A stretch of DNA of 64,000 nt from NCBI GenBank assembly GCA_037349105.1, contig JAYJMM010000119.1:6025001-6089000 (forward strand), written 5' to 3'. Below the pieces are notes generated by a model. It was given only the letters and a program-made list of their open reading frames with translations, did no database searches and had not been told where the DNA came from. A program made the translations under genes and the position numbers. The DNA comes from Limnomonas spitsbergensis (lineage: Eukaryota > Chlorophyta > Chlorophyceae > Chlamydomonadales). Below are positions 1 to 64,000 of the stretch, in pieces. Positions within the stretch are counted from its first letter, which is position 1, and the number at the start of each line of letters is the position of its first letter.

Positions 1-296
1 TATGCAGGGTACTTTCCACTGCATGATGAACTTGGATCTGTCCTCCAGCACTTCCGTTCAGTCCCTCCCGGCTTCTTCAAGCCTGGCCTGGAGGCATGGA
101 GGTCTTGTCAGAATATTGCATGGAGGCGGCTAGGGACCTCCAGCACTTCATTGCTACAACGCTGGGTTCAGCCAAGGCCCGGACAGCACATGCGCCACCA
201 TGCGTTGCAACCAGCAAGGCTGCCGATGTGTCAGCAACATCAGAGGCGCCCTGCTCATCACTACCCGTATTGGCCAAAGGTTAAGCTTGAGCAACT

Positions 297-370
297 GCTA
301 GACTGTCCCTTCTAAACCAGTCAATGACGTTACACGCTAGACTGTTCCTTCTAAACCAGTCAATGACGTT
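297..370. repeat. 35-bp direct duplication in block A
   Basis: A 35-bp segment beginning GCTAGACTGT at 297 is repeated at 336 with one substitution and a 4-bp spacer. The same pair lies at 20665-20738 and 39772-39845. The rest of block A from 1 to 1859 shows no coding exon I can support. It contains a pyrimidine-rich stretch around 1130-1400 and several short overlapping open frames. Confidence 0.8.
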
Positions 371-1859
371 GCTCAAAAAGGTTCGGCCGTGTGGGCGCAT
401 TGCCAAGGTAGGCAGAAAAAGGGGAGCGGGGGTGAACCTGCGTATCTGGTTGCGTGGGCCATTCGTATCTGTCGGCCTCGGTCCAGAGGCGTTGAGCGTC
501 CACCGTTACCAGCGGCAAGTGGCCATGATCGTGGCCAAATGAGGGATGTTTCATGAATGGGGAGGAGCGCGAACGCTACAGCCCCCTACCAGAAATTAAA
601 CGGTGCAGTACGCCACTTGGACGCCTGCTGCTGAAACCGCCCACGAAGTGCAATGTGGGCAGAAGCAGCAGAGGGACAGCCTTTGTGATCACTGTGCCCA
701 CCCCGTCAGGTAAGTATGATCTCCACATCTTCAACAACGATTTAGTCAGGCTGCCCAGGAGGTGTCGTATTGCGCCGATGGTGGGGTTAGAGAGAGTTTC
801 GACGGCGGCGTCAACTTGAGATCTTCCCAACATACAGTTATTTGTCATATGCAGACCGCGATGGTTCAAGTGCAAATTATATGTAGCGATGCCACTGACC
901 TGGGGAACTGTATGCACATGTCTATAGGCAGATGTTGAACTCCAGCCACCTTGATTCCCGTGCTGGACTGTTGTTACCCAACTGACCATAAGTCTGGCCC
1001 TATGGTACTGGGCCGCGATGCCCAACATGGCCTCGACGCCACAAGGGCCATGGTTACCTAATTTCACACTCAACTGCGAGTCCTCCGACCCCATATACAA
1101 GCGCATGTGTTCGGCACCTGTTCGGCCTCTTACTTCGACTCCGGTTTCTGGCTCATGGCTTCGGGTTTTGTCTATTGTTTTCGGTTTCTGATTTTTGTTT
1201 CGGGCTCCCCTGTGGTGTGCCGCTGCTTCTTGGACTTGTGTTCTGGTGTCCATGGTGTCTACGTTCTTTGTGTTGGGTCCCTGTCGGTCTGTCTGTGGTG
1301 TTTATGTGTCATCTGTTGGTTCCCGTAGCTGTTGTTTTGGGTTTGGTTTCTGGTCCCTGTCTCGTTCCTCGTTCTCTGCTTTCTCTCCGGTTCGCGCAGC
1401 CTGGCCCTTTCGCAAAAGGCTGTGGGTGGTTTCGTCAATTTTGTAACAACAACCTGCTTGCCTTTTCTCAGCTGTCGAAGAGGGCCATGAGCGCACCTGG
1501 GCTGTTTTCTGTGTTTGCGCCTCAGGTTACAAATGGGCGGCCAGCCTCATACTTTACAAAGTCCAAGCAAAAGAAAGGTACTAAACCCAGGTAGGTTGCT
1601 GCTCTGCCTAGGGCGAAGGTGATGAGAAGGGTGACATGCATGACGAGTGGGTTGCATGAAGGAGGGCCTGCCTCAATTGCCAGCGCTTTTTGGAGACTCC
1701 CATTGCATGCCCACCAAACCCTCAAAGTCCCCAGTGTGTTAGGTATACCGGTGGCGGCATTCGCGCAATGCCTAACTCACCTGATCGTGACTTACTGTTT
1801 GCCGACGTGATCGAGATTGATTTTTGAGCAGGGCCCAGACTCTATCTGGGCTAATAGCC

Positions 1860-2913
1860 CAGGGTTACCCAGTACGGGCCGTATTGGCCTAAAATCCCGT
1901 ACCGTATTTCTTACCGCACCGTACCGTTTGCAACACGGCCAAGTACGGTCGCCATGAGAGCGTACGTGCACAGATCAGTCAAACATATCAGATACCATCA
2001 GGGTGGAGGTAGAGGCAGCGCTGAGAACAAGTCCTAGGAAGGCAGCGTACACGGCTGATGCACATTGGATTTTGCAGCGGTCATCGAAGGCTGGCCAGGC
2101 CAAGAGTGGGCAATGCAAATTTTGCGATAGGATTATCGTCGGCACTTCGCTATTTACCAGTCGCCTCGCGGGCATAACAGGACAATTTGTGGCGTGTAAA
2201 AAGGTAAGACGTTTGGACGGGTGATACAGGCATTCAGCGGCGATGTCGTGTGATCCGATGTCTTGTATCGATGTGCATATTTAACTCTATCCGTAGTGTA
2301 CGTATGTTAGAGGCTAGGAGGAGTAGGAGCCCAGGAGTCCAGGACCCCCAGGAGGGAGGCAAGACACAGGAGCTCCCTGTCTCCTTACAAAGTGATTTCC
2401 ATGCATGCCATGCAATGATGCAACTCGGCAACTGTGCCAGCTGATTCTGAGGCCTCTTGTTTCTATTGCTATGTTCCTGCATGTAAAATTTCATGTGCCA
2501 TGCTGGTGGGTAGCGTTTATATGGACTGGCTGAATTGCTGAAATGCTGAATGGCATGTTGGAAGATTGTAATGGCGATGTGTGACAGTGTGAAGAGTTTG
2601 GGATTGCATCAATGATCATATTTTTCCCTAGCATGTCAGCATGGTAAATCTGCATGCATGCATGAAGATCCTTGGTGGTTATTTGGGGGCCATGCAAAAT
2701 TGCATGCTGTCATGCAGCCATGCAGTATGTCAGGATGTGCATGCAAAGGGGTCAAACAGTCATGGGAGTGTTGCATGCATGTGTTTCTCTGTGTGGATCC
2801 TGCTGTTCTGAGCCTTGAAAATGGGGGGAAATCTTGGACCGTAATGCCCTACCGTACTGTCCCTTTTGTCCGTACCGTGTTCCCGTACCAGGTTTCCGTA
2901 CCGGGTTACCCTG
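1860..2913. mobile_element. Older hAT-like non-autonomous element, block A/X1
   Basis: The left end reads CAGGGTTACCCAGTACGG. The right end, on the other strand, reads AGGGTAACCCGGTACGG, so the two form imperfect terminal inverted repeats. Both ends continue into iterated GTACCG motifs typical of subterminal repeats. The interior shares long stretches with the intact element at 3986-5235. No clean 8-bp target duplication is visible (left flank TAATAGCC, right flank GCCCAGAG), and no transposase is encoded. The X block begins inside this element at 2749, so X2 and X4 carry only its right 165 bp. Confidence 0.75.
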
Positions 2914-3099
2914 GCCCAGAGGTGTGACATTATTAACATGATGATGAAATGCAGGCATGCAGCTGCTAGCCACTCGCTCTCCCATGCTCCTGCATGGTGG
3001 TAGAGGATTGCAATATCTTATGCCCCTAAAACCATGCCTAGCCATGCCTCAAGGGGTGCCCCACGCCATCTAAATGCTTGCGGCCCAGGCTATTAGTTT

Positions 3100-3985
3100 T
3101 TGACAAATGAAGAGCGGCAACATGAGGAATGCCAAGCAAAGTAGAGAGGCGCCTCTAGCTGTTGCGCCACCAAGGTGCGTTTACGGCACCATCTGCCTAC
3201 ACCCGTCCTGTTAACAGCTATATGTGCAGCGCATGCTGTCGAATACAGAGATGTGGTGTGGGCCACCGGCCGCAGTACTGCCTAAACAGCAATGTGCGGT
3301 CCAACCTGCTTCAGCACGTGTAAAACAGCGGGGCTGCCAGCGTCCACCGCCAGCTGGCGGGTAATGAGATGCAGATTTAGCCATTACAACGAGACTGGTG
3401 GCAACACGTGCTCTGGCACCGGCAGCACAGCAAGACAGCCCACTCGTGGCAGCCATGGCGCCAACATGCAGCTCACAGTCAGGCAGAGCACGCACCGGAA
3501 GGTGCGACTGGAGCAGTCAGTAACTGAGTGCAGTTGAGGACCTGGCATGGGGAGTGGCTGTCCTTACACTGTCCCAAGCAAGGACTCACCCACAGCCGCT
3601 ACCTATCACGGAGGTGCGAGTGGACGACGCTTACGTGCAGGCGCAAATGGACTCGTCTGAGTGGGGGGACCCCAGGGACCCCGCTATCAAACACATGTCT
3701 GTGGCAACCTGCCGCAATTAGTTTCAGCCTACGGTGTGTGCTAGGAGCCACACCAGGAAGAAAGAGGGCGTACGCTCATGTGCGCACAGACTTCAAGTGC
3801 AACTCAGCGCCAGCGCGGCTGGCACTACAAGACGGTTTAGCGGCCAGTGAGACACGCAGCTGTTAACCGTTGTTGAGCAGGGAAAGACGGCGAGCATGTG
3901 GAAGAAGAGCTGAGGCACATGCTTGTATGCATTACCCCACTGTCCATGAGAGACTACGGGAGAGGGGTTGGCAAGGCCCCCGGAC
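3100..3985 (+). pseudogene. Decayed LINE reverse-transcriptase tail, X1
   Basis: The segment from about 3102 resembles the LINE fragment of block B (AGCGGCAACATGA, then a valley of shared codons through GTGGTGTGGGCCAC). It is interrupted by stops and frameshifts in every frame. Near its 3' end the frame around 3898 reads EEELRHMLVC, like the histidine/cysteine tail that closes many LINE ORF2 proteins. It corresponds to the region after the polymerase core and is not functional. Copies lie at 11955-12840, 23468-24353, 31065-31950 and 42575-43460. Only this copy abuts the hAT insertion. Confidence 0.55.
3978..3985. repeat. Left target-site duplication of the hAT element
   Basis: CCCCGGAC stands directly before the element and again directly after it at 5236-5243. 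The other four X copies have it once, as in GGCAAGGCCCCCGGACAGAG. Confidence 0.93.
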
Positions 3986-5235
3986 CAGGGTTACCCAGTA
4001 CGGGCCGTATTGGCCTAAAATCCCGTACCGTATCCGTACCGCACCGTACCGTTTGCAACACGGCCAAGTACGGCCGCCATTTCCTGCACTGCATGACTGC
4101 ATGGGAGCAGAAGTGCACAGACCAGTCAGACATATCAGATATTATCAGGATGGACGTAGGGGCAGCGCTGAGAACAAGTCCTAGGAAGGCAGCGTACACG
4201 GCTGATGCGCATTGGATTTTGCAGCCGTGCGTCATCATCGAAGGCTGGCCAGGCCAAGAGTGGGCGATGTAAATTTAGCGATAAGATGATCGTCGGCACT
4301 ATATGCGATTTACAAATCACCTCGCGGGCATAGCAGGACAAGTTGCGGCGTGTAAAAGGGTAAGGCGTTATTAGGACGGGTGATACATGCATACAGCGGT
4401 GATGTCGTGTGATCGTCTCCCTCGTCTGGCAAGTCCACAAAGTTCACAGTCGTGTGGACTGTGACAGGACATCAAAATCTACGTAAGCTCGCTCGCTTCC
4501 AGAGGTAAAGAGGCATTCGTTGCTCGTGAAAGTCCAAGTCTACTCCAATACTCAGTGGCAATAAGACACAACTTGGCGCCAAGTCACAATCCAAAGCTGC
4601 ATACCGTACATGGAGGGAGGAGGCTAGGAGTAGTAGGAGCATCCGTGTCCAGGACTCCCATGAGGGAGGCAAGACACAGGAGCTCCGTGTCTCCTTACGA
4701 AGTGATTTCCATGCATGCCATGTAATGATGCAACTCAGCAACTATGCAAGGTGATTCTGAGGCCTCTTGTTTCTATTGCTAGATTCATGCATGCAAAATT
4801 TCATGTGCCATGCTGGTGGGTAGCGTTTATATGGACTGACTGAATTACTGAAATGCTGAATGGCATGTTGGAACATTGTAATGGCGATGTGTGAGGAGTT
4901 TGGGATTGAATCAATGATCATATTTTCCCCTAGCATGTCAGCATGGTAAATCTGCAAGCATGCATGGAGATCCTAGGTGTTTATTTGGGGGCCATGCAAA
5001 ATTGCATGGGGGCTGTCATGCAGCCATGCAGTATGTCAGGATGTGCATGGGGTCGAACAGTCATGGGAGTGTTGCATGCATGTGTTTCTCTGTGTGGATC
5101 CTGCTGTTCAGAGCCTTGAAAATGCGAAAAAATCTTGGACCGTATTGCCCTACCGTATTGTCCCTTTTGCCCGTACCGTATCCGTACCGTACCGCACCGT
5201 ATTCCCGTACCGTGTTTCCGTACCGGGTTACCCTG
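3986..5235. mobile_element. Young non-autonomous hAT transposon, 1250 bp
   Basis: The element starts CAGGGTTACCC and ends GGGTTACCCTG, giving terminal inverted repeats. It is flanked by the 8-bp direct repeat CCCCGGAC. An 8-bp target duplication together with CAGGG ends is the signature of the hAT superfamily. The four other X copies preserve the uninterrupted site, so both borders are exact. Just inside each end are repeated GTACCG motifs, likely transposase-binding subterminal repeats. The interior is non-coding and rich in ATGCATG motifs, and no transposase is present, so mobility would need an enzyme encoded elsewhere. The insertion occurred after the unit was amplified. The element at 1860-2913 belongs to the same family. 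Confidence 0.93.
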
Positions 5236-5243
5236 CCCCGGAC
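5236..5243. repeat. Right target-site duplication of the hAT element
   Basis: Second copy of CCCCGGAC, followed by AGAGCCTC as in the empty sites. Confidence 0.93.
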
Positions 5244-7807
5244 AGAGCCTCAGACTTTCACCAGTTATCAAGGGGCAGGCATATGTGGAATGCCCTAACT
5301 TGCGAAAGAGGCAGCCCATTTATTGAGGGCTAGACTCTTGAGGAGCTGAGGCAGACCTTCCTCTCCTCTTTGGCCCTTCCCACCCCCCATGGTTTCCACC
5401 TTCTGTCTATATTTCCATCATCGCCTTCCAGACAGTTGGGGCCTCCCGCGGCCTAGCCTTCCGCGCATGTCCAAGAGGTGTTTTGTCAATTCGTCATAAA
5501 CGTCCGACAGCTCTAAACAGTATGTTGTATACCTAGTTCTGCAATATGTTATACGAGCCGTGGCCAAGATAGGGCTTCATTCAAGCCCCGCCTCTGGGAA
5601 CATGTGACAGCCATAGTACAATGCCACGCAAGCGACAGCTCATTACCATTGATTGACAGTATTAAAATGTGCTCTCAGCCATTGCCAGAATATGGGTTCG
5701 TTTGGGTGATATGGTCGTTTTTGTTCTTAGCTCGTCATGCCCATCTGGCCCTCTGGTGCAGCAAGCCTTGCAGATCAGACAGCCGGCAGAGGGCAGGTCG
5801 AAGATTGATTTCCATAATGAATGGCAATGGCTGACCAGCTGAGGAAGTCGGGCACGGAATAAAATAAGTACTGGCTTTCCCTCCCCGGATCTGCCCCAAG
5901 GGGCATATGATGGCCATATCCTAGCAAGAAAGTGCCAGCTACGGTACTCAGTTTTTACCAGAGGGTCTGTTTCATCTGATTTGTGAGAGGACGTTAAAGC
6001 CCTTGCCAGGCCATGGGCTCGTTATTCTGTGCATTTATTCGAGCATTTCTTTGCCTTTTCTCACTCAGCATTCGAAGAAGAAGGCTCACATAGAAAGCAA
6101 TTTGATCAACATCGTGCTGGCCTCTGGTACTCGCTGTTGCTGGTTTCTGAGCAAAGAGAGAACCCAACCAAACCCCTAGATAGTGCTGTGCAGTTTTGTG
6201 AAGTTTTTAAAGTCCAGCAGAGCATCACATTTGGTGCATGGGACATCGGCCCGTAAACTGGAACATGCTCTGGATACGCTATGACAGCGATCGAAAACCA
6301 GTGACCCCCCTGGGCCAGCAAACAACACACAGCCACAAGATAGTGGCGTGGGAATGAACCCTTTAGTGCAGAAGATAAGCCCCGGCCATAAAACATGACG
6401 TGGGTGAAAAACACTTTGATTGAGCGCCGCCTAGGAAAATATGAGGGAGACGGAATATGAAGCAGAGTTACGAAATGATTATGTCTTTTCATCATATACT
6501 GAAAGATAGAAAAACTGATGTTCTTCCAGAAAACAGATGCAGAAACCTCTGCATTTAGCTTGCCCCCTACTCCATTTGTGTAACATTTTAGGGCCGCATC
6601 CTTGTCCGATAGAAAATTATAGAAAATAAGGTTAAATTGAAAACGAAGGTCGGTATAAAACGGGAAGAAAATCATGTGAAGCTCATCCTCCCATAGTGCA
6701 GAGGATAAGCCTCGGTCATAAAACATGACGTGGGTGAAAAAGAGTTTGGTTGGACACCGCTTAGGGAAATTTAGAGGGGAAACAAGTATGTGTGAGTGAA
6801 ATGTGAAAAAGTCGGTAAGGAACTGTGTGATGCTTCAGTGAAAGTGGAGTGCTGAGTTGCTGTCCCTAGCCTAACCGACCAGCATGTTGTTTCATTAAGG
6901 GCAAAAGGCTCACAGTGTGGACATCAATAATGAGAACATCAGCATCCAATCTTGAAGGCTGGTAGCACCCTCTGGTTTAACTTGCCCAGGACGCGGTGGG
7001 GGTGTCCCTTAGAGTTCACAATGACTGGGAAAACGTGGCAGATCAATGCACATGCTACCATCGGCCCCCAGTAGCGCCAGCCCTTGGTAGTTACCTCTTC
7101 CCAGATAATGTCTATCCCTCAAGCATCTGCTTTCCCATCGGCTGTAAGTGGGTGGCTGTGCGTGGAGGATGGGGACTGCATGTGCGCTGGGGCTTTGCCT
7201 GTGGGCGGGGCACTGTGCATACGGGTTTGGGAGTCTGCAAATGCGGTTGGGGGCTGTCCACACAGACGCACTGCATCAATTTGTGACAAGAGTACAGGGC
7301 ATGTCTGTCTTGCCCTCGTCAGAAAAAAACTATCAGCGAAGCATTAGTCTAGCAGCATCCCCTGGCAGCATCACACAAAACATAGATTGAAGAGTCGGTC
7401 GCAGGAAGGGTGAGGCAGATGCTGTTAGAACCTTTTCGCACACCTCTCAAAGAGTGTTGCAGCCGAGATGACTAGATGTAGCCGCCATCTCTCCTGCTAT
7501 CGCCATGTGGATCACCAGCAACGTTTTGCGGAGAGAAGTTCCCGCTACGCCTGGCCATGCTTTCCCTTGGGCTCGTTTGAGGCTCTCTCTCTCTTTGATA
7601 GCTGGCATCTGGACCTCGTTGCAAGCTCGGGGCCCTTGAATGAACAGCATTGTGGACTGGCATCCTAGAGTACAGCAAGAACAGAGGGCACACCAATGCT
7701 AGTCAGTTCTGGACGTAGATGCATGCAACAGTAACAAAAATAACAATCAAAATGTATTTCCAAGCTCAGTGCGATACCTAGGAGACAATAACACTCAGTT
7801 CCCACAC

Positions 7808-9026
7808 TCACGAGTGGCTTCCTCGCAGGTGACCTCTCTTTGAGCCATAGCTAGGAAGAGGTATGCCACCAAATTCGTCCTCGTCGCCCTCAGGTTGCCC
7901 CGTCATATGAGAGCCTGGACCTTGGGAGCCCCTGTAAATCGGATTGTCCCCCATCTGTGCGGCAGGATTTATGGATCAGGTTAGGAGAACTGGCGAGGGC
8001 TTCTGTAGCCACATATATTTTCAGAGGTCTCACCTGTTTCTCAATTTGCGGACAGGTCCCATCCACATTCTGGAAGCCCAGCATCTGCCTTGGCGGCCCC
8101 AAGCACATCATGATCAGAGCAGTGACCAAGGCAGCCACCACGGGCACGGTCCTCACGATGGACGCATCGAGGCTGCGCACAACAAGGACCCATGCAGGGA
8201 TCTGAATACGCAGTCAGATCAGTCGCAGCACATACATGCTCACCTTGATGTTCCTGTCCCACTGTTGAATAAGCACATGGAGATCGGGCTGATGAACACA
8301 GCGATGAGCAAGAAAGCCGTCATGGAAATGAGGGCATGGACGTAATCTCTGACCTGCAGAGAGACAGGCAATCATATAAATGCCAGGAGACACTAATGTT
8401 GTCATTTTCAGATTTTATGGCTTATTTTTTAGAAGCCGGGGATAAGTGTGTCCATGTGGGGAAAGTGTGGGCGAGAGTTTCGAAAGTCCTCCAAGAAACC
8501 AGGAGAAATATAAAATTGAGTGTAAGATGCATGGGGTAGTCCGCATTTACCTTGAGATAGTAACGCTCATAGACACGGTCCTTGTCAAAATCTGTGGGGA
8601 GTGAGAAACACAGGGGGCCGTACAATGGCATGAGCAGGACGACGTAACTCTGCTCGTTTGAGGCTGTGTATGTGTCGGTGAAGGACGCAGCAATGACCAG
8701 AAGACAGAAGAGCACTAGTATAGCGATGATCAGAGACCTGGTGGAAGATAAAGATATAGGCACTCGTCAGCGGCATCGCCATGCACATAAGATTAAGCAA
8801 AGAATTTGCATGGTCTTATCCAAGATAAAGATTTTTGTCTTGGGTACAACTGGCCATGTGCCTGCGTGAGATCACGGGCATGATTCACATGCATTTGTTC
8901 CTGGCCTACGCACTTGCTCTGATGGTTGCAAGAGATGTCATTGTTTATGATGACGTTGCTCAAGATCCAAAAAGACGTGAGGCTGCACGTCGGGAAGTAG
9001 AACGCAACTCTCGTGACAGCGTCCAT
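7808..9026 (-). CDS. DMP: DUF679/DMP-family membrane protein, copy 1
   Basis: Five exons on the minus strand join in consistent phase: 9026-8914, 8737-8551, 8353-8244, 8172-8034 and 7954-7808, with GT-AG borders, giving 231 residues and a TGA stop. The ATG sits in a GCCATGG context and follows an in-frame stop. Four hydrophobic segments fall at about residues 6-27, 39-57, 107-128 and 143-160, the layout known for DMP proteins. The family hallmarks are the FTD after helix 2, the RDYVHA motif opening helix 3 (RDFVHA in plants), and the final helix followed by a short polar tail, here acidic (GDEDEFGG). Plant DMPs are small endomembrane proteins linked to membrane remodelling, and some to gamete fusion. 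The role here is unknown. Exon 4 uses the acceptor ending GTGCGCAG, because the one nearer exon 3 would break the frame. No defect is visible. Confidence 0.85.
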
Positions 9027-9194
9027 GGCAAGCTTGCAGACGGATTGTACTACGACTACTTGGTTGCCGAATTTGTGTCAGATGGAACTTTCAAGTCCAG
9101 TTCTGTGACTCCCAGAGAAGTCAGCCGAAGCTTATCCTGGGGAAAACAGAGATCAAGTTTGTGGCTGTGCGTTTTGGTGGGGCACTGTTTGTAG

Positions 9195-9530
9195 GGGAGG
9201 TTCGCTGTTCGTGCAGGCAGGGGCGGTGCACGCAGGCTATGCGCTGTCCATACGGCCAGGTGACAGTGAAAAGTGGCAGGGGGCTGTGCATGTAGGCAGG
9301 CGGCTGTGCTTACAGTCAGTGCACATGCGGGCGGGGCGCTGTGCAAGTGTGCATGCAGGTGGTCCGCATGCGGGTGGGGGGCGTTGCATGCGAGCGAGGT
9401 AGTGTGCATGCAGGCGGGTGGCTACGCAAGCACGAGGAAGCTGTTAATGCATGCAGGATGCTTCACACAAGGATGGGATGCTGGTAGGCAGGCTGGACGC
9501 TGTGCAGGTGCGTCAGCACTGGACATGAAA
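9195..9530. repeat. Degenerate GC-rich repeat upstream of DMP
   Basis: Irregular repeats of about 20-25 bp around GCATGCAGGCGGG and GGCTGTGC lie just upstream of the DMP start on the minus strand. Copies are at 28305-28640 and 47412-47747. A shorter related stretch is in block X at 7150-7265. From here to about 9930 I see no gene. Confidence 0.6.
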
Positions 9531-9939
9531 ATGTTGTGAATGCTCTCTTGCGAGAATAAGGTTTAGGAGAGCGTAATACAAGTACCAGTACCTGAAGCTT
9601 TAGCAGGTCGAGCTTCAGGTAGGGTTGCAGCCGCGATTATTTCACCCTCGCCTGAAACAATCCCGACTCCACGGAAACCCTTGAGACGCTTGGTGTGATT
9701 GGAAAATCAGTTGATATATAGCATGTAGAGTAGGAGAGTAATGGCATACGCTTATTTTTAAAGCTGGAGGACTCAAGCAAATATGACATGACATCACTTC
9801 CTCTTGAATGTTCGAAATGACGTCATTTGACCGACACGTTAAAGAGTGGGATTAGGAGAATTTCGATTTCTGACAGAATGTCTGAGGACGCGGGCGCTGT
9901 AAATCCAGCACTCGGTCGAACGCCACGTAACGTGGATCA

Positions 9940-10766
9940 ACCGACGACTCAGGAGCTTGTTATATGCGAATGATCTCTCCCGGCAGCGGCGCCTGCTGGA
10001 ATCATCAGTTTATCAGCTCCAGGTCAACGTCAGCAGGGCAGAGATCTTGGAGTTAGGCAGCTCCGTAGCAGCGCAGCGCCGGCATCCAGCCCATATCTCC
10101 GTGTATGGCCCAGATAGGATAGTGCTGAAGCGTGTCCAGGAATTCAAATTCTTGGGCATCATTCAGCATGAGAGCGGCAACATGAAGAAGGCCATGCATG
10201 GAAGAGAGGCCGCATCTGGCTGCCGCGCTGTAGCGTCTCTGCCGCATGGCTGCCAAGGTGCGCCTGTGGCATCATCTGCCTACACGCAGCCAGCCAGCGG
10301 CTACCTACGCAGCGCTTGTAGCCAACTACGCTGATGTGGTGTGGGCCACTGGTCACCTTAAACCGCGGCCATATCTCCAGAGCAAGATGCAGTCCAGCTT
10401 CCTCTAGCACCTGCGCCAGGCAGCGGGGCTACCTGCATCCGCCATTAGTTGGGGAGTCATGAAGGAGTTACAGATCCAACTGTTACAGCGAGGTTGGTGT
10501 TTTAACGTGCTCCGCTTCTACAATGCAGCGGTAGCACCATCAACACAGCAAGACAGCCCTTTCATGGCGGCAGCCATGGCGGCCGGTATGCATCTAGCGC
10601 TAAGACAGAGCATCGGAGGGCAAAACTGGTGCAGTGAACTGCTAGGTGCCTTGGAGGAGCTGGAGCTGGGAGACACCGCCCCAAAACTGCGTCAGACAGC
10701 GGCTGACCTACAGCCTATACCCACTTTTTTTAGTAGGGCCCAGAGGTGTAACGTCATGAACAGGTA
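9940..10766 (+). pseudogene. LINE reverse-transcriptase C-terminal fragment, block B
   Basis: The frame from about 9943 reads LLYANDLS, a damaged form of the YADD catalytic box. It is followed by LQVNVSRAEI (the usual L.VN..K.E) and then VQEFKFLGI (the usual V..FKYLG). After a frameshift near 10190 the frame MAAKVRLWHHLP continues through a YADVVWATGHL block, then a TAG, and then RQAAGLPASAISWGV with ELQIQLLQRGWCFNVLRFYN. This matches the region after the polymerase domain in LINE ORF2 proteins. The upstream fingers/palm and any endonuclease are absent, so it is a dead remnant. It ends at a TAG at 10765-10767. Confidence 0.75.
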
Positions 10767-10769
10767 GGG

Positions 10770-11603
10770 GATGGAAGTTGATCATGCGGACCTCTTTCCC
10801 TCTTGTTTGAAGAGATGGTAAACAAATGAGCTCCAAGAGATCAATAGCTGGGCTGTCCATTACTGGCTTGGCGGATATTTGTCGTACCACTGTCTCTTTG
10901 TTCATTCGGAATGCCAGTCTAATTTGTGCAGGTGCACATGTGCACAAGTTAGACATGACAGGTGGGATGGTGCTGGCAGAGAGGAACACAGCAATGGGTC
11001 TTCACCAAATCTGGCGCGGCTGGGGGTTGTGTAAGCCTCATATGGCCTGCCATGTCACACATGGTCTGCCATGCAAGAGGTGACCAGTAGCTAAAAGTAA
11101 CTGAGAGTAACTCTAGTGCTATCACAGCACCAGACAGACCTGTGAACGACCGGCTGTCGCTTCATCTGTTGCCGGAAGTCCAACATACCTAGTTCACACA
11201 ACTACGTACCAACTACACGCATACTCCTCGCTGCTTTCTGAGTTCAGGCTCAGACGCAAGACGGTTTCATATCCGTTAGTGGCTATATTCTTTCAACCTC
11301 GCAGCGCTCTGTGTTCTACGATTTATCGAGACTTCAAGATCGCACCGACTTCGTGACTGAGCTAGTACGCCACCAACTAATACGTGCGGTGCACCCGCAC
11401 ATCGTAACAATTCACCCTGTCCACTGGACATACTCTGGGTAAGAACTTGGTTCTGTTTCTGCAGGGCTGTCTCTTGGGTTAGGAGCTGTTGAGGGTCCGC
11501 AAGGTTCAAGACTCGGTGGAGTCAAAATGGAAGAAGAAAGAGGAACTACGCCCCCCAGGGGAGAGCGGGTTAAGGGAACCGCGCAGCTCGGTGCTGAATA
11601 ACA
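10770..11603. other. Right part of block B, no gene seen
   Basis: This stretch holds a short palindrome-like GTGCACATGTGCAC near 10931 but no exon I can support. It ends at the joint with block X2. Copies are at 29880-30713 and, more diverged, 48987-49794. Confidence 0.5.
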
Positions 11604-11768
11604 GGGTCAAACAGTCATGGGAGTGTTGCATGCATGTGTTTCTCTGTGTGGATCCTGCTGTTCTGAGCCTTGAAAATGGGGGGAAATCTTGGACCGTAAT
11701 GCCCTACCGTACTGTCCCTTTTGTCCGTACCGTGTTCCCGTACCAGGTTTCCGTACCGGGTTACCCTG
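11604..11768. mobile_element. Truncated right end of the older hAT-like element
   Basis: This is the first 165 bp of X2 and corresponds to 2749-2913. The left part of the element is missing because the rearrangement joint lies inside it. The same fragment starts X4 at 30714-30878. Confidence 0.75.
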
Positions 11769-14700
11769 GCCCAGAGGTGTGACATTATTAACATGATGAT
11801 GAAATGCAGGCATGCAGCTGCTAGCCACTCGCTCTCCCATGCTCCTGCATGGTGGTAGAGGATTGCAATATCTTATGCCCCTAAAACCATGCCTAGCCAT
11901 GCCTCAAGGGGTGCCCCACGCCATCTAAATGCTTGCGGCCCAGGCTATTAGTTTTTGACAAATGAAGAGCGGCAACATGAGGAATGCCAAGCAAAGTAGA
12001 GAGGCGCCTCTAGCTGTTGCGCCACCAAGGTGCGTTTACGGCACCATCTGCCTACACCCGTCCTGTTAACAGCTATATGTGCAGCGCATGCTGTCGAATA
12101 CAGAGATGTGGTGTGGGCCACCGGCCGCAGTACTGCCTAAACAGCAATGTGCGGTCCAACCTGCTTCAGCACGTGTAAAACAGCGGGGCTGCCAGCGTCC
12201 ACCGCCAGCTGGCGGGTAATGAGATGCAGATTTAGCCATTACAACGAGACTGGTGGCAACACGTGCTCTGGCACCGGCAGCACAGCAAGACAGCCCACTC
12301 GTGGCAGCCATGGCGCCAACATGCAGCTCACAGTCAGGCAGAGCACGCACCGGAAGGTGCGACTGGAGCAGTCAGTAACTGAGTGCAGTTGAGGACCTGG
12401 CATGGGGAGTGGCTGTCCTTACACTGTCCCAAGCAAGGACTCACCCACAGCCGCTACCTATCACGGAGGTGCGAGTGGACGACGCTTACGTGCAGGCGCA
12501 AATGGACTCGTCTGAGTGGGGGGACCCCAGGGACCCCGCTATCAAACACATGTCTGTGGCAACCTGCCGCAATTAGTTTCAGCCTACGGTGTGTGCTAGG
12601 AGCCACACCAGGAAGAAAGAGGGCGTACGCTCATGTGCGCACAGACTTCAAGTGCAACTCAGCGCCAGCGCGGCTGGCACTACAAGACGGTTTAGCGGCC
12701 AGTGAGACACGCAGCTGTTAACCGTTGTTGAGCAGGGAAAGACGGCGAGCATGTGGAAGAAGAGCTGAGGCACATGCTTGTATGCATTACCCCACTGTCC
12801 ATGAGAGACTACGGGAGAGGGGTTGGCAAGGCCCCCGGACAGAGCCTCAGACTTTCACCAGTTATCAAGGGGCAGGCATATGTGGAATGCCCTAACTTGC
12901 GAAAGAGGCAGCCCATTTATTGAGGGCTAGACTCTTGAGGAGCTGAGGCAGACCTTCCTCTCCTCTTTGGCCCTTCCCACCCCCCATGGTTTCCACCTTC
13001 TGTCTATATTTCCATCATCGCCTTCCAGACAGTTGGGGCCTCCCGCGGCCTAGCCTTCCGCGCATGTCCAAGAGGTGTTTTGTCAATTCGTCATAAACGT
13101 CCGACAGCTCTAAACAGTATGTTATATACCTAGTTCTGCAATATGTTATACGAGCCGTGGCCAAGATAGGGCTTCATTCAAGCCCCGCCTCTGGGAACAT
13201 GTGACAGCCATAGTACAATGCCACGCAAGCGACAGCTCATTACCATTGATTGACAGTATTAAAATGTGCTCTCAGCCATTGCCAGAATATGGGTTCGTTT
13301 GGGTGATATGGTCGTTTTTGTTCTTAGCTCGTCATGCCCATCTGGCCCTCTGGTGCAGCAAGCCTTGCAGATCAGACAGCCGGCAGAGGGCAGGTCGAAG
13401 ATTGATTTCCATAATGAATGGCAATGGCTGACCAGCTGAGGAAGTCGGGCACGGAATAAAATAAGTACTGGCTTTCCCTCCCCGGATCTGCCCCAAGGGG
13501 CATATGATGGCCATATCCTAGCAAGAAAGTGCCAGCTACGGTACTCAGTTTTTACCAGAGGGTCTGTTTCATCTGATTTGTGAGAGGACGTTAAAGCCCT
13601 TGCCAGGCCATGGGCTCGTTATTCTGTGCATTTATTCGAGCATTTCTTTGCCTTTTCTCACTCAGCATTCGAAGAAGAAGGCTCACATAGAAAGCAATTT
13701 GATCAACATCGTGCTGGCCTCTGGTACTCGCTGTTGCTGGTTTCTGAGCAAAGAGAGAACCCAACCAAACCCCTAGATAGTGCTGTGCAGTTTTGTGAAG
13801 TTTTTAAAGTCCAGCAGAGCATCACATTTGGTGCATGGGACATCGGCCCGTAAACTGGAACATGCTCTGGATACGCTATGACAGCGATCGAAAACCAGTG
13901 ACCCCCCTGGGCCAGCAAACAACACACAGCCACAAGATAGTGGCGTGGGAATGAACCCTTTAGTGCAGAAGATAAGCCCCGGCCATAAAACATGACGTGG
14001 GTGAAAAACACTTTGATTGAGCGCCGCCTAGGAAAATATGAGGGAGACGGAATATGAAGCAGAGTTACGAAATGATTATGTCTTTTCATCATATACTGAA
14101 AGATAGAAAAACTGATGTTCTTCCAGAAAACAGATGCAGAAACCTCTGCATTTAGCTTGCCCCCTACTCCATTTGTGTAACATTTTAGGGCCGCATCCTT
14201 GTCCGATAGAAAATTATAGAAAATAAGGTTAAATTGAAAACGAAGGTCGGTATAAAACGGGAAGAAAATCATGTGAAGCTCATCCTCCCATAGTGCAGAG
14301 GATAAGCCTCGGTCATAAAACATGACGTGGGTGAAAAAGAGTTTGGTTGGACACCGCTTAGGGAAATTTAGAGGGGAAACAAGTATGTGTGAGTGAAATG
14401 TGAAAAAGTCGGTAAGGAACTGTGTGATGCTTCAGTGAAAGTGGAGTGCTGAGTTGCTGTCCCTAGCCTAACCGACCAGCATGTTGTTTCATTAAGGGCA
14501 AAAGGCTCACAGTGTGGACATCAATAATGAGAACATCAGCATCCAATCTTGAAGGCTGGTAGCACCCTCTGGTTTAACTTGCCCAGGACGCGGTGGGGGT
14601 GTCCCTTAGAGTTCACAATGACTGGGAAAACGTGGCAGATCAATGCACATGCTACCATCGGCCCCCAGTAGCGCCAGCCCTTGGTAGTTACCTCTTCCCA

Positions 14701-15316
14701 GATAATGTCTATCCCTCAAGCATCTGCTTTCCCATCGGCTGTAAGTGGGTGGCTGTGCGTGGAGGATGGGGACTGCATGTGCGCTGGGGCTTTGCCTGTG
14801 GGCGGGGCACTGTGCATACGGGTTTGGGAGTCTGCAAATGCGGTTGGGGGCTGTCCACACAGACGCACTGCATCAATTTGTGACAAGAGTACAGGGCATG
14901 TCTGTCTTGCCCTCGTCAGAAAAAAACTATCAGCGAAGCATTAGTCCAGCAGCATCCCCTGGCAGCATCACACAAAACATAGATTGAAGAGTCGGTCGCA
15001 GGAAGGGTGAGGCAGATGCTGTTAGAACCTTTTCGCACACCTCTCAAAGAGTGTTGCAGCCGAGATGACTAGATGTAGCCGCCATCTCTCCTGCTATCGC
15101 CATGTGGATCACCAGCAACGTTTTGCGGAGAGAAGTTCCCGCTACGCCTGGCCATGCTTTCCCTTGGGCTCGTTTGAGGCTCTCTCTCTCTTTGATAGCT
15201 GGCATCTGGACCTCGTTGCAAGCTCGGGGCCCTTGAATGAACAGCATTGTGGACTGGCATCCTAGAGTACAGCAAGAACAGAGGGCACACCAATGCTAGT
15301 CAGTTCTGGACGTAGA
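11604..15316. repeat. Block X, copy 2 (between B and C)
   Basis: Identical to X1 apart from the absent hAT insertion and rare substitutions (A at 13124, C at 14947). Its left edge joins block B at 11603/11604 and its right edge joins block C at 15316/15317. These two joints do not occur around X1, X3 or X5. Confidence 0.93.
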
Positions 15317-15879
15317 AACATTGGCCATCCCCAACTGAGTGTCTGTGACCACCCACCAGCGCTGATTCGATGTGGAAGGTGTACATGTCGGCACCGGCCT
15401 TCGCAAAGTCCTGTTGCAGGTCCAAGAGCGGAGGGGCAGCCGACAGGGAGGGGTTAGGGTTGTCGGGGAAGGATGTAGGGTTTATAATTAAGGGCATGGC
15501 GCTCAGAGCATGGTGCCTCCTAGTTCACACTTTCCGCATGTATGGTATTGTTTTCATTTCTTGATGTGATATATCATGTCAGGTGCTAGCCTTAGATTCC
15601 AGAACTAAGCATGTGCATTACATTTCATGCATCGAGCTCCCTGTGTTGGTCAGAAGAATACAAATAACTATGATGAGCAGGGTCTCCTCCAACACACGGC
15701 ACACAACTGTCCCCACCGATCCGTCGAAAAACAGCTTGTTGACAGCGAGCCCTTGACCCTGAACCCATGAACCCAAGACCTTGCCTGGGACATAGGGGCA
15801 CAGTGCCTAATTGTGTATAACACTCATATTTTGCCTTCCAAACGCCATGCACACCACATGCCCAGATCTCATCAGGCCC

Positions 15880-16250
15880 GGATCTTACGTGTCTCTGAAG
15901 ATCCATGCATACAAATCTGGCCCAGATCGCAGCAGGTCAGGATCCTACTTGCCTCATAAGATCCATACCCATAGATCTGGCTCGGATCGTAGCAGGTCAG
16001 GATCCTTCTTGCGACCTAAGAACTACACCCATTGATCTGGCTTCGATCGCATCAGATCTGGATCCTACTTGCCTCCTAAGATCTCTACCCATGAATCAGG
16101 CCCACATGTTATCAGATCCGGATCCTACCAGCCTCCCATGAATCCGTGCTCATAGATCAGGCCCAGATCACATCAGATCCGGATCCTGCCTGCCTGCCTC
16201 CACAGATCCAAGCACATAGATCTGGCCCAGATCCCATCATAACTGTATTC
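15880..16250. repeat. About 60-bp array in the epimerase intron, at the 5' splice site
   Basis: Some six degenerate units containing GATCTGGCCCAGATC and GGATCCTACTTGCC run up to the donor of the exon ending at 16254. On the minus strand the units contain GGCAAGTAGGATCC, which resembles the donor region GTGCAGGTAGAATAC. Unit 2 copy at 34990-35360. Confidence 0.75.
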
Positions 16251-16524
16251 TACCTGCACCCACTGCTTAGGGTTGGTGACCATGAGGTGGCAGTCGAAAA
16301 AAGCGTATGAGTGCTTCCTCAGACACCCAATGATGGGCGCGCCCATGGTCAGGTTGGGGACGAAGTTTCCATCCTGGCAGGTGGGTGGTAGGAGGAGCAG
16401 AGGGGTTGCAGGCATGCATGCACACTCTGGGGAAATAATAGATGTGGCAGTGCCTGGTTACACCCAGAGACCAGATTGAAACATCCACGCATATTAGGTT
16501 ATCTACTCCATTCCTTCACACTGC

Positions 16525-16580
16525 CTAGGGTTTAGGGGTTTCATAGGGTCAAGGGTTTCATAGGGTTAAGGGTTTCAGCC
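16525..16580. repeat. Interstitial telomere-like tract
   Basis: Degenerate repeats of AGGGTTTAGGGG, AGGGTTTCAT and AGGGTTAAGGGTTTC, related to the plant/algal TTTAGGG telomere unit. The tract lies inside the epimerase intron. Unit 2 copy at 35635-35690. Confidence 0.6.
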
Positions 16581-16982
16581 AAGGCGCTTGGCTGGATGCC
16601 TCAGCTGCATCATGTCAACATAACAGCTCTCCTCTCTCCTCATTTCAACAACACCACCTCGTCTCAACAGGACACTTCGCCTCAAGGAAGAAAGAAAGAA
16701 AGCTATGCCCCGTGGGTGGCGTGAGAGTTGAGGAAACAGCGCAGCCTGGGCCGGAGCCACATCCCCGCCGTTACCGTCCTCCTTTCAATAATACCGCCCC
16801 TCTCCTCTTTTCTTCCAGTTTCATGGTAGCTTTCCTAGCGCTCAGGCTCAACGGGTGGCTTCCATAAATCCATGCCTCAGGGTTTCATGGCACATTATTC
16901 ATTTATTTATTTATATTCTTCTAGTCCACACCACTGCCTGAATATTCCGATTAAGGCTACATACCAGCAGCAACAGCAACAG

Positions 16983-17192
16983 CCTTTCTTTTTCTTTCGT
17001 GATTCAGCTACGTATCAGCTATACTCCAGTCTATGGCCGATGACCCCAGATGTGGCCAGCCATGCTACTTGGGCCACCCACCACAGGATGGCCCAGGCTG
17101 GATCCCAATTGGACCCTGGGCAGCCGCGGGGCGGCAGCGGGGCGGCCCGGCCCGGCAAAGGTGGCCGCATAGCCAGGAAAAAGAGAAACACT
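16983..17192. repeat. Dispersed repeat of about 200 bp, first member
   Basis: This segment (GATTCAGCTACGTATCAGC ... GCAAAGGTGGCCGCATAGCC ... AGAAACACTG) has a diverged direct copy at 18100-18274. Both members start with a T/C-rich stretch and end before A-rich sequence, so they could be a short interspersed element, but no polymerase III boxes were confirmed. Unit 2 members are at 36093-36302 and 37207-37381. Confidence 0.6.
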
Positions 17193-17193
17193 G

Positions 17194-17282
17194 AACAGCA
17201 ATAGCAGCAACAGTAACAGCAACAGCAGCAACAGTAACTACAACAAAAAACAACAAAAACAACAGCAACAACAGCAACAATA
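17194..17282. repeat. CAG/CAA trinucleotide-like tract next to a splice donor
   Basis: Imperfect CAGCAA, CAGTAA and CAACAA triplets. On the transcribed minus strand this is a TTG/CTG tract beginning about 14 bases after the donor of the exon ending at 17296. Unit 2 copy at 36304-36392. Confidence 0.8.
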
Positions 17283-17396
17283 AATACTATCTCACCATAA
17301 CATCCAAATGTAGCCAGTCTGCCCCGAGCTCCACCATGCGTTTGCTCTCCTCGGCTAGCCTCGCAAAATCAGAAGACAGCATGGACCTGCCGAGTG

Positions 17397-17662
17397 GTGG
17401 AGGAAGGGGGGAAAGGGGGGGGGTGGAGGGGGGGGGGCAGGGGCGGGAGTGGAGGGGGGGGGGGGCAGGGGCGGGAGTGGAGGGGGGGGGGGCAGGGGCG
17501 GGTGTGGAGGGGGGGGGGGGGCAGGGGCGGGAGTGGAGGGGGGGGGGGGGCAGGGGCGGGAGTGGAGGGGGGGGGGGGGCAGGGGCGGGAGTGGAGGGGG
17601 GGGGCAGGGGCGGGAGTGGAGGGGGGGGGGCAGGGGCGGGAGTGGACGGGGGGGGAGCCACA
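17397..17662. repeat. G-rich minisatellite beside an epimerase 3' splice site
   Basis: About eight units of roughly 25-31 bp, each with a G run followed by CAGGGGCGGGAGTGGA. The plus strand has many long G tracts and strong G-quadruplex potential. On the minus strand it forms a C-rich tract directly before the acceptor of the exon starting at 17386. G-run lengths differ from the unit 2 copy at 36507-36769. Long proline/arginine- or glycine-rich open frames through it are artefacts. Confidence 0.9.
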
Positions 17663-18654
17663 GTAGGCAGAGTTATGACTGATAGAATAAGGCAAGGTGC
17701 TGTTTCGGATGCTAAATATGACGAAATTAGATATGGCAGCAGCAGCGGGAGCACCTGCGGGAGTGGACAGGTCTTCATGGCACCGCTCTATAACGTCCGA
17801 TTACATCTGCCTTCCTTGGCTATGGTGCTCTGGCCACAGGCAAGTGCCTTCCAGGCTATGGAGCACTGGATACAGGCGAATGCAGCTTTAGAAGCTTCGA
17901 CAGCAGAGGTACCATGGGGGGACAGGGTGGGGATAGAAGCTGAGACGATGCAGGCTACTGGGCAGTACAGGCTGCTGGGCAGTGCAGGCTGCTGGGCAGT
18001 ACAGGCTAGTGGGCAATGCTGGCTAGCCTACATGATCTAGATATCCCATGGTGGAGCCTATGGCAGCAGAACTCAAACACTTGCAAGCAAACATTAGCAT
18101 TTTCTTCTTGATTCAGCTACATATCAGCTACACTCCAGCCTATGGCAGGTGACCCCAGGAGTAGCCAGCCATGCTGCTTGGGCTGCCGCCACAGGATGGC
18201 CCAGGCTTGATCCCAATCGGGCCTGGGGCGGCCCGGCAAAGGTGGCCTCGTAGCCGGAAAAAGAAACACTGGTAAACATGAAAGACAATCGACACATCTG
18301 ATGTATTTGGTAACCCAGCACGATCTGCATCTACTGGAACAGTGTTAGGATCTGACAACATAGAAGGGACTCAGGTGTGACGTGAGACGATGTGTTACAC
18401 CGCAAAACAGTAAAATGTGACTTAAAGACAGTAAAATACTTGTGGCGCCGTCAAACGGCCCATCGTCACGACTGTAAATCTCTGAATACTGTCATGGAAA
18501 CAGAGAGCAGCAAGACTGCTGAAGAAGGACTTGAAGATCCATAGCTACCTATTATGATGCCTCCAAATGCATTACTCCTCAAAGTTGCAATTCTGAGTGT
18601 ACAGCCATGTGGTGTACTCAGCCCTGCCATGCATCAGGAGTTTCTGCAAGCTGC

Positions 18655-19290
18655 CATGCATGCTCCCCTCACCATTTCACAGTCATGCAGGCTCCCTTCA
18701 GCCATTCATGCTCTCTCAGCCATGCATGCTCCCTTCAGCCATAGGCCATGCATGCTCCCTTCAGCCATAGGCCATGCATGCTCCCTTCAGCCATAGGCCA
18801 TGCATGCTCCCTTCAACCTTTCACAGGCCATGCATGCTCGCTTCAGCCATTCATGCTCTCTCAGCCATGCATGCTCCCTTCAGCCGTAGGCCATGCATGC
18901 TCCCTTCACCCTTTCACAGGCCATGGATGCTCCCTTCAGCCAATCATGCTCTCTCAGCCATGCATGCTCCCTTCAGCCGTAGGCCATGCATGCTCCCCTC
19001 AACCTTTCACAGTCATGCATGCTCCCTTCAGCCATTCACGCTCTCTCAGCCATGCATGCTCCCTTCAGCCATAGGCCATGCATGCTACCTAAACCCTTTC
19101 ACAGGCCATGCATGCTCCCCTCAGCCATGCATGCTCTCTCAGCCATACATGCTCCCTTCAGCCATAGGCCATGCATGCTCTCTCAGCCATGCATGCTCCC
19201 TTCAGCCATAGGCCACGCATGCTCCCTTCAGCCATAGGCCATGCATGCTCCCCTCAGCCGTGCATGCTCCCTTCGCCCTTTCACAGTTAC
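18655..19290. repeat. Minisatellite CCATGCATGCTCCCTTCAGC
   Basis: About two dozen variants of units near 26 bp, built from CCATGCATGCTCCCTTCAGC, ATAGGC, CTTTCACAGG and CATGCTCTCTCAG modules. Shorter and longer units alternate, so it looks like a higher-order array. Unit 2 copy at 37762-38397. The rest of block C up to 20368 shows no exon I can support. Confidence 0.88.
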
Positions 19291-22227
19291 GCTGCAAGAG
19301 GAGAGTCGCTCCTGTAACTTCTAGTAGTGCGTTATGATATGAATGACGCGTGGATGCCAGCAGCGATGAATGAGCAGCAAGGAAGTAAGGACTCACGGAC
19401 AGATGACCGTGGGCGGCCGATCACGGCCTGAATTGCTGGCATTGCGTGGCAGCTTCGGCATTTCCTGAAGGTTGTGTGAAACGGTGAAATGATGGGAGGC
19501 GAGGGACGATGAGACGCGATGCCATTCCACGTCATCGCAGCAGGTGTGGACATAACGAGCGTGGATCTGTCATCAGTCGTTAAACCCGAACCGGCTGAAA
19601 CCCTCACCACAAACCTACCCTTTAATGCGTAACGTTACGAAACCGATATCCGAATTCAGGTTCGCGCGACTTCTGACACTCGACAGCGATGTTTACTCAT
19701 GACAACTGGAATATTCCGCATTTAACAGGTGTTTTTCATTTCTTGCTTCCCTGTACCCCTGTACCCCTACCTGCAATGCCTACCACCTCACTTATTTTCT
19801 TGCGCACGCACGCACACACGACATGCACACACGTGCCTCTCTGCCTGCTAGACGGAAGCTTGGAAAAAGTCCTCGCCCGCTGTCTAGCCAGCCAGTGCCT
19901 ACCACACCTAGCCAAAATTAAAGGTCGTTTTTATCCATTAGGTAATTTTACTGACAGGCATGCATGCATGGCAAGTGGCAACCCGACATGCTAGCTTCCA
20001 CATTCCTCACGCACAGGCGGTACTACTCATGATGAGGTCCTGCGGACTGCCACCAGGTGGTCTGTGCTGCGTGGCCCATCAACACCTTGCCTCACTCACT
20101 AAGGATGGCAACTAACTACAACGACATATATATGGCGCACTGCCGCCAACATGCCTCCATGCATGATGCACGCAATATCTAGACGCGTCGCTTGGAGCTC
20201 AGTTCTACTCTATACTCTGGAGCTCAGAAGACTTGTGCGTTCCAACCACCAACTAGCATCCCCAACAGGACCCAACAGAATGGTACCTCATACCCATCAG
20301 GGGGCCATTCACTGCCGACACTTCATGATGCTGCCATCAACGGTATGAGCCGCCCGTCACTCATTCCCTATGCAGGGTACTTTCCACTGCATGATGAACT
20401 TGGATCTGTCCTCCAGCACTTCCGTTCAGTCCCTCCCGGCTTCTTCAAGCCTGGCCTGGAGGCATGGAGGTCTTGTCAGAATATTGCATGGAGGCGGCTA
20501 GGGACCTCCAGCACTTCATTGCTACAACGCTGGGTTCAGCCAAGGCCCGGACAGCACATGCGCCACCATGCGTTGCAACCAGCAAGGCTGCCGATGTGTC
20601 AGCAACATCAGAGGCGCCCTGCTCATCACTACCCGTATTGGCCAAAGGTTAAGCTTGAGCAACTGCTAGACTGTCCCTTCTAAACCAGTCAATGACGTTA
20701 CACGCTAGACTGTTCCTTCTAAACCAGTCAATGACGTTGCTCAAAAAGGTTCGGCCGTGTGGGCGCATTGCCAAGGTAGGCAGAAAAAGGGGAACGGGGG
20801 TGAACCTGCGTATCTGGTTGCGTGGGCCATTCGTATCTGTCGGCCTCGGTCCAGAGGCGTTGAGCGTCCACCGTTACCAGCGGCAAGTGGCCATGATCGT
20901 GGCCAAATGAGGGATGTTTCATGAATGGGGAGGAGCGCGAACGCTACAGCCCCCTACCAGAAATTAAACGGTGCAGTACGCCACTTGGACGCCTGCTGCT
21001 GAAACCGCCCACGAAGTGCAATGTGGGCAGAAGCAGCAGAGGGACAGCCTTCGTGATCACTGTGCCCACCCCGTCAGGTAAGTATGATCTCCACATCTTC
21101 AACAACGACCTAGTCAGGCTGCCCAGGAGGTGTCGTATTGCGCCGATGGTGGGGTTAGAGAGAGTTTCGACGGCGGCGTCAACTTGAGATCTTCCCAACA
21201 TACAGTTATTTGTCATATGCAGACCGCGATGGTTCAAGTGCAAATTATATGTAGCGATGCCACTGACCTGGGGAACTGTATGCACATGTCTATAGGCAGA
21301 TGTTGAACTCCAGCCACCTTGATTCCCGTGCTGGACTGTTGTTACCCAACTGACCATAAGTCTGGCCCTATGGTACTGGGCCGCGATGCCCAACATGGCC
21401 TCGACGCCACAAGGGCCATGGTTACCTAATTTCACACTCAACTGCGAGTCCTCCGACCCCATATACAAGCGCATGTGTTCGGCACCTGTTCGGCCTCTTA
21501 CTTCGACTCCGGTTTCTGGCTCATGGCTTCGGGTTTTGTCTATTGTTTTCGGCTTCTGATTTTTGTTTCGGGCTCCCCTGTGGTGTGCCGCTGCTTCTTG
21601 GACTTGTGTTCTGGTGTCCATGGTGTCTACGTTCTTTGTGTTGGGTCCCTGTCGGTCTGTCTGTGGTGTTTATGTGTCATCTGTTGGTTCCCGTAGCTGT
21701 TGTTTTGGGTTTGGTTTCTGGTCCCTGTCTCGTTCCTCGTTCTCTGCTTTCTCTCCGGTTCGCGCAGCCTGGCCCTTTCGCAAAAGGCTGTGGGTGGTTT
21801 CGTCAATTTTGTAACAACAACCTGCTTGCCTTTTCTCAGCTGTCGAAGAGGGCCATGAGCGCACCTGGGCTGTTTTCTGTGTTTGCGCCTCAGGTTACAA
21901 ATGGGCGGCCAGCCTCATACTTTACAAAGTCCAAGCAAAAGAAAGGTACTAAACCCAGGTAGGTTGCTGCTCTGCCTAGGGCGAAGGTGATGAGAAGGGT
22001 GACATGCATGACGAGTGGGTTGCATGAAGGAGGGCCTGCCTCAATTGCCAGCGCTTTTTGGAGACTCCCATTGCATGCCCACCAAACCCTCAAAGTCCCC
22101 AGTGTGTTAGGTATACCGGTGGCGGCATTCGCGCAATGCCTAACTCACCTGATCGTGACTTACTGTTTGCCGACGTGATCGAGATTGATTTTTGAGCAGG
22201 GCCCAGACTCTATCTGGGCTAATAGCC

Positions 22228-23281
22228 CAGGGTTACCCAGTACGGGCCGTATTGGCCTAAAATCCCGTACCGTATTTCTTACCGCACCGTACCGTTTGCA
22301 ACACGGCCAAGTACGGTCGCCATGAGAGCGTACGTGCACAGATCAGTCAAACATATCAGATACCATCAGGGTGGAGGTAGAGGCAGCGCTGAGAACAAGT
22401 CCTAGGAAGGCAGCGTACACGGCTGATGCACATTGGATTTTGCAGCGGTCATCGAAGGCTGGCCAGGCCAAGAGTGGGCAATGCAAATTTTGCGATAGGA
22501 TTATCGTCGGCACTTCGCTATTTACCAGTCGCCTCGCGGGCATAACAGGACAATTTGTGGCGTGTAAAAAGGTAAGACGTTTGGACGGGTGATACAGGCA
22601 TTCAGCGGCGATGTCGTGTGATCCGATGTCTTGTATCGATGTGCATATTTAACTCTATCCGTAGTGTACGTATGTTAGAGGCTAGGAGGAGTAGGAGCCC
22701 AGGAGTCCAGGACCCCCAGGAGGGAGGCAAGACACAGGAGCTCCCTGTCTCCTTACAAAGTGATTTCCATGCATGCCATGCAATGATGCAACTCGGCAAC
22801 TGTGCCAGCTGATTCTGAGGCCTCTTGTTTCTATTGCTATGTTCCTGCATGTAAAATTTCATGTGCCATGCTGGTGGGTAGCGTTTATATGGACTGGCTG
22901 AATTGCTGAAATGCTGAATGGCATGTTGGAAGATTGTAATGGCGATGTGTGACAGTGTGAAGAGTTTGGGATTGCATCAATGATCATATTTTTCCCTAGC
23001 ATGTCAGCATGGTAAATCTGCATGCATGCATGAAGATCCTTGGTGGTTATTTGGGGGCCATGCAAAATTGCATGCTGTCATGCAGCCATGCAGTATGTCA
23101 GGATGTGCATGCAAAGGGGTCAAACAGTCATGGGAGTGTTGCATGCATGTGTTTCTCTGTGTGGATCCTGCTGTTCTGAGCCTTGAAAATGGGGGGAAAT
23201 CTTGGACCGTAATGCCCTACCGTACTGTCCCTTTTGTCCGTACCGTGTTCCCGTACCAGGTTTCCGTACCGGGTTACCCTG
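22228..23281. mobile_element. Older hAT-like element, unit 2 copy
   Basis: Copy of the element at 1860-2913, at the same place in unit 2, with matching ends and flanks. It was amplified with the unit rather than transposed. Confidence 0.75.
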
Positions 23282-26200
23282 GCCCAGAGGTGTGACATTA
23301 TTAACATGATGATGAAATGCAGGCATGCAGCTGCTAGCCACTCGCTCTCCCATGCTCCTGCATGGTGGTAGAGGATTGCAATATCTTATGCCCCTAAAAC
23401 CATGCCTAGCCATGCCTCAAGGGGTGCCCCACGCCATCTAAATGCTTGCGGCCCAGGCTATTAGTTTTTGACAAATGAAGAGCGGCAACATGAGGAATGC
23501 CAAGCAAAGTAGAGAGGCGCCTCTAGCTGTTGCGCCACCAAGGTGCGTTTACGGCACCATCTGCCTACACCCGTCCTGTTAACAGCTATATGTGCAGCGC
23601 ATGCTGTCGAATACAGAGATGTGGTGTGGGCCACCGGCCGCAGTACTGCCTAAACAGCAATGTGCGGTCCAACCTGCTTCAGCACGTGTAAAACAGCGGG
23701 GCTGCCAGCGTCCACCGCCAGCTGGCGGGTAATGAGATGCAGATTTAGCCATTACAACGAGACTGGTGGCAACACGTGCTCTGGCACCGGCAGCACAGCA
23801 AGACAGCCCACTCGTGGCAGCCATGGCGCCAACATGCAGCTCACAGTCAGGCAGAGCACGCACCGGAAGGTGCGACTGGAGCAGTCAGTAACTGAGTGCA
23901 GTTGAGGACCTGGCATGGGGAGTGGCTGTCCTTACACTGTCCCAAGCAAGGACTCACCCACAGCCGCTACCTATCACGGAGGTGCGAGTGGACGACGCTT
24001 ACGTGCAGGCGCAAATGGACTCGTCTGAGTGGGGGGACCCCAGGGACCCCGCTATCAAACACATGTCTGTGGCAACCTGCCGCAATTAGTTTCAGCCTAC
24101 GGTGTGTGCTAGGAGCCACACCAGGAAGAAAGAGGGCGTACGCTCATGTGCGCACAGACTTCAAGTGCAACTCAGCGCCAGCGCGGCTGGCACTACAAGA
24201 CGGTTTAGCGGCCAGTGAGACACGCAGCTGTTAACCGTTGTTGAGCAGGGAAAGACGGCGAGCATGTGGAAGAAGAGCTGAGGCACATGCTTGTATGCAT
24301 TACCCCACTGTCCATGAGAGACTACGGGAGAGGGGTTGGCAAGGCCCCCGGACAGAGCCTCAGACTTTCACCAGTTATCAAGGGGCAGGCATATGTGGAA
24401 TGCCCTAACTTGCGAAAGAGGCAGCCCATTTATTGAGGGCTAGACTCTTGAGGAGCTGAGGCAGACCTTCCTCTCCTCTTTGGCCCTTCCCACCCCCCAT
24501 GGTTTCCACCTTCTGTCTATATTTCCATCATCGCCTTCCAGACAGTTGGGGCCTCCCGCGGCCTAGCCTTCCGCGCATGTCCAAGAGGTGTTTTGTCAAT
24601 TCGTCATAAACGTCCGACAGCTCTAAACAGTATGTTGTATACCTAGTTCTGCAATATGTTATACGAGCCGTGGCCAAGATAGGGCTTCATTCAAGCCCCG
24701 CCTCTGGGAACATGTGACAGCCATAGTACAATGCCACGCAAGCGACAGCTCATTACCATTGATTGACAGTATTAAAATGTGCTCTCAGCCATTGCCAGAA
24801 TATGGGTTCGTTTGGGTGATATGGTCGTTTTTGTTCTTAGCTCGTCATGCCCATCTGGCCCTCTGGTGCAGCAAGCCTTGCAGATCAGACAGCCGGCAGA
24901 GGGCAGGTCGAAGATTGATTTCCATAATGAATGGCAATGGCTGACCAGCTGAGGAAGTCGGGCACGGAATAAAATAAGTACTGGCTTTCCCTCCCCGGAT
25001 CTGCCCCAAGGGGCATATGATGGCCATATCCTAGCAAGAAAGTGCCAGCTACGGTACTCAGTTTTTACCAGAGGGTCTGTTTCATCTGATTTGTGAGAGG
25101 ACGTTAAAGCCCTTGCCAGGCCATGGGCTCGTTATTCTGTGCATTTATTCGAGCATTTCTTTGCCTTTTCTCACTCAGCATTCGAAGAAGAAGGCTCACA
25201 TAGAAAGCAATTTGATCAACATCGTGCTGGCCTCTGGTACTCGCTGTTGCTGGTTTCTGAGCAAAGAGAGAACCCAACCAAACCCCTAGATAGTGCTGTG
25301 CAGTTTTGTGAAGTTTTTAAAGTCCAGCAGAGCATCACATTTGGTGCATGGGACATCGGCCCGTAAACTGGAACATGCTCTGGATACGCTATGACAGCGA
25401 TCGAAAACCAGTGACCCCCCTGGGCCAGCAAACAACACACAGCCACAAGATAGTGGCGTGGGAATGAACCCTTTAGTGCAGAAGATAAGCCCCGGCCATA
25501 AAACATGACGTGGGTGAAAAACACTTTGATTGAGCGCCGCCTAGGAAAATATGAGGGAGACGGAATATGAAGCAGAGTTACGAAATGATTATGTCTTTTC
25601 ATCATATACTGAAAGATAGAAAAACTGATGTTCTTCCAGAAAACAGATGCAGAAACCTCTGCATTTAGCTTGCCCCCTACTCCATTTGTGTAACATTTTA
25701 GGGCCGCATCCTTGTCCGATAGAAAATTATAGAAAATAAGGTTAAATTGAAAACGAAGGTCGGTATAAAACGGGAAGAAAATCATGTGAAGCTCATCCTC
25801 CCATAGTGCAGAGGATAAGCCTCGGTCATAAAACATGACGTGGGTGAAAAAGAGTTTGGTTGGACACCGCTTAGGGAAATTTAGAGGGGAAACAAGTATG
25901 TGTGAGTGAAATGTGAAAAAGTCGGTAAGGAACTGTGTGATGCTTCAGTGAAAGTGGAGTGCTGAGTTGCTGTCCCTAGCCTAACCGACCAGCATGTTGT
26001 TTCATTAAGGGCAAAAGGCTCACAGTGTGGACATCAATAATGAGAACATCAGCATCCAATCTTGAAGGCTGGTAGCACCCTCTGGTTTAACTTGCCCAGG
26101 ACGCGGTGGGGGTGTCCCTTAGAGTTCACAATGACTGGGAAAACGTGGCAGATCAATGCACATGCTACCATCGGCCCCCAGTAGCGCCAGCCCTTGGTAG

Positions 26201-26829
26201 TTACCTCTTCCCAGATAATGTCTATCCCTCAAGCATCTGCTTTCCCATCGGCTGTAAGTGGGTGGCTGTGCGTGGAGGATGGGGACTGCATGTGCGCTGG
26301 GGCTTTGCCTGTGGGCGGGGCACTGTGCATACGGGTTTGGGAGTCTGCAAATGCGGTTGGGGGCTGTCCACACAGACGCACTGCATCAATTTGTGACAAG
26401 AGTACAGGGCATGTCTGTCTTGCCCTCGTCAGAAAAAAACTATCAGCGAAGCATTAGTCTAGCAGCATCCCCTGGCAGCATCACACAAAACATAGATTGA
26501 AGAGTCGGTCGCAGGAAGGGTGAGGCAGATGCTGTTAGAACCTTTTCGCACACCTCTCAAAGAGTGTTGCAGCCGAGATGACTAGATGTAGCCGCCATCT
26601 CTCCTGCTATCGCCATGTGGATCACCAGCAACGTTTTGCGGAGAGAAGTTCCCGCTACGCCTGGCCATGCTTTCCCTTGGGCTCGTTTGAGGCTCTCTCT
26701 CTCTTTGATAGCTGGCATCTGGACCTCGTTGCAAGCTCGGGGCCCTTGAATGAACAGCATTGTGGACTGGCATCCTAGAGTACAGCAAGAACAGAGGGCA
26801 CACCAATGCTAGTCAGTTCTGGACGTAGA
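23117..26829. repeat. Block X, copy 3
   Basis: A-X-B context as for X1, but with the empty site in place of the hAT element (around 24346-24353). Confidence 0.93.
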
Positions 26830-26917
26830 TGCATGCAACAGTAACAAAAATAACAATCAAAATGTATTTCCAAGCTCAGTGCGATACCTAGGAGACAATA
26901 ACACTCAGTTCCCACAC

Positions 26918-28136
26918 TCACGAGTGGCTTCCTCGCAGGTGACCTCTCTTTGAGCCATAGCTAGGAAGAGGTATGCCACCAAATTCGTCCTCGTCGCCCT
27001 CAGGTTGCCCCGTCATATGAGAGCCTGGACCTTGGGAGCCCCTGTAAATCGGATTGTCCCCCATCTGTGCGGCAGGATTTATGGATCAGGTTAGGAGAAC
27101 TGGCGAGGGCTTCTGTAGCCACATATATTTTCAGAGGTCTCACCTGTTTCTCAATTTGCGGACAGGTCCCATCCACATTCTGGAAGCCCAGCATCTGCCT
27201 TGGCGGCCCCAAGCACATCATGATCAGAGCAGTGACCAAGGCAGCCACCACGGGCACGGTCCTCACGATGGACGCATCGAGGCTGCGCACAACAAGGACC
27301 CATGCAGGGATCTGAATACGCAGTCAGATCAGTCGCAGCACATACATGCTCACCTTGATGTTCCTGTCCCACTGTTGAATAAGCACATGGAGATCGGGCT
27401 GATGAACACAGCGATGAGCAAGAAAGCCGTCATGGAAATGAGGGCATGGACGTAATCTCTGACCTGCAGAGAGACAGGCAATCATATAAATGCCAGGAGA
27501 CACTAATGTTGTCATTTTCAGATTTTATGGCTTATTTTTTAGAAGCCGGGGATAAGTGTGTCCATGTGGGGAAAGTGTGGGCGAGAGTTTCGAAAGTCCT
27601 CCAAGAAACCAGGAGAAATATAAAATTGAGTGTAAGATGCATGGGGTAGTCCGCATTTACCTTGAGATAGTAACGCTCATAGACACGGTCCTTGTCAAAA
27701 TCTGTGGGGAGTGAGAAACACAGGGGGCCGTACAATGGCATGAGCAGGACGACGTAACTCTGCTCGTTTGAGGCTGTGTATGTGTCGGTGAAGGACGCAG
27801 CAATGACCAGAAGACAGAAGAGCACTAGTATAGCGATGATCAGAGACCTGGTGGAAGATAAAGATATAGGCACTCGTCAGCGGCATCGCCATGCACATAA
27901 GATTAAGCAAAGAATTTGCATGGTCTTATCCAAGATAAAGATTTTTGTCTTGGGTACAACTGGCCATGTGCCTGCGTGAGATCACGGGCATGATTCACAT
28001 GCATTTGTTCCTGGCCTACGCACTTGCTCTGATGGTTGCAAGAGATGTCATTGTTTATGATGACGTTGCTCAAGATCCAAAAAGACGTGAGGCTGCACGT
28101 CGGGAAGTAGAACGCAACTCTCGTGACAGCGTCCAT
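26918..28136 (-). CDS. DMP: DUF679/DMP-family membrane protein, copy 2
   Basis: Unit 2 copy. Exons are 28136-28024, 27847-27661, 27463-27354, 27282-27144 and 27064-26918. I found no difference from copy 1 in the coding exons, so it should encode the same 231-residue four-helix protein. Its upstream GC-rich repeat and downstream block X match copy 1, so any local control elements were duplicated with it. Confidence 0.85.
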
Positions 28137-29049
28137 GGCAAGCTTGCAGACGGATTGTACTACGACTACTTGGTTGCCGAATTTGTGTCAGATGGAACTT
28201 TCAAGTCCAGTTCTGTGACTCCCAGAGAAGTCAGCCGAAGCTTATCCTGGGGAAAACAGAGATCAAGTTTGTGGCTGTGCGTTTTGGTGGGGCACTGTTT
28301 GTAGGGGAGGTTCGCTGTTCGTGCAGGCAGGGGCGGTGCACGCAGGCTATGCGCTGTCCATACGGCCAGGTGACAGTGAAAAGTGGCAGGGGGCTGTGCA
28401 TGTAGGCAGGCGGCTGTGCTTACAGTCAGTGCACATGCGGGCGGGGCGCTGTGCAAGTGTGCATGCAGGTGGTCCGCATGCGGGTGGGGGGCGTTGCATG
28501 CGAGCGAGGTAGTGTGCATGCAGGCGGGTGGCTACGCAAGCACGAGGAAGCTGTTAATGCATGCAGGATGCTTCACACAAGGATGGGATGCTGGTAGGCA
28601 GGCTGGACGCTGTGCAGGTGCGTCAGCACTGGACATGAAAATGTTGTGAATGCTCTCTTGCGAGAATAAGGTTTAGGAGAGCGTAATACAAGTACCAGTA
28701 CCTGAAGCTTTAGCAGGTCGAGCTTCAGGTAGGGTTGCAGCCGCGATTATTTCACCCTCGCCTGAAACAATCCCGACTCCACGGAAACCCTTGAGACGCT
28801 TGGTGTGATTGGAAAATCAGTTGATATATAGCATGTAGAGTAGGAGAGTAATGGCATACGCTTATTTTTAAAGCTGGAGGACTCAAGCAAATATGACATG
28901 ACATCACTTCCTCTTGAATGTTCGAAATGACGTCATTTGACCGACACGTTAAAGAGTGGGATTAGGAGAATTTCGATTTCTGACAGAATGTCTGAGGACG
29001 CGGGCGCTGTAAATCCAGCACTCGGTCGAACGCCACGTAACGTGGATCA

Positions 29050-29876
29050 ACCGACGACTCAGGAGCTTGTTATATGCGAATGATCTCTCCCGGCAGCGGC
29101 GCCTGCTGGAATCATCAGTTTATCAGCTCCAGGTCAACGTCAGCAGGGCAGAGATCTTGGAGTTAGGCAGCTCCGTAGCAGCGCAGCGCCGGCATCCAGC
29201 CCATATCTCCGTGTATGGCCCAGATAGGATAGTGCTGAAGCGTGTCCAGGAATTCAAATTCTTGGGCATCATTCAGCATGAGAGCGGCAACATGAAGAAG
29301 GCCATGCATGGAAGAGAGGCCGCATCTGGCTGCCGCGCTGTAGCGTCTCTGCCGCATGGCTGCCAAGGTGCGCCTGTGGCATCATCTGCCTACACGCAGC
29401 CAGCCAGCGGCTACCTACGCAGCGCTTGTAGCCAACTACGCTGATGTGGTGTGGGCCACTGGTCACCTTAAACCGCGGCCATATCTCCAGAGCAAGATGC
29501 AGTCCAGCTTCCTCTAGCACCTGCGCCAGGCAGCGGGGCTACCTGCATCCGCCATTAGTTGGGGAGTCATGAAGGAGTTACAGATCCAACTGTTACAGCG
29601 AGGTTGGTGTTTTAACGTGCTCCGCTTCTACAATGCAGCGGTAGCACCATCAACACAGCAAGACAGCCCTTTCATGGCGGCAGCCATGGCGGCCGGTATG
29701 CATCTAGCGCTAAGACAGAGCATCGGAGGGCAAAACTGGTGCAGTGAACTGCTAGGTGCCTTGGAGGAGCTGGAGCTGGGAGACACCGCCCCAAAACTGC
29801 GTCAGACAGCGGCTGACCTACAGCCTATACCCACTTTTTTTAGTAGGGCCCAGAGGTGTAACGTCATGAACAGGTA
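29050..29876 (+). pseudogene. LINE reverse-transcriptase fragment, unit 2 copy
   Basis: Copy of the remnant at 9940-10766, with the same frameshift and stop codons. Confidence 0.75.
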
Positions 29877-30713
29877 GGGGATGGAAGTTGATCATGCGGA
29901 CCTCTTTCCCTCTTGTTTGAAGAGATGGTAAACAAATGAGCTCCAAGAGATCAATAGCTGGGCTGTCCATTACTGGCTTGGCGGATATTTGTCGTACCAC
30001 TGTCTCTTTGTTCATTCGGAATGCCAGTCTAATTTGTGCAGGTGCACATGTGCACAAGTTAGACATGACAGGTGGGATGGTGCTGGCAGAGAGGAACACA
30101 GCAATGGGTCTTCACCAAATCTGGCGCGGCTGGGGGTTGTGTAAGCCTCATATGGCCTGCCATGTCACACATGGTCTGCCATGCAAGAGGTGACCAGTAG
30201 CTAAAAGTAACTGAGAGTAACTCTAGTGCTATCACAGCACCAGACAGACCTGTGAACGACCGGCTGTCGCTTCATCTGTTGCCGGAAGTCCAACATACCT
30301 AGTTCACACAACTACGTACCAACTACACGCATACTCCTCGCTGCTTTCTGAGTTCAGGCTCAGACGCAAGACGGTTTCATATCCGTTAGTGGCTATATTC
30401 TTTCAACCTCGCAGCGCTCTGTGTTCTACGATTTATCGAGACTTCAAGATCGCACCGACTTCGTGACTGAGCTAGTACGCCACCAACTAATACGTGCGGT
30501 GCACCCGCACATCGTAACAATTCACCCTGTCCACTGGACATACTCTGGGTAAGAACTTGGTTCTGTTTCTGCAGGGCTGTCTCTTGGGTTAGGAGCTGTT
30601 GAGGGTCCGCAAGGTTCAAGACTCGGTGGAGTCAAAATGGAAGAAGAAAGAGGAACTACGCCCCCCAGGGGAGAGCGGGTTAAGGGAACCGCGCAGCTCG
30701 GTGCTGAATAACA

Positions 30714-33700
30714 GGGTCAAACAGTCATGGGAGTGTTGCATGCATGTGTTTCTCTGTGTGGATCCTGCTGTTCTGAGCCTTGAAAATGGGGGGAAATCTT
30801 GGACCGTAATGCCCTACCGTACTGTCCCTTTTGTCCGTACCGTGTTCCCGTACCAGGTTTCCGTACCGGGTTACCCTGGCCCAGAGGTGTGACATTATTA
30901 ACATGATGATGAAATGCAGGCATGCAGCTGCTAGCCACTCGCTCTCCCATGCTCCTGCATGGTGGTAGAGGATTGCAATATCTTATGCCCCTAAAACCAT
31001 GCCTAGCCATGCCTCAAGGGGTGCCCCACGCCATCTAAATGCTTGCGGCCCAGGCTATTAGTTTTTGACAAATGAAGAGCGGCAACATGAGGAATGCCAA
31101 GCAAAGTAGAGAGGCGCCTCTAGCTGTTGCGCCACCAAGGTGCGTTTACGGCACCATCTGCCTACACCCGTCCTGTTAACAGCTATATGTGCAGCGCATG
31201 CTGTCGAATACAGAGATGTGGTGTGGGCCACCGGCCGCAGTACTGCCTAAACAGCAATGTGCGGTCCAACCTGCTTCAGCACGTGTAAAACAGCGGGGCT
31301 GCCAGCGTCCACCGCCAGCTGGCGGGTAATGAGATGCAGATTTAGCCATTACAACGAGACTGGTGGCAACACGTGCTCTGGCACCGGCAGCACAGCAAGA
31401 CAGCCCACTCGTGGCAGCCATGGCGCCAACATGCAGCTCACAGTCAGGCAGAGCACGCACCGGAAGGTGCGACTGGAGCAGTCAGTAACTGAGTGCAGTT
31501 GAGGACCTGGCATGGGGAGTGGCTGTCCTTACACTGTCCCAAGCAAGGACTCACCCACAGCCGCTACCTATCACGGAGGTGCGAGTGGACGACGCTTACG
31601 TGCAGGCGCAAATGGACTCGTCTGAGTGGGGGGACCCCAGGGACCCCGCTATCAAACACATGTCTGTGGCAACCTGCCGCAATTAGTTTCAGCCTACGGT
31701 GTGTGCTAGGAGCCACACCAGGAAGAAAGAGGGCGTACGCTCATGTGCGCACAGACTTCAAGTGCAACTCAGCGCCAGCGCGGCTGGCACTACAAGACGG
31801 TTTAGCGGCCAGTGAGACACGCAGCTGTTAACCGTTGTTGAGCAGGGAAAGACGGCGAGCATGTGGAAGAAGAGCTGAGGCACATGCTTGTATGCATTAC
31901 CCCACTGTCCATGAGAGACTACGGGAGAGGGGTTGGCAAGGCCCCCGGACAGAGCCTCAGACTTTCACCAGTTATCAAGGGGCAGGCATATGTGGAATGC
32001 CCTAACTTGCGAAAGAGGCAGCCCATTTATTGAGGGCTAGACTCTTGAGGAGCTGAGGCAGACCTTCCTCTCCTCTTTGGCCCTTCCCACCCCCCATGGT
32101 TTCCACCTTCTGTCTATATTTCCATCATCGCCTTCCAGACAGTTGGGGCCTCCCGCGGCCTAGCCTTCCGCGCATGTCCAAGAGGTGTTTTGTCAATTCG
32201 TCATAAACGTCCGACAGCTCTAAACAGTATGTTATATACCTAGTTCTGCAATATGTTATACGAGCCGTGGCCAAGATAGGGCTTCATTCAAGCCCCGCCT
32301 CTGGGAACATGTGACAGCCATAGTACAATGCCACGCAAGCGACAGCTCATTACCATTGATTGACAGTATTAAAATGTGCTCTCAGCCATTGCCAGAATAT
32401 GGGTTCGTTTGGGTGATATGGTCGTTTTTGTTCTTAGCTCGTCATGCCCATCTGGCCCTCTGGTGCAGCAAGCCTTGCAGATCAGACAGCCGGCAGAGGG
32501 CAGGTCGAAGATTGATTTCCATAATGAATGGCAATGGCTGACCAGCTGAGGAAGTCGGGCACGGAATAAAATAAGTACTGGCTTTCCCTCCCCGGATCTG
32601 CCCCAAGGGGCATATGATGGCCATATCCTAGCAAGAAAGTGCCAGCTACGGTACTCAGTTTTTACCAGAGGGTCTGTTTCATCTGATTTGTGAGAGGACG
32701 TTAAAGCCCTTGCCAGGCCATGGGCTCGTTATTCTGTGCATTTATTCGAGCATTTCTTTGCCTTTTCTCACTCAGCATTCGAAGAAGAAGGCTCACATAG
32801 AAAGCAATTTGATCAACATCGTGCTGGCCTCTGGTACTCGCTGTTGCTGGTTTCTGAGCAAAGAGAGAACCCAACCAAACCCCTAGATAGTGCTGTGCAG
32901 TTTTGTGAAGTTTTTAAAGTCCAGCAGAGCATCACATTTGGTGCATGGGACATCGGCCCGTAAACTGGAACATGCTCTGGATACGCTATGACAGCGATCG
33001 AAAACCAGTGACCCCCCTGGGCCAGCAAACAACACACAGCCACAAGATAGTGGCGTGGGAATGAACCCTTTAGTGCAGAAGATAAGCCCCGGCCATAAAA
33101 CATGACGTGGGTGAAAAACACTTTGATTGAGCGCCGCCTAGGAAAATATGAGGGAGACGGAATATGAAGCAGAGTTACGAAATGATTATGTCTTTTCATC
33201 ATATACTGAAAGATAGAAAAACTGATGTTCTTCCAGAAAACAGATGCAGAAACCTCTGCATTTAGCTTGCCCCCTACTCCATTTGTGTAACATTTTAGGG
33301 CCGCATCCTTGTCCGATAGAAAATTATAGAAAATAAGGTTAAATTGAAAACGAAGGTCGGTATAAAACGGGAAGAAAATCATGTGAAGCTCATCCTCCCA
33401 TAGTGCAGAGGATAAGCCTCGGTCATAAAACATGACGTGGGTGAAAAAGAGTTTGGTTGGACACCGCTTAGGGAAATTTAGAGGGGAAACAAGTATGTGT
33501 GAGTGAAATGTGAAAAAGTCGGTAAGGAACTGTGTGATGCTTCAGTGAAAGTGGAGTGCTGAGTTGCTGTCCCTAGCCTAACCGACCAGCATGTTGTTTC
33601 ATTAAGGGCAAAAGGCTCACAGTGTGGACATCAATAATGAGAACATCAGCATCCAATCTTGAAGGCTGGTAGCACCCTCTGGTTTAACTTGCCCAGGACG

Positions 33701-34426
33701 CGGTGGGGGTGTCCCTTAGAGTTCACAATGACTGGGAAAACGTGGCAGATCAATGCACATGCTACCATCGGCCCCCAGTAGCGCCAGCCCTTGGTAGTTA
33801 CCTCTTCCCAGATAATGTCTATCCCTCAAGCATCTGCTTTCCCATCGGCTGTAAGTGGGTGGCTGTGCGTGGAGGATGGGGACTGCATGTGCGCTGGGGC
33901 TTTGCCTGTGGGCGGGGCACTGTGCATACGGGTTTGGGAGTCTGCAAATGCGGTTGGGGGCTGTCCACACAGACGCACTGCATCAATTTGTGACAAGAGT
34001 ACAGGGCATGTCTGTCTTGCCCTCGTCAGAAAAAAACTATCAGCGAAGCATTAGTCCAGCAGCATCCCCTGGCAGCATCACACAAAACATAGATTGAAGA
34101 GTCGGTCGCAGGAAGGGTGAGGCAGATGCTGTTAGAACCTTTTCGCACACCTCTCAAAGAGTGTTGCAGCCGAGATGACTAGATGTAGCCGCCATCTCTC
34201 CTGCTATCGCCATGTGGATCACCAGCAACGTTTTGCGGAGAGAAGTTCCCGCTACGCCTGGCCATGCTTTCCCTTGGGCTCGTTTGAGGCTCTCTCTCTC
34301 TTTGATAGCTGGCATCTGGACCTCGTTGCAAGCTCGGGGCCCTTGAATGAACAGCATTGTGGACTGGCATCCTAGAGTACAGCAAGAACAGAGGGCACAC
34401 CAATGCTAGTCAGTTCTGGACGTAGA
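30714..34426. repeat. Block X, copy 4 (between B and C)
   Basis: Same context and same variant bases as X2, with the empty hAT site. It is the unit 2 counterpart of X2. Confidence 0.93.
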
Positions 34427-34466
34427 AACATTGGCCATCCCCAACTGAGTGTCTGTGACCACCCAC

Positions 34467-36496
34467 CAGCGCTGATTCGATGTGGAAGGTGTACATGTCG
34501 GCACCGGCCTTCGCAAAGTCCTGTTGCAGGTCCAAGAGCGGAGGGGCAGCCGACAGGGAGGGGTTAGGGTTGTCGGGGAAGGATGTAGGGTTTATAATTA
34601 AGGGCATGGCGCTCAGAGCATGGTGCCTCCTAGTTCACACTTTCCGCATGTATGGTATTGTTTTCATTTCTTGATGTGATATATCATGTCAGGTGCTAGC
34701 CTTAGATTCCAGAACTAAGCATGTGCATTACATTTCATGCATCGAGCTCCCTGTGTTGGTCAGAAGAATACAAATAACTATGATGAGCAGGGTCTCCTCC
34801 AACACACGGCACACAACTGTCCCCACCGATCCGTCGAAAAACAGCTTGTTGACAGCGAGCCCTTGACCCTGAACCCATGAACCCAAGACCTTGCCTGGGA
34901 CATAGGGGCACAGTGCCTAATTGTGTATAACACTCATATTTTGCCTTCCAAACGCCATGCACACCACATGCCCAGATCTCATCAGGCCCGGATCTTACGT
35001 GTCTCTGAAGATCCATGCATACAAATCTGGCCCAGATCGCAGCAGGTCAGGATCCTACTTGCCTCATAAGATCCATACCCATAGATCTGGCTCGGATCGT
35101 AGCAGGTCAGGATCCTTCTTGCGACCTAAGAACTACACCCATTGATCTGGCTTCGATCGCATCAGATCTGGATCCTACTTGCCTCCTAAGATCTCTACCC
35201 ATGAATCAGGCCCACATGTTATCAGATCCGGATCCTACCAGCCTCCCATGAATCCGTGCTCATAGATCAGGCCCAGATCACATCAGATCCGGATCCTGCC
35301 TGCCTGCCTCCACAGATCCAAGCACATAGATCTGGCCCAGATCCCATCATAACTGTATTCTACCTGCACCCACTGCTTAGGGTTGGTGACCATGAGGTGG
35401 CAGTCGAAAAAAGCGTATGAGTGCTTCCTCAGACACCCAATGATGGGCGCGCCCATGGTCAGGTTGGGGACGAAGTTTCCATCCTGGCAGGTGGGTGGTA
35501 GGAGGAGCAGAGGGGTTGCAGGCATGCATGCACACTCTGGGGAAATAATAGATGTGGCAGTGCCTGGTTACACCCAGAGACCAGATTGAAACATCCACGC
35601 ATATTAGGTTATCTACTCCATTCCTTCACACTGCCTAGGGTTTAGGGGTTTCATAGGGTCAAGGGTTTCATAGGGTTAAGGGTTTCAGCCAAGGCGCTTG
35701 GCTGGATGCCTCAGCTGCATCATGTCAACATAACAGCTCTCCTCTCTCCTCATTTCAACAACACCACCTCGTCTCAACAGGACACTTCGCCTCAAGGAAG
35801 AAAGAAAGAAAGCTATGCCCCGTGGGTGGCGTGAGAGTTGAGGAAACAGCGCAGCCTGGGCCGGAGCCACATCCCCGCCGTTACCGTCCTCCTTTCAATA
35901 ATACCGCCCCTCTCCTCTTTTCTTCCAGTTTCATGGTAGCTTTCCTAGCGCTCAGGCTCAACGGGTGGCTTCCATAAATCCATGCCTCAGGGTTTCATGG
36001 CACATTATTCATTTATTTATTTATATTCTTCTAGTCCACACCACTGCCTGAATATTCCGATTAAGGCTACATACCAGCAGCAACAGCAACAGCCTTTCTT
36101 TTTCTTTCGTGATTCAGCTACGTATCAGCTATACTCCAGTCTATGGCCGATGACCCCAGATGTGGCCAGCCATGCTACTTGGGCCACCCACCACAGGATG
36201 GCCCAGGCTGGATCCCAATTGGACCCTGGGCAGCCGCGGGGCGGCAGCGGGGCGGCCCGGCCCGGCAAAGGTGGCCGCATAGCCAGGAAAAAGAGAAACA
36301 CTGAACAGCAATAGCAGCAACAGTAACAGCAACAGCAGCAACAGTAACTACAACAAAAAACAACAAAAACAACAGCAACAACAGCAACAATAAATACTAT
36401 CTCACCATAACATCCAAATGTAGCCAGTCTGCCCCGAGCTCCACCATGCGTTTGCTCTCCTCGGCTAGCCTCGCAAAATCAGAAGACAGCATGGAC
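34467..36496 (-). pseudogene. RPE: Ribulose-phosphate 3-epimerase, 3'-truncated fragment, copy 2
   Basis: Unit 2 copy with exons 36496-36406, 35483-35364 and 34520-34467. The exons look identical to copy 1 and are cut by the same X/C joint at 34426/34427. No third copy is in the window, because unit 3 ends after block B. A complete gene, if one exists, should lie to the left of the window where block C first begins. Confidence 0.87.
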
Positions 36497-39400
36497 CTGC
36501 CGAGTGGTGGAGGAAGGGGGGAAAGGGGGGGGGTGGAGGGGGGGGGGCAGGGGCGGGAGTGGAGGGGGGGGGGGCAGGGGCGGGAGTGGAGGGGGGGGGG
36601 GGCAGGGGCGGGTGTGGAGGGGGGGGGGGGGCAGGGGCGGGAGTGGAGGGGGGGGGGGGGGCAGGGGCGGGAGTGGAGGGGGGGGGCAGGGGCGGGAGTG
36701 GAGGGGGGGGGCAGGGGCGGGAGTGGAGGGGGGGGGGCAGGGGCGGGAGTGGACGGGGGGGGAGCCACAGTAGGCAGAGTTATGACTGATAGAATAAGGC
36801 AAGGTGCTGTTTCGGATGCTAAATATGACGAAATTAGATATGGCAGCAGCAGCGGGAGCACCTGCGGGAGTGGACAGGTCTTCATGGCACCGCTCTATAA
36901 CGTCCGATTACATCTGCCTTCCTTGGCTATGGTGCTCTGGCCACAGGCAAGTGCCTTCCAGGCTATGGAGCACTGGATACAGGCGAATGCAGCTTTAGAA
37001 GCTTCGACAGCAGAGGTACCATGGGGGGACAGGGTGGGGATAGAAGCTGAGACGATGCAGGCTACTGGGCAGTACAGGCTGCTGGGCAGTGCAGGCTGCT
37101 GGGCAGTACAGGCTAGTGGGCAATGCTGGCTAGCCTACATGATCTAGATATCCCATGGTGGAGCCTATGGCAGCAGAACTCAAACACTTGCAAGCAAACA
37201 TTAGCATTTTCTTCTTGATTCAGCTACATATCAGCTACACTCCAGCCTATGGCAGGTGACCCCAGGAGTAGCCAGCCATGCTGCTTGGGCTGCCGCCACA
37301 GGATGGCCCAGGCTTGATCCCAATCGGGCCTGGGGCGGCCCGGCAAAGGTGGCCTCGTAGCCGGAAAAAGAAACACTGGTAAACATGAAAGACAATCGAC
37401 ACATCTGATGTATTTGGTAACCCAGCACGATCTGCATCTACTGGAACAGTGTTAGGATCTGACAACATAGAAGGGACTCAGGTGTGACGTGAGACGATGT
37501 GTTACACCGCAAAACAGTAAAATGTGACTTAAAGACAGTAAAATACTTGTGGCGCCGTCAAACGGCCCATCGTCACGACTGTAAATCTCTGAATACTGTC
37601 ATGGAAACAGAGAGCAGCAAGACTGCTGAAGAAGGACTTGAAGATCCATAGCTACCTATTATGATGCCTCCAAATGCATTACTCCTCAAAGTTGCAATTC
37701 TGAGTGTACAGCCATGTGGTGTACTCAGCCCTGCCATGCATCAGGAGTTTCTGCAAGCTGCCATGCATGCTCCCCTCACCATTTCACAGTCATGCAGGCT
37801 CCCTTCAGCCATTCATGCTCTCTCAGCCATGCATGCTCCCTTCAGCCATAGGCCATGCATGCTCCCTTCAGCCATAGGCCATGCATGCTCCCTTCAGCCA
37901 TAGGCCATGCATGCTCCCTTCAACCTTTCACAGGCCATGCATGCTCGCTTCAGCCATTCATGCTCTCTCAGCCATGCATGCTCCCTTCAGCCGTAGGCCA
38001 TGCATGCTCCCTTCACCCTTTCACAGGCCATGGATGCTCCCTTCAGCCAATCATGCTCTCTCAGCCATGCATGCTCCCTTCAGCCGTAGGCCATGCATGC
38101 TCCCCTCAACCTTTCACAGTCATGCATGCTCCCTTCAGCCATTCACGCTCTCTCAGCCATGCATGCTCCCTTCAGCCATAGGCCATGCATGCTACCTAAA
38201 CCCTTTCACAGGCCATGCATGCTCCCCTCAGCCATGCATGCTCTCTCAGCCATACATGCTCCCTTCAGCCATAGGCCATGCATGCTCTCTCAGCCATGCA
38301 TGCTCCCTTCAGCCATAGGCCACGCATGCTCCCTTCAGCCATAGGCCATGCATGCTCCCCTCAGCCGTGCATGCTCCCTTCGCCCTTTCACAGTTACGCT
38401 GCAAGAGGAGAGTCGCTCCTGTAACTTCTAGTAGTGCGTTATGATATGAATGACGCGTGGATGCCAGCAGCGATGAATGAGCAGCAAGGAAGTAAGGACT
38501 CACGGACAGATGACCGTGGGCGGCCGATCACGGCCTGAATTGCTGGCATTGCGTGGCAGCTTCGGCATTTCCTGAAGGTTGTGTGAAACGGTGAAATGAT
38601 GGGAGGCGAGGGACGATGAGACGCGATGCCATTCCACGTCATCGCAGCAGGTGTGGACATAACGAGCGTGGATCTGTCATCAGTCGTTAAACCCGAACCG
38701 GCTGAAACCCTCACCACAAACCTACCCTTTAATGCGTAACGTTACGAAACCGATATCCGAATTCAGGTTCGCGCGACTTCTGACACTCGACAGCGATGTT
38801 TACTCATGACAACTGGAATATTCCGCATTTAACAGGTGTTTTTCATTTCTTGCTTCCCTGTACCCCTGTACCCCTACCTGCAATGCCTACCACCTCACTT
38901 ATTTTCTTGCGCACGCACGCACACACGACATGCACACACGTGCCTCTCTGCCTGCTAGACGGAAGCTTGGAAAAAGTCCTCGCCCGCTGTCTAGCCAGCC
39001 AGTGCCTACCACACCTAGCCAAAATTAAAGGTCGTTTTTATCCATTAGGTAATTTTACTGACAGGCATGCATGCATGGCAAGTGGCAACCCGACATGCTA
39101 GCTTCCACATTCCTCACGCACAGGCGGTACTACTCATGATGAGGTCCTGCGGACTGCCACCAGGTGGTCTGTGCTGCGTGGCCCATCAACACCTTGCCTC
39201 ACTCACTAAGGATGGCAACTAACTACAACGACATATATATGGCGCACTGCCGCCAACATGCCTCCATGCATGATGCACGCAATATCTAGACGCGTCGCTT
39301 GGAGCTCAGTTCTACTCTATACTCTGGAGCTCAGAAGACTTGTGCGTTCCAACCACCAACTAGCATCCCCAACAGGACCCAACAGAATGGTACCTCATAC

Positions 39401-41334
39401 CCATCAGGGGGCCATTCACTGCCGACACTTCATGATGCTGCCATCAACGGTATGAGCCGCCCGTCACTCATTCCCTATGCAGGGTACTTTCCACTGCATG
39501 ATGAACTTGGATCTGTCCTCCAGCACTTCCGTTCAGTCCCTCCCGGCTTCTTCAAGCCTGGCCTGGAGGCATGGAGGTCTTGTCAGAATATTGCATGGAG
39601 GCGGCTAGGGACCTCCAGCACTTCATTGCTACAACGCTGGGTTCAGCCAAGGCCCGGACAGCACATGCGCCACCATGCGTTGCAACCAGCAAGGCTGCCG
39701 ATGTGTCAGCAACATCAGAGGCGCCCTGCTCATCACTACCCGTATTGGCCAAAGGTTAAGCTTGAGCAACTGCTAGACTGTCCCTTCTAAACCAGTCAAT
39801 GACGTTACACGCTAGACTGTTCCTTCTAAACCAGTCAATGACGTTGCTCAAAAAGGTTCGGCCGTGTGGGCGCATTGCCAAGGTAGGCAGAAAAAGGGGA
39901 ACGGGGGTGAACCTGCGTATCTGGTTGCGTGGGCCATTCGTATCTGTCGGCCTCGGTCCAGAGGCGTTGAGCGTCCACCGTTACCAGCGGCAAGTGGCCA
40001 TGATCGTGGCCAAATGAGGGATGTTTCATGAATGGGGAGGAGCGCGAACGCTACAGCCCCCTACCAGAAATTAAACGGTGCAGTACGCCACTTGGACGCC
40101 TGCTGCTGAAACCGCCCACGAAGTGCAATGTGGGCAGAAGCAGCAGAGGGACAGCCTTCGTGATCACTGTGCCCACCCCGTCAGGTAAGTATGATCTCCA
40201 CATCTTCAACAACGACCTAGTCAGGCTGCCCAGGAGGTGTCGTATTGCGCCGATGGTGGGGTTAGAGAGAGTTTCGACGGCGGCGTCAACTTGAGATCTT
40301 CCCAACATACAGTTATTTGTCATATGCAGACCGCGATGGTTCAAGTGCAAATTATATGTAGCGATGCCACTGACCTGGGGAACTGTATGCACATGTCTAT
40401 AGGCAGATGTTGAACTCCAGCCACCTTGATTCCCGTGCTGGACTGTTGTTACCCAACTGACCATAAGTCTGGCCCTATGGTACTGGGCCGCGATGCCCAA
40501 CATGGCCTCGACGCCACAAGGGCCATGGTTACCTAATTTCACACTCAACTGCGAGTCCTCCGACCCCATATACAAGCGCATGTGTTCGGCACCTGTTCGG
40601 CCTCTTACTTCGACTCCGGTTTCTGGCTCATGGCTTCGGGTTTTGTCTATTGTTTTCGGCTTCTGATTTTTGTTTCGGGCTCCCCTGTGGTGTGCCGCTG
40701 CTTCTTGGACTTGTGTTCTGGTGTCCATGGTGTCTACGTTCTTTGTGTTGGGTCCCTGTCGGTCTGTCTGTGGTGTTTATGTGTCATCTGTTGGTTCCCG
40801 TAGCTGTTGTTTTGGGTTTGGTTTCTGGTCCCTGTCTCGTTCCTCGTTCTCTGCTTTCTCTCCGGTTCGCGCAGCCTGGCCCTTTCGCAAAAGGCTGTGG
40901 GTGGTTTCGTCAATTTTGTAACAACAACCTGCTTGCCTTTTCTCAGCTGTCGAAGAGGGCCATGAGCGCACCTGGGCTGTTTTCTGTGTTTGCGCCTCAG
41001 GTTACAAATGGGCGGCCAGCCTCATACTTTACAAAGTCCAAGCAAAAGAAAGGTACTAAACCCAGGTAGGTTGCTGCTCTGCCTAGGGCGAAGGTGATGA
41101 GAAGGGTGACATGCATGACGAGTGGGTTGCATGAAGGAGGGCCTGCCTCAATTGCCAGCGCTTTTTGGAGACTCCCATTGCATGCCCACCAAACCCTCAA
41201 AGTCCCCAGTGTGTTAGGTATACCGGTGGCGGCATTCGCGCAATGCCTAACTCACCTGATCGTGACTTACTGTTTGCCGACGTGATCGAGATTGATTTTT
41301 GAGCAGGGCCCAGACTCTATCTGGGCTAATAGCC

Positions 41335-42388
41335 CAGGGTTACCCAGTACGGGCCGTATTGGCCTAAAATCCCGTACCGTATTTCTTACCGCACCGTACC
41401 GTTTGCAACACGGCCAAGTACGGTCGCCATGAGAGCGTACGTGCACAGATCAGTCAAACATATCAGATACCATCAGGGTGGAGGTAGAGGCAGCGCTGAG
41501 AACAAGTCCTAGGAAGGCAGCGTACACGGCTGATGCACATTGGATTTTGCAGCGGTCATCGAAGGCTGGCCAGGCCAAGAGTGGGCAATGCAAATTTTGC
41601 GATAGGATTATCGTCGGCACTTCGCTATTTACCAGTCGCCTCGCGGGCATAACAGGACAATTTGTGGCGTGTAAAAAGGTAAGACGTTTGGACGGGTGAT
41701 ACAGGCATTCAGCGGCGATGTCGTGTGATCCGATGTCTTGTATCGATGTGCATATTTAACTCTATCCGTAGTGTACGTATGTTAGAGGCTAGGAGGAGTA
41801 GGAGCCCAGGAGTCCAGGACCCCCAGGAGGGAGGCAAGACACAGGAGCTCCCTGTCTCCTTACAAAGTGATTTCCATGCATGCCATGCAATGATGCAACT
41901 CGGCAACTGTGCCAGCTGATTCTGAGGCCTCTTGTTTCTATTGCTATGTTCCTGCATGTAAAATTTCATGTGCCATGCTGGTGGGTAGCGTTTATATGGA
42001 CTGGCTGAATTGCTGAAATGCTGAATGGCATGTTGGAAGATTGTAATGGCGATGTGTGACAGTGTGAAGAGTTTGGGATTGCATCAATGATCATATTTTT
42101 CCCTAGCATGTCAGCATGGTAAATCTGCATGCATGCATGAAGATCCTTGGTGGTTATTTGGGGGCCATGCAAAATTGCATGCTGTCATGCAGCCATGCAG
42201 TATGTCAGGATGTGCATGCAAAGGGGTCAAACAGTCATGGGAGTGTTGCATGCATGTGTTTCTCTGTGTGGATCCTGCTGTTCTGAGCCTTGAAAATGGG
42301 GGGAAATCTTGGACCGTAATGCCCTACCGTACTGTCCCTTTTGTCCGTACCGTGTTCCCGTACCAGGTTTCCGTACCGGGTTACCCTG
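41335..42388. mobile_element. Older hAT-like element, unit 3 copy
   Basis: Copy of the element at 1860-2913, at the same place in unit 3. It was amplified with the unit rather than transposed. Confidence 0.75.
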
Positions 42389-45300
42389 GCCCAGAGGTGT
42401 GACATTATTAACATGATGATGAAATGCAGGCATGCAGCTGCTAGCCACTCGCTCTCCCATGCTCCTGCATGGTGGTAGAGGATTGCAATATCTTATGCCC
42501 CTAAAACCATGCCTAGCCATGCCTCAAGGGGTGCCCCACGCCATCTAAATGCTTGCGGCCCAGGCTATTAGTTTTTGACAAATGAAGAGCGGCAACATGA
42601 GGAATGCCAAGCAAAGTAGAGAGGCGCCTCTAGCTGTTGCGCCACCAAGGTGCGTTTACGGCACCATCTGCCTACACCCGTCCTGTTAACAGCTATATGT
42701 GCAGCGCATGCTGTCGAATACAGAGATGTGGTGTGGGCCACCGGCCGCAGTACTGCCTAAACAGCAATGTGCGGTCCAACCTGCTTCAGCACGTGTAAAA
42801 CAGCGGGGCTGCCAGCGTCCACCGCCAGCTGGCGGGTAATGAGATGCAGATTTAGCCATTACAACGAGACTGGTGGCAACACGTGCTCTGGCACCGGCAG
42901 CACAGCAAGACAGCCCACTCGTGGCAGCCATGGCGCCAACATGCAGCTCACAGTCAGGCAGAGCACGCACCGGAAGGTGCGACTGGAGCAGTCAGTAACT
43001 GAGTGCAGTTGAGGACCTGGCATGGGGAGTGGCTGTCCTTACACTGTCCCAAGCAAGGACTCACCCACAGCCGCTACCTATCACGGAGGTGCGAGTGGAC
43101 GACGCTTACGTGCAGGCGCAAATGGACTCGTCTGAGTGGGGGGACCCCAGGGACCCCGCTATCAAACACATGTCTGTGGCAACCTGCCGCAATTAGTTTC
43201 AGCCTACGGTGTGTGCTAGGAGCCACACCAGGAAGAAAGAGGGCGTACGCTCATGTGCGCACAGACTTCAAGTGCAACTCAGCGCCAGCGCGGCTGGCAC
43301 TACAAGACGGTTTAGCGGCCAGTGAGACACGCAGCTGTTAACCGTTGTTGAGCAGGGAAAGACGGCGAGCATGTGGAAGAAGAGCTGAGGCACATGCTTG
43401 TATGCATTACCCCACTGTCCATGAGAGACTACGGGAGAGGGGTTGGCAAGGCCCCCGGACAGAGCCTCAGACTTTCACCAGTTATCAAGGGGCAGGCATA
43501 TGTGGAATGCCCTAACTTGCGAAAGAGGCAGCCCATTTATTGAGGGCTAGACTCTTGAGGAGCTGAGGCAGACCTTCCTCTCCTCTTTGGCCCTTCCCAC
43601 CCCCCATGGTTTCCACCTTCTGTCTATATTTCCATCATCGCCTTCCAGACAGTTGGGGCCTCCCGCGGCCTAGCCTTCCGCGCATGTCCAAGAGGTGTTT
43701 TGTCAATTCGTCATAAACGTCCGACAGCTCTAAACAGTATGTTGTATACCTAGTTCTGCAATATGTTATACGAGCCGTGGCCAAGATAGGGCTTCATTCA
43801 AGCCCCGCCTCTGGGAACATGTGACAGCCATAGTACAATGCCACGCAAGCGACAGCTCATTACCATTGATTGACAGTATTAAAATGTGCTCTCAGCCATT
43901 GCCAGAATATGGGTTCGTTTGGGTGATATGGTCGTTTTTGTTCTTAGCTCGTCATGCCCATCTGGCCCTCTGGTGCAGCAAGCCTTGCAGATCAGACAGC
44001 CGGCAGAGGGCAGGTCGAAGATTGATTTCCATAATGAATGGCAATGGCTGACCAGCTGAGGAAGTCGGGCACGGAATAAAATAAGTACTGGCTTTCCCTC
44101 CCCGGATCTGCCCCAAGGGGCATATGATGGCCATATCCTAGCAAGAAAGTGCCAGCTACGGTACTCAGTTTTTACCAGAGGGTCTGTTTCATCTGATTTG
44201 TGAGAGGACGTTAAAGCCCTTGCCAGGCCATGGGCTCGTTATTCTGTGCATTTATTCGAGCATTTCTTTGCCTTTTCTCACTCAGCATTCGAAGAAGAAG
44301 GCTCACATAGAAAGCAATTTGATCAACATCGTGCTGGCCTCTGGTGCTCGCTGTTGCTGGTTTCTGAGCAAAGAGAGAACCCAACCAAACCCCTAGATAG
44401 TGCTGTGCAGTTTTGTGAAGTTTTTAAAGTCCAGCAGAGCATCACATTTGGTGCATGGGACATCGGCCCGTAAACTGGAACATGCTCTGGATACGCTATG
44501 ACAGCGATCGAAAACCAGTGACCCCCCTGGGCCAGCAAACAACACACAGCCACAAGATAGTGGCGTGGGAATGAACCCTTTAGTGCAGAAGATAAGCCCC
44601 GGCCATAAAACATGACGTGGGTGAAAAACACTTTGATTGAGCGCCGCCTAGGAAAATATGAGGGAGACGGAATATGAAGCAGAGTTACGAAATGATTATG
44701 TCTTTTCATCATATACTGAAAGATAGAAAAACTGATGTTCTTCCAGAAAACAGATGCAGAAACCTCTGCATTTAGCTTGCCCCCTACTCCATTTGTGTAA
44801 CATTTTAGGGCCGCATCCTTGTCCGATAGAAAATTATAGAAAATAAGGTTAAATTGAAAACGAAGGTCGGTATAAAACGGGAAGAAAATCATGTGAAGCT
44901 CATCCTCCCATAGTGCAGAGGATAAGCCTCGGTCATAAAACATGACGTGGGTGAAAAAGAGTTTGGTTGGACACCGCTTAGGGAAATTTAGAGGGGAAAC
45001 AAGTATGTGTGAGTGAAATGTGAAAAAGTCGGTAAGGAACTGTGTGATGCTTCAGTGAAAGTGGAGTGCTGAGTTGCTGTCCCTAGCCTAACCGACCAGC
45101 ATGTTGTTTCATTAAGGGCAAAAGGCTCACAGTGTGGACATCAATAATGAGAACATCAGCATCCAATCTTGAAGGCTGGTAGCACCCTCTGGTTTAACTT
45201 GCCCAGGACGCGGTGGGGGTGTCCCTTAGAGTTCACAATGACTGGGAAAACGTGGCAGATCAATGCACATGCTACCATCGGCCCCCAGTAGCGCCAGCCC

Positions 45301-45936
45301 TTGGTAGTTACCTCTTCCCAGATAATGTCTATCCCTCAAGCATCTGCTTTCCCATCGGCTGTAAGTGGGTGGCTGTGCGTGGAGGATGGGGACTGCATGT
45401 GCGCTGGGGCTTTGCCTGTGGGCGGGGCACTGTGCATACGGGTTTGGGAGTCTGCAAATGCGGTTGGGGGCTGTCCACACAGACGCACTGCATCAATTTG
45501 TGACAAGAGTACAGGGCATGTCTGTCTTGCCCTCGTCAGAAAAAAACTATCAGCGAAGCATTAGTCCAGCAGCATCCCCTGGCAGCATCACACAAAACAT
45601 AGATTGAAGAGTCGGTCGCAGGAAGGGTGAGGCAGATGCTGTTAGAACCTTTTCGCACACCTCTCAAAGAGTGTTGCAGCCGAGATGACTAGATGTAGCC
45701 GCCATCTCTCCTGCTATCGCCATGTGGATCACCAGCAACGTTTTGCGGAGAGAAGTTCCCGCTACGCCTGGCCATGCTTTCCCTTGGGCTCGTTTGAGGC
45801 TCTCTCTCTCTTTGATAGCTGGCATCTGGACCTCGTTGCAAGCTCGGGGCCCTTGAATGAACAGCATTGTGGACTGGCATCCTAGAGTACAGCAAGAACA
45901 GAGGGCACACCAATGCTAGTCAGTTCTGGACGTAGA
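42224..45936. repeat. Block X, copy 5
   Basis: A-X-B context like X1 and X3, with the empty hAT site. It is a mosaic: it carries the X1/X3 base at the first diagnostic site but the X2/X4 base at the second (TTAGTCC near 45560). It also has a private G at 44346. Confidence 0.93.
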
Positions 45937-46024
45937 TGCATGCAACAGTAACAAAAATAACAATCAAAATGTATTTCCAAGCTCAGTGCGATACCTAGGA
46001 GACAATAACACTCAGTTCCCACAC

Positions 46025-47243
46025 TCACGAGTGGCTTCCTCGCAGGTGACCTCTCTTTGAGCCATAGCTAGGAAGAGGTATGCCACCAAATTCGTCCTCG
46101 TCGCCCTCAGGTTGCCCCGTCATATGAGAGCCTGGACCTTGGGAGCCCCTGTAAATCGGATTGTCCCCCATCTGTGCGGCAGGATTTATGGATCAGGTTA
46201 GGAGAACTGGCGAGGGCTTCTGTAGCCACATATATTTTCAGAGGTCTCACCTGTTTCTCAATTTGCGGACAGGTCCCATCCACATTCTGGAAGCCCAGCA
46301 TCTGCCTTGGCGGCCCCAAGCACATCATGATCAGAGCAGTGACCAAGGCAGCCACCACGGGCACGGTCCTCACGATGGACGCATCGAGGCTGCGCACAAC
46401 AAGGACCCATGCAGGGATCTGAATACGCAGTCAGATCAGTCGCAGCACATACATGCTCACCTTGATGTTCCTGTCCCACTGTTGAATAAGCACATGGAGA
46501 TCGGGCTGATGAACACAGCGATGAGCAAGAAAGCCGTCATGGAAATGAGGGCATGGACGTAATCTCTGACCTGCAGAGAGACAGGCAATCATATAAATGC
46601 CAGGAGACACTAATGTTGTCATTTTCAGACTTTATGGCTTATTTTTTAGAAGCCGGGGATAAGTGTGTCCATGTGGGGAAAGTGTGGGCGAGAGTTTCGA
46701 AAGTCCTCCAAGAAACCAGGAGAAATATAAAATTGAGTGTAAGATGCATGGGGTAGTCCGCATTTACCTTGAGATAGTAACGCTCATAGACACGGTCCTT
46801 GTCAAAATCTGTGGGGAGTGAGAAACACAGGGGGCCGTACAATGGCATGAGCAGGACGACGTAACTCTGCTCGTTTGAGGCTGTGTATGTGTCGGTGAAG
46901 GACGCAGCAATGACCAGAAGACAGAAGAGCACTAGTATAGCGATGATCAGAGACCTGGTGGAAGATAAAGATATAGGCACTCGTCAGCGGCATCGCCATG
47001 CACATAAGATTAAGCAAAGAATTTGCATGGTCTTATCCAAGATAAAGATTTTTGTCTTGGGTACAACTGGCCATGTGCCTGCGTGAGATCACGGGCATGA
47101 TTCACATGCATTTGTTCCTGGCCTACGCACTTGCTCTGATGGTTGCAAGAGATGTCATTGTTTATGATGACGTTGCTCAAGATCCAAAAAGACGTGAGGC
47201 TGCACGTCGGGAAGTAGAACGCAACTCTCGTGACAGCGTCCAT
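46025..47243 (-). CDS. DMP: DUF679/DMP-family membrane protein, copy 3
   Basis: Unit 3 copy. Exons are 47243-47131, 46954-46768, 46570-46461, 46389-46251 and 46171-46025. The reading frame and all splice borders are intact. The only change noticed within the gene is intronic (C for T at 46630). This copy lies next to the original right flank of the array, so it may be the ancestral gene or the one nearest to it. Confidence 0.85.
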
Positions 47244-48156
47244 GGCAAGCTTGCAGACGGATTGTACTACGACTACTTGGTTGCCGAATTTGTGTCAGAT
47301 GGAACTTTCAAGTCCAGTTCTGTGACTCCCAGAGAAGTCAGCCGAAGCTTATCCTGGGGAAAACAGAGATCAAGTTTGTGGCTGTGCGTTTTGGTGGGGC
47401 GCTGTTTGTAGGGGAGGTTCGCTGTTCGTGCAGGCAGGGGCGGTGCACGCAGGCTATGCGCTGTCCATACGGCCAGGTGACAGTGAAAAGTGGCAGGGGG
47501 CTGTGCATGTAGGCAGGCGGCTGTGCTTACAGTCAGTGCACATGCGGGCGGGGCGCTGTGCAAGTGTGCATGCAGGTGGTCCGCATGCGGGTGGGGGGCG
47601 TTGCATGCGAGCGAGGTAGTGTGCATGCAGGCGGGTGGCTACGCAAGCACGAGGAAGCTGTTAATGCATGCAGGATGCTTCACACAAGGATGGGATGCTG
47701 GTAGGCAGGCTGGACGCTGTGCAGGTGCGTCAGCACTGGACATGAAAATGTTGTGAATGCTCTCTTGCGAGAATAAGGTTTAGGAGAGCGTAATACAAGT
47801 ACCAGTACCTGAAGCTTTAGCAGGTCGAGCTTCAGGTAGGGTTGCAGCCGCGATTATTTCACCCTCGCCTGAAACAATCCCGACTCCACGGAAACCCTTG
47901 GGACGCTTGGTGTGATTGGAAAATCAGTTGATATATAGCATGTAGAGTAGGAGAGTAATGGCATACGCTTATTTTTAAAGCTGGAGGACTCAAGCAAATA
48001 TGACATGACATCACTTCCTCTTGAATGTTCGAAATGACGTCATTTGACCGACACGTTAAAGAGTGGGATTAGGAGGATTTCGATTTCTGACAGAATGTCT
48101 GAGGACGCGGGCGCTGTAAATCCAGCACTCGGTCGAATGCCACGTAACGTGGATCA

Positions 48157-49038
48157 ACCGACGACTCAGGAGCTTGTTATATGCGAATGATCTCTCCCGG
48201 CAGCGGCGCCTGCTGGAATCATCAGTTTATCAGCTCCAGGTCAACGTCAGCAGGGCAGAGATCTTGGAGTTAGGCAGCTCCGTAGCAGCGCAGCGCCGGC
48301 ATCCAGCCCATATCTCCGTGTATGGCCCAGATAGGATAGTGCTGAAGCGTGTCCAGGAATTCAAATTCTTGGGCATCATTCAGCATGAGAGCGGCAACAT
48401 GAAGAAGGCCATGCATGGAAGAGAGGCCGCATCTGGCTGCCGCGCTGTAGCGTCTCTGCCGCATGGCTGCCAAGGTGCGCCTGTGGCATCATCTGCCTAC
48501 ACGCAGCCAGCCAGCGGCTACCTACGCAGCGCTTGTAGCCAACTACGCTGATGTGGTGTGGGCCACTGGTCACCTTAAACCGCGGCCATATCTCCAGAGC
48601 AAGATGCAGTCCAGCTTCCTCTAGCACCTGCGCCAGGCAGCGGGGCTACCTGCATCCGCCATTAGTTGGGGAGTCATGAAGGAGTTACAGATCCAACTGT
48701 TACAGCGAGGTTGGTGTTTTAACGTGCTCCGCTTCTACAATGCAGCGGTAGCACCATCAACACAGCAAGACAGCCCTTTCATGGCGGCAGCCATGGCGGC
48801 CGGTATGCATCTAGCGCTAAGACAGAGCATCGGAGGGCAAAACTGGTGCAGTGAACTGCTAGGTGCCTTGGAGGAGCTGGAGCTGGGAGACACCGCCCCA
48901 AAACTGCGTCAGACAGCGGCTGACCTACAGCCTATACCCACTTTTTTTAGTAGGGCCCAGAGGTGTAACGTCATGAACAGGAAGGGGATGGAAGTTGATC
49001 ATGCGGACCTCTTTCCCACTTGTTTGAAGAGATGGTAA
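48157..49038 (+). pseudogene. LINE reverse-transcriptase fragment, unit 3 copy (longer frame)
   Basis: Copy of the remnant at 9940-10766. The terminal TAG of the other two copies is AAG here (48982-48984), so the last frame runs on for 18 more residues to a TAA at 49036-49038. The frameshift and internal stop further upstream remain, so this copy is also dead. It suggests that this copy is less degraded at its 3' end. Confidence 0.7.
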
Positions 49039-49794
49039 ACAAATGAGCTCCAAGAGATCAATAGCTGGGCTGTTCATTACTGGCTTGGCGGATATTTGTC
49101 GTACCACTGTCTCTTTGTTCATTCGGAAGGCCAGTCTAATTTGTGCAGGTGCACATGTGCACAAGTTAGACATGACAGGTGGGATGGTGCTGGCAGAGAG
49201 GAACACAGCAATGGGTCTTCACCAAATCTGGCGCGGCTGGGGGTTGTGTGAGCCTCATATGGCCTGCCATGTCACACATGGTCTGCCATGCAAGAGTTGA
49301 CCAGTGGCTAAAAGTAACTGAGAGTAACTCTAGTGCTATCACAGCACCAGACAGACCTGTGAACGACCGGCTGTTGCTTCATCTGTTGCCGGAAGTCCAA
49401 CATACCTAGTTCACACAACTACACGCATACTCCTCGCTGCGTTCTGAGTTCAGGCTCAGACGCAAGACGGTTTCATATCCGTTAGTGGCTATATTCTTTC
49501 AACCTCGCAGCGCTCTGTGTTCTACGATTTATCGAGACTTACAGATTGCACCGACTTCGTGACTGAGCTAGTACGCCACCAACTAATACGCGCGGTGCAC
49601 CCGCACATCATAACAATTCACCCTGTCCACTGGACATACTCTGGGTAAGAACTTGGTTCTGTTTCTGCAGGGCTGTCTCTTGGGTTAGGGGCTGTTGAGG
49701 GTCCACAAGGTTCAAGATGGAAGAAGAAAGAGGAACTACGCCCCCCAGGGGAGAGCGGGTTAAGGGAACCGCGCAGCTCGGTGCCGAATAACAG

Positions 49795-51091
49795 CATCTA
49801 GCGAAGGCTGGCTAGGTACAAGATGTCCGGAAGGGCTATCCAAGGAAGTAGGCCCGAGACCTAGCTCAGAAGGAGTAAGGATTATAACGGCACATGACGT
49901 ATTATAAAACATTTCACTGATTTTGGCGGAGGAGTTTCATGAAGTTAGTGAACTACTGGTCAGCAAAAAGAAAGCTGCCACAGCCCAGACTTCCCAATGG
50001 GGTTCAAACCCTTATGCACACACCAGTGTTGTTTTACGCCCTGTGCAGCCATACGACATAACGCCTACCAGTATTGATTTTCCTTACAGAAAAACAGAGA
50101 AGAAAAAGGACAGACACAAGTATACCACTGCAGCAAACTGGGGCATGGCATCCGTACTGCAGCAAAATGTGCGCAGAGATAGTCACAATTGTGGACAGTA
50201 AACTAGGCAGGCGCAACTAACAGAAATCTGGTTGGAGCAAGACTGCATGCCACCAAACTATAGCATGCACACGCTGAACTTCTGCAAGCTGTCAGGTACT
50301 AACAAGCCGTCGGCAGTTACTTGAATCATCATAACTTCGTCAATCAAGCCGAGTGAGCTCAATTGCTTGTCAAGAAGAAGAGGAAGACTCAAGACTGGTA
50401 AGCTGAAAAATTGCACTCCAGCATTATGTAATTACGAACCGTAACAAAGTGTTAACACTATTAGTTTGTTTTCTCGCCCCAGTGCGATCAGTTCAAATAA
50501 ATAAATTAACAAGCACATGCATTTGTTCCTTGTTACAGAGAACCTCCTGCAAGCCGCCTACACAGTCTGAATCACGTGCAGATCATAGCGACCCATGCCA
50601 AACATGACTCAAAGTATCAAATAAAAACCAATCGCTGATGAGCTATGCTAGTTCAGATACAAGAGCGCTCTGCCGCCCTTTATTGAAAACAGGCATCCTA
50701 GCAGTTATAGGTAACAGGTCCATACATTACAGGTAGTCCAAGTGTCATGTAGGTTGTGTCTAGGTGCAGCACGTATAGTGCATTATCCGACTAAATCCCT
50801 CATATACTTTGTGAGCTCCATTCCATTCGAAACCGTTTGCAAGTTGTTCCAAAGGTAGTGGCAGAGTCGACCCATTCTAGGCGGTAGCATCCATGGTATT
50901 GCTTCAGCCCAGGCAGGCAAACCTCACTTATTTCTGTTTTCACAGTTACGCCGGGTATCCACCGGCAAAAAGGCATCAACTCAGCGCTGCATTGACACCC
51001 TCATCCGTTCGTCAACACCTCCCATTCCTTTTCCATTTTGGCAGGCACAGACCCACCTGTGGGTTTATCAGGAGATCAGCAGGCACTCTGT
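49795..51091. other. Unique spacer between the tandem array and the large gene
   Basis: This is single-copy DNA that includes the original right flank of block B. I see no coding exon. It lies downstream of the large minus-strand gene and so should contain its 3' untranslated region. It is more A/T-rich than the array, particularly around 50400-50530. Confidence 0.6.
50727..50731 (-). terminator. Candidate polyadenylation signal TGTAA
   Basis: TGTAA on the minus strand, about 360 bases after the stop codon of the large gene. TGTAA is the usual signal in chlorophycean algae. An AATAAA on the same strand at 50679-50684 is an alternative. Neither is proven. Confidence 0.3.
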
Positions 51092-54000
51092 TTAAGACCG
51101 CATAATCATGACGGCACCCCTGGCCTGCCCCAGCAAGGAGATGAGCCCCCGGCTGCCAGACACTGACTTGCAGCCCTGGGGGAGCTGCAGCGCCGTCATC
51201 TCAAACTCCCCAGACTCTACCGCCTTGTTCGCTTTACCGGTGAAGGAATGGCCTTCTAGTTCCAGCTGGTGGGAGAGGAAGGCAGGCAGGCGGGTGCGGC
51301 AGTGAGGAGATGCCAGAAACATCAGGCCATGGGCTACACAGCCTTAGGTAGGGCCTTATAAAACATCCACCAACAAATATCTACCAACAAATGATTTCAG
51401 AACATGTCAAGCACGGCAAACCGGAAGAAAGGAAAAGGTGCAATGAACTCCCCGCCTGTCCCGCACCTCCTGGATGTCTCCGAGGTACTTTTCATATGCC
51501 ACTCGGCGGAAGTCTGCCATCAGGTGTCTCTCCCTCTGTGTCGAGGTGTTCACAGAGCACACCTGGGAGCAGGGCGGTGTTTCTTTTTTCGGCGACAAGT
51601 TAAACTTCGGCAGGCCCTGCCCAGCAGCCGCCAAAGGCCACATTTTGGGACCACAGCTGGACCGGCCTGCAGCTGGTAAAGAAAGCAGCAAGGCTGGCCA
51701 GCGGCCGGAGTGTGGCTGACAAGTAGCTGAGACATGAAAAAATAAACACTGGTGTAGGGTGGCCTTCCGTTTCAGGGTGATAAACCATCAGCAATCGTAA
51801 CAAGAAGGAACTGGGAATAACTAACCCCAGTGCTGCATTTGGACGAGCAAGGTGCAGCCACAACGCAGCTTGAACAACCTCAGTAGGAGCAAAAAAGCTC
51901 AAGTTGTCATCACATGAATCCATGCCATAATGTCGGGAAAGCAGCGGTCCTCCAAAACATTCATGTACCGTACGCAGCCATCCTTTGAGCAAGACAAACC
52001 TAAGACCTGAACCCTAGGGCAGAACCTCCTACCGTTATTTTCAGAGGTCCTCCTTTTCTCTGGTTCGTGTTTCGTCAAGACAAAGCAACAATTGTGCCGC
52101 GCACCTGCCCCAGCGTGAGCTTGGTTCCTTTCTTGTGCTTGAGCAGCTTGTCACATACAAACTCCAGCAACGGCAGACACCACGCCTCCATCATGAGCAG
52201 CAGCCGCAGCCGGCCGCGGTTGTACAAGGAGTTGACGGCGTCGGCTGCTTTTGGCGTAATGACGATGATGGGGATCTGACACACCAGAAGGGGCGGGGGA
52301 CAGCAGGGTGGTTGGGGGCATGATCGGAATGAATTCAGAACGGGGAGGGACAACCAACAGCAGCAGAAGCAGCATCAGGGGCGGGGATATCGGGTTAAGA
52401 GTTTAGAGGGAGGGGTGTGTGACCTGGGAAGGGACAAAGCAATGAGCTAAAACCTAGACTTGCCCATGCAAAATATGTCCCTCAGGCGAGCCGCCCTCCA
52501 TCCACGTCCCAGGTTGCAACACTCTTCCTTGAGTAACAGATTGAGTCGTGGTGGGAGTTAAGTGGCGCCACTCGGGGCCGCGTTCCAATTAGGAGTTGGC
52601 ATCCCAACAGGCACTTGGCTCCCTTGAAACTCCTCCCTCCCCGCGGATCCACCTTCTTCTGTCCTCCCCAAGGAAGTACCCCCGAAACAACCTGAAATCT
52701 GCCCCCTGTTCAGGACTGCCACTCCAGCGGATCCGAATCCAGTGGATCCGAAACCATACCTGAATCTGCCCCCTATTCAGGACTGCCACCCCAGTGGAGC
52801 CGAATCCAGTGGATCAGAAACCATACCTGAATCTGCCCCCTGTTCAGGACTGCCACTCCAGCGGATCCGAATCCAGTGGATCAGAAACCACACCTGAAAT
52901 CTGCCCCCTGTTCAGGACTGCCACCCCAGTGGAACCGAATCCAGTGGATCAGAAACCATACCTGAATCTGCCCCCTGTTCAGGACTGCCACCCCAGTGGA
53001 TCCCAGTTCGTTATTAATGGATCAGTGACCACACTCCACCGCCTGAGTGTCCTAGCATCAAAGCATTACATGGATTTCTTGTTACCTGAACCATAGCCCC
53101 CCCGTTCCAGGGTATAGAGTCCCATGCTCCCCACCTCCTCTCTACCATGTCTCCCTGACCTAACGGCAAGGCTCAGGGTTTAAGAGGGTTCAGGCTTTTG
53201 GGTTGTGGGCTTAGGGTTTACAAATTACCTGAAGCCTGTTGATGATGGCAAGCCCGACAGACCCCAGCTTGGTCTCCGTGCTGGCGAGGTTGTTGGACGG
53301 GACGACAGCGGTGGTGACGTCGTTGTCCTCAATGTAGCGATGCATGGCATCCAGCAACGTAGCACCACGGACCTACAGCATACAGCGTCAAATGTCGTGC
53401 CAGATGTTGCGGACTTGTGGTGTTTCTTAGGATGCCAGATGCTTCAGCGGAGGGTGACTTTCACAAAGTATGAACAACATAGGATTCACGTTAGATCTAC
53501 ACTAATCAGGGGGATCCTCAACCCTAAAACGTACACCCAGCTGTGCAAGCACCCTGTCCACTTACCCCTCCACAACAAAGCAGCAGCTTTTAAGCAAATA
53601 CGATTGAGGCATTTCGTCCTCATCACAAGACCCTATCCATCTCTACCCACCATTTACCAAGTCACAAACACCACTCACCCACAACACCCACTCACCACAC
53701 CACTCACTCACCCACACCACTCACTCACCCACAACACTCACTCACCACACCACTCACTCACTCACCACACCACACACTCACCCACACCACGCACTCACCC
53801 ACACCACTCACTCACTCACCACACCACTCACTCACCCACAACACTCACTCACCACACCACTCACTCACCCACACCACTCACTCACCCACAACACTCACTC
53901 ACCACACCACTAACTCACACACACCACTCACTCACTACACCACTCACTCACCCACACCACTCACTCACTCACCCACACCACTCACTCACCCACAACACTC

Positions 54001-57000
54001 ACTCACCACAACACTCACTCACCCACACCACTCACTCACCCACAACACTCACTCACCACACCACTAACTCACACACACCACTCACTCACACACACCACTC
54101 ACTCATTCACCACACCACTCACTCACCCACACCACTCACTCACCACACCACTAACTAACACACACCACTCACTCACCCACAACACTCACTCACCACACCA
54201 CTCACTCACCCACACCACTCACTCACCCACAACACTCACTCACCCACAACACTCACTCACCACACCACTCACTCACTCACCACACCACTCACTCACCACA
54301 CCACTCACCCACACCACTCACTCACCACACCACACCAATAACTCACACACACCACTCACTCACTCACCACACCACTCACTCACCCACACCACTCACTCAC
54401 CCACACCACTCACTCACCACACCACTAACTCACACACACCACTCACTCACCACACCACTCACTCACCCACACCACTCACTCACCCACACCACTCACTCAC
54501 CACACCACTCACTCACCCACACCACTCACTCACCCACAACACTCACTCACCACACCACTAACCCACACACACCACTCACTCACTCACCACACCACTCACT
54601 CACCCACACCACTCACTCACCCACACCACTCACTCACCCACACCACTCACTCACCACACCACTAACTCACACACACCACTCACTCACAACAATCACTCAC
54701 TCACCCACATCACTCACTCACCACACCACTAACTCACACACACCACTCACTCACTCACCACACCACTCACTCACCCACACCACTCACGCACCCACACCAC
54801 TCACTCACCACATCACTAACTCACACACACCACTAACTCACACACACCACTCACTCACTCACCCACACCACTCACTCACCACACCACTCACTCACCACAC
54901 CACTAACTCACACACACCACTCACTCACCCACCCACACCACTCACTCACCCACACCACTCACCCACCCACCCACACCACTCACTCACCGACACCACTAAC
55001 TCACCCACACCACTCACCCACCCACCCACACCACTCACCCACCCACACCACACACCCACCCACCCATACCACTCACTCACCGACACCACTCACTCACCCA
55101 CACCACTCACTCACTCACTCACTCACACCACTCACTCACCCACACCACTCACCCACCACCTGCACCACTCACCTGCACATCCATGGTCATGTCCACAGGC
55201 CCACAGGGTCGCTTGGGTCCCAGTCGTGCCATATACCTGTCCATGAGGGCATGCCCTCCCGGCAGCTGAGACTCGTCCCCCACAAACGTCACGAGGCGCA
55301 CCAGATCCCTGCAGAAAATGCAAATAGGAAGAAACAATGAGCGGAGGAAAATAATACGCCACCTGCATGTAGGCGCGGAAGGCAGGTACGTCTACTCTAT
55401 TTCGTCCGCAAAGGAATCATCTGATCCATGAAGAGAAAATACAGGTAAAAATCGGAATACAAAGAAATATAAATACTTATAAACAAATAGGAAGAAACAA
55501 GGAGCGGAGGGAATAAATACGCCACCCTCACATATACGTGGTAGGCAGCTTCATCTCCTACTTCCCTGCAGTAACATTGTGTGATCCATGCAGGTCAATG
55601 TTCCAGATCTACATGGATCTGCTGCTGGATCCACATTGGATCTTCCAGCTCACCTCCCTGGTCGAGACAGTCCCAGGGCCATGCGGACGCCTATCAGGCA
55701 GCTGAGAGACTCGTCCAGAAATACCACAAACGTGCTGCCATTGGGGTCCTTGCGGTGCATCTGATGATGAGGCGGGAGAAACAGGGTTGGAGGATGTTAG
55801 AATTGGGAACAGACAGGAAAAGGAAAATAATGACATGAGCAGGGTTGAAATATATAGCTACACATGACCTCTGATCATCAAAAGACAACGAAAGCAAGTT
55901 AAAGGATTTGTAGGCACACTTTTTGGCCAGCGGCCCCTTTAGGAGATCCCTCATAACAATCAGTCACCAATCATTGGAGAAGAATGCGTCTGTGACCCAT
56001 CAAGCTCTCACCGCACGTGGTACAAGCAAGTTATAATAACAATCAGACACCATCCATCAAGCTCACCGTGCGCGGTACAAGCAAGTGATGATAACAATCG
56101 GACACTCATCAATGAAAAGCGTGGTCCATCAAGTTCACCGTGCGTGGTACGAGCAAGTGATAATAACAATTGGACACCCATCAATGAAAAGCGTCTGTGG
56201 TCCGTCAAGCTCTCACCGCACGTGGCACGATGATCTGCGGTACTTTCAGATCTAGGGATTCCCGATCAGGATCGTACTGGCCCTGCTGGTCGTGTAGCTG
56301 TTGAAGCTGTTGCTGTCGCGTCTGCTGTTGCGCCAGCTGCCTCTTCTTGAGGATGGACGCCGTGATGTTGAGCATGCTGAGCATGTCCGTGAACCTTCTG
56401 TCGGTGTTCTGCTGCAGGGCTACATCCAGCAGCAGGTGCAGGTCGTCCGTGCACGACATCAAGGGGGGCGCCTGATCCACCTGCAAAAAACGGAAATTTT
56501 CGATTTTGAAAATCAAATTTAAAAATCCAAAATTCGGTATGTCTTAGGGACAGAGCAGTGTTGACTGTTTGTAAAACGTCAAAGGTTTACCAACACATCG
56601 AAGCCTCGGTGTGATTGTTTGTCATCCGTTTTTGTACCTGTACCGCCGCCAGGGCTGCTCCTGGGATGTGGCTGAGGTCCCCCATGTCGATGCTGACGTG
56701 CAGCAGGTTGCCGCGGACGGTGAGTTTGGGCTTGAAGTGCTGGTTGCTGGACAGGAGGCGCTGCAGGCTGGGGAGGTGGAACAAGTACCTGGGATGTGTT
56801 GGAGGGGGCCATTGGCAAAAAGGGGAGTAATGCTAGGAAATTAAAGATGCATGGGGGGTGGGAGGGGGGCACATACTTAAATAGAGAGTGGCTGAGTCAC
56901 AGAAACAATCAAATTTGAAAGCTAAGTGTAAATTCGTGGTCCTTTGGGCAAGGTTCTACAGCTCAGAAATCAATTCTGAGCGTCTATTTTTGCACCCAGT

Positions 57001-60000
57001 GTGGACCGTGCATACATATACTATCAGCAAGGTCAATGTTCCGAATTTTCGTTCCAGGAGCTATTTTTTGCTTCCCGGCAGTCTTGCCTCGAAGTTCTTG
57101 CTCAGTCAGGAACCGTCCGAATCATGGAAAACGGTGATTCATGTGTCTATGAAACAATGGAGGCATGTGTGGGAGCAAAGTTCTCCTCAGAGCAGCCCCC
57201 GCCCCTCACCTCTGCAGCCCGACAGCCAGCTGCCCCTTGCAGCCTGCCTTGGCCTGGTCCACAGCCTGGCCCATAAGATCGCTGGTGAGCTGGGAAGCCA
57301 TCAGCTGCGGCGGGTGGAGTGCAGGTGCAGAGGCCATCATAAAAGGGCAGAGGCTGTCAGAAAAGGTTTGCAGAGGCCGACAGAAAAGGTTTGCAGAGGT
57401 TGTGAAGACAAGACGGAGAGGCTGTTCATCCACACTTTCGGAGGACATATCCATTATCCAGTTAACGGTACGCGCCTTGGAACAAGGTCAAATGAGCAAT
57501 GGCTGAAGTAATCAGATCTTAAAACGAAGGTGGAGTGCTGAGCACGCCTATACAAATACCCAATGGGGTTGGGTGAGACAAAAATCACACAATCCAGTTG
57601 CCGCCAACACCTCTGACAAGATTTGCGCAAGATTTGCGGCATACGCTCCTCTGACGGCGTTCGTGATGACAAAACGACCTCTGTGCCATGCACCTCAATA
57701 CACTGGCACCGTCTTCCAAAATCTACGCCTCTGTTTCTAAAACCTTGAAGCCCAAACCCTTCCTAAACCTACGCCCCAGTGCCCTATGTGTTTATTCCTT
57801 TACCTCTATGTTGACCCCGCCTGCCTTCTGCGAGAGGATGATGCTCCCGTACGACCTCGCGACCGCCATATTTTCCGTCATGAACACCTGCAGCACCATG
57901 CAGGGCAGGACAGCAGGGCACACACTCATGAGATGCAGGGCAGGGCAGGGCAGGGCAGGACAGGGCAGCAGTGACAAGACAAGACGCCCTAAACTAAGTT
58001 TAGGGTTTAGGGTTAAGCAGGGCAGCTAAACTGCTTAAGTGCTAAACTAAGTAGGGCAGCAGTGAGGTTACTGAAGAGAGGCGGGGCAGCGCAGCAGTGA
58101 ACAAAATGATGAGACACCCTGAGGCATGTATACGGCCGGAGGCAAATGCTCAGAGGCGAATTGAACACCCTGAGGCAGCCAGGTGCCAGAGAAGGCGGGA
58201 AATCCATGCAAACCAGTGCTGTGCGATTGTGCCGTAATTCAGAAATTGTTTGAGTAATTACGGTTCCTTTTCGTTCAAGAACCTGAATTTGTCCTGAAAT
58301 TAAGGTCACCCTCTGGTCACCCTCTGAGACACTCCTTTGGTCACTATTTTGGTCACCCCATTTGTCACTCCCTTGATCACTCTTTCTGTCACCCCTTGGT
58401 CACACCTGTGAGATCATGGATGCCTTGGTCTTGGCCTTCATGTACATGGCCTTCCGCAGGAACTCTAGATCCAACAACCCCTCACTCGTGCTGCACAAGA
58501 CCAGGTCCCGCGCCCGACAACAAGACATCCACTGCACCCCCCGCTTTATAAGCAGCTGCAGACAGGACAGAAGTTGACAGGGGGTGGGGGGCGCAGGAGT
58601 TGGCAGGGGGTGAGGGGTGCAGGACTTGACAGGGGGTGGGGGTGGGGAGTGCAGGAATTGATAGGGGATGGAGGGTGCAGGAGTTGACAAGGGGTGGGGT
58701 GTTGTGTACGAGGGTGCTTTGGGTCATGAGGAATGTTGGGTTCATTGCACTCCCTAAGTGTTCCCCGTAGATAGATGCAGAAGCAGGCATTGCAGGAAGA
58801 ATGCAGATCGGGCATGAGGTTGATCCCCCCGTGCTTGGGGGGCCCTCTACCTTCTGGGACCACAAATTGAGCTCTTGGAGGCATCCCACCTGGACCCCCC
58901 CTTAAGGGGGGGCAAAGGGGATCTCAAGCAAACCCTCTGGCCAGGGCGTTCAAACGAGGCTCACTGTGCCTAATGCTTTGGGAGCTGCAGAAGACTAGTA
59001 TGGGCACCGAGGACATCTCCTCACCCTTAATAGATTCCACAAGGAGGCTGCTCGGTGGACGCCTTGAAAACACAGGCTTGCCCCTGAAACGCGATCGCTC
59101 AAACCAGTGTCCCTACTCCCCTCCATCTTCCATTAAATGAAAGTACGAATTTGTGTCACAAGTTATCCTTCCTGAGTGCATTTGCAGTCACCCTTTCTCT
59201 CCTGCCCTGAAGTCCCATGCACCAGGGGTCTTTGGCGCATCTCTGCTCCCTCCCCTCCTCCTTTCCAGAGTGCCCTCCCCAGTTGATCCCTCCCTCCCCA
59301 ACTTCCTTTCCAGAGTGCCCTCCCCAGGTGATCCCTCCCTCCCCACCTTCCTTTAAAGAGTGCCCTCCCCAGTTGATCCCTCCCTCCCCAGCTTCCTTTC
59401 CTGAGAGCCCTCCCCACTCCCCAGTTGATCCCTCCCTCCCCAACTTCCCTTCCTGAGTGCCCTCCCCAGTTGATCCCTCCCTCCCCAGCTTCCTTTCCAG
59501 AGTGCCCTCCCCAGTGGATCCCTCCCTCCCCAACTTCCCTTCCTGAGTGCCCTCCCCAGTTGATCCCTCCCTCCCCAGCTTCCTTTCCAGAGTGCCCTCC
59601 CCAGTTGATCCCTCCCTCCCCAGCTTCCCTTCCAGAGTGCCCTCCCCAGTTGATCCCTCCCTCCCCAGCTTCCTTTCCTGAGAGCTCTCCCCAGTTGATC
59701 CCTCCCTCCCCAACTTCCCTTCCTGAGTGCCCTCCCCAGGTGATCCCTCCCTCCCCAACCTCCTTTCCTGAGTGCCCTCCCCAGTTGATCCCTCCCTCCC
59801 CAACTTCCTTGCCAGAGTGCCCTCCCCAGTTGATCACCTCAATGGGCGTGAGCTGCAGCATCTTAACCAGCCCATCCGCCCCCAGCACAAAGGCATCTGG
59901 GTACCAATTGAGCTGCATGGCAGAGATGCCGGTGCCAGTGGCCTCGGCCGCGTCGGTCTCCAGCAGGTCGGGGCTGGTGAAGCGCTGCTCCCGTTGATTG

Positions 60001-63000
60001 TATTGGTAGCCGCCGCGCCGCGACTGTGGGATGATGATGACGTTTGCCCTCTTAAAACCTGAGGGGTGCAGGTGTTTCGAATGAGTGCTATTACGGTCTG
60101 TGTCACGTTTCCAAGATGCAGGCGAGCTACATTTAGATAGTTCAGTACTTTTTTAAATTGTGAGTTTGAGGGTGGGTATTCAAGGGTCGGGTCAACGGCC
60201 AGATGGGTGCTAGGCTGCAAGGTAGCTGTGTCCATATATACTCCTGTTTAATACCATAGATTGCTCCCAGCTTTAATGCCGTATTGTTTTGCTGCTTGTT
60301 AATGTTGGTGAAAAAATGCTTCCTCTGCCGTAAATGACTCGGTACAGAATATGAAGGTACCCTGCCGCGTATCGACACATCCATCCTCCATAAACCACTC
60401 AGCAATGCCTAGCCAGACCATTCAGTGCTGCATCAGTTCTCTGCCTCAGATGCCCATATCTTGTAATTTATGCCACCAATCTCAGGAGGGAAGAGAAGCT
60501 GGGATCACTCTCAAGTCAAGTAGGAGGAGAAGGGCATGCACAAGTTTTGAGGGGGCACAATGCCAATGGGCAGGGCATGGACCAGGGTTGATGCTTCCAT
60601 TAGGCAGAAAATGCCTCCCCCCCCCCTACCCCCTTCTCTTACCATAAAACTGATGGTCCAGCAGCATGCGTGTGCATGCCTCCTGCTGCTCATCGTTGAT
60701 GTGGAGAATCACGTGCGTGCTGGAGGGGGCCTCCGCACCGGACATGTCGGTCAGCGCTAGGGCCAGCTGCATGCATATAGCATCAAATAATGATTACAAA
60801 ATGAAATGAAATACGAAGCAAGAATAAGTCGGCAGAGCAGCATGCGGCGCATATCCGTAAACCCTCACGTCCTGAACCCTCTTGTCCTGAACCCTCACGT
60901 CCTGAACCCTCACGTCCTGAACCCTCACGTCCTTAACCCTCACGTCCTGAACCCTTACGTCCTGAACCCTCACATCCTGAACCCTCACGTCCTGAACCCT
61001 CACGTCCTGAACCCTCACGTCCTGAACCCTCACATCCTGAACCCTCACGTCCCTGAACCCTCACAACCTGAACCCTCACGTCCTGAACCCTCACATCCTG
61101 AACCCTCACGTCCTGAACCCTCATGTCCTGAACCCTCATGTCCTGAACCCTCACGCCCTGAACCCTCACGTCCTCAACCCTCACGTCCTGAACCCTCACA
61201 TCCAGAACCCTCACGTCCCTGAACCCTCGCGTCCTGAACCCTCACGTCCTGAACCCTTGCGTCCTGAACCCCCACGTTCCTGAACCCTCACATCCTGAAC
61301 ACTCACGTCCCTGAAGCCTCACGTCCCTGAACCCTCACGTCCTGAACCCTCACGTCCTGAAGCCTCACGTCCTGAAGCCTCACGTCCTGAAGCCTCACGT
61401 CCTGAACCCTCACGTCCTGAACCCCCACGTCCTGAAGCCTCACGTCTTGAACCCTGACGTCCTGAACCCTCACATCCCTGAACCCTCACGTCCTGAACCC
61501 TCACGTCCTGAACCCTCACGTCCTGAACCCTCATGTCCTGGACCTTCACGTCCTGAAACCTCACATCCTGAACCCTCACGTCCCTGAACCCTCACGGCCT
61601 GAACCCTCACATCCTGAACCGTCACGTCCTGAACCCTCACGTCCTGAACCCTCATGTCCTGAACCCTCACGTCCTGAACCCTCACATCCTGAACCCTCAA
61701 GTCCTGAACCCTCAAGTCCTGAACCCTCACGTCCTGAACCCTCACGTCCTGAACCCTCACGTCCTGAAGCCTCACGTCCTTAACCCTCACGTCCTGAACC
61801 CTCACGTCCTGAACCCTCATGTCCTGAACCCTCACGTCCCTGAACCCTCAAGTCCTGAACCCTCACGTCCTAAACCCTCACGTCCCTGAACCCTCACGTC
61901 CTGAACCCTCACGTCCTGAACCCTCACGTCCTGAACCCTCATGTCCTGAACCCTCACGTCCTGAACCTTCACGTCCTGTACCCTCACGTCCTGAACCCTC
62001 ACGTCCTGAACCCTCTTGTCCTGAACCCTCTTGTCCTGAACCCTCATGTCCTGAACCCTCATGTCCTGAACCCTCACGTCCTGAACCCTCACGTCCTGAA
62101 CCCTCACGTCCTGAACCCTCACGTCCTGAACCCTCACGTCCTGAACCCTCACGTCCTGAACCTTCACGTCCTGAACCCAAGTCATGGGTGTTAGTTTGCA
62201 TTGCATGACTTACCTGTGCCATGACGCGGGACTGACAGCTGTGCTTGGGCGTCTTGGAGTCCACCTCATGGTGTCCCACAAGCAGGCCAGGTCGGAAACG
62301 AGCGACCAGGTCATAGGGATCTGATGTCCAGAGGTCCTGTGGGGGGAAGAGTGACCTATGTGAGAGAGTTGCCAGAGTGGAAGGAGGAGGACCCATGTAA
62401 AAGTGTGGCATATGCAAGGGAGTGATTCGGGTTGAAAGAGTATCCCATATGGATGGGTAATGACTTATGAGTGATGACACGGGAGGAAAAGTTACATGCG
62501 GGGAGGGTTGCACAGGTGAAACAGTGGTGGAGTAGGAGGTGGACACGGGGGAGTGCGAGACATGGGTAGATGAGTGACATTGGTGACTGATATGATTGAA
62601 AGAGTGACCAGGGTGGGTGGTAGTCTCGGGCGGAAGAGAGACGTGAGTAGAGGAGTGACCTGGGGAGGAGTGGCCCAGGTGAAGGAGCGAGCCGGTGAAA
62701 GGTACACTGGTGTGAAAGAGTGACCCAGGTAGGAGTGCATCATCCCTGGTGGGAAGGGCGGACGCCGCTGTATTATTTACACAGCTATTTTAACCCGGGA
62801 CAACCTGCTTTGATGGAGACCTGGTGATTGATGGTCATGGTTCAAGTGTAGCTTCATCCCATGGCTATACGTGATTTCCTCAACTCCCAATGACCCGTAG
62901 GAGTGGAAAACGACATTTTCTTTGCTCCCCCCTCTCTGGTTTCCAAACCTGTTTTGTTGTATCCAGATCTTCCTCCCTCCCTATGGGTTTTTTTCAAACC

Positions 63001-63936
63001 TGTTTTCCTGTGTCCAGATCTTCCTCCCCTCTCTCTGGTCTCCCAACCTGTTTTGTTGTATCCAGCGTGTCAGTGTTGTTCGAGGTGCGAACATAGTCCT
63101 CGCCGGCCAGGATCCAAAACGCCAAGTGTCCGTTGGCCGCACAGTAGCTGGCTGCTGACTTCTTGTGCCAAATGTTGTCGCTGTCTGATATCGATGAGGA
63201 TTCCTGCAGGAGGACACGAGCAGACATTTATAGTGGACAGTTTTAGTGGACATGCATAGTGGACATGCATAGTGGTCATAATACTGCATGCTGAAGTAAG
63301 TGACTACATCTTGTGACATTTCAACAAATACGACAGCTGCTTTTTCATAGTACAATCTACGAAACTGGTGCAACTGCACCACAGTGCACGCTTCGTTACA
63401 GGAATGTACCGCAATGATGTATGTACCGGTGCATGATGTACCGCATGGAGGAGGTGCATGAGACAGGAGAGGGGCTCTGCCAGCATCCTTTGATCTGCAT
63501 TCCCAGAATGGGACGGTGGTGTAGCTCATGACAGTGACATGGGTCTAGACCAGCCTGCCGTGCCAGTCAGTGATTTGCTGCTGCACATCCACTTTTTTTT
63601 TCTTCTCGCCATGTCCATCCCATGCTTCCGCCAAAATGGGCGGCTTCCTTAAGCCACGCACTTGTTTGCATATTTATTGCGTACCGTACCGGTATTGAAT
63701 ACCGGTACTTACCGGTAATGCACATTGCGTATTCATTGCGTGTTGCGTATTTATCGCGCATAGCGTATTTACTGCGCATTCATTGCGTATTTAATTCCTT
63801 ACTCTCATCTGTGCCAGGGATGCTTCAGCGGACAGGGGCACCACCCTGGGCTTCTGCCACTGCCCGGCCTGAGCATCCGCCCAGGCCGTGTTCACGCGGT
63901 TCGAAAACATGGAGAGGATTGCACTCGTGATTGGAC
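51092..63936 (-). CDS. Large 16-exon gene with C-terminal universal-stress-like domain (5' end outside window)
   Basis: Sixteen minus-strand exons keep one frame across GT-AG introns: 63936-63803, 63203-63048, 62336-62214, 60766-60643, 60058-59838, 58555-58406, 57887-57804, 57304-57210, 56788-56638, 56480-56217, 55760-55654, 55308-55173, 53372-53229, 52275-52105, 51562-51467 and 51265-51092. Exon lengths and phases agree at every joint, giving 775 codons and a stop. The first exon listed starts at an acceptor with two bases of a split codon, so more lies beyond the window. Exons 4-7 (HVILHIND, GFKRANVIIIPQ, YGSIILSQKAGG) have alternating alpha/beta character that could be a nucleotidyltransferase-like fold, but I do not recognise it firmly. 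Exon 10 has a glutamine-rich, probably coiled stretch (about residues 457-480). Exons 11-14 resemble a universal stress protein domain. No signal peptide or clear transmembrane segment is visible. Transcript evidence is needed for the function and the 5' end. Confidence 0.82.
52690..53000. repeat. 67-bp minisatellite in intron 13
   Basis: About five units with CAGGACTGCC landmarks at 52711, 52778, 52845, 52913 and 52980, plus GGATCCGAATCCAGTGGATC. It sits mid-intron, more than 200 bp from the donor. Confidence 0.9.
53667..55172. repeat. CACTCACTCACC(CACAC) microsatellite filling intron 12
   Basis: About 1.5 kb of CACTCACTCACC and CCACACCACTCACTCA variants. On the transcribed minus strand it is GTGAGTGAGTGG, and it begins at the donor of the exon ending at 55173 (CAG then GTGAGTGGTGC). 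Every unit therefore carries a GTGAGT donor-like hexamer. Array imperfections increase toward the donor-proximal end, where GGGTGGGTGG variants appear. Confidence 0.93.
55318..55555. repeat. Direct duplication of about 65 bp, 166 bp apart, in intron 11
   Basis: AGGAAGAAACAATGAGCGG... at about 55327 recurs as AGGAAGAAACAAGGAGCGG... at about 55490. Both are followed by an A/T-rich stretch, ATACGCCACC and a GGCAGG ending. Confidence 0.75.
55996..56236. repeat. Exon-end plus 5' splice-site repeat in intron 10
   Basis: The sequence around the exon 10 donor (minus strand CCACGTGCG then GTGAGAGCTTGA) recurs three more times inside the intron, at about 56000, 56057 and 56128, spaced roughly 57-77 bp. 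All keep GTGAG or GTGAA after a CACG/GCG exon-like end. The spacer units share GATAATAACAAT and CATCAATGAAAAGCG. Confidence 0.88.
57305..57415. repeat. Repeat of about 24 bp beside the exon 8 acceptor
   Basis: AAAAGGTTTGCAGAGGC/TTG units (about four, two well conserved) lie in intron 7 just before the acceptor of the exon starting at 57304. Confidence 0.7.
57899..57970. repeat. GGGCA pentamer tract, intron 6
   Basis: Iterated GCAGGGCAGGGCAG near the acceptor of the exon starting at 57887. Telomere-like AGTTTAGGGTTTAGGGTTAA follows at about 57995-58015. Confidence 0.8.
58305..58405. repeat. GTGACC array starting at the exon 6 donor
   Basis: On the minus strand the intron starts GTGTGACCAAGGGGTGAC and continues with about seven GTGACC/GTGATC/GTGTCT units every 15 bases or so. 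The array begins at the donor itself. Confidence 0.85.
58575..58705. repeat. 30-bp G-rich repeat in intron 5, near the exon 6 acceptor
   Basis: Four to five units of GGGTGCAGGAGTTGACAGGGGGTG. On the minus strand it makes a C/A-rich tract shortly before the acceptor of the exon starting at 58555. Confidence 0.85.
59265..59836. repeat. 45-bp minisatellite starting at the exon 5 donor
   Basis: About 12-13 units of GAGTGCCCTCCCCAGTTGATCCCTCCCTCCC.., exact period 45 (landmarks 59268, 59313, 59358). The last unit runs into the donor: minus strand GAG then GTGATCAACTGGGG, against GGGATCAACTGGGG in the repeats. The period is a multiple of three, so spurious long frames stay open on both strands. Confidence 0.93.
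60867..62178. repeat. 15-bp satellite CCCTCACGTCCTGAA in intron 3
   Basis: Roughly 85 copies of a 15-mer with scattered variants (CATCC, TTGTCC, GAAGCC) occupy most of the intron between exons 3 and 4. The array ends about 36 bases from the exon 3 donor. The open frames of repeating VQDVR or GSGREGS pentapeptides are artefacts of the 15-base period. Confidence 0.95.
62345..62740. repeat. Degenerate GAGTGACC/AGGTGAA repeats, intron 2
   Basis: Loose repetition of GAGTGAC, CCCAGGTG and GGAGTG motifs at irregular spacing of about 30-40 bases, beside the acceptor of the exon starting at 62336. Confidence 0.5.
62938..63066. repeat. Triplicated exon 2 end plus donor, intron 2
   Basis: The last 18 coding bases of exon 2 (minus strand CTGGATACAACAAAACAG) and the following GTTGGG recur twice inside the intron. 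One copy reads CTGGACACAGGAAAACAG then GTTTG; the other reads CTGGATACAACAAAACAG then GTTTGG. Spacing is about 55-60 bp. AGATCTTCCTCCC links the units. Confidence 0.9.
63665..63796. repeat. TTGCGTATTTA repeats beside the exon 1 donor
   Basis: About eight variants of ATTGCGTATTTA or CGCATTCATTGCG run up to within 8 bases of the donor of the exon ending at 63803. They are preceded at 63680-63716 by an inverted GTACCG/CGGTAC cluster that resembles the subterminal motif of the hAT elements. A separate ATGCATAGTGGAC repeat (about 15 bp) lies at 63231-63278. Confidence 0.7.
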
Positions 63937-64000
63937 CTGGAGGCAGAGGGGGAGAGGATTGCACTTATGATTGGACCTGGAGGCAGAGGGGGAGAGGATT
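63911..64000. repeat. 40-bp tandem repeat across a 3' splice site, window edge
   Basis: GGAGAGGATTGCAC..GATTGGACCTGGAGGCAGAG repeats with exact period 40 (GGAGAGGATT at 63911, 63951 and 63991). The unit includes the acceptor of the first exon listed for the large gene (63936/63937) and its first coding bases. It runs off the window. Confidence 0.9.

Follow-up and report, generated by a model that had tools for sequence, protein, structure and literature searches.

Tandem arrays lie at or near the 5' splice site in several introns of a large minus-strand gene in the window, as we call the whole 64,000-nt stretch of Limnomonas spitsbergensis DNA analysed here, and this raises the question of whether splice junctions themselves seed duplication or whether arrays come to end there for another reason. 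The gene was rebuilt as 16 exons with 15 inferred introns, all GT-AG, spliced into one 775-codon frame; its 5' end lies beyond the limit of the model. The encoded protein is conserved, with homologues in Chlamydomonas eustigma and Haematococcus; a Pfam search at an E cut-off of 0.01 found no family. The alignment with the C. eustigma protein (40% identity) is gapless at the 5' splice sites of introns 3, 5 and 6, and over intron 12 it has a one-residue gap, two residues downstream. Splice sites throughout are predictions. The intron numbers of an earlier sequence-only reading agree with the rebuilt model. The features of the gene are as follows, with donor distances from TRF (score 50, + strand).

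51092..63936, minus strand: large gene, exons E0-E15 as modelled from one 775-aa frame and homologues
63723..63780, minus strand: intron 1 array, 18-bp unit, 22 nt from the donor (intron 1, 63204-63802)
63223-63279, minus strand: second array of intron 1, 19 nt from the acceptor
62925..63065, minus strand: intron 2 array, beginning 18 nt within the exon, with a unit that straddles the donor (intron 2, 62337-63047)
60860..62178, minus strand: intron 3 array, 87 copies of a 15-bp unit, 35 nt to the donor and 93 nt to the acceptor (intron 3, 60767-62213)
59246..59840, minus strand: intron 5 donor array, 45-bp unit, 0 nt from the donor and 3 nt into the exon (intron 5, 58556-59837)
58568..58699, minus strand: intron 5 acceptor-side array, 12 nt from the acceptor
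58304..58403, minus strand: intron 6 array, 2 nt from the donor, or 0-2 nt over the runs on both strands (intron 6, 57888-58405)
55997..56194, minus strand: intron 10 array, 55-72-bp unit, 22 nt from the donor by TRF (intron 10, 55761-56216)
53672..55178, minus strand: intron 12 array, 17-bp GTGAGTG-type unit, at the donor and 6 nt into the exon (intron 12, 53373-55172)

The sequence-only reading had placed arrays within about 10 bases of the donor in six introns. By TRF on the + strand this held for introns 2, 5, 6 and 12, and the arrays of introns 1 and 10 lay 22 nt away; in intron 10, a gapped unit copy spanning the donor was seen by eye in the sequence, and in this sense the array does reach the donor. 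The intron 3 array was found 35 nt from the donor, where about 36 had been given, and the consensus units in the window look unrelated to each other, as that reading had said. Introners, which are transposon-like introns, would show a single repeat family in many introns. The arrays of introns 7, 13 and 15 were far from the donor (404, 225 and 74 nt; TRF, + strand), and acceptor-side arrays were 12, 19 and 21 nt off in introns 5, 1 and 7, respectively. The + strand unit of the intron 5 acceptor-side array is G-rich, and hence its sense strand is C-rich. Four of the 10 array-bearing introns had an array within 10 nt of the donor against 0.42 expected (P 4e-4), in a gene that was chosen because it looked striking. 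TRF on the sense strand gave 2 of 9; at score 50 the intron 2 array was lost and the intron 12 array lay 13 nt from the donor. The window also contains a ribulose-phosphate 3-epimerase gene (PF00834, E 6.7e-31), in which both visible introns had been thought to show the same pattern. One donor was abutted, and the other was 15 nt from its array.

15860..16257, minus strand: epimerase array, 60-bp unit, with a 4-nt overlap with the exon ending at 16254
17194..17280, minus strand: epimerase short-unit array, 15 nt from the donor (last exon base 17296)

An independent test was performed outside the window, using 39 stretches (294 kb) around kinesin or chaperonin genes, a sample limited to these two protein families. 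At low penalty the gene finder produces false small exons, and introns were counted only between exons with a coding score above 10 or homology, the others being removed before counting. In its final run the gene finder gave 24 predicted exons for the large gene, which has 16; of these 16, all starts and 15 ends were right, an accuracy measured on a gene that was also in the training data. From 417 predicted exons, 219 introns were counted, and 73 of them carried arrays. An array edge was within 10 nt of the donor in 21 of these 73 and within 10 nt of the acceptor in 18, while random placement contained in the intron predicts 3.2 at each end. The edges are far above uniform placement in other genes also, so the effect extends beyond the large gene; with 21 donors against 18 acceptors, a donor-specific effect is not supported. 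The pile-up of array edges at splice junctions occurs at both intron ends. A second batch of stretches tilted to donors (11/31, versus 6/31 at acceptors).

Edge counts alone mislead, and coverage profiles are worth testing. At the seven positions checked over the first 60 nt, array coverage showed no peak at the junctions: it was 8-12% near the donor and 3-15% near the acceptor, with a mean of 22%. We then considered an exon-barrier model, in which arrays land anywhere but are barred from entering exons, with array lengths borrowed from the observed arrays and no mutation model beneath. It predicts 14.9-16.8 arrays at the donor versus 21 observed (P 0.054-0.148) and 15.1-16.9 at the acceptor versus 18 observed (P 0.24-0.43). 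A mild donor excess is left over it (21 versus 14.9, P 0.054), and in the homology-supported subset donor arrays numbered 9 of 26 versus 4.7 from the model (P 0.03). Because there is no coverage peak and the barrier model nearly matches the counts, the idea that junctions seed duplication is unsupported.

The exons are indeed poor in arrays. TRF covered 3.0% of 55,690 bp of reliable exons versus 22.1% of 116,574 bp of introns, and the exon overlap was less than one unit in all 39 independent junction arrays. More than half of the arrays at donors cross the junction, copying exon-end sequence within the intron: 12 of 21 overlap the exon by 7-43 nt, and at acceptors 7 of 18 do so by 13-72 nt. 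Such arrays would be tolerated if the exon-side splice site is the one used. In L039, a 59-bp unit in 7.7 copies includes 43 nt of exon sequence whose final codons specify FAYGQT, and in L018 the array unit copies the exon end encoding IKRLKTLLA. In one intron (L006 607-767), outside the final donor-abutting set, an array extends 374 nt into the preceding exon, which, if real, would count against a strict barrier.

The arrays have several properties of intronic minisatellites. They consist of head-to-tail units of roughly 6 to 100 bp or more, and their composition is strand-asymmetric, the mean |GC skew| being 0.47 in 66 internal arrays versus 0.25 in 3,150 non-array 40-nt windows. They are also gained or lost rapidly between gene copies. 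Among 18 paralogous intron pairs, not all independent since members are shared (the introns of L031 are in four pairs), an array was present in at least one member in 11 and in both in 2, so that 9 of the 11 array-bearing pairs have it in one member only. In the paralogous introns of L008 and L014, related arrays end 12 and 18 nt from the acceptor, but on the donor side one starts after 164 nt and the other after 38 nt. As a mutation clock, the window's duplicated segments (5236-30714 versus 24346-49794) were tried and rejected. Their first 20 kb differ by four small indels only, all in the G-run array 17454-17567 and possibly due to homopolymer sequencing error; beyond this there are 24 substitutions and 2 indels.

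From these observations, the arrays are likely to be ordinary intronic minisatellites, founded by local tandem duplication and expanding until exons stop their growth. Short tandem duplications would appear anywhere in introns, crossings of a donor or acceptor included. A junction-spanning duplication would leave the mRNA unchanged while the exon-side splice site stays in use; it would thus survive, and copies of the exon end would enter the intron. Arrays would then grow, turn over fast and fill much of some introns, and selection would purge growth into coding sequence, so that edges gather at exon borders from both sides. Inner copies may be homogenised, changing jointly and diverging from the constrained exon copy, which would give a sharp edge. 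An array keeping the composition of its seed would be G-rich near the donor and C-rich near the acceptor.

Splice junctions could instead be true mutational hot spots for tandem duplication, through R-loops or replication slippage at skewed sequence. Neutral founding by junction-spanning duplications alone gives 10.05 expected per end, which the observed 21 and 18 of 73 exceed at the donor (P 4e-4) and at the acceptor (P 0.007), and internal arrays do prefer skewed sequence, with a relative rate of 5.4 in the top skew bin. Skew by itself predicts 1.15-1.42 times the interior rate in donor zones and 1.44-1.86 times in acceptor zones. The sense strand is G-rich in 21/21 donor-abutting arrays and C-rich in 18/18 acceptor-abutting ones; however, the direction of the skew is largely inherited, since of 131 array-free introns 74% already have G>C in the first 40 nt and 85% have C>G in the last 40. 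R-loops may play a part, but the arrays next to acceptors have a C-rich sense strand and are almost as common as the donor ones. With the flat coverage and the near fit of the barrier model, we regard hot spots as unlikely. The opposite skews of the two ends, a polarity that internal arrays share (Spearman -0.53, n=66), might also mean that arrays are kept because the ends pair and draw the splice sites together. In 189 introns the terminal 80 nt of the two ends did pair about two shuffle standard deviations better than mismatched ends (-39.75 versus -38.82 kcal/mol, sd 0.46), but the 81 array-bearing introns showed no difference (-41.70 versus -41.91 kcal/mol), and arrays at both ends occurred together in 3/82 introns. 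Retention by pairing is hardly credible.

The sequence-only reading had also offered selection for redundant donors, in which repeated donors give robust splicing. Single loci agree with this: L019 keeps the donor in 39/39 copies, with a mean copy score of 11.1 versus 11.2 for the used donor, and L029 keeps the GT in 54/55 copies, though in a weaker context (4.0 versus 10.3). Across the 20 arrays with junction copies (3/23 had none), however, inner copies preserved the donor no better than their other positions, GT retention being 0.55 per array versus 0.55 expected from other columns. In 13/21 independent donor-abutting arrays, no other GT comes within 1 bit of the used donor; intron 5 of the large gene keeps the donor GT in 0/11 inner junction copies; and 11/21 units have a length not divisible by three, which would change the reading frame if an inner donor were used. 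Such selection is very improbable. The birth of introns by tandem duplication of an exon segment with AGGT, raised by the same reading, would make the donor and acceptor zones copies of one segment. In 1/211 introns (L018 8093-8497) an 18-nt direct repeat does join the two zones, where shuffles give 0.00 expected, but this intron carries another copy of the exon segment, and therefore the predicted downstream exon may be, and probably is, a mis-called copy. Otherwise the two zones matched each other no better than shuffled pairs did (mean 12.18 versus 12.10 of 40, n=234), and we give this origin almost no credence.

The minisatellite reading suggests that repeats starting exactly at splice sites need no junction-specific machinery if arrays span junctions and exons block them. 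In plants and green algae, a bias of repeats to the ends of introns has already been reported (G3, PMC3887541); that work describes green algae whose repeats are densest in introns and commoner near intron-exon junctions at both ends, as here. It divides the intron into tenths, and its peaks fall at 10-19% and 80-89%, whereas here the edges are within 10 nt and many units straddle the junction. Our literature search turned up no report of arrays that meet a donor with nucleotide precision, although such work may exist. Internal tandem repeats in human duplicated genes also cross exon-intron boundaries (PMC2812944), but as described there they alter splicing or make novel introns, while the mRNA inferred here would be unchanged. 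The intronic VNTR of human ABCA7 is likewise a minisatellite linked to splicing, at what is presented as a single disease locus (PMC5954066). Tandem duplication over exon-intron borders is shared with the Rogers model of intron gain (PMC4974935) and with dual-specific splice sites in tandem repeats (PMC10809524); in contrast to intron gain as set out in these accounts, existing introns here seem to be lengthened rather than created, with no sign of creation in the sample.

At acceptors, AG retention in the inner copies of 16 acceptor-abutting arrays was 0.34 per array versus 0.59 expected (53/154 copies). Avoidance of early acceptors was considered and is not claimed, because in 11 of the 18 acceptor-abutting cases the array does not go past the acceptor, and similarity necessarily ends there. 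In the seven acceptor-spanning arrays, two keep no AG, one keeps 22/67 and four keep all.

Introns with one inferred donor followed by up to 39 near-identical copies are useful for testing how exon and intron definition select one of several identical donors, two modes described as having opposite preferences (PMC9225289). We tentatively suggest, at slightly less than even confidence, that this alga holds natural tests of splice-site choice, in arrays that hold dozens of donors of the same strength as the inferred one. Should splicing really take the exon-side donor, exon context or the order of transcription would decide; such a choice would run against the rule by which the donor closest to the acceptor wins, and would let junction-spanning arrays persist. 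In L019, which has 39 copies of a roughly 27-bp unit, the conserved kinesin reading runs on directly from the exon-side copy.

The 64-kb window was placed at C119:6025001-6089000 of a 260-Mb genome in 124 contigs. GT-AG splicing of the 16 exons of its large gene gave a single 775-residue frame, whose protein has named relatives in Chlamydomonas eustigma and Haematococcus lacustris (three of the four matches were named), which makes a chlorophycean green alga the probable source; a Pfam search at E 0.01 returned no family. The alignment with the C. eustigma protein is gapless over the intron 3, 5 and 6 donors, with a one-residue gap near the intron 12 donor. The sequence-only reading had tandem arrays beginning at many donors of this gene. 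On the plus strand, TRF bore this out for introns 2, 5, 6 and 12, with the nearest array at 0, 0, 2 and 0 nt; the distance was 22 nt in introns 1 and 10, and 35 nt in intron 3. Four of the 10 array-bearing introns therefore had an array no more than 10 nt from the donor, against 0.42 expected from random placement within each intron (P 4e-4). On the sense strand the count was 2/9, because TRF there loses the intron 2 array and begins the intron 12 array at 13 nt. Since the gene had been selected for its striking look, an independent test was required.

Profile searches of the whole genome for kinesins and chaperonins yielded 30 kinesin and 9 chaperonin matches whose surroundings were used, as 39 stretches totalling 294,150 bp; these were retrieved prior to any inspection of their repeats. 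Splice sites in them were predicted with a purpose-written gene finder trained on the large gene and the profile matches. On the large gene, which had also served to train it, the final version recovered 16/16 exon starts and 15/16 exon ends, and predicted 24 exons, i.e. additional small ones. Only introns whose flanking exons had a coding score >10 or homology were counted, giving 219 introns, 73 of them array-bearing.

Of these 73 introns, 21 had an array no further than 10 nt from the donor, and 18 had one equally close to the acceptor, where uniform containment predicts 3.2 for each (P 7e-13 and 4e-10, respectively). With homology on both sides, the counts were 9/26 at donors (1.1 expected) and 7/26 at acceptors (1.2 expected). 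The second batch of stretches alone gave 11/31 and 6/31 (1.1 expected each), and was thus donor-leaning. The pile-up was stable over TRF scores of 30-120 and was kept with TRF on the opposite strand (donor 21/71, acceptor 15/71).

If arrays can span a junction or be cut by exons, uniform containment is the wrong null. When founding duplications were allowed to overlap the exon by up to one unit, 10.05 were expected per end, and the observed numbers exceeded this (P 4e-4 at donors, 0.007 at acceptors). When arrays were instead allowed to fall anywhere and be cut off by exons, 14.9-16.8 were expected at donors against 21 observed (P 0.054-0.148), and 15.1-16.9 at acceptors against 18 (P 0.24-0.43). 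At seven positions within the first 60 nt, array coverage showed no peak: it was 8-12% on the donor side and 3-15% on the acceptor side, while the mean was 22%. TRF coverage of reliable exon sequence was 3.0%. From the near fit of the exon-barrier model and the lack of a coverage peak, it is the edges of arrays, not their density, that are distinctive at junctions. A mild donor excess over this model persists in the homology subset (9/26 against 4.7 expected, P 0.03).

Among the 21 independent donor-abutting arrays, the exon overlap was 7-43 nt in 12 and merely 0-3 nt in nine; among the 18 acceptor-abutting arrays, it was 13-72 nt in seven and zero in 11. In all 39 the overlap was shorter than one unit. 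An intron from an earlier gene-finder run (L006, 607-767), whose array extends 374 nt into the exon, is absent from the final donor-abutting set. Two further introns were noted.

Array-bearing introns noted in the sampled stretches
Sense 4299-5646 (C108): L019 intron; a unit of roughly 27 bp in 39 copies, all of whose donors score less than 1 bit away from the inferred donor
Sense 3906-8406 (C103): L006 predicted kinesin intron; 4.5 kb, of which 4,044 nt is one merged array with a 58-bp unit

The merged L006 array overlaps the downstream exon by 13 nt. In L039, a 59-bp unit in 7.7 copies repeats 43 exon nt whose end codes FAYGQT; in L018, the repeated unit includes the exon end coding IKRLKTLLA; and in L019, the exon-side donor splices INTGNSAR to STGATAMN, and 39 donor copies with about equal scores lie behind it. 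These peptides, which we take to be conserved kinesin motifs, anchor the three junctions. Judged from sequence, the three cases are what would be expected to remain of a tandem duplication that crossed the junction, with the exon-side site still used. Exon-derived copies within the L018 array (sense 8093-8600) resemble coding sequence, and gene finders can mis-call them as exons.

On the sense strand, G exceeded C in 21/21 donor-abutting arrays and C exceeded G in 18/18 acceptor-abutting arrays. Internal arrays, 66 in all with those of the large gene, showed this G-to-C gradient as well (Spearman -0.53). The 131 array-free introns were already polar, with G>C in the first 40 nt of 74% and C>G in the last 40 nt of 85%, and the sign of the array skew is therefore mostly inherited from the seed. 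Arrays carried extra skew at donors (Mann-Whitney P 7e-7; 0.018 at acceptors). Introns run from G to C, start to end, on the sense strand even outside arrays (Spearman -0.20, 3,150 windows from the 39 loci and the large gene).

Selection for redundant donors, proposed in the sequence-only reading, did not hold up. The donor GT was kept in 109/143 inner copies, 93 of those from L019 and L029, and its retention was 0.55 against 0.55 predicted by the rest of the unit (20 arrays, one from the large gene); moreover, 13 of the 21 donor-abutting arrays had no second donor within 1 bit of the inferred one. End-to-end pairing was likewise rejected: in 81 array-bearing introns the first and last segments paired no better than mismatched ones. 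Over all 189 introns, they paired about two shuffle sd better. Donor and acceptor zones, when compared, were not copies of each other. Where donors compete, PMC9225289 describes a preference for the upstream one under exon definition and the downstream one under intron definition; arrays with intact donors here would imply choice of the upstream donor.

A bias of repeats towards intron ends is described in 31 plants and algae, notably C. reinhardtii and Volvox, in PMC3887541, where the resolution is tenths of the intron, whereas the edges seen here are sharp to the nucleotide. Repeats across exon-intron boundaries are known from human duplicated genes, as PMC2812944 reports. The present analysis adds to this that edges have such sharpness at donors and acceptors alike, that straddling units carry copies of exon sequence, and a proposed account in which exons act as barriers.

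Among 18 paralogous intron pairs, some sharing members, an array was found in at least one member in 11 and in both in two. In the clearest shared case, L008/L014 (flanking exons 92 and 87% identical), the units are related and the arrays stop 12 and 18 nt short of the acceptor, but one array starts 164 nt from the donor and its counterpart 38 nt. Between these paralogues one edge has remained near the exon, and the position of the other differs by >100 nt. On a larger scale, positions 1-50000 of the window contain tandem segments of ~19.1 kb (5236-30714 and 24346-49794 match at 99.8%, with shorter duplications nested), which may be a recent amplification or an assembly artefact; the segments carry copies of ribulose-phosphate 3-epimerase exons.
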